Shown here in pieces: positions 1 to 48,795 of a DNA stretch of 48,795 nucleotides. How positions within the stretch are numbered: position 1 is the first letter of the stretch; every line of letters starts with the position of its first letter. Made by a program: the position numbers and the translations under genes. The stretch spans positions 1-48,795 of the forward strand of contig JAJYWQ010000032.1 in assembly GCA_021791415.1 (NCBI GenBank). Direction: 5' to 3'. The notes under the pieces are model-generated. The model saw only the letters and a list, made by a program, of their open reading frames with translations. It did not search any database and was not told the DNA's origin. Source of the stretch: a bacterium. Its GTDB lineage: Bacteria > Chloroflexota > Dormibacteria > Aeolococcales > Bog-877.

Positions 1-29
1 CGCAGGTCACCCGGGCTACCTGGAGGGGG

Positions 30-698
30 TCACTCCAACCGGTCCTCGTCTGGCGATGGGGGCGCTGCGGCGGAGCCCGGGTGGGAGATGGGCAGGTTCA
101 AGTTGAAGTGCACCCCTGCCATCCGGATGGAGAAGCAGATGGCGGCCGCCAGGACGGCGACGGCGCCGCCGTAGACATGGAGTTCCAACGCCACCGCGGT
201 GACCGTGGCACCGCAGGCCGCCGGCACGGCGTACAGGCCGCTTGACAGCACAGTAGGCACCTTGCGGATCACCACATCCCTGACCGTGCCTCCACCGACG
301 CCGGTTATGGTCCCGAGGACGACTGACTGGAAGGGGCCCAGGTGGGCGGCGAACGCCGTGGTGGTCCCCGTCACGCAGAACAGCGCCAGGCCGGCGGCGT
401 CGAAGACAGTGATCGACCGTTCCAGGCGAAGCCAGAGCCGGCGGGCGACGAAGGCGATGACACCGGCGCCGGCGCCGACTGCGAGGTAGCGCCAGTCCCG
501 GAACGCTGCCGGGGGCAGCGAGCCGATGAGGACGTCACGGATGATGCCCCCTCCGAGGGCGGTGATGACGGCCAGGACCACGACGCCGACGATGTCCAGG
601 TTCTCGGACTCCATCGCGGTGAGCGCACCGTTCAGCCCAAAGACGAAGGTGCCCAGCAGCTCGAGCACGAGCTGAAGGGTTGACCCTGGGCTCGACAC
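30..698 (-). CDS. TRIC/YadS-type (UPF0126) membrane channel protein
   Basis: Small integral membrane protein of 222 residues, the usual size for the bacterial trimeric intracellular cation channel (TRIC/UPF0126) family. The family duplication is visible: a glycine-rich GGGIIRDV motif near residue 49 and its twin GGGTVRDV near residue 135, each inside predicted membrane helices, six to seven helices in all. The family is thought to conduct K+ or other monovalent cations in the cytoplasmic membrane; substrate here is inference. The frame stays open upstream to 902, but that part lies inside the amidohydrolase gene and is Arg/Pro rich. I chose the GTG at 698, six bases past the amidohydrolase stop; the ribosome site before it is weak (AGAGACG). 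It probably shares a transcript with the amidohydrolase. Confidence 0.85.
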   Translation of the reverse strand: MSSPGSTLQLVLELLGTFVFGLNGALTAMESENLDIVGVVVLAVITALGGGIIRDVLIGSLPPAAFRDWRYLAVGAGAGVIAFVARRLWLRLERSITVFDAAGLALFCVTGTTTAFAAHLGPFQSVVLGTITGVGGGTVRDVVIRKVPTVLSSGLYAVPAACGATVTAVALELHVYGGAVAVLAAAICFSIRMAGVHFNLNLPISHPGSAAAPPSPDEDRLE

Positions 699-703
699 CG
701 TCT

Positions 704-1993
704 CTATTGGCCGGCTGCTGGCGGTGGGGCCAACCAGGCCAGGGCAGCGACGACCATCGCCTGTATGCCGGTGTCCAGGGTTGGCTGGATCACCGGCGCG
801 AAGAGCGCCGAATGGTTGACGGGGATGTCCTGGGCGACGCGTCCCGCCTGCTCGGCGCGTCGATACAGCTCCGGGTCGGTGCCTCCTATCCCCCAGTAGC
901 AATAGGGGACCCCCAGAGATCTGGGGATGTCACTGAAGTCCTCGCTGGCGCTCTGGGCCGGCATGGGCCCAGAGCGGTCGCCGAAGAACGAGGTGAACGC
1001 AGCGGCCACTCTCTGAGTCGTCACGGGGTCGTTGTCGGTGAGGGGGAAGTGATCGAACAGGACGTAATCGGCTGGACTGGGAGATCCCGAGGCCTGACAT
1101 TCGCCGTCGACGATCCTGCGGACGGCGTCGAGAGTTGCCACTCGAGTCTGCTCGCTGTAGCTGCGGACGTTGAGCTCGATAACGGCGTGGTCGGGGATCA
1201 CATTGCTCTTGGTTCCGGCCCTCAGGCTGCCGACCGTGAGGACGACCGGCTCCCCGGGGCGGGTCTCGCGGGCCACGACCGTCTGGAGACGGACCACGAT
1301 CATCGCCGCGAGGACCACGGGGTCGACCGAGGCCTGGGGCATGGAACCGTGCGCCCCCCGCCCGTGGACCGTGATGCGCAAGCTGTCGGCCGCGGAAAGG
1401 GTGGGGCCGGCGTGTGTACCCACCACTCCCGCCGGGGCCGGCAACACATGCTGGGCCAGAGCGACATCCACCTTGGGCAGGAGGCCCGCCAGGCCGTCGT
1501 CGATCATGGCTCGGGCTCCGTCTCCCGTCTCCTCCGCGGGCTGGAAGACGGCCACCACGGTGCCTGTCCAGCTGCTGCGGCTGGCGGCCAAGAGGTGGGC
1601 GGCACCAAGCAGGCACGCGACGTGCATGTCGTGGCCGCAGGCGTGCATGACGCCCACCTGAGGGCCATCTTCATCGGTCACCGTCGTGGCGCTGGCGTAG
1701 TCGAGCCGGGTGGCCTCGGCGATCGGGAGGGCGTCCATGTCCGCCCGCAGCAAGACCACCGGCCCCTCCCCGTTTCGGACCAGGCCGACCACACCGGTCC
1801 CTCCGACACCGGTGTGGGCCTCAACACCCGACGCCGAAAGCCGCGCCGCGATCTTGGCGGCGGTCGCGTGCTCCCGGTGGGAGAGCTCGGGGTGGGAGTG
1901 GAGGTCGCGGTAGAAGTCCGCGGCCCAGATGCGCACGGAGCCGAGGTCTGAGAGGACCGCGGCGACCGCGGACGGCACCGGTAGCTGAGCCAT
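704..1993 (-). CDS. M20 family amidohydrolase (hippurate / N-acyl amino acid hydrolase type)
   Basis: A 429-residue di-metal amidohydrolase of the M20D type, which removes acyl groups from N-acyl amino acids or related amides in the cytoplasm. Visible motifs in order: HSHPELSHR at 32-40, RADMDALP at 83-90 (metal ligand and catalytic Asp), HACGHDMH at 117-124, QPAEE at 151-155 (general base Glu and metal ligand), a GAHGSMP dimerisation-domain motif, and NHSALFAP near the C terminus. Length and motif spacing are typical. The exact substrate cannot be read from sequence; hippurate, indole-acetyl amino acids or N-acetyl amino acids are possible. The TRIC-type gene follows after five bases on the same strand. 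Confidence 0.9.
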   Translation of the reverse strand: MAQLPVPSAVAAVLSDLGSVRIWAADFYRDLHSHPELSHREHATAAKIAARLSASGVEAHTGVGGTGVVGLVRNGEGPVVLLRADMDALPIAEATRLDYASATTVTDEDGPQVGVMHACGHDMHVACLLGAAHLLAASRSSWTGTVVAVFQPAEETGDGARAMIDDGLAGLLPKVDVALAQHVLPAPAGVVGTHAGPTLSAADSLRITVHGRGAHGSMPQASVDPVVLAAMIVVRLQTVVARETRPGEPVVLTVGSLRAGTKSNVIPDHAVIELNVRSYSEQTRVATLDAVRRIVDGECQASGSPSPADYVLFDHFPLTDNDPVTTQRVAAAFTSFFGDRSGPMPAQSASEDFSDIPRSLGVPYCYWGIGGTDPELYRRAEQAGRVAQDIPVNHSALFAPVIQPTLDTGIQAMVVAALAWLAPPPAAGQ

Positions 1994-2051
1994 GAGGCGA
2001 TTGTGCCAGCCCGGGGAGCTGGAAGTGGCGCTTCTGCGCGCCGACTCATCT

Positions 2052-2075
2052 AGTCAGCCAGTCAGCCAGTCAGTC
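2052..2075. repeat. Three tandem copies of an 8-bp unit
   Basis: Two perfect copies of AGTCAGCC followed by a variant AGTCAGTC. They lie in the 164-base gap between the amidohydrolase start and the end of the DUF998-like gene. Could be a slippage-prone simple repeat or a regulator half-site array; no function is assigned. Confidence 0.6.
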
Positions 2076-2157
2076 AAGCTGCCCGGGGCCGCTGTGGTCA
2101 TGGAGTGTTGAAGAGCTATCGCCGGGGGCCTGAATTCATCAGGGAGGGCCGCGCAGG

Positions 2158-2847
2158 CTAGGAAGCGCGGCCGGCGCGGATGGACAGTGCGCTCAGCCAG
2201 CCAAAGGCAGCCCCAATCGCCATCCGCTGGAACACCCCTCCATATTTCGCAAGCGGAGACGAAGGGGCCAAAGCCGCGCCGAAGAGTGCGAAGGTGCCCA
2301 CGACGGAGATGGCTCCTCCCGCGGAATAAACGGCCCAGCGACAGTCACGGACGCGGATGGCGGTGGCGGCGCTGGCGAGGGCGGCGACGGTTGTGCCGGC
2401 AAAGATGGGGATCGCGCACAGGTTGTGCAGCCGCCCGCCCAGGGTTGGCTCGGGCTCCCCGGCGCCCACGATGAGGGGCCGCAATTCGCCGGGCGGCGAC
2501 GGTGGGAATCCGCCAACCGGGTCGGTAACGAACAGTCCAGAGCCCACCAGCCCGATACCGACCCCGCCGACCAGGAGAGGGACCGCGCGTGGACCCACTC
2601 GGCGCGCCGGAGCCCGGCCCAGTTCCCGAGCGGCGCAGCAGTACAGAGAGCCGGTCAGGATGAAGTTGGCGCGCTGGGGCCACCCATGGCGGCCGCAGGC
2701 CAGAGAGCTGACCGGGAGGCGGCGCCAGTCATACCCAGGTCGTTTGGCTCCGATCGCGGTGAAGGCCGCCACGAAGAGCGGCCCCGCCAGGGCTCCCAAG
2801 CCCAAAGCGCCGGCTCGACCTGGGCCAGGTCGGGCAGCGCGCCACAC
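2158..2847 (-). CDS. DUF998-like integral membrane protein
   Basis: About 229 residues with roughly six hydrophobic segments. The N-terminal LAGPLFVAAFTAIG segment, the following KRPGYDWRRLPVSSLA stretch and the GWPQRANF motif match the usual layout of DUF998 family proteins, which are membrane proteins of unknown function. The frame is open to 3024 but the extra part is Arg/Pro/Ser rich with no helix; the GTG at 2847 is a reasonable start although no clear ribosome site precedes it. Transcribed away from the membrane-protein pair at 3240. Assignment is by resemblance only. Confidence 0.6.
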   Translation of the reverse strand: MWRAARPGPGRAGALGLGALAGPLFVAAFTAIGAKRPGYDWRRLPVSSLACGRHGWPQRANFILTGSLYCCAARELGRAPARRVGPRAVPLLVGGVGIGLVGSGLFVTDPVGGFPPSPPGELRPLIVGAGEPEPTLGGRLHNLCAIPIFAGTTVAALASAATAIRVRDCRWAVYSAGGAISVVGTFALFGAALAPSSPLAKYGGVFQRMAIGAAFGWLSALSIRAGRAS

Positions 2848-3239
2848 GCTGGAGAGGGTAAGGCGCCGAGCACTGGCAGAGCCAGATCCGGCGTGTGCCC
2901 AGCCTGTGCAGGAGCGCCCGCCCCTGCGCGCCCTTCTTGAGGGCCTTTCGGGAGAGTCGGGAGGTGCCCCTACAGTTTGCAGCGAGTCGAGGGGCAGAGA
3001 TAGTGCTCGCGGCGGGCACCACAAGCGGCACCGCGCCGATGACGTTCCTCAAATTCCAGGGGACCCGATGGGCCGAACCGGCCCCACCCGCCGGCATTTC
3101 CGTCGTGCGCCGGAGATACGCCGATCCACTATTCTTTGGCTCGCGACCCCGACATGAAGGGCCGCAGCGAGGGTAGTCGCGGTGCGCCCAGTGCCATGGG
3201 GTCCGTCCTGGGGAGGGATGTGAGGACCGGAGGGGAGAG
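2848..3239. other. Divergent intergenic region, 392 bases
   Basis: Separates the minus-strand DUF998-like gene from the plus-strand gene at 3240. Reading frames through it are Arg/Pro/Ser-rich and show no family. A weak plus-strand promoter-like pair, TTGCAG at 2977-2982 and GATAGT at 2999-3004 with a 16-base spacer, is present but lies far from the start codon. Otherwise I see nothing definite. Confidence 0.4.
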
Positions 3240-3851
3240 ATGGCGGAGATGAGAGCCGAGCCTATGTTGGAAGCGGCACGAACCGCGCCTGCCGTGACGT
3301 CCCGGGTCCAGATTGTTCCCCTGCGCGGGCTTCCGGTGGTGGCCGCGGTGCTGGCCGGTCTGGTGTGGGCCATAGCTGCCAACCAGCTGTGGGCGCTGGA
3401 TTTCTTCCACGTGGTCGCGGGCGCCATCTGGACCGTGCTGGACCTGTTCTTGGGGTTCGTCCTCGGTCCGACACTGGCCCGACTCTCGGTGCCCGCCCGG
3501 GCCGAGTTCACCGCGCGGTTCATGCCCAAGATGGTTCTCATCATGCCTCCCGCGGTGGTCTGCACCCTGGCATCGGGGTGGCAGCTCGCCATCCATCTCG
3601 GCAACGTTGGTGCGGCCAGCCCCAACCATGGCTGGATCGTGGCCTCCACGGTGGTGGTGGCGGCGATGGCGCTGATAGCCCTGGGAGTGCTCGAGCCGGC
3701 CAACATCGCGGTGCTGTTCGAGATGCGCAAGCCCCGCCCCAACGGCCAGGTAATCTCGCGCCTCATGCGCCGCTTCATCTTCACCGCGGGCATCACCGGG
3801 GCAATGCAGGTCGCCACCCTGGTGATCATGACCCACCTGGCCACCGTATGA
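3240..3851 (+). CDS. Unknown integral membrane protein (five helices)
   Basis: A 203-residue protein with about five hydrophobic segments (roughly residues 27-47, 55-78, 97-117, 132-155 and 178-200). A HVVAGAIWTVLDLFLGFVLGP stretch with a membrane His is reminiscent of CopD/DUF2269-type membrane proteins, but I do not recognise the family securely. The start is well supported by GGAGGGG just upstream of the ATG at 3240. Its stop overlaps the start of the next membrane protein as ATGA, so the two are probably translated together and may form a complex. Confidence 0.75.
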   Translation: MAEMRAEPMLEAARTAPAVTSRVQIVPLRGLPVVAAVLAGLVWAIAANQLWALDFFHVVAGAIWTVLDLFLGFVLGPTLARLSVPARAEFTARFMPKMVLIMPPAVVCTLASGWQLAIHLGNVGAASPNHGWIVASTVVVAAMALIALGVLEPANIAVLFEMRKPRPNGQVISRLMRRFIFTAGITGAMQVATLVIMTHLATV

Positions 3852-4294
3852 GCCAGGTGTCGGCGCCCGGGAGGGATGGCGGGGACCGAGGGTCGGGTGG
3901 AGTCACCCGGCGGCTGCCGCCGGTCACCGAGCTCTGCATCGGCTCCCTGGCGCTCATGCTGGCGGGTGGAGTCTTCATCGCGGCCAACCTCCCCGGCGCG
4001 GTCCCCCTGGGTCCCCCGGCGGGGCTGCTGGTGGGAGGCGGTATCCTGACCGCACTGGCCATGGGGCTGCTGGCCAAGGCCAGGCCGTTCTCCTTCAAGA
4101 CCTTCTTCCAGGTGGTTCGCTGGGCGCTGCTGGCCTACCTGGTCATCTCCGGCCTGCTCGCCTACGTCTTCATCCGCGATGGGGCCCGCGGACCGATGCT
4201 CGTCGTGCTGGTGGCCACACTCCTCCTCTTCGCGGTGGACGTGCCGACAGTGATCGCGTTCACAGTGGCCCGGCACCAGGAGGAGCCAGGTTGA
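3848..4294 (+). CDS. Unknown small integral membrane protein (four helices)
   Basis: A 148-residue protein with four hydrophobic segments after a short Gly/Arg-rich cytoplasmic N terminus. The ATG at 3848 overlaps the upstream TGA (ATGA), which decides the start over the longer frame that opens at 3365. No family recognised. The translational coupling suggests a partner role with the preceding five-helix protein. Confidence 0.72.
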   Translation: MSQVSAPGRDGGDRGSGGVTRRLPPVTELCIGSLALMLAGGVFIAANLPGAVPLGPPAGLLVGGGILTALAMGLLAKARPFSFKTFFQVVRWALLAYLVISGLLAYVFIRDGARGPMLVVLVATLLLFAVDVPTVIAFTVARHQEEPG

Positions 4295-4445
4295 GGGGAG
4301 CTGACCGGGGACGAGCCGGAGTACTCCGGGCCGACGGCGGTTGCGCCGCCGCCGTCTCCGACAGGTGCTCGGCCACACAGAGGTGCAGTGCCGGGCCTCG
4401 GCGCCCGGGATGGACAGTGGACATCGCGATTGGAAGGAGGAGGGA

Positions 4446-5357
4446 ATGAGACACCTGCGCCTGTCGGCGGCCGCTGCGGTGGCAGCCGCCGCAATACTGC
4501 TGAGCGCCGGGACAGCGCTCGCCGACGGTCCTCGGGGGGGAGGCGACCACGGGCAGACCTGCACAGGCGGGGCCATCGCGTCGGGGACCTACCAGTCACT
4601 GACGGTGGCCGGAGTTTGTACCATCCCGTCGGGCTCGGTGACCGTCCGGGGCAACCTCTTCATCCGGCCTGGGGCGCTGCTGGACGCGATGACCCCGGCC
4701 GCCCTCGCCTCCACGCCGCCGGCATTCGGCCTTCCGGGGTCACTGGCGGTTGGAGGCAGCATCTTCGTTGGCCAGGGCGCGGTGCTCCTCCTCGGCTGCG
4801 GGCCATCGCTGCCCTTCTGCGGATCCAGTTCCACGGTCCAAGAGGACACGGTTCAGGGCAGCATCATCGCCGTCGACGCCCTCGGCGTGGTTATTCACGC
4901 CGTGACTGTGGGCCACGACCTCTCCGTCATCGGCGGGGGTGGCGGGCCGACAATCGCGGACGTCAGCCAACCCGACGCCTGCTTCGGGATCCCCGCGCCT
5001 GCCCCATGGTCCGAGGACCTCGCGGTGGCCAGCACGCCGGTCTACGTCGACGTCGAGGACTCCACCATCGGCGGCAACCTGCGGATGATCGGAATTCAGA
5101 CCTGCTGGCTCGGAGCGCTGCGGAACACGGTGCTCGGCAACGTGCTGGACGTTAGCAACCAGATGGGCGACCCTGACGCCAACGAGGTGCTCAACAACTA
5201 CGTCGGCCGCAACCTTGTCTGCTTCGACAACCTTCCGGCGGTCCACGTCGGCGACTCGCACCAGCCGCCCAACACGGTCGGAGGGATGGCGCTCGGGGAG
5301 TGCGCGTCATCCTCCATCTCCACCCTCGCCCAGGGGTCGCCGGGCGTAGACGACTAG
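4446..5357 (+). CDS. Secreted protein, probable beta-helix or repeat fold
   Basis: A 303-residue exported protein of unknown function. Residues 1-26 form a clear Sec signal peptide (MRHLRLSAAAA, hydrophobic core, then TALADG cleavage region). The mature part has repeating turns of the form short hydrophobic strand, GG/GN, strand (for example SVTVRGNLFI, SLAVGGSIFV, AVTVGHDLSVIGG, STIGGNLRMIG, RNLVCF), which suggests a parallel beta-helix or bactofilin-like surface protein. Several Cys could form disulfides. A strong purine-rich ribosome site (GGAAGGAGGAGGGA) precedes the ATG at 4446. Followed by a perfect hairpin at 5370, so probably monocistronic. Confidence 0.78.
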   Translation: MRHLRLSAAAAVAAAAILLSAGTALADGPRGGGDHGQTCTGGAIASGTYQSLTVAGVCTIPSGSVTVRGNLFIRPGALLDAMTPAALASTPPAFGLPGSLAVGGSIFVGQGAVLLLGCGPSLPFCGSSSTVQEDTVQGSIIAVDALGVVIHAVTVGHDLSVIGGGGGPTIADVSQPDACFGIPAPAPWSEDLAVASTPVYVDVEDSTIGGNLRMIGIQTCWLGALRNTVLGNVLDVSNQMGDPDANEVLNNYVGRNLVCFDNLPAVHVGDSHQPPNTVGGMALGECASSSISTLAQGSPGVDD

Positions 5358-5369
5358 CCACGTGCGGCT

Positions 5370-5393
5370 GGGGACGGCCTCACGGCCGTCCCC
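5370..5393 (+). terminator. Perfect 10-bp hairpin, terminator candidate
   Basis: GGGGACGGCC and its exact complement GGCCGTCCCC flank a TCAC loop, 12 bases after the stop of the secreted-protein gene. No T-run follows, which is common for terminator hairpins in very GC-rich genomes. Confidence 0.55.
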
Positions 5394-5476
5394 GGCCGCA
5401 ACCCGCGGCTGCTTCGATGAGCCGGGCCCCGCCGTAAGCCACCAGGTGGTGCGAGACTAGGGGGAACAGGGGGGCC

Positions 5477-6801
5477 ATGCAGCGCATTCGCGGGCGGCTG
5501 CGGATCTGGACGCTGGGCTTGGCGACCGCGACGGGACTGCTGGCCTGCGGGAATCTGCCGCCTCCGCGCCACCAGCCCACGTCGGCCCCCACGCCGTCTC
5601 CCGGCGACTCGACGGTGGCGGTGGCCCGAGTCTTCCTCCAGGACATGGTGGACCGGGACTATCCGGCCCAGCGGCAGCTGCTGGCCCCCATAGAGCGGGC
5701 GGCCTGGCCATCGCCGGCGGCCAGGTCGGCGATGCTGGCGGCGAAATTCTCCGGTCCCTCCCACGTGGTGGGCTTCTCGCTCGGCCGGCCGGCGGTTGGG
5801 ATGGAGTGGGCCAGCCCGGAGAACCCGCGGGTCCACGTCGCCTCGGCCACCGAGGTGCCGGCGGCGGTCACGGTTTCGAGGCCCGCGGCCCTGGCGCCGC
5901 CGGGGGTCGCGGCGCTCTGCCTTCACACCGATTTGGTTCTGGAGGGGCCCGGTTCCCTACCCGCCACCGCCGGCTACCTCGTGGTCGGTGAGGGGCCAGC
6001 GGCCGTGGAGGCACCGGTGATCGCGCCGGCCGCGTTGCAACTCCGGACCGCCTCGGCGCCCATCCTCATGTACCACCTGGTGGGCCCCTACCCGGACCGG
6101 TCCCAGTACGCCAGCCAGTACAGCTATGAGCTCGACTACGGGCTGACCGTGCCGCCGGATCAGTTCTCCGCCGAGACGCAGTATCTCGTGGCCAACGGGT
6201 CTCAGGCGATCACCATCTATCGCCTCGCCGACTACCTCCTGTACGACCTGCCGCTTCCATCCCGGCCGGTGGTGATCACCTTCGATGACGGCTTCGCCAA
6301 CGAGTGCCAGTACGCACTCCCGGTGCTGGAGGCAGACGGCCTCACGGCCACCTTCTTCCCCTGCAGCGGCCTCATCGGAGTCAGGAACGGGGAGGAGGAG
6401 TGCATGCCGGCAGCGAAGGTCCGCTCGCTCTCCCGGATGGGCTCGCCATTCAGGACCACACCTACAACGACGGCCCGTTCCTCTGGGGGCAGTCCTTGGC
6501 CACGATTCAGGAACTGACGGGCTACAGCGCCCGGGTCCTGGAGGCAATCGCCGGGGAGCCCGTGCAGTTCATCGCCCACAGCGGGCTCTGGCCCTACGCC
6601 TCGCCCGCGGCGTCCGGCCCCGCCCAGGAGCAGCTATTCACCCAGCTCCGGTCCCTCGGATATGTGGGTGGACCTGAGGACAACTGGGTGGGGGGCTTCG
6701 CCTGGGCGGAGTACTCAGAGTCTCTCTGGGAGTGGCCCAGGGTGGGTGCCTATCCTGGCGAGGCCCTCGAGGCGTTCGCCGAGCTCCTGAAGTATGGCTG
6801 A
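5477..6801 (+). pseudogene. Polysaccharide deacetylase-like lipoprotein, frameshifted
   Basis: Two frames together encode one NodB-type protein of about 441 residues once a single base is restored. Frame one begins with a lipoprotein signal (lipobox LLAC, Cys24), a divergent domain of about 165 residues, then the family's PILMYHLV motif (195-202) and the metal-binding TFDDG (268-272). It reaches LSRMG at residue 322 and then drifts into unrelated sequence, ending at 6517. The correct continuation, LAIQDHTYNDGP, is in the next frame and runs to 6801. Adding one G in the GGG run at 6439-6441 joins them exactly. The second motif reads HTYND where active members have H(S/T)xxH, so the second metal His is Asp. 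Could be a decaying gene, a sequencing error, or a non-catalytic carbohydrate-binding relative. Confidence 0.8.
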
Positions 6802-6812
6802 TCCGAGCTGGG

Positions 6813-6818
6813 TACACT
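6813..6818 (+). promoter_or_regulatory. Candidate -10 box of a leaderless promoter
   Basis: TACACT lies seven bases before the GTG at 6826. This spacing puts the predicted transcription start on the start codon, the arrangement of leaderless genes. No good -35 box is seen. Confidence 0.45.
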
Positions 6819-6825
6819 CGGCTTG

Positions 6826-7359
6826 GTGAGGAGGAGAGGAAGCGATCTCGGGTATGCCGCCAGCCTGGCGGCCGCTCTCCCGTCTGTGCCCGCCCCGGCG
6901 ACCGCACCCGTGCTCCTGTCGGCCATCCTCGCCAGTTCCGGTAGCCGTGAGCGAGAGCTACTGGGGAGCGCCCTGCTCGACGTGCTGAACTCAGCCTTCG
7001 GCTTGCCGCCCTGCGCCCTCACCGTCGCGGACCGGCCCCAGGTCCACTCCCGGGACGAGAAGGGCCGCCTGGCACGCGCCACGTACGGCTACTACCGCTG
7101 CCGGGTCCCCAGCTCGGGCCCCCCACAGCGCTGCGCCATCCGCGTGTACCACCGCACCGCGGTGAGGGGCCAGGTGGTCGGCGCCGGCGCGTTCACGAAC
7201 ACCCTGCTCCATGAGTGGGTGCATCACTATGACTTCGCCGGGCTGGGCCTCCGCCGCTCGCCCCACACCGCCGGCTTCTTCGCGCGCTTCCGCCAGCTGC
7301 GCTCCCTTCTGCTCCCGGACATCGCCGCGGAGTCGACCGGGCCGCACTCGGGGCGGTAG
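6826..7359 (+). CDS. HExxH zinc metallopeptidase-like protein (SprT-like)
   Basis: A 177-residue protein with a zinc-peptidase motif HEWVH at residues 129-133 (His129, Glu130, His133) and a downstream His147 in SPHTAGFFARF that could be the third ligand, resembling the HExxH...H layout of SprT-like domains. No signal peptide, but the Ala-rich N terminus is moderately hydrophobic. The start is uncertain: TTG at 6823 or GTG at 6826; the GTG fits the -10 box seven bases upstream, and the AGGAGGAGAGG that would be a ribosome site lies after it. Function is not known; peptidase activity is inference from the motif. Confidence 0.65.
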   Translation: MRRRGSDLGYAASLAAALPSVPAPATAPVLLSAILASSGSRERELLGSALLDVLNSAFGLPPCALTVADRPQVHSRDEKGRLARATYGYYRCRVPSSGPPQRCAIRVYHRTAVRGQVVGAGAFTNTLLHEWVHHYDFAGLGLRRSPHTAGFFARFRQLRSLLLPDIAAESTGPHSGR

Positions 7360-7389
7360 CATCAGGGGCGACACATCCAAGGAGGAGTC

Positions 7390-7875
7390 ATGACGCACCC
7401 GACCTCTCGGCGCCCCCGCCTGCTGCTGGGCCTGGCCGCTCTCGGCGCGGCCCTCCTGGTCGCCGCCTGTGGCACAGGGCCGATCCCCGGGCAGCCGGCG
7501 GGAGCCAGCGGCACTCCGGGCTCCTCGACCTCCACGACTTCCTCCGGGGGCTGCACCGCGGCCAGCGCTCAGAGCGCGGTCACGGTCGACGCCACCAACT
7601 CCCTCAAGTTCGTCCCGGCCAGCGTCTGCCTCAAGGCCGGGGGCACCATCACCTGGAAGAACGTGGGCAACATCTTCCACACCACCACCGACTCCTCCTC
7701 CCTTGCCGCCAACCCGGCCGACGCCGCCCTGCCCAGTGGTGCCAGCTCCTGGAACCAACCCCTGAACCCCGGGGGCTCCTTCTCCCTGAAGCTCACGGTG
7801 CCCGGGACCTACAAGTACTTCTGCATCCCCCACGAGAGCCTGGGGATGCTCGGGCAGATCACCGTCGTCTCATAG
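7390..7875 (+). CDS. Cupredoxin (plastocyanin-like) lipoprotein
   Basis: A 161-residue type 1 copper protein anchored outside the membrane. The signal peptide ends in a VAAC lipobox (Cys27), followed by a Ser/Thr/Gly linker and a cupredoxin domain from about residue 62. All four copper ligands are visible: His97 (NIFHTT), Cys145, His148 (YFCIPH) and Met153 (ESLGM). It should carry electrons at the outer face of the membrane; the partner is unknown and no oxidase or nitrite reductase genes are nearby. AGGAGG precedes the ATG, and a TAGCAT -10-like box sits at 7358-7363. Confidence 0.87.
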   Translation: MTHPTSRRPRLLLGLAALGAALLVAACGTGPIPGQPAGASGTPGSSTSTTSSGGCTAASAQSAVTVDATNSLKFVPASVCLKAGGTITWKNVGNIFHTTTDSSSLAANPADAALPSGASSWNQPLNPGGSFSLKLTVPGTYKYFCIPHESLGMLGQITVVS

Positions 7876-7905
7876 CGCGGGCCACGGCCGGCGCGGGAGG
7901 TCCAC

Positions 7906-9093
7906 ATGCGTTTCGCGGAGCGGATGAGCCGCCTGGGCACCGAGAGCGCCTTCGAGGTTCTGGCCAAGGCCAAGCAGATCGAGGCCAGCGGCCGGTCCAT
8001 GATCCATCTGGAGATCGGGGAGCCGGACTTCTCCACCCCGGACAACATCGTCGAGTCGGCGTACTCGGCGATGCGCTCGGGGGCAACCCACTACACCCCG
8101 GCGGCGGGGCTGCCCGAGGTTCGAGAGGCCATCGCCGAGAGCGTGTCCGCCCGGGGCGGAGTCCCGGTGCGGGCGGATCAGGTGGTGGTGGTCCCCGGCT
8201 CCAAGAACATCCTCCACTTCCTGCTCCTGAGCTGCGTCGAGGAGGGGGACGAGGTGATCCTTCCCGACCCCGGGTACCCCGTCTACCGCTCGCTGACCGA
8301 CTTCGTCGGCGCCCGGGCGCGGCCGATCGCCCTCCGGGAGGAGAACGGGTTCGGGATGGACATGGATGAATTCGAGTCCATGATCACCCCACGCACCCGG
8401 CTGGTGATCATCAACTCCCCCCAGAACCCCACCGGGGGTGTCCTCAGCTCCGAGCAGCTGGACCGGCTGGCCGAGCTGGCCCAGCGCCACGACTTCCTTG
8501 TCCTCAGCGACGAGATCTACTCGCGCATCTGCTTCTCGGAGCTTCCCAGACCACTCTGGACCAGGGACGGGATGGCGGAGCGGACCGTGGTGCTGGACGG
8601 ACTCTCCAAGACCTACGCCATGTGCGGCTGGCGGCTGGGATATGGGGTGATGCCCCGGGAGCTGGCCCAGCGGATGGAGACCTTGATGATCAACACCAGC
8701 TCCTGCGCTGCCGCCTTCACCCAGCTGGCAGCCGTGGAGGCCCTCCGGGCTCCAGAGTCGGAGGTGGCCGTGGGCCAGATGGTGGCCGAGTTCCAGGCCC
8801 GGCGGGACCTGCTGGTGTCCGGGCTGAACAGCGTCCCCGGGATCCGCTGCCACCTGCCCTCCGCCTCCTTCTATGCCTTCCCCAACGTGGAGGGGACGGG
8901 GATCCCCAGCCGAGAGCTGGCCTCCCGGCTGCTGGAGGAGGCCGGGGTGGCGGTCCTCGCCGGAGAGGCCTTCGGAGATGCGGGTCGTGGGTACATCCGC
9001 CTGGCGTACACCGTTGGACGCCCAGCGCTGGAGAAGGCGGTGGAGCGCATCCGGGAGTTCGTGGCCAGCGCCTCCCCGGCCACCGTTTCGTGA
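7906..9093 (+). CDS. Class I/II pyridoxal-phosphate aminotransferase (aspartate aminotransferase fold)
   Basis: A 395-residue cytoplasmic fold type I aminotransferase. Seen: YTPAAGLPEVR near 63-73, NPTG at 174-177, SDEIYSR at 201-207 (PLP-binding Asp and Tyr), the Schiff-base Lys235 in DGLSKTYAMCGWRLGY, and an arginine in the C-terminal GYIRLAY that binds the substrate carboxylate. Closest in style to the broad group labelled aspartate, alanine or aromatic aminotransferases; substrate cannot be fixed. GGGAGG precedes the ATG. The next gene starts inside its stop codon (GTGA), so the two are co-translated. Confidence 0.9.
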   Translation: MRFAERMSRLGTESAFEVLAKAKQIEASGRSMIHLEIGEPDFSTPDNIVESAYSAMRSGATHYTPAAGLPEVREAIAESVSARGGVPVRADQVVVVPGSKNILHFLLLSCVEEGDEVILPDPGYPVYRSLTDFVGARARPIALREENGFGMDMDEFESMITPRTRLVIINSPQNPTGGVLSSEQLDRLAELAQRHDFLVLSDEIYSRICFSELPRPLWTRDGMAERTVVLDGLSKTYAMCGWRLGYGVMPRELAQRMETLMINTSSCAAAFTQLAAVEALRAPESEVAVGQMVAEFQARRDLLVSGLNSVPGIRCHLPSASFYAFPNVEGTGIPSRELASRLLEEAGVAVLAGEAFGDAGRGYIRLAYTVGRPALEKAVERIREFVASASPATVS

Positions 9094-9848
9094 CCGCTGC
9101 CGGAGGGCGTCGGCCCCTGGTGCTGATGCCGCTGCGTCCCGGTAGCCGGCCCGACCCGGAGGCGGGCATGGACGTCCCTCTCCAGACGGCGAACCAGGCC
9201 TACCTGGCGGCCCTTCAGGCGGCCGGAGCCACCCCCATCCTGGTCCCGCTCGACACCGGTGACCTGGATGGTCTGGAGTTCGCGGACGGGCTCCTTCTCC
9301 CCGGGGGCCTGGATGTCAACCCCCGCACGTACGGCGAACAGCCCCACCCCACCAGCGAGTGGGACGACCGGCTGGACGATCTGGAGTTCCGCCTCACCCG
9401 CTGGGCGCTGGAGCGGAGGCTGCCCATCCTGGGCATCTGCCGGGGCCTTCAGGTGCTCAACGTGGTCCTCGGCGGGAGCCTGGTCCAGGATCTCCCCAGT
9501 CAGTGCCCCCAAGGGGTCCAGCACCCCCGCCAGGGCCCCCGGTTCTCCCTGACCCACCACCTCACCCTGGTGCCCGGCGGCCGGCTGGCGGCGGCCGTGG
9601 GAGAGGATGAGGTCCCGGTGAACAGCCTGCACCACCAGGGTGTCGAGCGGCTGGCCCCTGGGCTCACCCCCTCGGCCCGCGCCGAGGACGGCCTCATAGA
9701 GGGGGTCGAGATGGAAGGAGATGGATGGGTGGTGGCCGTTCAGTTCCACCCAGAGGAGCTGTTCGCAACCCAGCCGTACGCCGCCCGGCTGTTCGAATCC
9801 TTCGTCGCCGCCTGCTCCGGGCGGGTCCCCACGGAGGTCCCGGCCTAA
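9090..9848 (+). CDS. Class I glutamine amidotransferase (peptidase C26, PuuD-like gamma-glutamyl hydrolase)
   Basis: A 252-residue hydrolase of the gamma-glutamyl-GABA hydrolase / C26 type. The nucleophile elbow GICRGLQVLN carries Cys117; the catalytic His220 and Glu222 are in VQFHPEE. The oxyanion-strand motif LPGGLDVNP and the NSLHHQG motif are typical of PuuD-like proteins, which cleave gamma-glutamyl amides. The start is the GTG overlapping the upstream TGA; the frame opens much earlier but that part is antisense-like. Coupling with an aminotransferase suggests amine or amino-acid breakdown, an inference. Ends 34 bases before the convergent ispG. Confidence 0.88.
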   Translation: MTAAGGRRPLVLMPLRPGSRPDPEAGMDVPLQTANQAYLAALQAAGATPILVPLDTGDLDGLEFADGLLLPGGLDVNPRTYGEQPHPTSEWDDRLDDLEFRLTRWALERRLPILGICRGLQVLNVVLGGSLVQDLPSQCPQGVQHPRQGPRFSLTHHLTLVPGGRLAAAVGEDEVPVNSLHHQGVERLAPGLTPSARAEDGLIEGVEMEGDGWVVAVQFHPEELFATQPYAARLFESFVAACSGRVPTEVPA

Positions 9849-9882
9849 AAGGCTCCCTGCCAGGCATGGCCGCCGCCGAAGC

Positions 9883-11019
9883 TCAGTCCCCGGGAATGCC
9901 CTCGGGCAGCTCGCGTCCGGCGGCGATCAGCTCCTGGTCCTCGTCGGCGATCCGATCGAGCTCTTTGATCAGGGAGTCGACCAGCTCGGACTCAGGCAGG
10001 GTGGCCACCACCTTGCCCTTGCGATAGAGGATCCCCTTCTGCCGGCCGCCGGCGATCCCGATGTCCGCGTGCATCCCCTCGCCGGGGCCGTTCACCACGC
10101 ACCCCATCACCGAGACGGTGATGGGGCGGCGCACCCGCTGTAGCGCCGTCTCTACCCGGGAGACCATCGGCATCATGTCGATCTCCAGCCGCCCGCAGGT
10201 GGGGCAGGCCACCAGGTTGGGCCCCGTGGGCCGCTCTTGGAGGTTGGCCAGGATCTGGCGTCCGACCCGTACCTCCTCCTCAGGCTGATCCACCAGGGAC
10301 ACCCGGATGGTGTCGCCGATCCCCTCCGCGAGCAGGATGCCGATCCCCATGGCACTCTTGATGGCCCCCGTGGAGGTGGGGCCGGCCTCGGTCAGCCCAA
10401 GGTGGATGGGGTAGCGGTTGGGAAGGCTGGCGAAGAGCCGGTTGGCAGCCAGGTTGGTGAGGACGTCGCTGGCCTTGAGGCTCACCTTGATGTCCTGGAA
10501 TCCCAGCTCCTCCAGGATCCCGATGTGGCCCAGGGCGGCGTCCACCATGCGCCGCGCCACGTCTTCGGGCCCCCCCTCCCCGCGGCCCCGAGCCAGCTGC
10601 TTGCGGTCGGGGAGGCTGCCGGCGTTCACTCCGATCCGGATCGGCACCCCCAGCTCCTGGCAGCGACGGGCGATCTCCGCGACCTTCTCGGGCTGGCGGA
10701 TGTTGCCGGGGTTGAGCCGGAGGCACTGGATGCCGGCGTCCAGCGCCATGAGGGCCAAGGGGGCGTCGTAGTGGATGTCGGCCACGATGGGAAGCCGGCT
10801 CCCCTTGACGATCTCCCGCAGCGCCACCCCGGCCTCCTCGGTGTCGCAGGTGACGCGGATCAGGTCGGCTCCCGCGTCCGCGGCTCTGGCGATCTGGTCC
10901 AGAGTCCCCGCGACGTCCTCGGTCGCTGTCTTGGTCATGGTCTGGACGCTGATCGGGGCCGCGCCCCCGATCACCACCGACCCGACCTTGATCGGCCTGG
11001 TCTTGCGGCGCTTGATCAC
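9883..11019 (-). CDS. ispG: 4-hydroxy-3-methylbut-2-enyl diphosphate synthase (flavodoxin/ferredoxin)
   Basis: Sixth enzyme step of the MEP isoprenoid pathway: reductive ring opening of MEcPP to HMBPP by a [4Fe-4S] enzyme. The 378-residue protein has the N-terminal TIM-barrel half (VQTMTKTAT, VTCDT, RLNPGN, HLGLTEAGP) and the iron-sulfur half with Cys272 and Cys275 (CPTCGR), Cys307 (MGCVVNGPGE) and Glu314. This is the short bacterial form. The GTG at 11019 overlaps the rseP stop as GTGA, which fixes the start; the open frame upstream is antisense-like. Last gene of the rpsB-to-ispG operon; dxr and uppS of the same pathway lie just upstream. Confidence 0.95.
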   Translation of the reverse strand: MIKRRKTRPIKVGSVVIGGAAPISVQTMTKTATEDVAGTLDQIARAADAGADLIRVTCDTEEAGVALREIVKGSRLPIVADIHYDAPLALMALDAGIQCLRLNPGNIRQPEKVAEIARRCQELGVPIRIGVNAGSLPDRKQLARGRGEGGPEDVARRMVDAALGHIGILEELGFQDIKVSLKASDVLTNLAANRLFASLPNRYPIHLGLTEAGPTSTGAIKSAMGIGILLAEGIGDTIRVSLVDQPEEEVRVGRQILANLQERPTGPNLVACPTCGRLEIDMMPMVSRVETALQRVRRPITVSVMGCVVNGPGEGMHADIGIAGGRQKGILYRKGKVVATLPESELVDSLIKELDRIADEDQELIAAGRELPEGIPGD

Positions 11020-12269
11020 CTGGTCAACCGGGAGATGTCGCCGAAGGTCACGTAGATGAAGAGCATCACCAACAAGGCTAACCCAACTGTGTGCACCGCC
11101 GCCTCCAGCCGGGGGCTCACCTGCCTTCGGCGCGCCGTCTCCAGGGCGATGAAGAAGAGGCGTCCCCCGTCCAGGAAGGGGACCGGCAGGAGGTTGAAGA
11201 GCCCGAGGTTGAGGCTGATGAGGCCGAGCAGGGTGGCGTAGACGGAGAGGGAGATCTGGGCCGCGATCGAGGTCTCCTGGGCGATGCCGACCGGGCCGGT
11301 GAGCTGCAGGTTGGGGTTGTGGTGGGGGGTGATCAGGGCCCAGAGGTTGACGAAGGTGGCGCCGATCTCCTGGGGCACCGTCCAGAACCCCACCGCCAGC
11401 GCCTGGTACCAGGGCATGGGGGCATCCCCCAGGCCAGGCAGGAGTGGGTTGCCGGCGGACGCCAGGTACCCCACCTGCCACTCCACCGGGAGCTGGGACC
11501 GGGGCACCTGGACCGTCCTGCGCTCTCTGCCCGAGAGGTAGGTGACCAGCAGCGCCCCGGAGCCGGGAAGGTTGGATGCCAGCTGCGCGGGCGGGGTGTG
11601 GGGGATCTGCCTGCCGTCAATGGCCACGATCTCGGCCTCCAGGGGGACCGGAGAATGGGCCTGGAGGCCGACCCAGTGCAGCTGAGGAGTGACCCGATAG
11701 GTGCGCGGCGCCCCTCCCCCCCACGGCCTCATCTCGACCCGGACCGGCCGCCCGGCCGCAGCCTGGATGAGGTCCCGGATGCGCACCAAGGAGGTGGTGG
11801 CGGTGCCATCCACCCCGGTGATCTGGTACCCGGCGGCGGGCGCCCCGGCCGCCGCCAGCCCGCCACCCCGCTGCACCTGTGGGGACGGGCCACCGGCGGC
11901 GGCGACCGCGGTGAAAAGAAGGCCCGCCAGCAGAAGGTTGGTAAGCCCGCCCGCCGCCAGCACCGCCGCCCGGCGGGCACGAGACGCCTTGAGGAACGCT
12001 CGGGGGCCGCCGCTGGCGGCGGGGTCCTCCAGCCCGGTCATCCCCGCCATGCGCACATACCCCCCGAAGGGAAGAAGGCGTAACGAATAGCGGGTCTCTC
12101 CGCGGGTGCGGCTGGCCAGCCGGGGCCCGAAGCCGATCGAGAACTCGTCGACCTGGATCCCCGACCACTTGGCAACGGCGAAGTGCCCAGCTTCGTGGAG
12201 CGAGATAACCACGAGGAGCATCAGCACGATGCCCCCCACGCTCTGCCAGGTGAAGGCGAACCCGGTCAC
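11016..12269 (-). CDS. rseP: Site-2 intramembrane metalloprotease RseP (M50)
   Basis: A 417-residue zinc protease in the cytoplasmic membrane that cuts transmembrane segments of anti-sigma factors and leftover signal peptides. HEAGH at 25-29 lies in the first helix and the second metal motif LPVPFLDGG ends at 369; the DGG Asp is the third ligand. Between them is an extracytoplasmic part with PDZ-like sequence (YQITGVDGTATTSLVRIRDL and a second AEIVAIDGRQIP copy), so two PDZ-like units may be present. Starts at GTG overlapping the dxr stop (GTGA). The dxr-rseP-ispG order is common in bacteria. Confidence 0.93.
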   Translation of the reverse strand: MTGFAFTWQSVGGIVLMLLVVISLHEAGHFAVAKWSGIQVDEFSIGFGPRLASRTRGETRYSLRLLPFGGYVRMAGMTGLEDPAASGGPRAFLKASRARRAAVLAAGGLTNLLLAGLLFTAVAAAGGPSPQVQRGGGLAAAGAPAAGYQITGVDGTATTSLVRIRDLIQAAAGRPVRVEMRPWGGGAPRTYRVTPQLHWVGLQAHSPVPLEAEIVAIDGRQIPHTPPAQLASNLPGSGALLVTYLSGRERRTVQVPRSQLPVEWQVGYLASAGNPLLPGLGDAPMPWYQALAVGFWTVPQEIGATFVNLWALITPHHNPNLQLTGPVGIAQETSIAAQISLSVYATLLGLISLNLGLFNLLPVPFLDGGRLFFIALETARRRQVSPRLEAAVHTVGLALLVMLFIYVTFGDISRLTR

Positions 12270-13441
12270 GGCCGCCGACCCCCCGTGGCACCGCGGCGGT
12301 CCATCTGGCCCACCATCTCGGCGGCCATGGTCCGTCCAAAGGCATCGGCCGCCAGGACGTCCTCCAGGGTTGTCGGGGGAGCGCCGGCGTACGAGCCGGT
12401 CACCTCGGATACCAGCTCCACCATCTCCCCGAAGCGCAGCTCGCCGCGCAGGAAGGCGGCCACCGCAACCTCGTTGGCGGCGTTCATCACCGCCGGTGCC
12501 CCTCCGCCGCGGATCGCCGCCTCGCGGGCCAGGCTGAGGGCGGGGAAGCGGCTGGGGTCCGGCTCCTCGAACTCCAGCCTGCCTGCCGACGCCAGATCCA
12601 GAGGAGGGACCACCCCCGGCAGCCGCCTTCCGCCGGAGAGGGCCAGAGCGATGGGGGCGCGCATGTCGGCCACCCCCAGCTGGGCCACCATGGTCCCGTC
12701 ACAGAACTCCACGGCGGAGTGGACGGCGCTCTGGGGGTGGATCACCACCGAGATCCTGGAGTAGGGGATCGCGAAGAGGAAGTGGGCCTCGATCACCTCC
12801 AGCCCCTTGTTCATCATCGTGGCGCTGTCCACGGTCACCTTGGGCCCCATCCTCCAATTGGGGTGGGCCAGGGCCATCTCCGGGGTCACGTCCTGCAGCC
12901 CGGCCAGCGGAGCTGTGCGGAACGGGCCGCCACTGGCCGTGAGCCAGAGGCGCACCACATCCTGGGCGGACTCCCCGCGCAGGCACTGCCAGATCGCCGA
13001 ATGCTCGCTGTCCACGGGCACGATCTCGGCGCCCGACCTGCGGGCGGCGGCGGTGACCAGGTCTCCCGCCATCACCAAGACCTCCTTGGTGGCGATGGCC
13101 AGCCGGCAGGGTCGATGCAGGGCTTCCAGGGTGGGGAGGAGGGCGGCGGCCCCTCCACCGGCCACCAGCACCACATCGGCGCGCGGGTCGGCGGCCAGCT
13201 GGCATGCGGCGTCCTCGCCAACCCAGACTCCGGACGGCACCGGCCCTTGGGGGTCGACCACCACACACGCCACCCCGGGGAAGGGGCGCAGCGCCGCCTG
13301 GAGAGCTGTCGTCCTTTGCCCGGCCACGGCCCCCAGCAGCTCGAACTCCTCGGGGTAGCGGGAGATGACCTCCAGCGCCTGGCTCCCAATCGACCCGGTG
13401 GCACCCAGCACCACGACTCGGGTCCGTCTAGCGGAGGGCAC
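12266..13441 (-). CDS. dxr: 1-deoxy-D-xylulose 5-phosphate reductoisomerase
   Basis: Second step of the MEP pathway: NADPH-dependent conversion of DXP to MEP. The NADPH-binding motif LGATGSIGSQALE begins near residue 12; further family motifs are EVLVMAGDLV, PVDSEHSAIWQCL (metal-binding Asp and Glu), a TVDSATMMNKGLEVIEAHFLF block and IHPQSAVHSAVEF. With the GTG at 13441 the protein has 391 residues, normal for the family, and overlaps the end of cdsA by 14 bases. The frame opens to 13516 but that part has no homology. A start a few codons later in VVVLGATG cannot be ruled out. Confidence 0.94.
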   Translation of the reverse strand: MPSARRTRVVVLGATGSIGSQALEVISRYPEEFELLGAVAGQRTTALQAALRPFPGVACVVVDPQGPVPSGVWVGEDAACQLAADPRADVVLVAGGGAAALLPTLEALHRPCRLAIATKEVLVMAGDLVTAAARRSGAEIVPVDSEHSAIWQCLRGESAQDVVRLWLTASGGPFRTAPLAGLQDVTPEMALAHPNWRMGPKVTVDSATMMNKGLEVIEAHFLFAIPYSRISVVIHPQSAVHSAVEFCDGTMVAQLGVADMRAPIALALSGGRRLPGVVPPLDLASAGRLEFEEPDPSRFPALSLAREAAIRGGGAPAVMNAANEVAVAAFLRGELRFGEMVELVSEVTGSYAGAPPTTLEDVLAADAFGRTMAAEMVGQMDRRGATGGRRP

Positions 13442-14237
13442 CGGCCGCCACCAGCAGGGAGTACATGACCGGGGCCACGAAGAGCAGGCTGTCCACCCGG
13501 TCCAGTATGCCGCCATGTCCGGGAATCAGCCTTCCGGAATCCTTGACTCCCAGCTCACGCTTGAGCTGGGACTCCGCCAGGTCGCCGGCGATGGCCGCCA
13601 AGGAGCAGGTGGCGGCCACCAGTGCGGCCACCGACCAGGAGAGTCCGGGAAGCGCCAGCGGCAGGAGAGCCGTCACCGCCAACGCGGGAAGGAGGAAGCC
13701 GGCGGCGGCGCCCTCCCAGGTCTTGGAGGGGCTGATGCGCGGGAAGAAGGGGTGGCGCCCGAGGCGGGAGCCCACCAGATAGGCCCCGGTGTCCCCCAGC
13801 ACCGACACCCCCACCGCCAGGAGGACCATCTCCACACCCCGGGAGTGGGCGCTCCGGTACAGGAGGGGCAGGAACCCGGCCAGGTAGCCGATCCAGACCG
13901 CTCCCCCAAATGCCACCGCCCAGCGCGCCACCGGCCGGCTTTCGGGGCGGGAGAGCAGCGTCAGGGCCAGCCCCGCCAGGGCCCCGGCGGAGAGGCCTAG
14001 GCCGGCGGCGGGCACCGTCGGGTAGGCGTAGCGGAGCACCCAGAACGCCGAGAGCGGGGCCAGGACGAGCAGGTTGGGCAGGAGCCCCGCTCCCCGCCAG
14101 AGCCGTCGGTACTCAAGCAGCCCCAGGGCGGCCACCAGGACCACCAGCGCCGCCAGATACCCCGAGCCCATCTCCAACGCGACGCCCAGGACCGCCAGCA
14201 GAGCGATCCCGCTGGCGGTCCGGACCAAGAGCCTCAA
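13428..14237 (-). CDS. cdsA: Phosphatidate cytidylyltransferase
   Basis: Makes CDP-diacylglycerol from phosphatidate and CTP at the membrane, the branch point to phosphatidylglycerol and other phospholipids. The 269-residue protein has about seven hydrophobic helices and the C-terminal signature with GDTGAYLVGSRLGRHPF, SPSKTWEG and the metal-binding GDLAESQLKRELGVKDSG plus LPGHGG-like IPGHGGILDRVDS. Starts at a TTG that overlaps the uppS stop as TTGA, one of several such overlaps in this operon. Confidence 0.95.
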   Translation of the reverse strand: MRLLVRTASGIALLAVLGVALEMGSGYLAALVVLVAALGLLEYRRLWRGAGLLPNLLVLAPLSAFWVLRYAYPTVPAAGLGLSAGALAGLALTLLSRPESRPVARWAVAFGGAVWIGYLAGFLPLLYRSAHSRGVEMVLLAVGVSVLGDTGAYLVGSRLGRHPFFPRISPSKTWEGAAAGFLLPALAVTALLPLALPGLSWSVAALVAATCSLAAIAGDLAESQLKRELGVKDSGRLIPGHGGILDRVDSLLFVAPVMYSLLVAAGALR

Positions 14238-14944
14238 TCGAGCTCCGGGACCCCGCCGAAGCGGCGGACCCGAACGGCGTAGTCGGCCAGGGCGGCCTCC
14301 AGGTCGGCAGCCCCGAAGTCGGGCCAGAGGGTCTGGGTGACGTACAGCTCGGCGTAGGCCGCCTGCCAGATGAGGAAGTTGCTGGTCCGGAGTTCTCCGG
14401 CGGTGCGGATTATGAGGTCGGGATCGGGCAGGCCCGCGGTGTAAAGGTGAGCGGCGAGCATCTCCTCGTCCAACTGGCGGAGGTCCTGTCCCGCCCGGGC
14501 CAGGGAGCGGACAGCATCCACGATCTCCGCCCTGCCCCCGTAGTTGATGGCCACGTTCAGGGCGCCCCGGGCGTTCTCGCGGGTGCGCGCCTCCGCCTCC
14601 TCCACCAGTCGGCAGAGCCGCGCCGACAGCCGTTCACGGCGGCCGATGACCCGGATGCGCACCCCGTTCTGGTGGAGCTCGTCCACCTCCTCCTGCAGGG
14701 TCTGCTCGAAGAGGCGCATCAGGGTCGCCACCTCGTACCGGGGGCGGGACCAGTTCTCGGTGGAGAAGGCAAAGAGGGTAAGGTGATGGACCCCGGCCCG
14801 ATCAGCCGCCTCCATCACTCGCCGGATGGCCCGGATCCCGGCTCGGTGTCCCTCGGTGCGCCGCTGACCGCGCTGCCGCGCCCAGCGCCCGTTGCCGTCC
14901 ATGATGATCCCGATGTGGGCGGGCAAGGCCGCGCGCTCAGCCAC
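14234..14944 (-). CDS. uppS: Isoprenyl (undecaprenyl) diphosphate synthase, cis type
   Basis: Condenses isopentenyl diphosphate onto farnesyl diphosphate to make the C50-C55 lipid carrier for cell-wall glycan. The 236-residue protein has the Mg-binding Asp16 in IGIIMDGNGRWARQRG, the FAFSTENW motif, NYGGRAEIVDA and the C-terminal RTAGELRTSNFLIWQ and YVTQTLWPDF motifs. The usual RTSGExRLSNFLLWQ reads RTAGELRTSNF here. GTG start 15 bases after frr. Chain length cannot be told from sequence alone. Confidence 0.95.
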   Translation of the reverse strand: MAERAALPAHIGIIMDGNGRWARQRGQRRTEGHRAGIRAIRRVMEAADRAGVHHLTLFAFSTENWSRPRYEVATLMRLFEQTLQEEVDELHQNGVRIRVIGRRERLSARLCRLVEEAEARTRENARGALNVAINYGGRAEIVDAVRSLARAGQDLRQLDEEMLAAHLYTAGLPDPDLIIRTAGELRTSNFLIWQAAYAELYVTQTLWPDFGAADLEAALADYAVRVRRFGGVPELD

Positions 14945-14959
14945 CGCCCGAATCCCCGT

Positions 14960-15517
14960 TCACACCTCGAGCAGCTCGACTTCCTTTCGTCGGGCGATCT
15001 CCTCCACCCGCTCCACCTGGCGGTCCGTGATCCGCTGCAGGTCGCTGTGGGCGCGCTGGGCCTGGTCCTCGGAGATCTCCCCATCGTGCTCCAGCTTGCG
15101 CAGCCGCTCCAGGTCGTCCCGGCGGATGTTGCGGATGGCGACCTTGGCCTCCTCGGAGCGCTGCTTGACGAGGCGCACGAACTCCCGGCGCCGCTCCTCG
15201 TTGAGCGGGGGAACGGGCACCCTGATCACCTGGCCGTCGTTGCTGGGGTTGAGCCCCAGCTCGCTGCGCTGCAGCGCCCGCTCGATGGCCGCGATGAGGT
15301 GCCGGTCCCAGGGCTGGACCAGGATCATGTGGGGCTCTGGCGCCGAGAGGCTGGCCACCTGGTTGATCGGCACCTGGCTCTCGTAGGCGTCGACCTTGAC
15401 GTGCTCGATCAGAGCCGGAGAGGCTCGACCCGTGCGGATCGAGGCCAGCTCGCGCTGCAGGGCGTCCAGGCTCTTGGCCATCCGCTCCTCCGCGGCGCGC
15501 AGCAGGTCCGCACTCAC
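14960..15517 (-). CDS. frr: Ribosome recycling factor
   Basis: Splits post-termination ribosomes together with EF-G. The 185-residue protein has normal length and the family's three-helix-bundle sequence: [32 protein letters not shown] at the N terminus and the C-terminal VAIRNIRRD and [17 protein letters not shown] stretches. The GTG start overlaps the pyrH stop (GTGA). Normal rpsB-tsf-pyrH-frr order. Confidence 0.96.
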
Positions 15518-16293
15518 CCCACGTGCTCCTGGTCTGTGACCAAGGTGCCGACCCGCTCGCCACTCACCGCCCGGGCCAGGTTGCCGGGGGTGAAGAGGTC
15601 CAGGACCAGGAGAGGGAGGCGGTTGTCCATGCAGAGGGTGATCGCCGTGTTGTCCATCACCTGCAGCCCCCGGTTGAGGACGTCGAGGTAGGAGATGGTC
15701 TCGAACCGCTCGGCGTTGGCGTCCTTGGTGGGGTCGGCGCTGTAGATCCCGTCGACCCGGGTGGCCTTGATGAGCACGTCGGCACCTATCTCGGCAGCTC
15801 GCAGTGCCGCCGGGGTGTCGGTGGTGAAGAAGGGATTGCCCGAGCCGGCGCAGAACACCACCACCCTCCCCTTCTCCAGATGGCGGATGGCCCGCCCCCG
15901 GATGTATGGCTCGGCCACCTGGTGCATCTCGATGGCGGTCTGAACCCGGGTGGGCATGCCGTGCGCCTCAAGGGCGTCGCGGAGGGCGAGTCCGTTGATC
16001 ACGGTTCCCAGCATCCCCATCAGGTCCGCGGTGACCCGATTCATCCCCCGCCGGGCTCCCGCCAGCCCGCGGAAGATGTTGCCGCCCCCCATCATCACCG
16101 CTATCTCGGTGCCCAGCTGGTGCGCGGCCTGCAGCTCGATGGCCACCGTGTCCAGGACCAGCGGGTCTATGCCGTAGCCGCCGTCCCCAACCAGGGCCTC
16201 CCCGCTGAGCTTGATGACCACCCGCCGATAGCGGGCAGGGGGACGCTGCCGGTCCTGGCCCGCCACCCCGGTGAGGGGCATGGCCTCAACCAC
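15514..16293 (-). CDS. pyrH: UMP kinase
   Basis: Phosphorylates UMP to UDP in pyrimidine synthesis; hexameric amino-acid-kinase fold. Motifs: [11 protein letters not shown] at the phosphate-binding N terminus, [55 protein letters not shown] and VDGIYSADP. 259 residues from the GTG at 16293, which has GGAGG five bases upstream; an ATG at 16281 would shorten it by four residues and also has a GAGG. Overlaps the end of tsf by eight bases. Confidence 0.96.
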
Positions 16294-16921
16294 CTACGCC
16301 TCCCTCGGCCCTCTCGCCCAAGGGGAAGCGGGCGAAGCGGGCCACCGAAATGTTCTCTCCGGTTGAGGCGATCGTCTCCTTGATCACCTCCTCCACGCGC
16401 CGGGCCCTCTTGCCGGCGTCGTCCCGGATCCAGGGTTGCTCGTAGAGGCAGACCGTCTCCAACCACTTGCGCAACTTCCCTTCGACGATCTGGTCTACCC
16501 GGGCCGCGTCCCGACCCTCGGCCGCGGCCTGCTGGCGGTAGATCTCCCTCTCGTGTTCCAGCACCTCCGAGGGGACATCCTCCCGGCGGATCCAGCGTGG
16601 ACCGAGGCTGGCCACCTGCAGAGCCAGGTCGTGGACCAGCGCCTTGAACTCGTCCGTACGGGCCACGAAGTCGCTCTCGCAGTTGACCTCCAGGAGGACC
16701 CCCAGCCGCCCGCCGGGGTGGATGTAGGAGTCCACCAGACCCTCGCGGGTCTCTCGCTCGGCCTTCTTCTCCGCCGAGGCGAGACCCTTGGTTCGAAGCA
16801 GGTCACGGGCACGGTCGAAGTCACCAGCCGAGTCGACCAGGGCGCGCTTGACGTCCATGATCCCCGCCCCGGTCTGCTGTCGCAGCTGGCGCACCAGCTC
16901 CGCCGAGATCTCCTGGCTCAC
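16286..16921 (-). CDS. tsf: Elongation factor Ts, short form
   Basis: Nucleotide exchange factor for EF-Tu. The N-terminal UBA-like domain ([20 protein letters not shown]) and the core motif [13 protein letters not shown] are clear, and a coiled part leads to the C-terminal RFARFPLGE. At 211 residues it is the short type seen in thermophiles and several Terrabacteria, lacking one core repeat of the 280-residue form. GTG start overlapping the rpsB stop (GTGA). Confidence 0.96.
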
Positions 16922-17724
16922 TCCCCGGCCTCCTCATTCTCCGGCTCCGCACTGGCCTCGTCTGCCGCCTGCTCCTCGGCGGCCCGGAGCTGGGCTGCCC
17001 GCTCCGCCGCGGCCTGGGCCTGGGCGGCCTCGATCTGGCGGCGCTGATCGAGCCCATCGACGATCGCGTTGGTGAGCCGGGTCACGATGAGGCGCACGCT
17101 GCGGATGGCGTCGTCGTTGCCGGGGATCACGTAGCTGATCTCGTCAGGGTCGCAGTTGCTGTCGGTGATGGCGATGATCGGGATCTTGAGCTTGTTGGCC
17201 TCGGTGACCGCGAGTCGCTCCTTGTGAGGGTCGACCACGAAGAGGGCCGCCGGCAGCCGCTTCATCGCGGTGATGCCGGAGAAGTTGCGCCGAAGGCGCT
17301 CCAGCTCATCCTCGCGGCGCCGCTGCTCCTTCTTGATCATGCCCGCGAAACCGTCCCGCTCCTGGCGCTCGGCGAGCTCGGTGAGCCGTCGCAACTGCAG
17401 CTTCACCACCTCGAAGTTGGTCAGCATCCCGCCCATCCAGCGGTTGATCACGTAGGGCTGGTGGGAGCGCCCGCACTCCGCCTCGATCGTGTCCCGGGCC
17501 TGCTTCTTGGTGCCCACGAAGAGGATCTGCCCACCCTGGGCCACCGTGTCCCGGGCGAAGGCGCAGGCGGCGTCCAGAAGCTCCACGGTCTGGGCCACGT
17601 CCAGGATGTGGATGCCCCCGCGGCTGGTGAAGATGTAGGGCCGCATCTTGGGATTCCACCGGCTGGTCTGGTGACCGAAGTGGACCCCGTTTTGCAGGAG
17701 CTCGGTGAGCGTAGCCACGGGCAT
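16918..17724 (-). CDS. rpsB: 30S ribosomal protein S2 (uS2)
   Basis: 268 residues. Family sequence begins LLQNGVHFGHQTSRWNPKM and includes NRWMGGMLTNF and PIIAITDSNCDPD. The ATG at 17724 follows a GGAGG ribosome site; the frame open upstream to 17859 is leader sequence. The last 40 residues are Ala/Gln/Glu rich with an acidic end (PENEEAGE), longer than in E. coli, and probably disordered. First gene of the operon running to ispG. Confidence 0.96.
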   Translation of the reverse strand: MPVATLTELLQNGVHFGHQTSRWNPKMRPYIFTSRGGIHILDVAQTVELLDAACAFARDTVAQGGQILFVGTKKQARDTIEAECGRSHQPYVINRWMGGMLTNFEVVKLQLRRLTELAERQERDGFAGMIKKEQRRREDELERLRRNFSGITAMKRLPAALFVVDPHKERLAVTEANKLKIPIIAITDSNCDPDEISYVIPGNDDAIRSVRLIVTRLTNAIVDGLDQRRQIEAAQAQAAAERAAQLRAAEEQAADEASAEPENEEAGE

Positions 17725-17860
17725 GGTGCGCCTCCAGTTGCGTTGAACCTCTGCCCACCATCCACCGGCACCCGGCCCAGGGGAACCCGGGGGCCGTCCG
17801 GCGGGCATGTGAATTTGATCTCCGTCGCCAATGGTAGCCCAAAACCCGGAAGCGAACACC
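17725..17860 (-). promoter_or_regulatory. rpsB promoter and leader region
   Basis: A minus-strand TACCAT at 17831-17836 could be the -10 box of the ribosomal operon, giving a leader of about 100 bases with GC-rich hairpin potential before the GGAGG of rpsB. The -35 region (GTGTTC-like) is weak. S2 represses its own leader in some bacteria; that is not shown here. Confidence 0.4.
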
Positions 17861-17929
17861 GGGGGATCAGGTCAGGCCGGCCCGGGCCGCTGCGCTTAGG
17901 GAGTGGACGGGCCTCGGGCCTGTCCGGCG

Positions 17930-19348
17930 CTAGAGCACGTACCGGCGCAGGTCCTGATCACGTACCAGGTCCCCGAGCCGCTGGCGGACGAACTCGGCGT
18001 CCACCACCACCTGCTGGCTGCGGTACTGCTCGGCGGCGAAGGAGACGTCCTGGAGCACCCGCTCCATGACGGTGAAGAGCCGCCGGGCCCCGATGTTCTC
18101 GTCCCGCTCGTTGACCAGGAAAGCCTGCCGGGCCAGTTCGGCGGTGCCCTCGGCGGTGAACTCCAGCTCCACCTCTTCGGTGGCCAGCAGCGCCCGGTAC
18201 TGACCGGTGAGCGAGTTGCTGGGCTCGACCAGGATCCTGCGCAGGTCCGCCTCCCCGAGCGAGGTCAGCTCCACCCGGATCGGGAACCGCCCCTGGAACT
18301 CCGGTATCAGATCTGAAGGACGAGCGGAGGTGAAGGCGCCGGCGGCCACGAACAGGATGTGCTCGGTGCTCACCGAGCCGTAGCGGGTGCTTACGGTCGA
18401 GCCTTCGATGATCGGCAGGAGGTCACGCTGCACCCCGGCCCCGCTGACGTCCGGCCCGTGGCTCTCGGTGTAGGCACCGGCGATCTTGTCGACCTCGTCG
18501 ATGAAGACGATCCCGTTCTCCTCCACCGACCGGATGGCGTCATCGTAGACCCGGTCCATATCCACCAGCCGCTCGGTCTCCTCCTGGGTCAGGGTGTGCC
18601 GGGCGTCGGCGACGCTCATCCGGCGCATCCGCCGCCTCGGGGGCGCCATCTGGCTGAAGAAGTCGGCCAGCGACCAGCCGATCTCCTCGTACCCGGTGCC
18701 CGAGAAGACCTCGACCGGGGCGCTGTACGACTCCTCCACCTCGATCTCGATGAGCCGGTCCTCCAGCTGACGGTTGGCCAGCTTGCGCGCCAGCTGGCGG
18801 CGCCGCGCGCGCTCCCGCCGGAGGGCGAGACGCCGGTCCGGCTCATCCACGGGCGGCTGAGCCGCTCGCTCGGCGCCCTCGGTCGGGGCGGCAGACTCGG
18901 GAGGGGGTCCCTCCCTGGAGGCGCGCTCCTGCTCCACCAGCCGGTCGATGATCCTGGCCTCCGCCCTCTGCTTGGCCTCGTCCTCGACCTCGGCCACCCG
19001 CTGGCTCTGGAGCTGGGTGATGGTCTGCTCCAGAAGGTCGCGGATGATCGACTCCACGTCCCGTCCCACGTACCCCACCTCGGTGAACTTGGTGGCCTCC
19101 ACCTTGATGAACGGGGAGTTGGTCAGCAGCGCCAGCCGGCGGGCGATCTCCGTCTTGCCCACCCCGGTCGGCCCTATCAGCAGGATGTTGCTGGGCATGA
19201 TGTCCCCCCGAGCCTCGGGCGCCACCCGCATCCGGCGGATCCGGTTGCGCAGCGCCACGGCCATGGCTCGTTTGGCGTCCTGCTGGCCCACGATGTAGCG
19301 ATCGAGAGCGCTCACCACCTCGGCCGCGGTGAGCTCACCCTCGGGCAT
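17930..19348 (-). CDS. hslU: HslU ATPase subunit of the HslUV protease
   Basis: Hexameric AAA+ unfoldase that feeds substrates to HslV. 472 residues: Walker A GPTGVGKT at 59-66, the GYVGRDVES pore motif, a long charged I-domain (about residues 110-260), Walker [13 protein letters not shown], sensor region and the C-terminal tail RRYVL that inserts into HslV. The ATG at 19348 is preceded by AGGAGG and overlaps the end of hslV by 14 bases. Pairing with hslV is the expected operon; being next to rpsB is as in Firmicutes-type neighbourhoods. Confidence 0.95.
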
Positions 19349-19916
19349 CGACAGCCTCCTCAGGTCCGGGAAGGGTCTCCACGGTGATCTCGGTGTTGGT
19401 GTAGACGCACATCGAGGCGGCAATCCTGAGCGCCTCCACCGCCACCTCGCGGGGGGACATCGCCGTGTGCTGGGTCAGCGCCCGGGCAGCCGCCAGGGCG
19501 TAGGGGCCGCCGCTGCCGATGGCGCCCAGCCCATCGTCCGGCTCGATCACGTCGCCGTCCCCGCTGAGGAGCAGCAGCTGCCCCTCGCCGGCCACCACCA
19601 GCATGGCGTCCAGGTGGCGCAAGTAGCGGTCGGTCCGCCACTCCTTGCCCAGCTCCACCGCGGAGCGCACCAGATTGCCCTGGTGCTGCTCCAGCTGGCG
19701 CTCGAACTTGTCGAAGAGGGTGAAGGCGTCCGAGACCGAGCCGGCGAACCCCACCACCACCTGGTCGTGGAACAGCCGCCGCACCTTGCTGGCGTGGTGC
19801 TTCATCACCACGTCGCCCAAGGTCACCTGCCCGTCGCCGGCCACGGCGATCTCCGGACCCCGCTGGACGGCCACGATGGTGGTGGCCCGGGGGGTGGATG
19901 CCTCATGAGAAGCCAC
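19335..19916 (-). CDS. hslV: HslV threonine peptidase subunit
   Basis: Proteasome-like dodecameric peptidase working with HslU. 193 residues; a short propeptide ([11 protein letters not shown]) ends before the catalytic Thr12 of TTIVAV, and the family motifs [26 protein letters not shown] and the [14 protein letters not shown] stretch follow. The C terminus has a few extra residues beyond ITVETL. Confidence 0.95.
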
Positions 19917-19963
19917 GAAGTCTGAAGTCTACCGCCGGCGGCGGCGGACCTCCCCGGGGAAGA

Positions 19964-22156
19964 TCAGCGTCCGTCCCCCCCAGTGGCCATGGCCGCCGGA
20001 GCCGCGGCGGCCGCCTCCCGAGGTGGGCGGTAGCGGCACTTGGGGTATCCGGAGCAGGAGACGAAGGGGCCGAACCGGCCCATGCGACGCACCAGGGGCT
20101 GGCCGCACTCGGGGCAGCTCCCCCCGGTGGGCTCCGGCGCGGGCCGGGCCGGCCGGCTGGACCCCGCCTCCGGCCGGATGTAGCGGCACTTGGGGTACCC
20201 GGAGCAGCCCACGAACGGGCCCCGGCGGCCACTCCGCCTCACCAGGGGGCGGCCGCACTCCGGGCAGGCCTCGCCCACCTCCTCGGCGGCGGCTCGCTCC
20301 TCCCGCCCCTGGATGTAGTCGCACTCCGGGTACCGGCTGCAGCCCACGAACTCGCCGAAGCGCCCCGTCCGGACCACCAGCTCGGCTCCGCAGCGGGGAC
20401 AGTCACCGCCCGCGGGCGGTGCCTTCACCCGGACCCGGGGCATGTCCTCCTGGGCCCTCTCCAGAACTTTGGCGAAGGGCTCGTACCAGGACCGCACCAC
20501 CGGGATCCAGCCCTCGTCCCCAGCCTCGATGGCATCCAGCCGCCGCTCGAGCTCGGCGGTGAAGCCCAGGTCGACGACGTCGGGGAACTGGGTGGTGAGC
20601 GCCTCGTTGACCGCCACCCCGAGGGGGGTGGGGTGAAGCCGTCGCTCCACCTGGCGGACGTAACCCCGGGTCTGGATCAGCTCCACGGTGGGAGCGTAGG
20701 TGCTGGGCCGCCCAATCCCGCGCTCCTCCAGCTCGCGGACCAGCGTCGCCTCCGTGAAGCGGGGCGGAGGCTGGCTGAAGTGCTGTTCCGGGAGGAGCTC
20801 CAGCAGGCGGGCGAGATCGCCCTCCGCGAGGAGCGGCAGGAGCTGGTCCTCCCTCTCCTCGGCGGCCGCCACCTTGGTGAAGCCGTCGAAGGTGAGGCGA
20901 CTACCGGTGGCACGGAACTGATGGCCCGCCGCCTCCAGCTCACACCTCGTGTTCTCGAACTCAGCAGGGCTCATCTGGCTGGCCACGAACCGGCGCCAGA
21001 TGAGCCGGTAGAGGCGGAGCTGGTCGGAGCTCAGGTGGTCGGCCACCGCCTCCGGAGTGCGCGCCACGCTGGTGGGCCTGATCGCCTCGTGGGCGTCCTG
21101 GCTGGCCACCGGTCCCGCCTCCCGGCGGCGCGCCGTGCCCTTGGTCCCGACGTAGCGGGGCCCGAAGGCGCTAGCCACGTGGTCGTGGGCCTCGTCCCTG
21201 GCCAGGTCGCTGACGCGGACCGAGTCGGTGCGCATGTAGGTGATGAGGCCCACCGGCCCGGCCGAGCCCAGCTCCACGCCCTCATATAGCTGCTGGGCCA
21301 TCCGCATGGTCTTCGTGGGGCTGAACCGCAGCTGCGCCGAGGCCTCCTGCTGCAGGGTGCTGGTGGTGTGCGGCTGAGGCGGGTTGCGGCGCTGGCGACG
21401 CGTCTCGACCGAGACCACCCTGAAGGGCCGGCCCTCAACCTGCGCCATCACCTTGCGGGCCGCTTGCTCATCAGGCAGCGCCGACCCTCCCTCATCGTCC
21501 GCGGCCCGGCCCCTCCTCCCCTTGGCCGGAGGGTGATAGCGCGCGGAGAAGTCCTCTCTAGAGCCGGTCTGCAGCCGGGCATCCAGGGTCCAGCTCTCCA
21601 CCGGCTTGAAGGCCTCGATCTCCAGCTCCCGATCGCAGACGAGGCGGACCGCCACCGACTGCACCCGGCCCGCGGAGAGTCCCTTGCGGACCTTGCGCCA
21701 GAGGAGCGGGCTGAGCTTGTACCCCAGGAGGCGGTCGATGGAGCGACGCGCCTGGTAGGCGTCGACCAGGTTGCGGTCGATCTCGCGTGGCACCTTCAGG
21801 GCGGCCTCGACAGCCGGACGGGTGACCTCGCGGAAGACGATCCGCTCCGGCTGCTTCAGAGAAAGCTGGTTGGCGATGTGCCAGGCGATCGCCTCCCCCT
21901 CGCGATCCGGGTCCGCCGCCAGCAGGACCCGGCCGGCCTTGCGGGCGGCCGACTTCAGCTCCTGGAGCTGCTTCTCCTTCCCCTTGATCACCGTGTAGTC
22001 AGGGGTGAAGCCGTCGTCCACGTCGATCCCCAACTTGGACCGGGGGAGGTCGACGACGTGGCCCATAGAGGCCTTGACCTCGTAGTCCCTGCCGAGGAAC
22101 TTGCTCAAGGTCCGGGCCTTGCTGGGTGATTCGACGATGATGAGGTTGCTGGGCAT
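19964..22156 (-). CDS. topA: DNA topoisomerase I
   Basis: Type IA enzyme that relaxes negative supercoils. 730 residues: TOPRIM domain at the N terminus (LIIVESPSKA, metal site DPDREGE at 82-88), active-site Tyr307 in LITYMRTDSVRVS, GIGRPSTYAP, then three C-terminal zinc ribbons, each starting CPxCG and ending GCSRYPEC or CSGYPKC. ATG at 22156 chosen because the family begins MPSNLIIVESPSK; the frame opens 15 codons earlier. The second and third ribbons are near copies of each other. Confidence 0.96.
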   Translation of the reverse strand: MPSNLIIVESPSKARTLSKFLGRDYEVKASMGHVVDLPRSKLGIDVDDGFTPDYTVIKGKEKQLQELKSAARKAGRVLLAADPDREGEAIAWHIANQLSLKQPERIVFREVTRPAVEAALKVPREIDRNLVDAYQARRSIDRLLGYKLSPLLWRKVRKGLSAGRVQSVAVRLVCDRELEIEAFKPVESWTLDARLQTGSREDFSARYHPPAKGRRGRAADDEGGSALPDEQAARKVMAQVEGRPFRVVSVETRRQRRNPPQPHTTSTLQQEASAQLRFSPTKTMRMAQQLYEGVELGSAGPVGLITYMRTDSVRVSDLARDEAHDHVASAFGPRYVGTKGTARRREAGPVASQDAHEAIRPTSVARTPEAVADHLSSDQLRLYRLIWRRFVASQMSPAEFENTRCELEAAGHQFRATGSRLTFDGFTKVAAAEEREDQLLPLLAEGDLARLLELLPEQHFSQPPPRFTEATLVRELEERGIGRPSTYAPTVELIQTRGYVRQVERRLHPTPLGVAVNEALTTQFPDVVDLGFTAELERRLDAIEAGDEGWIPVVRSWYEPFAKVLERAQEDMPRVRVKAPPAGGDCPRCGAELVVRTGRFGEFVGCSRYPECDYIQGREERAAAEEVGEACPECGRPLVRRSGRRGPFVGCSGYPKCRYIRPEAGSSRPARPAPEPTGGSCPECGQPLVRRMGRFGPFVSCSGYPKCRYRPPREAAAAAPAAMATGGDGR

Positions 22157-22252
22157 GAACGGTCTCAACTCCGAGGCCTTGGGGCCAGGCGATGATAACA
22201 ACAGCGTTCCACACCCCCACCCAGTTCAAGCAGCCGAAGGGGAACCCGCCAC

Positions 22253-22258
22253 TAAACT
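22253..22258 (+). promoter_or_regulatory. Candidate -10 box for the flavoprotein reductase gene
   Basis: TAAACT on the plus strand, followed about 20 bases later by an AGGAGG ribosome site and a TTG start at 22291. It supports the later start over the ATG at 22192. No convincing -35. Confidence 0.4.
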
Positions 22259-22290
22259 GGGTCGGTATCCCGTTCCAGGAGGCTCGGCGC

Positions 22291-23076
22291 TTGCCCGTCC
22301 TTGTCGACGACCGCTACCAGCAGGGGCTCATCGTGGCCCGCCACGACTTCACCAAGGACCTCTGGTCCATCCGCATCCGCCCCGCCGACCCCTTCCCTTT
22401 CAGGGCCGGCCAGTACGCCACCCTGGGCGTCGAGCTGGAGGACCGGGTGCTGGAACGGCCCTACTCCATAGTCTCGGCGCCGGAGGAGCCGGAGCTGGAG
22501 CTCTTCATCGAGCTCATCCCCGGCGGTGCGCTCACCCCCCACCTCCACCGGCTGGGAGTGGGGCAGACGGTGTGGCTTCGCCGGCGCCCCAAGGGGCTGT
22601 TCCTCCGGCAGCCGCCGGCAGCCGACCGGGTGCATCTCTTCTGCGCCACGGTGACCGGTGTCGCGCCCTTCGCCAGCTTCCTGCGCCAGCTTGTCCGCCG
22701 CCCACCGGGCGAAGGCGGGGCCGTGCCGAGGATCCTCCTGATCCAGGGAGCCAGCCACGCCGACGAGTTCGGCTACCTGGAGGAGATGGAGCAGCTCAGC
22801 CGGGAGCTCCCAGGCTTCCGCTACGTGCCCACCGTCAGCCGGCCCTGGGAAGAGCCGGGATGGGAGGGCGAGGTGGGCCGGGCCGAGGACGTCCTGCGCA
22901 AGCACGCCGACGACTTCGGCGTGGCGCCCGGCCAGGGGATGGTGTACTTGTGCGGTCACCCGGGGATGATCGCCGGCGGCCGGGCGCTCATGCGCCGGCG
23001 TGGACTTCAGGACAAGGAGATCCTGGAGGAGCAGTACTGGCCCGAGGGAAAGGAGCCCACCGGCTCCGAAACCTGA
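22291..23076 (+). CDS. Ferredoxin-NADP+ reductase-like flavoprotein
   Basis: FAD-dependent reductase of the ferredoxin-NADP reductase fold, 261 residues from the TTG at 22291. RPYSIVSAP near residue 56 is the FAD-binding motif; TVTGVAPFASFLR is the NADP phosphate-binding loop (usual GTGVAPF, here VTGVAPF); VYLCGHPGMI lies near the C terminus. The TTG is preceded by AGGAGG at eight bases, while the earlier ATG at 22192 would add 33 residues with no homology. Function is electron transfer between NADPH and a ferredoxin or flavodoxin; IspG and IspH need such electrons, an inference only. Confidence 0.85.
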   Translation: MPVLVDDRYQQGLIVARHDFTKDLWSIRIRPADPFPFRAGQYATLGVELEDRVLERPYSIVSAPEEPELELFIELIPGGALTPHLHRLGVGQTVWLRRRPKGLFLRQPPAADRVHLFCATVTGVAPFASFLRQLVRRPPGEGGAVPRILLIQGASHADEFGYLEEMEQLSRELPGFRYVPTVSRPWEEPGWEGEVGRAEDVLRKHADDFGVAPGQGMVYLCGHPGMIAGGRALMRRRGLQDKEILEEQYWPEGKEPTGSET

Positions 23077-23103
23077 GTTCGGCTCAGTTCTAAGCCGAAA
23101 CTC
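23075..23103 (+). terminator. Hairpin overlapping the reductase stop codon
   Basis: GAGTTCGGCT pairs with AGCCGAAACTC across an eight-base loop with one bulged base. The left arm begins in the TGA stop. No T-run follows. Confidence 0.4.
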
Positions 23104-23145
23104 AGCCGCCGCCAGGAGAGTTGAGCTGAGATGAGCCGCCGCCAG
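23104..23145. repeat. Two copies of a 12-mer, 30 bases apart
   Basis: AGCCGCCGCCAG occurs at 23104-23115 and 23134-23145 in the short gap before the glycosyltransferase, with the related GAGTTGAGCTGAG between them. Possible operator half-sites or debris of a small duplication. Confidence 0.4.
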
Positions 23146-23159
23146 CCGGCCGCACCCGG

Positions 23160-24692
23160 GTGAAGGAGCTGTCGCTCCCCGAGCCGCTCGCCTCCCCCGT
23201 ACTCGGCGAGAGGGCAAGCGCCCACTCGCGCGCGCGGGCGCTCCTGGCCACCCTCCCCTTCGTCATCTACGTTGGCCTGCGGGTGCCGTCGCTGATGGAG
23301 CCCCACTGGTACAGCGACGAGGCGGGCTACGCCACCACTGCCTGGTTCTCCATCCACGGACTCGCCCTCTACCAGACCATCTGGAACAACAAGCCCCCCC
23401 TCCTCTTCTGGATTTACGACCTGGCCCTCTGGGCCTTCGGGCCCAGCGAGTTCGGCCTCCACCTGCTGTCCACCCTCGCCGGGCTCGTGGCCCTCGGGGC
23501 GCTCTGGTGGGCTCTCCAGCGGCGGGCCAACGGCTGGCGGCGCCTGGGGCCGTTGCTGGCCGCGGCCGTGCTGCTGGGCATCCCCTTCCTGGGGGGGGAT
23601 CTGGCCCTCCCGGAGAACTTCCTCATCGCCCCCGAGGCGCTGGGGATGGTGCTGGTCCTCGAGGGGTTGGAGCGACGGCAGGCGGGCTGGATGGTGGGAG
23701 CCGGGCTGGTGCTGGCCACGGCCGTCCTGATCCAGCAGACGGCACTGGCGGCGGTGGGCGCGGCCGTCCTCCTGGTCGCGGTCCGGCCGGAGCCGGGCCG
23801 GGGGAGCCGGATCGCCGCCCTGCTGCTGGCCTGCTCGGTCGGGGTGGGAGCGGGGCTGGCCCCGTACCTGGCCGCGGCCGGCCCCGGCCGGGTGTGGTAC
23901 TTCCTGGTCGGCTCGTACCGCGGGTACACCTCCGAGTCCCTTCCCCTGACCGCGCTGACCCTCTTCCCCCGGGCCCTGGCGGGCCTGCTGCTGCTGGTGG
24001 GGGCCGTGGGGCGGCGGCGCGACCCTCCCCTGGCCCAGCTGGCCGCGGTCTGGCTGGTCGCCGACCTATTGGCCTACCTCCTCCCCAACCGCGCCTACCC
24101 CCACTTCCTGTTGCCGGCGGTCGTCCCTCTGTGCCTTGTCCTGTCCGGACTGCACCGTCCCCAGTGGCTGAAGGCCCCGAGGCTCCTCAGGTTGGCGCTG
24201 CCGGCTTCGGCCGCCCTCTGCATCGGCACCTGGGCCACCCTCTTCGCCATGAACGCCTCCGGCCTCTTCAGCGGGCTCCTCACCCTGGAGTACATCCCGC
24301 TCTCGCTGGGACGGGCGGTCGGAACCGTCACCGGCACCCAGTACCTGTCCGCCTTCGGCCTGGACACCTTGGGGGAGTCTGAGGCGGTGGCCTTCATCCG
24401 CAGCCACCACCTGGAGGGGGCCTCGGCCGTGGTGTGGTCGGCCAACGCCTGGCCCTACCTGCTGGCGGGGCTGCGCCCCATCCTCCCGACTCCGGCCATC
24501 TACATGGACGACTTCTGGCTGGGGGAGCGGGCCCTCGTCAACCGGGTCCGAAGTGCCCTGCCAGAGCTTGTGGTGGTGGACGGCAGCGGGCTCCCCAGGG
24601 CCCTCCACCACTTCCTGGACAGCTCCTACAGGGTGGTGGAGCGGGGAGCCGGGGGCTCGGCGGTCTGGCTCCGGGAGAACGTCCCGGGCTAG
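23160..24692 (+). CDS. GT39-like membrane glycosyltransferase (ArnT/PMT fold)
   Basis: A 510-residue polytopic protein with about 11-12 hydrophobic helices. The first outer loop carries the GT-C catalytic signature WYSDEAGYAT (Asp53, Glu54) and the WNNKPPLLFWIYDLALWAFG stretch typical of ArnT/PMT-like enzymes that transfer sugars from polyprenyl-phosphate donors to proteins or lipids outside the membrane. C-terminal soluble part has no motif I recognise. The GTG at 23160 is uncertain; AAGGAG lies just after it. Its TAG overlaps the convergent stop of the next gene. Confidence 0.82.
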   Translation: MKELSLPEPLASPVLGERASAHSRARALLATLPFVIYVGLRVPSLMEPHWYSDEAGYATTAWFSIHGLALYQTIWNNKPPLLFWIYDLALWAFGPSEFGLHLLSTLAGLVALGALWWALQRRANGWRRLGPLLAAAVLLGIPFLGGDLALPENFLIAPEALGMVLVLEGLERRQAGWMVGAGLVLATAVLIQQTALAAVGAAVLLVAVRPEPGRGSRIAALLLACSVGVGAGLAPYLAAAGPGRVWYFLVGSYRGYTSESLPLTALTLFPRALAGLLLLVGAVGRRRDPPLAQLAAVWLVADLLAYLLPNRAYPHFLLPAVVPLCLVLSGLHRPQWLKAPRLLRLALPASAALCIGTWATLFAMNASGLFSGLLTLEYIPLSLGRAVGTVTGTQYLSAFGLDTLGESEAVAFIRSHHLEGASAVVWSANAWPYLLAGLRPILPTPAIYMDDFWLGERALVNRVRSALPELVVVDGSGLPRALHHFLDSSYRVVERGAGGSAVWLRENVPG

Positions 24693-25831
24693 CGCTTCAG
24701 CCTGGTAGCGAGTGGAGGGGAGATCTGGGCGAACGTCCCGCGCAGCGACTTGACCCAGCGGTTGCCCGGCTGGCGCCAGGCCAGCGGCTCTCCCCCGCTC
24801 AGAGACCGGACCCCGTCAAGTCCCGCGTGGGGCACGGCGAGGACCGTCTGCTCCAGCACCCGGGAGGCGCGCTCCGCCTCCACCTGGTGGTAGGGGAGGA
24901 CGCAGTTGAGAATCACCGAGACTCGCTCCCGGGGGATCCGCAGCTGGTCGCAGATCCGCAGCCAGGCAAGGACCGCGAACACGCCGGGGTTGTCCGGTGT
25001 CCCCACCACCACCATATGGTCGGACCGCTCCAGGATGTCGATCCCACCGTTGTCTAGCCGCCCGCCCTGGTCCACGACCACCAGCTCGGCAGGGTGGGTG
25101 AGCCTCAGGATGATCGCCCCGACGGCAGCCGGCGAGACGGAGTCCGCCAGCTCCGGGCGTGAGGGCGCGGGGAGAACCGACACCCCACTCGGGTGGCGGG
25201 GCAGACGGTCGAAGATCTCCTCTTCGGGACCGACCGAGGACAGCTCGACCCAGGTGGGGGTCTGGGGCGGGAGGTTGAACGCCAAAAGGGCGCTGCCGAA
25301 GCGGGGGACGTTGTCCACCAGCGCCACCCGGTAGGCATCCGCAGCCACCACCGCGAGGTTGGCCGCCAGCATCGTCCTGCCCGTGCCTCCCCGGGGTCCG
25401 CACACCACCCAGAGCTCACCGCGCCCCTTGGCCGGTCGCTCGGGCGCCACCGAGGCGTCGAGCCGGGAACGGACCAGGTCCGAGAGCGCCTTGGCAGAGG
25501 CCGCTCGGGGCAGCTTCTCGCTGGCTCCGGCGTCCAGCGCCGCCGCCACCAGGGGAGAGTTGGCATCCGCGGCCACCAGGATGATCGGGATCGCGGCGTG
25601 GAGGATGCTGGCCCGGATCTGGCGAACCAGGGGGACCAGCGCCGGGTCCTCCCCAAAGACCTCGATGACCGCCGCGTCCGCGGGGTTGGCATCGAGCCCG
25701 GCGGCGGCGGCGGCGGTCGATTCAAAGCCGACCAGCTCCATCCCGTTCTCGGCCAGCGCCTGGCGGATGACCTCGGACCTCGAAGCCTGACGGGCGATCA
25801 CCAGCACCTTGCGGGGGAGCGTGTCAGGCAT
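24689..25831 (-). CDS. CpaE/MinD-like protein with degenerate ATPase and receiver sites
   Basis: 380 residues: an N-terminal pseudo-receiver domain (about 7-125) and a ParA/MinD-type domain (about 137-365), the layout of CpaE, which places Tad pili and similar machines. The sites are altered. The receiver phosphoacceptor position is Glu57 (AVIEVFG) rather than Asp. The deviant Walker A, normally KGGxGKT-like, reads PRGGTGRT (146-153), both lysines replaced by Arg147 and Arg152. The next strand's DxD-type motif is VDNVPRFG, with Val175 in the second Asp position. Walker B Asp254 (VVVDQGG) remains. No tad genes are nearby. Likely a non-hydrolysing scaffold or regulator; expression and frame look intact. 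Confidence 0.78.
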   Translation of the reverse strand: MPDTLPRKVLVIARQASRSEVIRQALAENGMELVGFESTAAAAAGLDANPADAAVIEVFGEDPALVPLVRQIRASILHAAIPIILVAADANSPLVAAALDAGASEKLPRAASAKALSDLVRSRLDASVAPERPAKGRGELWVVCGPRGGTGRTMLAANLAVVAADAYRVALVDNVPRFGSALLAFNLPPQTPTWVELSSVGPEEEIFDRLPRHPSGVSVLPAPSRPELADSVSPAAVGAIILRLTHPAELVVVDQGGRLDNGGIDILERSDHMVVVGTPDNPGVFAVLAWLRICDQLRIPRERVSVILNCVLPYHQVEAERASRVLEQTVLAVPHAGLDGVRSLSGGEPLAWRQPGNRWVKSLRGTFAQISPPLATRLKR

Positions 25832-25886
25832 GCCCCAAGTCTATTGCCTCCAGGGGTGAGAGATCAGCGGGAGGAGGAAGTCGGCG

Positions 25887-26351
25887 TCACTTGGCGGGGG
25901 CGCGCCCTCGAAGCCCCCGGCGCCGGCTCGGCGCCACCGGAGCCTCGACCGGCTCGTCCGCGACCACATCCTCACTCACCGCCACCGCGGCCGCGGGCCT
26001 CGCTGGGCCCTCCCGGCGCTCCCTGATCCGGGCCTGCTTGCCCACCTTCCCCCGGAGGTAGTAGAGCTTGGCGCGGTGCACCACGCCATGCCGCACCACC
26101 TCGATCTTGGCGAGCCGGGGCGAGTGGATGAGGAAGGTGCGCTCAACCCCCACCCCGTGGGCGGTGCGGCGCACGATCACCGACTCCCGGACGCCCCCAC
26201 CCTTCAGCCCGATGACCACGCCCTCGAAAACCTGGACGCGCTCGCGGGTGCCCTCGACCACCTTGGCATGGACCCTCACCGTGTCCCCGGGCCGAAGCTC
26301 CGGTACGTCGGATCTAAGCTGCTCCTCCTCGAGCAGGTCGATGATGTTCAC
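25887..26351 (-). CDS. rplS: 50S ribosomal protein L19 (bL19) with C-terminal extension
   Basis: 154 residues. The first 112 or so are the L19 domain ([10 protein letters not shown]-like [31 protein letters not shown]-like [21 protein letters not shown]). The rest is an Ala/Val/Glu stretch ending in a basic [12 protein letters not shown], absent from most L19. GTG start with GGAGG upstream; overlaps the trmD stop as GTGA. Last gene of rpsP-khpA-rimM-trmD-rplS. Confidence 0.95.
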
Positions 26352-27088
26352 TGCGCACCTCCACCAGCCTCGCCGCCCGTCTGGACCGCGGGTCTCGATT
26401 GCCCTGTAGTCTCCGCCTTGAGGAGCAGGTCCGGGCGGATCCGGGAGGCCCGCTCCAGAGCGGCCCGGCGCCGCCAAGCGGAGATCTTCGCGTGATCGCC
26501 GCTGCGAAGCACTGATGGTACCGAAAGTCCCTCGAAGACTGCCGGCCGCGTGTACTGGGGATACTCGGGAAGCCCCTCCGCGAAACTCTCGTCGAGGGTG
26601 GACTCCGGGTCCCCCAGCGTCCCCGGCAGGTGCCTGGCGACCGCCTCGACCAGGGCCATAGCCGCAAGCTCCCCGCCGGCCAGGACGAAGTCCCCGACCG
26701 AGACCTCCTCCAGGCCGAGGCCTTCCACCACCCGCTGGTCGACCCCCTCGTACCGGCCACAGACCAGCATCAAGGACTCCTCCCGGGCCAGCTCCAGCAC
26801 CAGACCGGCGTCCAGCCGCCTGCCCCCGGCGGACATCAGGATGGAGCGGGCTGGCTGGGAGGCCTGCAGGCTACGCACCGCGGCGAAGAGCGGCTCGGGG
26901 CGCAACACCATCCCCGGGCCTCCCCCGAAGGGGGCGTCGTCCACCTGGCGGCGCGAGCCGAGCCCCCAGTTCCTCAGATCATGAGCCTGCAGCCGGACGA
27001 CCCCAGCTGCCAGCGCTCGGCCCACCACGCCGACTCCCAGCGGGCCGGGGAACACCTCGGGGAAGAGGGTGAGGACGTCAACCCGCAT
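26348..27088 (-). CDS. trmD: tRNA (guanine-N1)-methyltransferase TrmD
   Basis: Methylates G37 of tRNAs read with CNN codons, preventing frameshifts. 246 residues; SPOUT knot motifs [26 protein letters not shown] and the N-terminal [11 protein letters not shown] with [10 protein letters not shown] and [17 protein letters not shown]. Overlaps rimM by 11 bases. Confidence 0.96.
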
Positions 27089-27593
27089 CGTCCCACGGCT
27101 CCAGGAAGGTGCCCGCGACTGTGAGTAGCCCGCCGTCGAGGTCCACGTCCAGCACCGCGGCCCGGACCGCGGGGACCAGGCGCTCGCCCTCGGGCCCGCT
27201 CACCACCAGGACGTCGTTGGCAGGATAGGGCTGCACGTCGGCAACCACGCCACGCTCGAGGCCCCGCTCGTCGACCACCCGTAGACCCACCAGCTGGAAG
27301 TGGAAGTATTCTCCCTCCGGAAGGTCGCGGACGCTGTCGAGGGGGACCTCCAGATACCCGCCCACCAGCCGCAGGGCCGCGGTCCGGTCTTCCACCCCGC
27401 TCAGCCGGCAGAGCAGGTGGTCGGCGGCGGCGCGGGGCTCCTTGATCACCCGGGGCTCCCCTTCGAGGAAGACCTCGGTGCCGTCGGGGAGGCGGTCCAA
27501 CCCCCCACCCAGGAGCTCCAGGGCCACCTCGCCCCGCAGCCCATGGGCCTTGACCACCCGCGCCACTCGCACCCTCCCTGGGGGATTGGTCAA
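27078..27593 (-). CDS. rimM: 16S rRNA processing protein RimM
   Basis: Helps mature the 30S head around S19. 171 residues: N-terminal RimM barrel (VRVARVVKAHGLRGEVAL) and C-terminal PRC barrel (GLRVVDERGLERGVVADV, NDVLVVSG, RLVPAVRAAVLDVDLDGG). Starts at a TTG that overlaps the khpA stop as TTGA. Confidence 0.94.
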   Translation of the reverse strand: MTNPPGRVRVARVVKAHGLRGEVALELLGGGLDRLPDGTEVFLEGEPRVIKEPRAAADHLLCRLSGVEDRTAALRLVGGYLEVPLDSVRDLPEGEYFHFQLVGLRVVDERGLERGVVADVQPYPANDVLVVSGPEGERLVPAVRAAVLDVDLDGGLLTVAGTFLEPWDDAG

Positions 27594-27829
27594 TCGACGA
27601 CCTCGACCTGGACCCGGTCTCGAGACCGGAGAGAGGCCGACCGAACAACCATCCGGATGGCCTCCACGTTTCGCCCCTGTCGACCGATCACCCGGCCCAG
27701 GTCCTCGGGGGCAGTCCAGATCCGCACCATGTAGTGGCGCCCTTGCCCTTCGATCTCCACGCGCACGTCATCCGGGCGGCTGACCAGCTGCCGGACGATG
27801 TGGCTGACCAGCTCGCGGTAGTCGGGCAC
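27590..27829 (-). CDS. khpA: KH-domain RNA-binding protein KhpA
   Basis: 79-residue single KH domain protein; the GxxG loop is in EDLGRVIGRQGRNVEAIRM. The usual partner KhpB is not in the window. In other bacteria it binds many RNAs and influences cell elongation. GTG start four bases after rpsP. Confidence 0.93.
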   Translation of the reverse strand: MPDYRELVSHIVRQLVSRPDDVRVEIEGQGRHYMVRIWTAPEDLGRVIGRQGRNVEAIRMVVRSASLRSRDRVQVEVVD

Positions 27830-27833
27830 CGGA

Positions 27834-28259
27834 TCAGGCCTCGGTCTCAGCAGCCGTCACCTCTTCGGGCTCGCCCGCGGCCGGACCGCTCTCCGCCTGC
27901 ACCTGCGGACTGTCCGCCTCTTCCGGCTCAGCCCTTTCGGCTGGCGTCTGGGAGGGCGCCGACTCGACCTCGGTCGCGGCGGCCGCGCGCTCCGGACGGG
28001 CACGGCGGGGCTTGGCATCGAGCATCCCCTGCCGCTCGAGAAGCTCCCTCACGGCGTCCGAGGGGCGGGCCCCGGTGGCCATCCAGTATCGGATCCGGTC
28101 GTCCTGCAACTTCACCACCACGGGATCCGGAAGCGGGTCGTAGTACCCCACCATCTCGATGAAGCGCCCGTCCCGCGGAGAGCGGGCATCCGCCACCACC
28201 ACCCGGTAGAAGGGGCGCTTCTTGGCCCCCATCCTCTTCAGCCTGATCTTCACCGCCAT
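27834..28259 (-). CDS. rpsP: 30S ribosomal protein S16 (bS16) with acidic tail
   Basis: 141 residues. The first 80 are S16 ([28 protein letters not shown]). A tail of about 55 residues is rich in Glu and Ala ([11 protein letters not shown] and similar) and strongly acidic, unlike most S16. ATG preceded by GGAGG. Confidence 0.95.
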
Positions 28260-28293
28260 ACTCTGCCTCCTCGCTTAATGCGCTCGACCGCTC

Positions 28294-29661
28294 TCATCCG
28301 CCAATAGCTGGCGTGCGGCCGCGCGGTGTCTTCAACAGCTCTTGGACCAGCCGGCGCCGACCGCCCGCTCCCGAGAGACCCTTCATCATCGACCGCATCT
28401 GCTCGAACCCCTTGATGAGCCGGGACACCTCGGCTGGGGTGGTGCCGCTGCCCCGCGCGATCCGGCGGCGGCGCGAGCTATCGACGAGCTCCGGCTTACG
28501 GCGCTCCTCGGGGGTCATGGAGAGCACGATCGCTTCCAGCCGTCGCAGCTCCGCCTCGCCGGGGAGCGCCGAGCCCTGGGCACGCATCAGCTCCCGCCCG
28601 CCCGGCATCAGCCCCAGGATCGACTCCAACGGCCCTAGGCGACGAAGCTGGCGCAGCTGGGTCACGAAGTCGTCCAGGGTGAGGCGGCCGTCGCGCATAC
28701 GCTCCTGCGCGGAGACCGCCTCCTCTTCACTTATCTGCTCCTGGCTGCGCTCGATCAGGGTGAGCACGTCGCCCATGCCCAGGATCCGGCGCGCCATCCT
28801 CTCCGGGTGGAACGGCTCCAGGTCCCGGGGGCGCTCCCCCACGCCGCAGTACCAGACCCTGAGCCCGATGGCGGCGCGCATGGAGAGGGCGGCACCACCC
28901 CGGGCGTCGCCATCCAGCTTGGTGAGGATGATCCCGTCCACCCCCACCTGCTCCTTGAAGGAGCCGGCGACACGCACCGCCTCCTGCCCCGTCATAGCGT
29001 CCACCACCAGCAGCGAGTGGTGGACGCGGACGGCGGACCGGATCTCAGCCAGCTCGTCCATGAGGGGCTGGTCCAGGTGCAGTCGACCCGAGGTGTCCAC
29101 CAGGACCACGTCGTGGCCCTGACGCCGAGCCCCCTGGACGGCGGAGGCGACCCCGTGGGCCAGTCCCCGGCTCGTCTCCGGTACCAGGACCGGGACCTGG
29201 TGTTCCGCGGCCAGGATCTGCAGCTGATCGACGGCCGCCGAGCGGCGGAGGTCGGCTGCGACCAGCGCGGGCCGGTGCCCCTCCGCTCGTACCAGGAGCG
29301 CCAGCTTCACCGCCGTGGTGGTCTTGCCGGCCCCCTGGAGACCCACCAAGAGGACCACCGTGGGTGGCTCGGGGCTGTAGGAGAGCGCCTGGTCCTCGCC
29401 CCCGAGCAGCTCCACCAGCTCCCCGAAGACCAGCTTGATGACCTGCTGACCCGGGGTCAGGCTCTGCAGGACGTCGGCCCCCACGGCCCGCTCTCGCACC
29501 CGGTCCACGAACTCCCGCGCCACCTTGTAGTTCACATCGGCCTCGAGAAGCGCCAGGCGTACCTCCCGAAGGCCCGCATCCACGTCTTCGGCGTTCAGGC
29601 GCCCCTTGGCGGTGAGATGCTTGAAGGCCACCCCCAGCTTGTCGGTGAGGGTGTCAAACAC
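28294..29661 (-). CDS. ffh: Signal recognition particle protein Ffh (SRP54)
   Basis: GTPase that, with 4.5S RNA, takes signal-peptide-bearing ribosomes to FtsY. 455 residues: N domain, G domain with P-loop GLQGAGKTT at 107-115, VLVDTSGRLH, LTKLDGDARGG, then the M domain with the RNA-binding RRRIARGSGTTPAEVSRLIKGF and a Met-rich end. GTG at 29661 lies inside the end of ylxM (eight-base overlap). The 4.5S RNA gene is not seen in this window. Confidence 0.96.
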   Translation of the reverse strand: MFDTLTDKLGVAFKHLTAKGRLNAEDVDAGLREVRLALLEADVNYKVAREFVDRVRERAVGADVLQSLTPGQQVIKLVFGELVELLGGEDQALSYSPEPPTVVLLVGLQGAGKTTTAVKLALLVRAEGHRPALVAADLRRSAAVDQLQILAAEHQVPVLVPETSRGLAHGVASAVQGARRQGHDVVLVDTSGRLHLDQPLMDELAEIRSAVRVHHSLLVVDAMTGQEAVRVAGSFKEQVGVDGIILTKLDGDARGGAALSMRAAIGLRVWYCGVGERPRDLEPFHPERMARRILGMGDVLTLIERSQEQISEEEAVSAQERMRDGRLTLDDFVTQLRQLRRLGPLESILGLMPGGRELMRAQGSALPGEAELRRLEAIVLSMTPEERRKPELVDSSRRRRIARGSGTTPAEVSRLIKGFEQMRSMMKGLSGAGGRRRLVQELLKTPRGRTPAIGG

Positions 29662-29974
29662 GGCTGCCCGCCTCCGCCTGCGACCGCGAAAGGCGCCGCT
29701 CGAGGTCGGCCACCCGGGCCTCCGCCGCCGCCAGCTGACCACAGAGCCCGAGGCTTGACTCCAGCGCCTCCACCCGGCGCAGGCCCCGGCGGATGAGGTC
29801 GTGGGCGGCCGCCCGCGACACCCCGAGCGAGTCGGCCAGCTCGGTCACCGACCAGTCCTCCTCCAGGTGCAGGCGCAACGCCTCGCGCTGGCGCTCGGTC
29901 AGGACCGGACCGTAGGCGTCCAGGAGCTGGAGGCGGTGCGAGCGGGAGCGCGCGAGGTCAGCTGTCAATGCCAT
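29654..29974 (-). CDS. ylxM: YlxM/p13-like SRP-associated HTH protein
   Basis: A 106-residue helix-turn-helix protein (LTERQREALRLHLEEDWSVTELADSLGVSRAAAHDLIRRG) that in Gram-positives precedes ffh and modulates SRP GTPase activity. ATG at 29974 with AAGGG just upstream; a TATCGT box at 29984-29989 on the minus strand implies a very short leader. A TTG at 29992 would add six residues. Confidence 0.9.
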   Translation of the reverse strand: MALTADLARSRSHRLQLLDAYGPVLTERQREALRLHLEEDWSVTELADSLGVSRAAAHDLIRRGLRRVEALESSLGLCGQLAAAEARVADLERRLSRSQAEAGSRV

Positions 29975-30129
29975 GCCCTTGACACGATACAAGGTCCACG
30001 GCGGTGCCCGGACGGCCCGACCGCCCCCAGGGTGGGCCTCCGGCGCCGGAGCTGACCGTCGCCCTTCTCCAGAGCGGACTCGGGTGCGACCGTAAGGCGG
30101 ACCGGCCCCGGGTGCCGGGAGGCCGCGGC

Positions 30130-31071
30130 CTACGGCTCGTCAGATAAGAGGGCCGAGACGTAGGCCGCGGGGTCGAAGTCGTCGAGATCGTCTGATCCCT
30201 CGCCCGTCCCCACCAGCTTCACCGGGAGATCCAGCTCCCGCTCCACCTGGAACACGTAGCCCCCGCGGGCACTCCCGTCCAACTTGGTAAGAACCACGCC
30301 GGTGGCACCGATGACCTCGGAGAAGGCGCGCGCCTGGGCCAGAGCATTGGCGCCCACGTAGGCATCCAGCACCAGCAGCGACTCCTCAGGCTGGCCGGGG
30401 ATGCTGGCGGCGATCACCCGGCGCACCTTGGCCAGCTCCTGCATCAGGTTGTCCTTGGTGTGGAGCCGGCCCGCCGTGTCCACCAGGACCAGGTCCCGCT
30501 GGCGTGCCCGCGCGGCCTCCAGGGCGTCGTAGACAACCGCGGCGGGGTCCGCCCCCGGGCGGTGCCCGACCACATCAACTCCCAGCGGCTCCACGAGCCG
30601 CCGAAGCTGATCCTGGGCGGCGGCCCGAAAGGTGTCCCCGGCGGCTACCAGCGGGTTGAGGCCCTGAGCCTTGCTCCGCGCCGCCAGCTTGGCCACTGTG
30701 GTGGTCTTCCCCGAGCCGTTCACCCCGGCGAGCAGCCAGACCGCGGGCATTCCGCCCAGGCGGAGCTCTCGATTTCGGCCTACCAACTTGCTCTCCATCT
30801 CGGAGCGCAACCCGGCAAGCAGCTCGGCCGGCTCACGCAGCCGCTCGCGCTCCGCCCGCTCGCGAAGCCCTTCGACCAGCTCCTCGGCCATCGGGGCCCC
30901 ACAGTCACTGGCCAGCAGCAACTCGAAGATCTCCTCCAGCGTGGCGGCATCCACCGACCCGCGGGCCAGCCGGGCCCGAAGCTGGTTGCCAAGCCCGCTG
31001 CCCAGCCGGTCGAGGCGGCGCGGAAGCCTCCGCCACCACCTCGGCCGACGCTCTCCAGCTGGTTCAGACAA
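30130..31071 (-). CDS. ftsY: SRP receptor FtsY
   Basis: Membrane-associated GTPase partner of Ffh. 313 residues, lacking the long acidic A domain: a short basic N terminus (ERRPRWWRRLPRRL) that could bind membrane, N domain, then GVNGSGKTT at 116-124, VDTAGRLHT and LTKLDGSARGG. TTG start overlaps the smc stop by eight bases. Confidence 0.96.
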   Translation of the reverse strand: MSEPAGERRPRWWRRLPRRLDRLGSGLGNQLRARLARGSVDAATLEEIFELLLASDCGAPMAEELVEGLRERAERERLREPAELLAGLRSEMESKLVGRNRELRLGGMPAVWLLAGVNGSGKTTTVAKLAARSKAQGLNPLVAAGDTFRAAAQDQLRRLVEPLGVDVVGHRPGADPAAVVYDALEAARARQRDLVLVDTAGRLHTKDNLMQELAKVRRVIAASIPGQPEESLLVLDAYVGANALAQARAFSEVIGATGVVLTKLDGSARGGYVFQVERELDLPVKLVGTGEGSDDLDDFDPAAYVSALLSDEP

Positions 31072-34000
31072 GCGCCGCCTCCTCCGGTGTCCCCCGCTCC
31101 TCCACCGGGGAGCCGTCCGCCCCCAAGCGGACCGAGAGCACCCGGCTCGCCCCCCTGCCGTCCTGGGTGACTCCGTAGAGGCGGTCGGCGGCGGCCATGG
31201 TGGTCAGGCTGTGGGTCACCAGGACGAACTGGGTGGTGCGGGCGCGCTGGCGCAGCAGCCGCACGAAGCTGCCCACGTTGGCCTCGTCCAGGGCCGCGTC
31301 CACCTCGTCGAAGACGTAGAACGGGCTGGGCGAGACCTGCTGGGTCGCCAGGACCAGGGCCAAAGCCGTCAGTGCGCGCTCGCCGCCGGACAGAAGGCCC
31401 AGCGGGATCACACGCTTTCCTCGGGGCTGCACCTCCAGGTCCACCCCGGGCAGCTCCGAGCCGGTGCCGGGGACCGCCACCAGCCGTGCCCTCCCACCAC
31501 CGAAGAGCTCCCTCCACACCGACTCGAACTCCGTGGCCACCCGTCCCAGGGTCGACCTGTACCTGGCGCCGGTGAGCCGGCCCACCGCTGCCGCGACCAG
31601 CGAAAGGTCCCTCCTCGCCGCCTCAACGTCCTCGTGGACCCGGCGCAGGTCCTCAGTGCGATCCAGCAGATCGGCCAGCTGGGAGGGGGCCAGGGCGTTC
31701 ACGGGCCCGAGCTGGGCCAGCCGCCGCTCGAGGCGCTGGAGCTCCTGGGCGGTCCGCCCGGGATCCTCAAGCCGGGTCGCCTGCTCCTCAGGAGCCGGCT
31801 CCAGCTCCGGCCGCAGCCGGGCCGCCGCCGCCTCCCGGTCGGCGAGCTGCGCCTCCAGCCTGGACACCGAATCCTCGGCGGCCCTGACTTCGGAGTTGAG
31901 CTCCGCCCTCCGCCGCTCCAGATCGGCCAGCCGGGCCAGTGGATCGGCATCCGCCGAAGCGGTGTTGGCGACGGCCCCAGCCTCCGCCACCGTCCGGCGG
32001 ACCAGCCGTCCGAGCTCCTCGCGAACGGCCCAAAGGCGGCCCAGGGCGTGGGCGGCCGCGGCCTCGGCGGCGCGGGCGCCCTGGGCGGCGGCCAGCACGC
32101 GAGCCGCGAGCCGGTCCCGCTGAGCGCGGAGCTCGCGGGAGAGGCGCAGGCCGGCCTCTCGGCGGGCCTCCAGCTCGACCCACTGAGAGCGCACGACGGC
32201 CACCTGGGACCGGACCTCGGTCAGTCGGGGCAGGATCTGGGTCAGCTCCTCCTGAGTCACCCTCGCCAGTTCCTGGGCCGCGGCCTGCGCCCGGGCCGCC
32301 GCCGCCTCCTCCTCCCGCGCCGAGGCGAGCTCGGCCAGCGCCCCGGAGACCAAGGGCTTGTGACTCGAGAGCTCGGCGTCGAGGGTTTCGATGCGCCGAC
32401 CGAGCTCGGCCAGTGCGGCCTCCCCCCGTGCCACCCTGGACCTCAGAGCTTCGGCCTCCTCGCGCGCGGCGGCCAGCTCGGCTCGAGCACTCTCCACCGC
32501 CGCCTCGCGGTGTCGGTGCTGGGCCACCCCCCACTCGCGCCGGGCCTCGGCCTCGCGAACCCGCTCCTCCCGCCGCTCCCGCTCCGAGCGCAGGGAGCGG
32601 AGGGTGGCCGCACGCACTATCGCCCCGCCACCACTGGCCGGAGTGCGTTCCCAACCAGTGCCGAGAACCGTCCCATCGGGCAGCACCGCCCGGCCCAGGG
32701 GCTCCAGGGCCAGCCAGGCGGCTGCGGCTTCCCGATCCGAGGCGAGGCAGGTGCGGGGCAGGTGACTGGCCACCACCTCGACGGCCAGCGCATCACCGGT
32801 GACGGCCTCCACCAGCCGGCGGCAGCCGGCCGGCGGGCTGACTCCGGCGCCGCTCCGCGGTTGAGCCGACCACACCACTGTCTCGGCCGCTCCGCCGCGC
32901 CGCGTCAGACCCCGCCTGGCCTCCTCCTCATCGCCCAGAAGGGCAGCGGCCAGCTCCCCGAGAGCGGCGTCCACGGCGACCGCGTCGTCTGGAGCCAGCG
33001 GCCGCAGCACGTCGGCCATGGAAGCCAGCGCCAGCTCCGCGGCGCGCACCGCGGCGGCGATCTCGCCATCGGCTCCTCGCCGCCCGGCCCGCGCCTCGGC
33101 CTCGGCAAGCTCTCCGGCCGCCTGCCGGGCCGCCCGCTCCGCCTCCTCCAGCGCGGCCTCCAGGGAGCGCCGGTTGCGGCGGGCGGCGTCCTCGGCCTGG
33201 ATCTCCGTCGCCAGCCGGCCGGCCGCTGCCTCCTGCGCCCTGCTGGCCGCCAGGAGGGCCTCCTGATCGTTCCCCACTCGCTGCTCCAGCTCACTGGCCT
33301 CGGCGCGGAGCGAGCTGAGGTCCGCTCGAGCGCGCGTTCCCCGCGCGTCGAGCAGCTCAACCCGACTTTCGAGCCGCTCTATGCCGCGCAACGCACTCTG
33401 CTGTGCCGCCTTCTGCCGAGCCGCCTCGGCCTCGGCCTCTGACAGCGCCCCGCGCAGAACGGCCTCCCGTCCCTCCAGCTCACGCGCCTCCGCCTCCAGG
33501 GCGCTCAGCCGGTCAGCGGTATCCTGGCTGCCCGCAAGCTGGTCGTCGGGGGCCTCTGGTCCCATCTGATCCAGGTCCCCGAGGGCCTCGCGCTGAAGTC
33601 GCAGCGAGGCCGCTCGGTCCCGGACGGCCTGGACCGCGCGCTCCCCCCACCTGGTCGCCTCACCCTCCAGCCGCTGGCGGCTGACCGCCAGCTCGCCCAT
33701 GGCCCGCTCGTGCTCCAGGCGCAGCCGCTCGCGAAGCTCCAGCTCATCTCTCTGCCGCCGGTAGATGAGGGCATAGTCGGACTCCCGGACCCGCGCCTGG
33801 TCCAGGGCGCGGCGAGCCCCCTGAAGCTGGCGCTCGGCGCGCCGTGCCTCGGTGACCGCCTCCAGCCATGCGGCCCGCTCCAGCCCGCCGCGAAGCCGGC
33901 GGACCTGGTCCTGCAGCGCCGACGCCTCCTCAGCCAGCTGGGCCTCGGCGCGCAGCTCCTCGATCCGAGGCCAGAGCTCGGCCAGTCTGCCTCCGGACCC

Positions 34001-34567
34001 TTCCAGCCACTGATCCAGCGAGGCCATCCGTGACGCACTCTCGTCGAGCAGCGCCTGGGTGCCGCGGACCCCGGCCGCCTCCTCGATCAGGTGCCGGCGT
34101 TGGGCCGGTGTGGCCCGGATGATCGCCTCGATGTCGTTCTGGGCGATGATGGCGTACCCCGACTGGGCAAGGCCGGTGGCCTCGAGCAGCCGGTAGACGT
34201 CGCGCAGCCTCACCCGCTCACCATTGCGACGGAACTCACTGCCCCCGTCTCGGAAGACCCTCCGGCTGAGAGAGACCTCCACGTCCTCGACGGGAAGCCT
34301 GCGATCCTCGTTGTCGAAGGTGATCGAGACCTCGGCCATCCCCTGAGGGGCCCGCCTTTCGCCCCCGGCGAAGATCACGTGGTCCAGCCGCTGGCCCCGA
34401 AGCTCGCGGGCGCTGGCCCCTCCCAGCACCAGGCGGATCGCGTCCACCAGGTTGGACTTGCCGCTCCCGTTGGGACCCACGATGGCGGTGATCCCGCCCC
34501 CGAGGTCGAGCTCGGTCGCCGCTGCGAAGCTCTTGAACCCCTGAAGCTGGAGGCGCGTGACCCTCAT
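31064..34567 (-). CDS. smc: Chromosome segregation ATPase SMC
   Basis: 1167-residue condensin subunit: Walker A GPNGSGKSN at 31-39, long coiled coil, hinge around the middle (Gly-rich region near 500-640), second coiled coil, signature LLSGGERALTALALVLA and Walker B FYVFDEVDAALDEAN. Length is typical. ATG overlaps the rnc stop as ATGA. scpA and scpB are not in this window. Confidence 0.96.
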   Translation of the reverse strand: MRVTRLQLQGFKSFAAATELDLGGGITAIVGPNGSGKSNLVDAIRLVLGGASARELRGQRLDHVIFAGGERRAPQGMAEVSITFDNEDRRLPVEDVEVSLSRRVFRDGGSEFRRNGERVRLRDVYRLLEATGLAQSGYAIIAQNDIEAIIRATPAQRRHLIEEAAGVRGTQALLDESASRMASLDQWLEGSGGRLAELWPRIEELRAEAQLAEEASALQDQVRRLRGGLERAAWLEAVTEARRAERQLQGARRALDQARVRESDYALIYRRQRDELELRERLRLEHERAMGELAVSRQRLEGEATRWGERAVQAVRDRAASLRLQREALGDLDQMGPEAPDDQLAGSQDTADRLSALEAEARELEGREAVLRGALSEAEAEAARQKAAQQSALRGIERLESRVELLDARGTRARADLSSLRAEASELEQRVGNDQEALLAASRAQEAAAGRLATEIQAEDAARRNRRSLEAALEEAERAARQAAGELAEAEARAGRRGADGEIAAAVRAAELALASMADVLRPLAPDDAVAVDAALGELAAALLGDEEEARRGLTRRGGAAETVVWSAQPRSGAGVSPPAGCRRLVEAVTGDALAVEVVASHLPRTCLASDREAAAAWLALEPLGRAVLPDGTVLGTGWERTPASGGGAIVRAATLRSLRSERERREERVREAEARREWGVAQHRHREAAVESARAELAAAREEAEALRSRVARGEAALAELGRRIETLDAELSSHKPLVSGALAELASAREEEAAAARAQAAAQELARVTQEELTQILPRLTEVRSQVAVVRSQWVELEARREAGLRLSRELRAQRDRLAARVLAAAQGARAAEAAAAHALGRLWAVREELGRLVRRTVAEAGAVANTASADADPLARLADLERRRAELNSEVRAAEDSVSRLEAQLADREAAAARLRPELEPAPEEQATRLEDPGRTAQELQRLERRLAQLGPVNALAPSQLADLLDRTEDLRRVHEDVEAARRDLSLVAAAVGRLTGARYRSTLGRVATEFESVWRELFGGGRARLVAVPGTGSELPGVDLEVQPRGKRVIPLGLLSGGERALTALALVLATQQVSPSPFYVFDEVDAALDEANVGSFVRLLRQRARTTQFVLVTHSLTTMAAADRLYGVTQDGRGASRVLSVRLGADGSPVEERGTPEEAALV

Positions 34568-36279
34568 TCCGGGCCGGAGACCACCACCTTGGTCCGATGG
34601 CGCCCTCCCCGGTGCCCACGCCTGGTGCGGCGGGCCGCCACCGCGCCCTCGGGCCCGGCTGCCAGCTCCGGGGCCGCCGCCTCCGATCCTGGTGCGGAAC
34701 CGGCCCGGCCCGTCTCCGGGGCAGGTGTCGGCGCATCCCGAGCCGCCTGGCCGGAGAGTCCGGCCGCCGCCCTACGGCGTGTCACCCGACGGCTGGGAGC
34801 AGCCCCCGCTGCCTCCGCGGATGCGGTGCCGGCGACCGGCGGTCGGGCAGCCACCGCCTCCACCGCCGAATCGGGAGGGGCGCCGGTGGCCCCCGAGGAC
34901 CTCGACCGGCTCCGGCGACGCCGACGGTGGCCGGCTGCCTCTTCGCCGGAGGCGTCCGGCGTCTGGCCCTCAGCCGGCCCGGGCCGGGCCGCCGCGGCGA
35001 CGTCAGGCTCCGGCTCGGGACGCTCCACCACCGGCCTGGAGCGGGACCGGCGCCTCCTCCCCCGTGGCGAGCTGGTCTCTTCCCCCGCCGCAGGACCGGC
35101 CGCCTCGGATGCTCCCACGGTGGGGCCATCGAGAGAGACGTGCGTCGCCGGGGCCCCGGGGCTGCCGAGCTCAGCCGCGGCCGGCTCCGCCGCCGGGCGG
35201 GAGCGGGACCGACGACGCTTCCGCCGCGGCGGGCCCGCCTCTTCCCCCGAGACCTGGGCCACCGACGGGGACGCTGCGGGATCCGCTCCCCCAGGTGAGA
35301 CCTGGATGCCGAGGGGCTCCGGTGCGCTGGGCTGAGGCGGGGGCACCTCCGGGGTCAGGAGGTCGACCGCCGGGCGGGAGCGGGACCGGCGACGCTTCCG
35401 GCGCGGCAGGTCCGCCTCTTCCCCCGGGACCTGGGCCACCGACGGCGTCGAGGGCAAAGTGGACGGCTCTGCTTGAGGTGGCACGGTCGCCGCGGCCAGA
35501 GAGGCGGCTCCCCGGCCGCGCCGCCGCTTTGGCGCGGGGGCCATGAGCTTCTCCAGGGCAAGGCGTGCTGCCGCCTGCTCGGCCGCCTGCTTGGTGCCCC
35601 CCCGGCCTTCACCCAGCGTCCCATGCCCCTCCACGGAAACCTGGGAGAGGTACTGCCGGCTGCGGGCATCCTGGCCCACGGGCCCGGTGCGGTACTGCGG
35701 AGGCCCGCCGAGCTTCTCCTGAGCCACGGCCTGGAGTCTGCCCTTGAAGTTGGGGTCGGTCCAGGCGCTCAGGTCCCCTATCCGGGACAGGAAGATGCGG
35801 CCGGCGCGGCGGTACCCCTGGTCGAGGAAGGTGGCCCCCACCAGGGCCTCGAAGGCGTTGGCATGCAGAGAGGTGAGCCGCCGGGCACCGGACTTCGCCG
35901 CGCCCTTGCCGAGGCGAAGGGTCTCCCCCAGCCTCAGCTCTTCACCCAGGCGGGCCAGGGCCACCGTGCTCACCAGGGAAGAGCGGATCTGGGTGAGCTG
36001 ACCCTCGTCGTATCCCGGGAAGCGCTTGAACAGATACTCGCCGGCCACCAGCTCCAAGACCGCGTCCCCGAGATACTCGAGCCGCTCGTTGTCGCGCCCC
36101 GCCACCCCCCGCTCGTTGATCCACGAGGTGTGGGTCATCGCCTCGCGGAGAAGCTCCCGCTGCTTGAAGCGGAAGCCCAGCCGGGCCTCCAGCTCATCCA
36201 GCCGCCTCTCCGCCTCGGCCTCCAGGGCCGCCAGCTCCTCCGGGGTGGTCCTCCCCCGGCGGCGCCGGACCGACGTCAG
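34564..36279 (-). CDS. rnc: Ribonuclease III with a long Arg-Ser-repeat C-terminal extension; CTG start proposed
   Basis: Cuts double-stranded RNA, including rRNA precursors. 571 residues from the CTG at 36279. RNase III domain about 30-170 with signature [14 protein letters not shown] (64-77) and second acidic motif [18 protein letters not shown]; dsRNA-binding domain about 175-246. Normal RNase III ends there. Here a tail of about 325 residues follows, rich in Ala, Pro, Glu and Gly, with four basic motifs: [11 protein letters not shown] at 293 and 352, [11 protein letters not shown] at 406, [10 protein letters not shown] at 452, and an Arg-rich end. No ATG, GTG or TTG lies in frame between the acpP stop and the conserved N terminus. 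The CTG overlapping that stop (CTGA) matches the NTGA pattern here; a CTG at about codon 16 or 19 after GGAGGAG is the alternative. Overlaps smc as ATGA. Confidence 0.9.
35190..35445. repeat. 79-bp direct repeat inside the RNase III tail
   Basis: Copies at 35190-35268 and 35367-35445 differ at 5 of 79 positions, with a period of 177 bases (59 codons), so reading frame is kept. Each encodes PSVAQV, GEEA and the [11 protein letters not shown] motif. A weaker third relative covers about 35037-35070. Confidence 0.85.
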
Positions 36280-36524
36280 CTGGCCAGGTCCAGGTGCTCC
36301 CTCACGTAGTCCCAGGCCTGTCCCACGGTCTGGATCTTCTCCGCGTCCTCGTCCGGGATCTCCATCCCGTACGCCTCCTCGAAGGCCATGATCAGCTCCA
36401 CCAGGTCCAGCGAGTCCGCGTTCAGGTCCTCCACGAAGTTCGCCTCGGGAGTCACCTGCTCGGCCTCCACGCCGAGCTGCTCCACCACGATCGCCTGGAA
36501 GCCTTCCCACGTCGTGTCTGCCAT
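36276..36524 (-). CDS. acpP: Acyl carrier protein
   Basis: 82-residue acidic carrier of fatty acyl chains. The phosphopantetheine Ser is in the family motif [17 protein letters not shown] at 36524 with AGGGG upstream. Placed between fabD and rnc as in many bacteria, but fabG, fabF and fabH are absent here. Confidence 0.96.
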
Positions 36525-36832
36525 CTCTACCCCTCGTTGGACGGCTGGAAGCCGTCTGGTTGGCCAACTCTGTTGGGTCCGGCAGCTGGGGTGCCGGGTC
36601 CACGTTGTCGCGCTCGGGAATTGTGCCAAGTCGGGCTCGACCCCCGCTGAGCCGCTCCCCGGGCAAGACCGCCAGGTGGTCCGGCGGGCTCGACTCGGCC
36701 GGGGTGGCGTTGGAGGCCTCCTCGCCCTTCCCGGGCCGCACCAGCCGGCGTACGAAGGACTTCACCGGCCGGCTCGCCGGGAGCGGATCGCTGGCCGGAT
36801 CTTGGGCCCCAAGCTGCTGGCCATTGTATGGG
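36525..36832 (-). other. 308-base gap between fabD and acpP, possible small or decayed ORF
   Basis: The minus-strand frame from a GTG at 36765 reads [20 protein letters not shown] and about 20 further residues with almost only G or C in third positions, as in real genes here, then loses that bias near 36640 and runs without a stop into acpP. It may be a fragment of a former gene or chance. Nearer acpP the sequence is less GC-rich; a promoter there is possible but I cannot place one. Confidence 0.3.
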
Positions 36833-37756
36833 TCACGGCAGCATCCCCTCGGCGACCTCGGCAGCTCGCTGGGGGGAGTCGACCTGGACCACATCTGGCG
36901 CCTCCAGCACCCTCTTGATCAGCGGCCCCAGGGTGGCCCCGGCACCGCACTCCAGGAACCGCAGCGCCCCGGCCGCCTCGAGGGCCCGGACGGTGGCTGT
37001 CCACAGGACCGGGCTCTGCAGCTGGACTTCGAGTCCGCGGCGGATCTCCACGGCGCTGCTCACCACCCGGCCCAGTGCCCCCACACCCACCGGAAAGGAG
37101 GGCTCGGCGATCTCGGTCTCGGCGATGGCCGGCGCGAACAGGGCGGCCGGGCCAGCCATGAGGGGTGAGTGGAAGGCGCCGCCGACCTGGAGCGGAACCA
37201 CCCGGCGGGCACCGGCCTCCCGTGCCCTCCGCGACACCTCCTCCACCCCGGCTGCCGAACCTGAGACCACCTGCTGCTGAGGGCTGTTGTCGTTGGCCAG
37301 GACGCACAGGGATCCGGACGCCGAGACCTCGGCGCAGATCGACTCCAGCACCTGGGGCGCCAATCCCAGGACGGCCGCCATGGTGCCTGGAGGAGCGCCC
37401 GCCATGGCCCGCGCCCGGCGGATGACAAGCCTCATCCCCGCCTCCGGGGCGATCGCCCCCGCAGCCACCAGCGCACAGTACTCCCCAAGGCTGTGGCCGG
37501 CGGCGAAGCTCGGCACCAGCCCCCCCGCCGAGAGCAGCCGGAAGATGGCGACCCCGGTGTAGAAGAGCGCGGGCTGGGCCGCTTCGGTCTGGCGCAGGTC
37601 CTCCGCACCCGCGTCGAGGAGGAGCCAGCGCAGCGGCACCCCCTCGGCTTCGGCGACCTCGATGAGGTCGAGGGAGCACCCCCTCCCGACGAACTCCCTC
37701 CCCATCCCGGGCGCCTGTGCCCCTTGGCCGGGAAACACCAGGGCGTCGCCCTTCAT
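36833..37756 (-). CDS. fabD: Malonyl-CoA:ACP transacylase
   Basis: Loads malonyl groups onto ACP for fatty acid synthesis. 307 residues: VFPGQGAQAPGMG at the N terminus, nucleophile in GHSLGEYCALVAAG, GAFHSPLM with the catalytic His, and a QLQSPVLW ending region. ATG at 37756 chosen; a GTG at 37771 would add five residues. The ATG follows a run of nine G. Confidence 0.95.
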   Translation of the reverse strand: MKGDALVFPGQGAQAPGMGREFVGRGCSLDLIEVAEAEGVPLRWLLLDAGAEDLRQTEAAQPALFYTGVAIFRLLSAGGLVPSFAAGHSLGEYCALVAAGAIAPEAGMRLVIRRARAMAGAPPGTMAAVLGLAPQVLESICAEVSASGSLCVLANDNSPQQQVVSGSAAGVEEVSRRAREAGARRVVPLQVGGAFHSPLMAGPAALFAPAIAETEIAEPSFPVGVGALGRVVSSAVEIRRGLEVQLQSPVLWTATVRALEAAGALRFLECGAGATLGPLIKRVLEAPDVVQVDSPQRAAEVAEGMLP

Positions 37757-37777
37757 CCCCCCCCCTGGCACCAGGCC

Positions 37778-37954
37778 CTACTCAGTCGCTATGACCTCCC
37801 GTCCCCGATACTGCCCGCAGTTGGGGCAGACCGTGTGCGGGCGGCGCGGGTGCCGGCAGCGGGGGCAGGGAGCCAGGGTCGGAGCCGCCAGCGCCAGGTG
37901 GGAGCGCCGCCGATCCCGGCGGGCCTTGGGCACGCGTTCCTTCGGAAGAGCCAT
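37778..37954 (-). CDS. rpmF: 50S ribosomal protein L32 (bL32)
   Basis: 58 residues: MALPKERVPKARRDRRRSHL at the N terminus and a zinc-binding CPRC...CPNC pair. Zinc form, so probably not the stress-type C-minus paralogue. Stop lies 21 bases before the fabD start. A DUF177 (YceD) gene that often precedes rpmF is missing. Confidence 0.95.
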   Translation of the reverse strand: MALPKERVPKARRDRRRSHLALAAPTLAPCPRCRHPRRPHTVCPNCGQYRGREVIATE

Positions 37955-37983
37955 CTCGGGCGCCAGTCTATCAGGTGACTGGG

Positions 37984-38511
37984 TCAGCGCCTCCGGCCGC
38001 GACCCTTGGGCCTCTCCTCGCCGTCCCGACCCGACTCCAGCGTCTCCAGGCCCCGGCGCACCTCGCTGAGGGCACTGGAAAGCTGTGTCTCCAGCGCCTC
38101 CATCCGCTCCCGGGCATAGTCGTCGGCGTCCTTGCGCATCTTGCGATGACGGTCCCGCGCCTCCGCCAGCAGCCGCTCGGCCTCCGCGGTCGCCTGGCGC
38201 GTGATCTCGTGCTGGTCGGTGAGGCGCTCGGCCCGCTCCTGGGCCGCAAGGATCGTCTGGGCCGCCTGCTCCTCCGCCTCGCGCAGGCGCGCCTCCCGCG
38301 TCTCCAGCACCAGCCGGGCCTCCTTGATCTCATCGGGCAGCCCCACCCGGATCTGGTCGATGGCGTCCAGGATCTCGTCCTCGTTGATCACCACATTGGG
38401 AGTCAGCGGCACCCGTCGGCTCTGGTTCACCAGTGCCTCCAGCTGGTCGAGGACGTCGAAGATCGAGACCCGCTCGCTCTCCACTCCGAATTCGTCTTGG
38501 TCGTCGCTCAT
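37984..38511 (-). CDS. SepIVA-like DivIVA-domain coiled-coil protein
   Basis: 175 residues. The N-terminal LDQLEALVNQSRRVPLTPNVVINEDEILDAIDQIRVGLPDEI stretch matches the DivIVA-like start of mycobacterial SepIVA; a coiled coil of about 100 residues with many Ala, Glu and Arg follows, then a basic tail. SepIVA genes sit between coaD and rpmF in actinobacteria, as here. Role in cell-division or cell-envelope site selection is inferred from that family. ATG overlaps the coaD stop (ATGA). Confidence 0.78.
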   Translation of the reverse strand: MSDDQDEFGVESERVSIFDVLDQLEALVNQSRRVPLTPNVVINEDEILDAIDQIRVGLPDEIKEARLVLETREARLREAEEQAAQTILAAQERAERLTDQHEITRQATAEAERLLAEARDRHRKMRKDADDYARERMEALETQLSSALSEVRRGLETLESGRDGEERPKGRGRRR

Positions 38512-39020
38512 CCTTCCTCCTCCGCTCTCGGGCGGGGACCGGGCCTCTCCAACCGCTGGCGGAGCGCGACCTCGACCGGCGCCGGGACCAGCCCCTGAAC
38601 GCCCCCACCGTGGGCACAGACATCCTTTATCAGCGACGAGCTGAGGTACACGTTGGCGAAGCTGGTGGTGAGGAACACGGTGTGCACCCTGGGTTCCAGA
38701 CGGCGGTTCATCAGGGCCATCTGAAACTCGCTGTCCAGGTCCGAGACCGCTCGGAGGCCGCGTACGATCACCGCCGCCCCCTGGCTGATCGCGAATTCGA
38801 CGGCCAGGCCGGAGAAGTGGGCCACCACCACGTCGCTCTCCGGGCCGAGGCTGTCCCGCACCATCTGGGCCCTCTCGGCGGCCGTGAAAAGGCAGCTCTT
38901 GGCGGTGTTGTCCAGCACCCCCACCACCACCTTGTCGAAGATCATCTGGGCCCGCTTGATCACGTCCAAATGTCCCTCGTGGATGGGATCGAAGCTCCCG
39001 GGATAGACGGCAGTGGTCAT
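38508..39020 (-). CDS. coaD: Phosphopantetheine adenylyltransferase
   Basis: Penultimate CoA step. 170 residues: PGSFDPIHEGH with the nucleotidyl-transfer HEGH at 14-17, RGLRAVSDLDSEFQMA and LSSSLIKDVCAHGG near the end. About 15 basic residues extend the C terminus. ATG overlaps the rsmD stop (ATGA). Confidence 0.96.
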   Translation of the reverse strand: MTTAVYPGSFDPIHEGHLDVIKRAQMIFDKVVVGVLDNTAKSCLFTAAERAQMVRDSLGPESDVVVAHFSGLAVEFAISQGAAVIVRGLRAVSDLDSEFQMALMNRRLEPRVHTVFLTTSFANVYLSSSLIKDVCAHGGGVQGLVPAPVEVALRQRLERPGPRPRAEEEG

Positions 39021-39700
39021 CTAGACCTCCGGTAGAAGGACAGCTGGGTGGTGCCGTAGCGGGCGACCCGCACGCAATTTAACGCCCCAGAAGCCTCCTC
39101 CAGCGTCAGCTCCCGATGGTGCTCCATGACCACCGTGGGATCCCAGGCGGGAAACTCACTGGCCAGCCGACCCGCCTGGAGCAGGAGCCGCGCGAGCAGC
39201 TCCGGCCCGGGCGACGCGTATGGGGGGTCCGCCAGCACCAACTGTGAGCGCACCAAAACGTCCCCCCTGCGCCGAGCCCAGCCTTCGGCGTCCTCGGCCA
39301 CCACCTCGGCCCGATCCGAGAAGCCCAGGCTCTCACAGTTGCGGGCGATGAGTTGGGCCCGCGCCGACCGCACCTCCACGAAGGTGGCGTGGGCGGCACC
39401 CCGCGAGAGGGCCTCGATGCCGAGCGTCCCCACTCCGGCGCAGAGGTCCACCACCCGCATGCCGTACACCTGATCTCCGAGGATGTTGAAGAGTGCGCCC
39501 CGAGCCACCCCTGCGGTCGCCCGGAGGTCCGGCTCCTCCACTGTCAGCAGCCAGCGCCCGGCGGCCTCCCCGCCGGTGAGCCGCGCGCCCCGGACCGGCC
39601 TCAGGCGGCGCCGCGCCGGGCGTCGTGGCCCCCCTGCTGGGGTCGGGCCGGGGTCCGAGGGGGCGGGGCTCCGGTGATAGGTGGCCAACTCCCATAGCAT
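39017..39700 (-). CDS. rsmD: 16S rRNA (guanine-N2)-methyltransferase RsmD
   Basis: 227-residue SAM-dependent methyltransferase for G966. SAM loop VDLCAGVGTLGIEALSRG (84-101) and catalytic DPPY (158-161) are clear; the N-terminal target loop reads LRATAGVARGALFNIL, versus the usual RPTxDRVREALFN. The first 30 residues before this are Pro/Arg rich, so the ATG at 39700 may be too early; no ribosome site decides it. Confidence 0.85.
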   Translation of the reverse strand: MLWELATYHRSPAPSDPGPTPAGGPRRPARRRLRPVRGARLTGGEAAGRWLLTVEEPDLRATAGVARGALFNILGDQVYGMRVVDLCAGVGTLGIEALSRGAAHATFVEVRSARAQLIARNCESLGFSDRAEVVAEDAEGWARRRGDVLVRSQLVLADPPYASPGPELLARLLLQAGRLASEFPAWDPTVVMEHHRELTLEEASGALNCVRVARYGTTQLSFYRRSR

Positions 39701-39730
39701 GGCAGCCCGAGTCGCCAGGGGAGGCAGCTC

Positions 39731-41872
39731 TCAGTCGAACTCGAAGACCACCCGGTAGTCGCGGATCCCCCGTCGCAGGATGGGATCGGTCAACTCCGGG
39801 TCCGCCTTGAGCACCTCTTCGGCCGCAGCCCGGGCCCGCTCCCGCAAGGGGTCGTCCAGCAGGTCCCCCACCCTCATCTCGGGGAAGCCATGCTGCCGGA
39901 GCCCATACGGGTCGCCTGCCCCCCGGAGGCGCAGGTCGATCTCCGCCAGCTCGAAGCCGTCCGAGTGCTCGATCAGGGCCCGCAGGCGCGCGGTGGCGGC
40001 GGGATCCTCCTCACCGACGAAGAGGAGGCAGTGGGCCGGTTGCGCGCCCCTCCCCACCCGGCCGCGGAACTGGTGCAGCTGGGCCAGCCCGAACCTCCCG
40101 GCGTCCTCGATGGCCATGACCGTGGCGTTGGGGACGTCGACTCCGACCTCCACCACGCTGGTGGCCACCAGGAGGTCGTACTGGTGGGTGGCGAAGGCCT
40201 CCATGCGCTCGGCCTTCTCCCGGGCGGGAAGGCGCCCGTGCACCAGCACCAGCCGGAGGTCCTGGAAGACCTCCTTGGTCAGCCGCTCGTACTCGGCGGT
40301 GGCTGAGCGCGCCTCCGCGCCCGGGCTGTCGTCGATGAGCGGGCAGATGATGAACCCCTGGCGGCCTGCTCCGACCTCCGAGCGGATCAGCTGGTAGGCC
40401 GCGTCCCGGCCCGCCGCCTCGACCAACTCGGTGCGCACCGGGACCCGGCCCGGCGGGAGGGTGCGGATCTGGCTCACGTCCAGGTCCCCGTATAGGGTCA
40501 GGTTGAGGCTGCGGGGGATGGGGGTGGCGGTCATGGAGAGGAAGTCGGGATTCAGGTCGACCTTCTCCCTGAGGCGCAGCCTCTGGGCCACCCCGAACCG
40601 GTGCTGCTCGTCCACGATGCAGAGCCCCAGCTGGGGGAAGCGCACCTCGTCCTCGATGAGGGCGTGGGTGCCCACCACCAGCTTGTCGGTACCCGCCAGG
40701 AGGCCCCCCAGGATCTCCCGCCGCTGGCGGGCACCGGTGCTTCCCACCAGGAGGCGCGGGTATATCTCGAAGGGCGAAAGCAGCTCCCTCATCGTCTCCA
40801 GGTGCTGGCGCGCCAGGATCTCGGTGGGGGCCATCAGTACCACCTGGTGGCCCGCGGCGATCGCCATCCGGGCCGCCATGGCGGCCACCACCGTCTTCCC
40901 GGACCCCACGTCCCCCTGCAGGAGCCGGTTCATCGGCGAGGGTCTGTCGAGGTCGATTAGGATCTCGTGGGCAGCCCGGCGCTGGTCGTCGGTGAGGCGG
41001 AATGGAAGGGCACGGGTGAAGGCGCGCGCCACCTCCACGTCATAGGGTGACCTGGTGCCGGCTCGGGCCAGCCGCTGGCGGCGGGCCAACAGCGCCGCCA
41101 GCTGAGGGTAGAAGAGCTCCTCGAACCCGAACCGGGCCCGGGCGGCGTCCAGTCGAGCCTGACTCTCGGGGAAGTGAACTTGGCGCAGCGCCTCTCCCAG
41201 GGGCAAGAGACCCTCGCGCCGCCGCACCTCCTCCGGCAGGGTCTCCTCGGCCAAGGCGACCAGCGGCAGCAGCTCTCCCACCTTGGCCCTCAGCCACCTC
41301 GAGGTCAGGCGGGCTGTTTCGGGATAGATCGGAACCAGCCCCCCGACGCTCACCTGGACCCCCTCACGGCGCTCCAGTTGGACCTCGGGGTTGCGCATCT
41401 GGAGTCGCTGACCTTGGTGGCGGGCGGCCTGGCCGTGCAGGGTCACCCGCCGCCCCGGATGCAGGATCCGGGCCAGGTGAGGCTGGTTGAACCAGATGAC
41501 CCCCAAGCTGCCGGTCTCATCGCCGACCTCGCCCTCCACCAGCTCCATCCGCCGCTGGCGAGCGCGCCTCAGGTGGACGGAGAGCACCTCCACCTCAACC
41601 GTGGCGCGCTCCCCGGGGCGCAGCCGTCCCACCGGCACCCGGAGGCGCTGATCCTCGTGGCGGCGCGGGAAGTGCCAGAGGAGGTCCCGCACCGTGACCA
41701 GGCCCAAGCGGCGCATCCCTGCCAGGCGCTCCGCCGAGATCTTGGGCAACCGCTGCAGCGGGGTGTCCAGGGTGGGACCGACCGGCCGCGAGCCAGCCGC
41801 CTGGCCCCACTGGTCAGCGGCGATCTGGGGCCGCCTCCAGGTAGCAGTAGGCGATGGTTCCCGGGCCAGCAT
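39731..41872 (-). CDS. recG: ATP-dependent DNA helicase RecG
   Basis: Superfamily 2 helicase that regresses stalled forks. 713 residues: N-terminal wedge domain with OB fold, P-loop LQGDVGSGKT, DEQHRFG, TATPIPRSL, and C-terminal helicase motifs including ATSVVEVGVDVPNAT and QFRGRVGRG. The ATG at 41872 overlaps degV by 58 bases and has no ribosome site; a later TTG near 41749 is possible. Confidence 0.93.
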   Translation of the reverse strand: MLAREPSPTATWRRPQIAADQWGQAAGSRPVGPTLDTPLQRLPKISAERLAGMRRLGLVTVRDLLWHFPRRHEDQRLRVPVGRLRPGERATVEVEVLSVHLRRARQRRMELVEGEVGDETGSLGVIWFNQPHLARILHPGRRVTLHGQAARHQGQRLQMRNPEVQLERREGVQVSVGGLVPIYPETARLTSRWLRAKVGELLPLVALAEETLPEEVRRREGLLPLGEALRQVHFPESQARLDAARARFGFEELFYPQLAALLARRQRLARAGTRSPYDVEVARAFTRALPFRLTDDQRRAAHEILIDLDRPSPMNRLLQGDVGSGKTVVAAMAARMAIAAGHQVVLMAPTEILARQHLETMRELLSPFEIYPRLLVGSTGARQRREILGGLLAGTDKLVVGTHALIEDEVRFPQLGLCIVDEQHRFGVAQRLRLREKVDLNPDFLSMTATPIPRSLNLTLYGDLDVSQIRTLPPGRVPVRTELVEAAGRDAAYQLIRSEVGAGRQGFIICPLIDDSPGAEARSATAEYERLTKEVFQDLRLVLVHGRLPAREKAERMEAFATHQYDLLVATSVVEVGVDVPNATVMAIEDAGRFGLAQLHQFRGRVGRGAQPAHCLLFVGEEDPAATARLRALIEHSDGFELAEIDLRLRGAGDPYGLRQHGFPEMRVGDLLDDPLRERARAAAEEVLKADPELTDPILRRGIRDYRVVFEFD

Positions 41873-42674
41873 GGGTGCTGAGCACCGGGCTGGCGTGGCT
41901 CATGAGAACCTCCATCCCCGGATACGTCCGCTGGGTGGACTCCTGTAGCGCTTCGCCCTCCTGCGGGGCCCCGACGTGGATGACGCCACAGCGCTCCAGC
42001 GGACTCCGCTCGGCCAGCAGCTCTCCGAGCCGGGCCACCCCCGCGGAGCGGGAGCGGACGCGCCCAAGCGGCACCACCGAGCCGTCCTGGCCCAGGCCGA
42101 TGAGGGGCTTGATCGAGAGCGCGGTTCCGAGCATGGCGCGGACCTTGCCGATCCGTCCTCCCAGCAGCAAGAAGCGGAGGGTGTCCAGGAGGGCGATGAT
42201 CCCCAGCCTCGGCGGCATGGTCGCCAGCGCGGCGGCGATCTGGGCCGCCGACTCCCCCCGCTCGGCCCTTTGGACCGCCTCCTGAACCAAGAAGCCCGTG
42301 GCCATGCTCACCGTGCGGCTGTCCACCACCTGCACCCGTCCCGCGCCGACCTCGTCGGCGGCGATGGTGGCCGAGCTCACCGTGCCGCTGAGAACCGCCG
42401 CGATGTGGATCGAGACCACCCCGTCCGCGCCGCCCTGGAGCAGCTCTCGGTACACCTCCTCGAAGTCCCCGGGGGGCGGCTGAGAGGTGGTGGGAGGTTG
42501 GCGGGCGAGCTCCAGACGGCGCACGAAGTCCTGGTCGGAGATGTCGACACGGTCCCGGTAGGTCTCCTCGCCGAAGTGGAGCCGGAGTGGCACCACCACC
42601 ACCCCGTGGCGGCGACGGAACTCCTCCGGTAGGTCACAGGTGCTGTCGGTGACGATGCGGACCGCCACCGTCAC
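41814..42674 (-). CDS. DegV family fatty-acid-binding protein (FakB-like)
   Basis: 286 residues. DegV domain with VRIVTDSTCDLPEEF, SIHIAAVLSGTVSSA, DSRTVSMATGF and IKPLIGL. In Gram-positives such proteins (FakB) hold a fatty acid for phosphorylation by FakA, encoded next door. The GTG start overlaps the fakA stop as GTGA, fixing the start. Confidence 0.9.
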   Translation of the reverse strand: MTVAVRIVTDSTCDLPEEFRRRHGVVVVPLRLHFGEETYRDRVDISDQDFVRRLELARQPPTTSQPPPGDFEEVYRELLQGGADGVVSIHIAAVLSGTVSSATIAADEVGAGRVQVVDSRTVSMATGFLVQEAVQRAERGESAAQIAAALATMPPRLGIIALLDTLRFLLLGGRIGKVRAMLGTALSIKPLIGLGQDGSVVPLGRVRSRSAGVARLGELLAERSPLERCGVIHVGAPQEGEALQESTQRTYPGMEVLMSHASPVLSTHAGPGTIAYCYLEAAPDRR

Positions 42675-44332
42675 TCCGCCGAGATGATGAACGGGTAGAG
42701 GGCCTGTCCCCCGTCGTGGGACTCGACCTCCAACTCCGAAAAGCGACCCTTGATGGCCAGCTCCAGACGGCGGGAGGCCGCTGCCTCCACGCCCGCCCCG
42801 CGATAGATGGTCACCACCTCCAACCGCTCGCCTCCCAGCCCCTGCAACGCGGCCACCACCACCTCGCCGGGCTCCGACCCGGCAGCCGCCACCTCGCCGT
42901 CGACCACGGCGATGGTGTCGCCCCGGGCGATCGCCCCGCCGGGGTACTGGCTGGGACGCACCGCGGTGGTCACCTCGATGCAGTGGACGCCGGCCATTGC
43001 CCTCTGCATCCGCTTGCGATTGACCTCCAGACCCACCTCGGGGTCGAAGGCCAGCAGGGCCGCGATGCCCTGAGGAAGGTTGCGCGAGGGGACCAGCGCC
43101 ACCTGGCTCCGGCTGACCCGGGCCGCCTGCTCCGCGGCCAACAACAGGTTGGGGTTGTTGGGCAGCAGCAGGACCTCGGCGCAACGCGCCTCCCCGATCG
43201 CCCGCAGCAGCTCCTCGATGGCCGGGTTGCGCCCCTGCCCCCCCTCCACCACTGCCGCTGCCCCCAGCCCCAGGAGTAGCTGGTGGAAGCCGAAGCCCGG
43301 GGCCACGACGACCACCCCGCGGGTCCCCACCCGGGCCTCCGGCGTGCTTCCTGCGCGAGCCCGGGCCTCCTGGTGCTGGCGGGTCATGTCCTCCACCTTC
43401 AGGCGCTCGATGCGACCCAGCTCGGCGGCCCGGGTGAGCAGCTGCCAGGGTTCGGCGGTGTGGATGTGTACGTGCAGCAGCCCCGGGTCCCCCACCACGA
43501 GGGCCGAGTCGTCCTCGTCCTCCTCTCCCCCCAGCCGCTGGCGCACCTCCAGCGCCCCGAGCTCGGAGCCCACCAGGCTGAACTCGGTGCAGTAGCCAAA
43601 ACCCTGATCCGGAGCGCTAACCGCCAGCACCCCCTGTCGACGACCATCCCGCCCGGGGAAGGCCACCTCCGGCTCCTGCGGTGATCCCGACCCGGAGATC
43701 TCCTCGGCGAGGGCGGTCAGGATGACGGCGGCGCCGAAGCCCCCGGCGTCGACCACACCGGCCCGGCGCAGCACCTCCAGCTGGCTGCGACTCCGCTCGA
43801 CGGCATCCCAGGCCTCCGTGGCGGAGGCCTGCAGAGCTCCCGCCAGGGAGGCCCCGGTGTCGGCCGCGGCCGACGCCGCCTCGGCGGCGTCGCGCACCAC
43901 CGAGAGGATGGTCCCCTCCACCGGCCGCTTGACCGCGCGGTAGGCCGCGGCGCTCCCCTCCTTGAGCGACGCGGCCAACTCCCCGGCGCCGATCTCCGCC
44001 TTGCCCCGGAGCCCCTCCGCCACGCCGCGGAGAATCTGCGAGAGGATCACGCCCGAGTTGCCGCGGGCCCCCATGAGCGCCCCGTGGGCGACTGCGGCCG
44101 CCACCTCGCCAGCCTCAGGATCGGGCCCCAGGCTCTCGGCCTCAGCCAGCGCCGCCTGCAGGGTGAGGTGCATGTTGGTGCCGGTGTCCCCGTCCGGCAC
44201 CGGGAAGACGTTCAGGTCGTTGATCCGATCGCGCTGCTCCGAGAGCCGGGCCAGGGCCGAGCGCAACCCGCGCCTCAGCCCCCGGCCCAGCACCACCGCC
44301 GGAACCGGCGAGGAGACTTCAGGTGCCGGCAT
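42671..44332 (-). CDS. DAK2-domain kinase FakA (YloV-like)
   Basis: 553 residues. The N-terminal DhaL-type domain has FPVPDGDTGTNMHLTL (PDGDTGTN at 46-53) and GARGNSGVILSQIL; the C-terminal half matches the FakA lid-like and extra domains. Phosphorylates FakB-bound fatty acids. The pairing with DegV fits a fatty acid kinase system. Overlaps asp23 by 14 bases. Confidence 0.92.
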   Translation of the reverse strand: MPAPEVSSPVPAVVLGRGLRRGLRSALARLSEQRDRINDLNVFPVPDGDTGTNMHLTLQAALAEAESLGPDPEAGEVAAAVAHGALMGARGNSGVILSQILRGVAEGLRGKAEIGAGELAASLKEGSAAAYRAVKRPVEGTILSVVRDAAEAASAAADTGASLAGALQASATEAWDAVERSRSQLEVLRRAGVVDAGGFGAAVILTALAEEISGSGSPQEPEVAFPGRDGRRQGVLAVSAPDQGFGYCTEFSLVGSELGALEVRQRLGGEEDEDDSALVVGDPGLLHVHIHTAEPWQLLTRAAELGRIERLKVEDMTRQHQEARARAGSTPEARVGTRGVVVVAPGFGFHQLLLGLGAAAVVEGGQGRNPAIEELLRAIGEARCAEVLLLPNNPNLLLAAEQAARVSRSQVALVPSRNLPQGIAALLAFDPEVGLEVNRKRMQRAMAGVHCIEVTTAVRPSQYPGGAIARGDTIAVVDGEVAAAGSEPGEVVVAALQGLGGERLEVVTIYRGAGVEAAASRRLELAIKGRFSELEVESHDGGQALYPFIISAE

Positions 44333-44705
44333 CGGCTCGCTCGGGCAGACGCAGACCCTGGACGTTGATGTCGACGCTGAGCACCGCCAGGCCCAGGTGG
44401 TGCTCCAGGCTGTAGGCGACAGAGCTCATGAGGTTGTGGGCCACCTCCAGGATGCGCACCCCGTGTTCGACGACCACATAAAGCTCAACCCGGATGCCCC
44501 GCTCCTCGATACGCAGGTCGATCCCCCGCTCGAAAGCGTCGCGGTTCAGAAGCTCCGCCAGCCCATCCCGAAAGCCCCGGTCGGCCATGCCCGCGACCCC
44601 GTAGCACTCCTCCGCGGCCCTGGCCGCCAGCGCCGCCACCACCCGTGGTGAGACCTCGACAGTGCCGAGGGGGTGGGTCTGGACCAACGGTCGTGCTCCG
44701 GGCAT
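44319..44705 (-). CDS. Asp23/Gls24 family protein
   Basis: 128-residue envelope-stress-related family protein: PLGTVEVSPRVVAALAARAAEECYGVAGM and a C-terminal LAVLSVDINVQGL. Often next to fakA. AGGAGT precedes the ATG. Confidence 0.92.
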   Translation of the reverse strand: MPGARPLVQTHPLGTVEVSPRVVAALAARAAEECYGVAGMADRGFRDGLAELLNRDAFERGIDLRIEERGIRVELYVVVEHGVRILEVAHNLMSSVAYSLEHHLGLAVLSVDINVQGLRLPERADAGT

Positions 44706-44830
44706 GACTCCTGTTTCCCCGCATTGCGATCCGGCGATAGGCCGCTCGCGGCTGGTAGACTGCGGCGGAATGATACTTCGGGGCCGCCCGCCGGCCGGGC
44801 CCCGTCACTTAGCCTTCAACTGAGGTCGCC

Positions 44831-45022
44831 ATGGCCAAGCGGTGCGAGATCTGCGGCAAGGGTCCGGTGGCAGGCAACAACGTCAGCCACTCCAAGGTCC
44901 ACACCCGCCGGCGCTTCATGCCCAACCTGGTGAACGCACGCGTGGCCCCTCGGGGTGGCGGGATGGCGAGGCGCATGCGAGTCTGCACCCGCTGCCTGCG
45001 CACCAGCATCAAGTCGGCCTAG
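44831..45022 (+). CDS. rpmB: 50S ribosomal protein L28 (bL28)
   Basis: 63 residues: [28 protein letters not shown] and [11 protein letters not shown]. Both CxxC pairs present, zinc type. GAGG precedes the ATG. Divergent from asp23-fakA, the usual arrangement. The 125-base gap contains TAGACT at 44756 and GATACT at 44772 as possible -10 boxes. Confidence 0.95.
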
Positions 45023-45043
45023 GCGGCCGGTCGGCCGGTCGCC
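45022..45043 (+). terminator. 9-bp hairpin after rpmB
   Basis: GGCGGCCGG pairs with CCGGTCGCC (one G-T pair) across a TCGG loop, beginning in the stop codon. No T-run. Confidence 0.55.
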
Positions 45044-45171
45044 TCGGAGCGCCAGCGGCCCCCTGTCCGACAGGACCCCTACTTCCGCAAGGCTTAGGGC
45101 AGGACGGTCGCCCGGCCCGGTTCAGTCGGGTACCCGCCCCCGGGCAGGGGAACCCCTCAGCCGCTTCCCCA

Positions 45172-45884
45172 TCAGCCCTGGAGTCCGCCCCGGCCGGTCC
45201 GCCCAGCCGCCCCCGGCGGCCTGCGGGGCTCCACGCGGACCACGACGATCCTGACGATCCTTAGGTGTGTTCCCATCCGGTGCCCACAATCGGCATCATT
45301 CGGCGTGGCCGGTCCACCGATTCTGACCGGCTGACGGCAGCGACCCGAGCGCTGGAGGTGGCGATAGATCGTGGGACGCGAGACGCCGAACTCGGAGGCG
45401 ATCTCGGCCACGGTGTGAGCCCGCCGCCCATCTGGCCCCAGAGCTTCGTACGTCTCCTGCGCGATCCTGGCCTGGCGGGGGCTGAGCTTGGGTCTCTGCC
45501 CCCCGGTACGGCCACGCGCTCTGGCGGCGGCCAGGCCGTCGCGGGTGCGCTCGGCCATCAAGGCGGCTCGAACCGGGCGATCGCGCCGAGGATCTGGAAG
45601 AACGTCCGACCCACGGGGCTGGATGTGTCGATCCCCCGGGCCTGCAGGTCGTCGGACAGGGCGATCAAGTGCTCGAGGGACCGTCCCAGCCGCTCGAGCT
45701 TGGTGACCACCAACTGGCCGCCTTGCCGGGCGGCCAGGAGTGCCTTGTCCAGCTCGGGGCGGCGGGCCAACTTACCGCTCGCCCCGTCGACGAGAACCCG
45801 GTCGCAGCCGGCGGCCCGGAGCGCGCGGCGTTGAGCGTCGAGGTTCTGGTCGGTGGTGGGCACCCGCCCGTAGCCGATACGCAT
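45172..45884 (-). pseudogene. Serine recombinase (resolvase/invertase) with Ser-to-Pro and frameshift
   Basis: Two frames form one protein of about 237 residues after restoring one base. The N-terminal domain (MRIGYGRV, QNLDAQRRALRAAGCDRVLVDGASG, VVTKLERLGRS, TPVGR-like SPVGRTFFQILGAIARFE) is a resolvase/invertase, but the catalytic Ser is Pro9 (GRVPTTDQ; family GRVSTxxQ). After ARFE a one-base loss near 45556 gives an early stop; the next frame resumes ALMAERTRDGLAAARARGR and an HTH TVAEIASEFGVSRPTIYRHL. The C-terminal 55 residues past the HTH look like read-through. Both defects would abolish recombination. Confidence 0.82.
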
Positions 45885-46075
45885 CGTCTAACTGCAGCAT
45901 CAACGGGGGAGGTCGTTACATAGCTGCGGACACGGACTGCGTTACAGGTGGGCCCCGTGAAGCGCAGTGCGGGTTGCATTTGTCCGCGAACCATCGTTCA
46001 CGAGACAGCCCGCCCCACATGCCCACACCAGCGCCTTATAGCGCGACTCGTCGTTCCATTGCTCCTGGAGGGCCG

Positions 46076-46081
46076 TATCCT
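46076..46081 (+). promoter_or_regulatory. Candidate -10 box of a leaderless promoter
   Basis: TATCCT ends seven bases before the antitoxin ATG at 46089, placing transcription start on the start codon. A TTCCAT at 46054-46059 is a weak -35 with a 16-base spacer. Confidence 0.5.
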
Positions 46082-46088
46082 GGTCGGC

Positions 46089-46325
46089 ATGGCTCAGCGC
46101 GCCACCGCAGTGGTACTCGATGAGGATCTGTTGGCCAAGGTCAAGGCGGCTGCCCAGCAGGCAGGGACGGACGAAGGAGCTGTGATCGAGGAAGCAGTCC
46201 GGCGGTTCGTGGCTGGCAACGTGCTCGACAGGTTGTGGTCCCGCAATGACCTGGACGAGGACGAGGCCATGGCCATCGCCACCGCCGAGTTGGCCGCGCT
46301 CAGGGCCTCCCGCCGGGCGAGCTAG
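46089..46325 (+). CDS. CopG/RHH-type antitoxin
   Basis: 78 residues with a ribbon-helix-helix start (RATAVVLDEDLLAKVKAAAQQAGTDEGAVIEEAVRRFV) that would bind its own promoter, and a C-terminal acidic part likely to hold the toxin. Followed 23 bases later by a PIN toxin. Start chosen at the ATG seven bases after the -10 box. Confidence 0.8.
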   Translation: MAQRATAVVLDEDLLAKVKAAAQQAGTDEGAVIEEAVRRFVAGNVLDRLWSRNDLDEDEAMAIATAELAALRASRRAS

Positions 46326-46348
46326 GTCCTGGCCCCCTCAGGGTCGTC

Positions 46349-46756
46349 TTGGACCCGAACGTCTTGGTCTCGGCCGCCCTCGGCTCCTCTGGCCCGTCGG
46401 CCGCTCCGCTCCAAGCCGCCCGCGAGCGGCGCTACCAGCTGATTGCAAGCCCTCACCTGTTGGACGAGCTCACCGGCGTTCTGCTCCGTGAGCGCTTCCG
46501 TTCCTACATCGACCTGCATGATGTGCCCGAGTACGTGGCTGAGATCGCCAGCATCGCCAATACCGAGCCCGACCCAACTCCAGGTCGCTCCCTCACCCGT
46601 GACCAGAGCGACGACTACCTCGTGGTTCTGGCCCGGGAGGTGGAGGCAGACCTGCTTGTGTCAGGGGACAAGGACCTCATCGCCTTCGGAGGGGACCGCC
46701 CCCCCATCCTTCCGCCCCGAGCGGCCTTGGAACGCATCCTCGGCGCAGTGCCCTGA
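46349..46756 (+). CDS. PIN-domain toxin (COG1569-like)
   Basis: 135 residues. First acidic ligand is in LDPNVLVSA (family LDTNVLVSA), then LLDELTGVLL, RDQSDDYLVVLA and LLVSGDKDLI, giving the acidic cluster of a metal-dependent RNase. No ATG or GTG lies upstream in frame; the TTG at 46349 is the only ordinary start and trims the first strand (VV), so the start may be damaged. Pairs with the RHH antitoxin. Confidence 0.75.
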   Translation: MDPNVLVSAALGSSGPSAAPLQAARERRYQLIASPHLLDELTGVLLRERFRSYIDLHDVPEYVAEIASIANTEPDPTPGRSLTRDQSDDYLVVLAREVEADLLVSGDKDLIAFGGDRPPILPPRAALERILGAVP

Positions 46757-46859
46757 GCATCACCGCACCACCCTGCAACTGCGCAACTTGCCTCGTAGAC
46801 CAAACGCTCTCGGCGGAGCCAAGGAACGGCACGAACGAACTCGCACCCATCTTAAGACA

Positions 46860-46890
46860 GTAGCGCAAACCACCGTTTACGCTACTTTAT
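46860..46890 (+). terminator. 11-bp hairpin followed by TTTAT
   Basis: GTAGCGCAAAC and GTTTACGCTAC pair with one mismatch across a CACC loop, with a T-rich run after it, about 100 bases past the toxin. Terminator is the plain reading; an operator or recombination site is the alternative. Confidence 0.55.
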
Positions 46891-47006
46891 CCCTGCTGCG
46901 ACGCCGCCATGGCCCTGGTCCGGTGGAGGTTGTCAGTCTGCTCTTCGCCGGTCACAATCGTGGAGGTGGTCTCCACCGCACTGTGAGCTGGGGCAGATCG
47001 GCCCGC

Positions 47007-47633
47007 ATGCCTTTAGGCACCAGGCAATACCAGCCGCGGCCGCGCGGCGTTACATCGGGCGTGCGCGGGTTCCTGTTCCTGGCCGCGGGCCTCCTCATGG
47101 TCGGCTGCGCGCCTGAGCCGCTGCCCATCACCAGCCCCTCGACAGCCCCCGCTGTGAAGTGGACCGCCAACGCGATCAGCTTCACCTATCCCGAGGGCTG
47201 GTCGAGAGCGACCTGGTCCTCCCCGAGCAGCTTCACCTACATGGCGGCCGCGGTCAGCAATCAGCAGCTGAACGATCCCTGCTTCAAGTCCGGCAACACC
47301 AGCGGCTGCGGGCAGCCACTGGCCTATCTGCAGCCGGGCGCTCTCCTGGTTGAGTGGTGGGAGAACGGTTTCCCTACTTGGAGCTTGGCGGGCCAGGCGG
47401 GCTCTCACATGAGCGTCGACGGGCTTTCGGCGAAGATCCAGGAGGGTGCCGGAGGCTGGACCGACTGCTCGGGGCTGGGTGCGGATCGCTGGATCAGCGT
47501 TGTCATCGAACGCCCACCAACACCAACTGATAACTACTTTCAGTTCGTAGCGTGCATGAGAGGTCCGGGGCTTGCGGCCGAACGGGACGCTGCGATGACG
47601 ATCCTGCAATCTGCCCACTTGTCCCGTGCGTAA
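47007..47633 (+). CDS. Lipoprotein of unknown function
   Basis: 208 residues from the ATG, or 190 from a GTG at 47061 that gives a more normal signal. Hydrophobic GFLFLAAGLLMVGC ends in a lipobox; mature part is Ser/Thr/Trp rich (FTYPEGWSRATW) with Cys pairs. No family recognised. Confidence 0.6.
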   Translation: MPLGTRQYQPRPRGVTSGVRGFLFLAAGLLMVGCAPEPLPITSPSTAPAVKWTANAISFTYPEGWSRATWSSPSSFTYMAAAVSNQQLNDPCFKSGNTSGCGQPLAYLQPGALLVEWWENGFPTWSLAGQAGSHMSVDGLSAKIQEGAGGWTDCSGLGADRWISVVIERPPTPTDNYFQFVACMRGPGLAAERDAAMTILQSAHLSRA

Positions 47634-47757
47634 GATTGACGCGCACCTTGTGCCACTGGCGCTCCGCTCCCCTGTCGGGCAGGGCGAGGAGCATTGGGAT
47701 CCCGTCCGGGTCCACTCACAACATGGCCGAGCCATGGCCAAGGAAGGCGACAGCCCC

Positions 47758-47786
47758 TTGCTGTCGGGCTGGCCTGGGGTTACCGT
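47758..47786 (+). promoter_or_regulatory. Sigma70-type promoter, leaderless arrangement
   Basis: TTGCTG at 47758-47763 and TACCGT at 47781-47786 with a 17-base spacer; the ATG at 47793 begins seven bases after the -10 box, on the expected start of transcription. Confidence 0.6.
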
Positions 47787-47792
47787 GGGCCC

Positions 47793-48629
47793 ATGACCCC
47801 CGGAGAGCAGGTCCGCGCCCTGTACGAGGCCTACCAGGATCGAGACTGGGCGCGCGCTGCCACGTTCCTCCATCCCCAGGTCGTGGTGGAGATGCCGGCC
47901 ACTGCCGAGCGTCTTGAAGGCCAGGATGCGGTCATCGAATTCCAGCGCTCGTATCCGGAACCCTGGGGAGTACTCGCGGTGCGGCGCGTGCTCGCGGACC
48001 CTGAGGGTGCTGCAGCGGAGGTCAGCGTCGTGGACCCTGAGGGCCGGCGCTTTGCCTTGGCCGTGTTCTGGGGCTGCCGGGATGGGCTGCTGTCAGAAGG
48101 CGTCGAGTACTGGATCACCGTCGGAAATGAGCCGCCGCCCCCGATCCGCGCCTCGTCGCCGGCCACACACACAGCCAGGCGGGCTTGGGACCGCCATGAG
48201 GTGCTCGGCATGGTCTCCGATGCACTGACTGACGGTCGCTGGCATCCGCTGCCCGACCTGGCTCGTGAGTTCCGCCTCGATCTAGGGCAGGTGGGCGAGG
48301 TTGTCACTGAACTTGTCAATTCAGGTGTCGCATACCAGGGGCCCGAAGGCAAGTCCCGGAACGAGGTCCAGTTGCGAGTGCTGGCCGACCGCCGAGTGCT
48401 GCCCATCCTCCAGATGCTCAGCGGCGATATGAGCAATCCCTGGAGGGAGGTCGAGCCCGTTGCGGGACTCACCCTCAAGGAGGCCCTCGAGACGGTTGAG
48501 GCGCTGGAGCGTACGGGGGCGCTGCTGGTGGACCGATCTGATCAGGAGCACTTGTTGTTTCGGAGGGGAGGGGAGGATGAAGACTCCCCTATCGGCCCCC
48601 CACGCGGCTGCTCCGGACGCCGCCCCTAA
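47793..48629 (+). CDS. SnoaL/NTF2-like domain joined to a winged-helix domain
   Basis: 278 residues. N-terminal part (about 1-115) is an NTF2/SnoaL-like fold (VRALYEAYQDRDWARAATFLHP, HPQVVVEMP), with the ligand-binding cone but no clear catalytic pair. After a Pro-rich linker a winged-helix-like part begins (RHEVLGMVSDALTDGRWHPLPDLAREF) and a C-terminal Leu-rich segment. Could be a ligand-sensing regulator; inference. ATG chosen from the promoter seven bases upstream; an upstream frame extension is not supported. Confidence 0.65.
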   Translation: MTPGEQVRALYEAYQDRDWARAATFLHPQVVVEMPATAERLEGQDAVIEFQRSYPEPWGVLAVRRVLADPEGAAAEVSVVDPEGRRFALAVFWGCRDGLLSEGVEYWITVGNEPPPPIRASSPATHTARRAWDRHEVLGMVSDALTDGRWHPLPDLAREFRLDLGQVGEVVTELVNSGVAYQGPEGKSRNEVQLRVLADRRVLPILQMLSGDMSNPWREVEPVAGLTLKEALETVEALERTGALLVDRSDQEHLLFRRGGEDEDSPIGPPRGCSGRRP

Positions 48630-48722
48630 GCCATCCCGTCCTCGGTCCAGTGTCCGATAAGTGAACCTTTGGGGGTATCCATTTAGCCGGAGTGGGAGCT
48701 GAGGGGCTGGCCGAACCGCCAC

Positions 48723-48746
48723 GGACGGCCCGCAGACGGGCGGTCC
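48723..48746 (+). terminator. 10-bp hairpin downstream of the NTF2-winged-helix gene
   Basis: GGACGGCCCG pairs with CGGGCGGTCC (one mismatch) across CAGA. No T-run seen before the window ends. Confidence 0.4.
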
Positions 48747-48795
48747 AGGGTCGGCGGGTGTCCTCGGGTGCTCGGAGGTTTGGACGGGGTCCGGC

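Follow-up and report, generated by a model that had tools for sequence, protein, structure and literature searches.

A CpaE/TadZ-like protein with replaced P-loop lysines and conserved pocket motifs, encoded between rplS and topA in a family of Dormibacterota

Genomic context of the gene

The window (the whole stretch of DNA that was analysed, 48,795 nt, with a GC content of 71%) carries between rplS and topA a gene for a CpaE/TadZ-like two-domain protein, which we call CpaEx (Table 1). Its frame is uninterrupted from an ATG start, as had been stated in a preliminary description made from the sequence alone. The gene starts 55 nt past rplS on the same strand and, judging from the coordinates, its stop shares 4 nt with a convergent glycosyltransferase-like gene. 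A scan for promoters and terminators between positions 24400 and 28400 found neither, which carries little weight as the means in shuffled sequences were only 0.1 and 0.8.

Table 1. Position of CpaEx, its domains and motifs, and neighbouring genes in the window
Feature	Coordinates	Strand	Basis or remark
topA, flank on the other side of CpaEx	19964..22201	-	family synteny; name by sequence reading
FAD/NAD-binding oxidoreductase, between topA and CpaEx	22192..23076	+	PF00175 and PF00970
CpaEx, CpaE/TadZ-like two-domain protein, 380 aa	24689..25831	-	intact ORF
CpaEx Walker B region VVVD254QGGRLDNGG, residues 251-263	25043..25081	-	invariant in 17/17 orthologs
CpaEx VDNVPRFG, residues 172-179, Val175 at second Asp of DxD	25295..25318	-	
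CpaEx altered P-loop G145-PRGGTGR-T153, R147 and R152 at former lysines	25373..25399	-	
CpaEx receiver-like N-terminal domain (predicted), residues 1-128	25448..25831	-	AlphaFold fold
CpaEx phospho-acceptor position E57	25661-25663	-	alignment; E 13, D 1, A 2 of 16 rows
rplS (ribosomal protein L19)	25887..26477	-	PF01245, E 4.5e-45; upstream, co-directional

The position is a stable one. Either rplS or topA, or both, lie near CpaEx in all 17 orthologs. In 13 flanking loci of relatives (L038-L050) rplS precedes CpaEx in 12 and topA follows it in 12, the two gaps being contig ends, and the oxidoreductase lies beyond CpaEx in 12 of the 13, the remaining contig ending first. At loci L022 and L023 no match to the oxidoreductase was found between CpaEx and topA. 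On long contigs the gene order is smc-ftsY-ylxM-ffh-rpsP-rimM-trmD-rplS-CpaEx-(oxidoreductase, on the other strand)-topA-hslV-hslU, where names other than rplS and the oxidoreductase domains were assigned by reading the sequence. This place in an SRP/ribosome operon is the only clue to a partner of CpaEx. At 25 rplS loci (24 genomes) from other families of the class, no downstream frame of at least 90 aa matched the CpaEx profile, the downstream DNA amounting to 21 nt in one locus and to 542 and 849 nt in two others. Genes found downstream of rplS in those families resemble rnhB, yraN and yifB, again by reading.

CpaEx differs from the CpaE/TadZ proteins of Tad (type IVc) pili in that it is not encoded in a Tad pilus locus. 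In a tblastn search with the CpaB, CpaE and CpaF of the same genome (at 1e-8), the only match in the window was that of CpaE to CpaEx itself, and homologs of CpaB and CpaF were absent both from the window and from the 13 flanking loci of relatives, so that for the proteins searched the earlier remark that pilus genes are lacking nearby is upheld.

Domains and motifs of CpaEx

CpaEx is predicted to have the architecture of CpaE/TadZ, in which a receiver-like domain is followed by a domain of the MinD/ParA fold, the MinD half being modelled at low confidence. The AlphaFold model of the N-terminal domain has a receiver fold, with Z-scores of up to 18.0 to receiver domains. Because VIA-align returned receiver-type matches only, in rows that span residues about 4-130 and leave the remainder barely tested by this method, the assignment of the MinD half rests on Foldseek and on sequence. 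Rank 3 in the Foldseek search was 3fkq, a two-domain protein of E. rectale which we take to be the published TadZ structure of that species (E 9.0e-08 over 387 columns, but with a TM of 0.40 on the query and an rmsd of 9.6). Further matches were 3ea0 (E 1.0e-06, TM 0.64 on the target) and the archaeal MinD 1hyq (E 1.3e-06).

The best solved structure by sequence was 3ea0, a ParA-family ATPase of Chlorobium tepidum (E 1.5e-10 with CpaEx alone, 2.1e-15 with the family profile). Its P-loop, KGGDGGS, is also without the second lysine, but the first is retained there and the solved chain (245 aa) has no receiver domain. Pfam models matching CpaEx were CbiA, Response_reg and RHH_1, every one under its curated cut-off. 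The best NCBIfam model, TIGR03815 (Ssd/CpaE_hom_Actino), reached 47.7 bits where the cut-off is 154.45, and the likeness to Ssd, an actinobacterial CpaE homolog, rests on this sub-threshold score and not on a septum role. TIGR03815 matches all 16 members of the CpaEx alignment at 1e-5 or better, as does the archaeal MinD model TIGR01969.

The usual picture of a ParA/MinD protein is that of a switch for which two lysines and a catalytic Asp are required. CpaEx had been described as a CpaE/MinD-like protein in which both P-loop lysines and the second Asp of the following motif are replaced and the Walker B Asp is kept, and alignment with a canonical CpaE from the same genome confirms this. The two lysines are matched by R147 and R152 of G145-P-R147-G-G-T-G-R152-T153, the second Asp of DxD by V175 of V172-D173-N174-V175-P-R-F-G, and the phospho-acceptor Asp of the receiver by E57 (in AAVIE57VF); the Walker B segment reads V251-V-V-D254-Q-G-G. 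The canonical counterparts are LSGKGGSGKS for the P-loop, VDLDLQFG for the DxD motif, VVVDTASQLSEAA for the Walker B region and VVLMDVNM for the receiver site.

Deriving the geometry of the pocket from the AlphaFold model was given up, as pLDDT lies under 50 at residues 143-148, that is, in the P-loop. Since the model is weak just at the pocket, neither ligand binding nor the arginines that line the pocket are readable from the model.

Conservation and selection

The ortholog search covered 61 genomes, the relatives being MAGs. Of the 18 genomes that belong to the same family, 17 yielded CpaEx, each at E 2.9e-102 or better. In the exception, G002 (84% complete), the contig with CpaEx may simply be missing, because rplS is unmatched there as well. 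All 17 orthologs share CGPRGG[TV]GRT, VDNVPRFG and VVVDQGGRLDNGG. The deviant Walker A motif KGGxGK[ST] is thus replaced by RGG[TV]GRT throughout, the second Asp of DxD is lost (DNV) in every copy, and the Walker B Asp254 is always kept. The preliminary description had allowed that relatives might have the canonical residues and the window copy be an isolated mutant; this, as well as an assembly error, is ruled out by the agreement of the 17 orthologs, in which the two arginines and Val175 are identical.

The codons behind these residues have turned over without residue change: R147 is encoded by four different codons, R152 by AGG (7), CGG (7) or CGC (3), and V175 by three. AGG is one base away from the lysine codon AAG, and although seven orthologs use it, Lys is found at this position in none of the 17.

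In an alignment of 16 rows, from which G014 was left out as a contig-edge fragment, the pocket motifs comprise 44 columns, of which 40 are invariant. The corresponding figures are 74 of 198 for the remainder of the ATPase domain (114 of 242 over the whole of this domain) and 10 of 125 for the receiver part (residues 1-125). A Fisher test of the pocket motifs versus the rest gives p 4e-11, a value to be taken as descriptive since the limits of the motifs were set after viewing the alignment. Within the ATPase domain nine arginines show no variation, including four that belong to the pocket motifs (147, 152, 177 and 258), and K361 is the sole invariant lysine. Position 57 behaves differently from the fixed set of pocket residues. 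The replacement of the receiver Asp by Glu, as originally described, holds for the window copy and fails as a fixed trait, the phospho-acceptor Asp being present in a single row (Table 1); because the position varies between E, D and A, Glu57 lies outside the fixed motif set of the CpaEx family.

Pairwise comparison of the window copy with six relatives (83-97% identical; 6 of 10 loci compared) gave dN/dS values of 0.061-0.138 for the whole of CpaEx; taken separately, the receiver part gave 0.069-0.290 and the ATPase domain 0.037-0.074. For controls from the same stretch the values were 0.040-0.132 (whole Ffh) and 0.077-0.204 (TopA). The ATPase domain of CpaEx shows roughly the same constraint as Ffh and is under strong purifying selection. 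Aligning homologs, as had been proposed, showed the P-loop and DxD changes to be shared by the 17 orthologs of the family and maintained. That the gene is decaying or unexpressed, or a product of misassembly, would agree with the altered motifs and with nothing more; given a motif region that is open in 17 genomes (with G014 cut by the contig end) and dN/dS values of 0.06-0.14, we attach practically no probability to it.

Other CpaE-like proteins and the replacement of lysine by arginine

A second CpaE, the presence of which had been suggested as a check, is indeed encoded in the genome. It has canonical motifs (SGKGGSGKS, VDLD) and lies in a Tad locus on contig C7, between RcpC/CpaB (PF16976) and T2SSE/CpaF (PF00437). 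It is the best other match to CpaEx within the genome, and a canonical CpaE was also seen in 14 of the 17 genomes that carry CpaEx. In the solved-structure search with the C7 protein, 3fkq was not among the matches listed.

A second Tad-like locus, on contig C61, comprises SAF/CpaB, T2SSE/CpaF and further frames that are Tad-like by reading. It encodes two more CpaE-like proteins, C61a and C61b, both devoid of P-loop lysines: C61a has GPGGGSGVT (CbiA 40 bits; TIGR03815 56.8 bits, below cut-off) and C61b has GARGGVGAS (TIGR03815 34.8 bits and NF047398, the KGGVGR-variant family, 30.5 bits, both below cut-off). They resemble CpaEx in that both lysines are replaced and TIGR03815 stays below its cut-off. 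They differ from it in that their motifs vary between genera, the second DxD Asp is mostly kept (in 12 of 14 readable rows for C61a and 13 of 13 for C61b), and neither matches CpaEx significantly in a pairwise BLASTP comparison (E 0.13 and 0.029, respectively). Orthologs of C61a range from GPGGGSGVT to GPPGAPGRT; of 15 rows 14 are readable, and these have Lys at neither place and show 7 different nine-residue P-loops, a contrast to CpaEx that is uncorrected for the greater overall divergence of C61a and C61b. Orthologs of C61b include GARGGVGAS, GATGGCGTS, GGKGGVGRS and GGRGGSGRT. Lysine loss is common among the CpaE-like proteins of this bacterial family, and what distinguishes CpaEx is the frozen pocket, the lost second Asp and the site outside a Tad locus.

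The Arg/Arg pair itself was considered as a feature unique to CpaEx. The P-loop is readable in 116 of 118 CpaE-like frames (a selected subset of the matches from the 61-genome search, 138 before removal of duplicates), and among these Arg/Arg occurs nowhere outside CpaEx. The claim is weakened by the C61b orthologs, where 4 of 13 readable rows (14 in total) have GGRGGxGR[ST] or similar, with Arg at both lysine places; for this reason Arg/Arg may be a neutral or a still active variant. A DNA pattern that required the leading Pro and Thr was also scanned against 400 genomes of the phylum and matched in 15, namely 11 of the 12 sampled from the family and 4 in which the translated frame was spurious or unrelated; as a control, the same pattern in reverse matched in 7 genomes.

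Drift from Lys to Arg driven by GC content can be ruled out as the whole cause, because other P-loop proteins hold their lysine in the same window of 71% GC: it is retained in SMC (with a K/(K+R) of 0.03), Ffh, FtsY and HslU. Elsewhere in the genome it is retained in five other proteins of ParA/Mrp/ArsA type (type names by reading) and in the C7 CpaE. Such drift is also insufficient because the change from Asp to Val is likewise unexpected under GC pressure. A high GC content may have tilted the choice of replacement in CpaEx towards Arg.

Possible function of CpaEx

Relatives without the lysines have been reported, and in this respect CpaEx resembles CpaE/TadZ proteins, where the loss of one or both is on record (PMC8513845, PMC10482377, in the text available of each). 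The accessible portion of PMC10482377 describes intrinsic ATPase activity in E. rectale TadZ despite the loss of both conserved lysines, the signature lysine being compensated by one from an adjacent helix, and unchanged ATPase activity of MSMEG_3743 upon mutation K52A or K57A. Extracts of PMC8513845 mention KGGVGSS in a CpaE, as well as a signature Lys changed to Arg or His in pathogenic Ca. Liberibacter. McdA, a ParA/MinD-family protein for carboxysome positioning, is without the signature Lys and yet has, according to the part of PMC6328274 at hand, an unusually high ATPase activity, above that of classic ParA proteins; it differs from CpaEx in having Ser where CpaEx has Arg, in its strong ATPase and in its partner. 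The word "Walker" was not found in the available text of the Rv3660c paper (PMC3095998), and in the open-licence literature we found no paper on both CpaE and Dormibacterota (in that spelling). Unusual in CpaEx are the frozen Arg/Arg/Val set, in pocket motifs that are nearly invariant, and the fixed site in a ribosomal operon.

In the preliminary description CpaEx was a pseudoenzyme with a kept structural job, which would mean a fold retained as a scaffold around a dead pocket. Three catalytic positions that changed together in an intact frame with low dN/dS are in keeping with this. Loss of lysines is insufficient to establish it, because TadZ without both lysines and McdA without the signature one have ATPase activity, as reported in the portions of the two papers cited above. 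Moreover, a dead pocket should drift, as the lysine-less P-loops of C61a in the Tad-like locus do (again uncorrected for divergence), and in CpaEx conservation is highest in the pocket, for which "structural job" is too weak a description. We regard a purely structural role as unlikely.

That the altered pocket is the part conserved most strictly points to a working site, and its having been rewritten and then preserved throughout one family of uncultured bacteria suggests that it still does a job. This job might be hydrolysis. If Arg or another residue took over the phosphate contacts, as in TadZ, CpaEx would still be an ATPase with ordinary CpaE-like cycling, and the activity of TadZ, the harmless substitutions in MSMEG_3743 and the performance of McdA are precedents for it, together with the rank of 3fkq among the structural matches, the strong conservation of the pocket and the retention of Asp254. 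Val175, however, is present in all 17 orthologs, whereas C61a and C61b, equally without lysines, for the most part keep the second Asp, and the ATPase domain has few lysines, with K361 as the only invariant one. We regard continued ATPase cycling as rather unlikely, yet as the main rival to the reading that follows.

Of the several explanations we favour, with a confidence that is about evenly balanced, one in which CpaEx is a non-cycling, ligand-holding paralog of CpaE/TadZ type with a MinD fold, the pocket of which was remodelled on the stem of the family and then frozen. On this stem both P-loop lysines would have changed to Arg and the second DxD Asp to Val, the gene staying in its fixed rplS-topA interval throughout. 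The Arg-bearing pocket would hold a phosphorylated ligand, be it a nucleotide or some other, and may stabilise a dimer or a partner face. In MinD, the second DxD Asp activates water. Because this residue is Val175 in CpaEx, the hydrolysis switch of MinD/ParA proteins would be absent, and it is mainly on Val175 that the term "non-cycling" rests, since lysine-less relatives are reported to hydrolyse ATP. The receiver-like domain would serve as a fast-evolving docking module and not as a phosphorylation switch. A held ligand in a pocket that does not hydrolyse it appears to fit best, because the pocket is too strictly conserved for a dead site, its arginines are invariant and the Asp is lost.

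A more specific form of this explanation is speculative and, in our view, quite improbable: CpaEx could be a non-hydrolysing receptor with an Arg pocket for a nucleotide, or for a second messenger of nucleotide type, and could, from within an SRP/ribosome operon, couple positioning at the cell pole or envelope with translation or secretion while dispensing with an ATPase cycle.

With all three switch residues replaced, family-wide and frozen, beside a canonical paralog, CpaEx amounts to a natural experiment on the fold without the switch. It also carries a warning that the P-loop alone is no ground for calling a MinD relative dead, because two other lysine-less relatives are encoded in the same genome and TadZ is reported, in the text available, to be active.

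Relation to other CpaE-like domains

A quick tree was computed from 113 CpaE-like domains of the class (118 minus five that were too short), with the motif columns removed and the root placed at the midpoint. CpaEx forms one side of a branch with an SH-aLRT of 100, and its stem measures 1.79 changes per column. Its branching point is unsure, because the program warns of long branches that meet, the CpaEx stem among them, and the root is a midpoint root. CpaEx is seen here in one family of Dormibacterota only, as a tight group with the whole motif set. A separate lineage (L162, L165 and L166), which belongs to a different family of the class, has PKGGSGRT and VDALPYNH, corresponding to a single Lys-to-Arg change together with loss of the second Asp.

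CpaE-like proteins of other loci

In a lineage of CpaE-like proteins from a different family of the same class (loci L162, L165 and L166), one change of a P-loop lysine to arginine and, in parallel, loss of the second aspartate of the DxD motif are seen, the motifs being PKGGSGRT and VDALPYNH. A second Tad-like pilus locus occurs in the genome of the window itself (L168, contig C61, 1197-9062), and encodes two CpaE-like proteins. Both lack the P-loop lysines, and their P-loops differ from genus to genus within the family.

Other combinations were also observed (loci with frame position and strand). The second aspartate is replaced by serine, with intact P-loop lysines, in L026 63+, L031 2+, L032 2+, L037 2328-, L141 2247+, L143 1626- and others, as in the motifs VDLSLQFG and LDCSLQFG. 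In L133 2695- and L146 2632-, the signature lysine is glutamine (LSGQGGSGKS) and the second aspartate is serine.

Other genes of the window

Matches to the PMT_2 gene at the equivalent position, between CpaEx (the CpaE/TadZ-like protein of the window) and the oxidoreductase gene, were observed only in loci of the same genus. In the 776-aa frame, the matches to RNase III and dsRBD are limited to residues 246-450, leaving a long unassigned end on either side, and the start codon is uncertain.

Features of the window
Feature	Position	Strand	Remarks
PMT_2 glycosyltransferase-like gene	23160-24692	+	CpaEx on one side, oxidoreductase on the other
776-aa frame	34564-36894	-	RNase III and dsRBD matches
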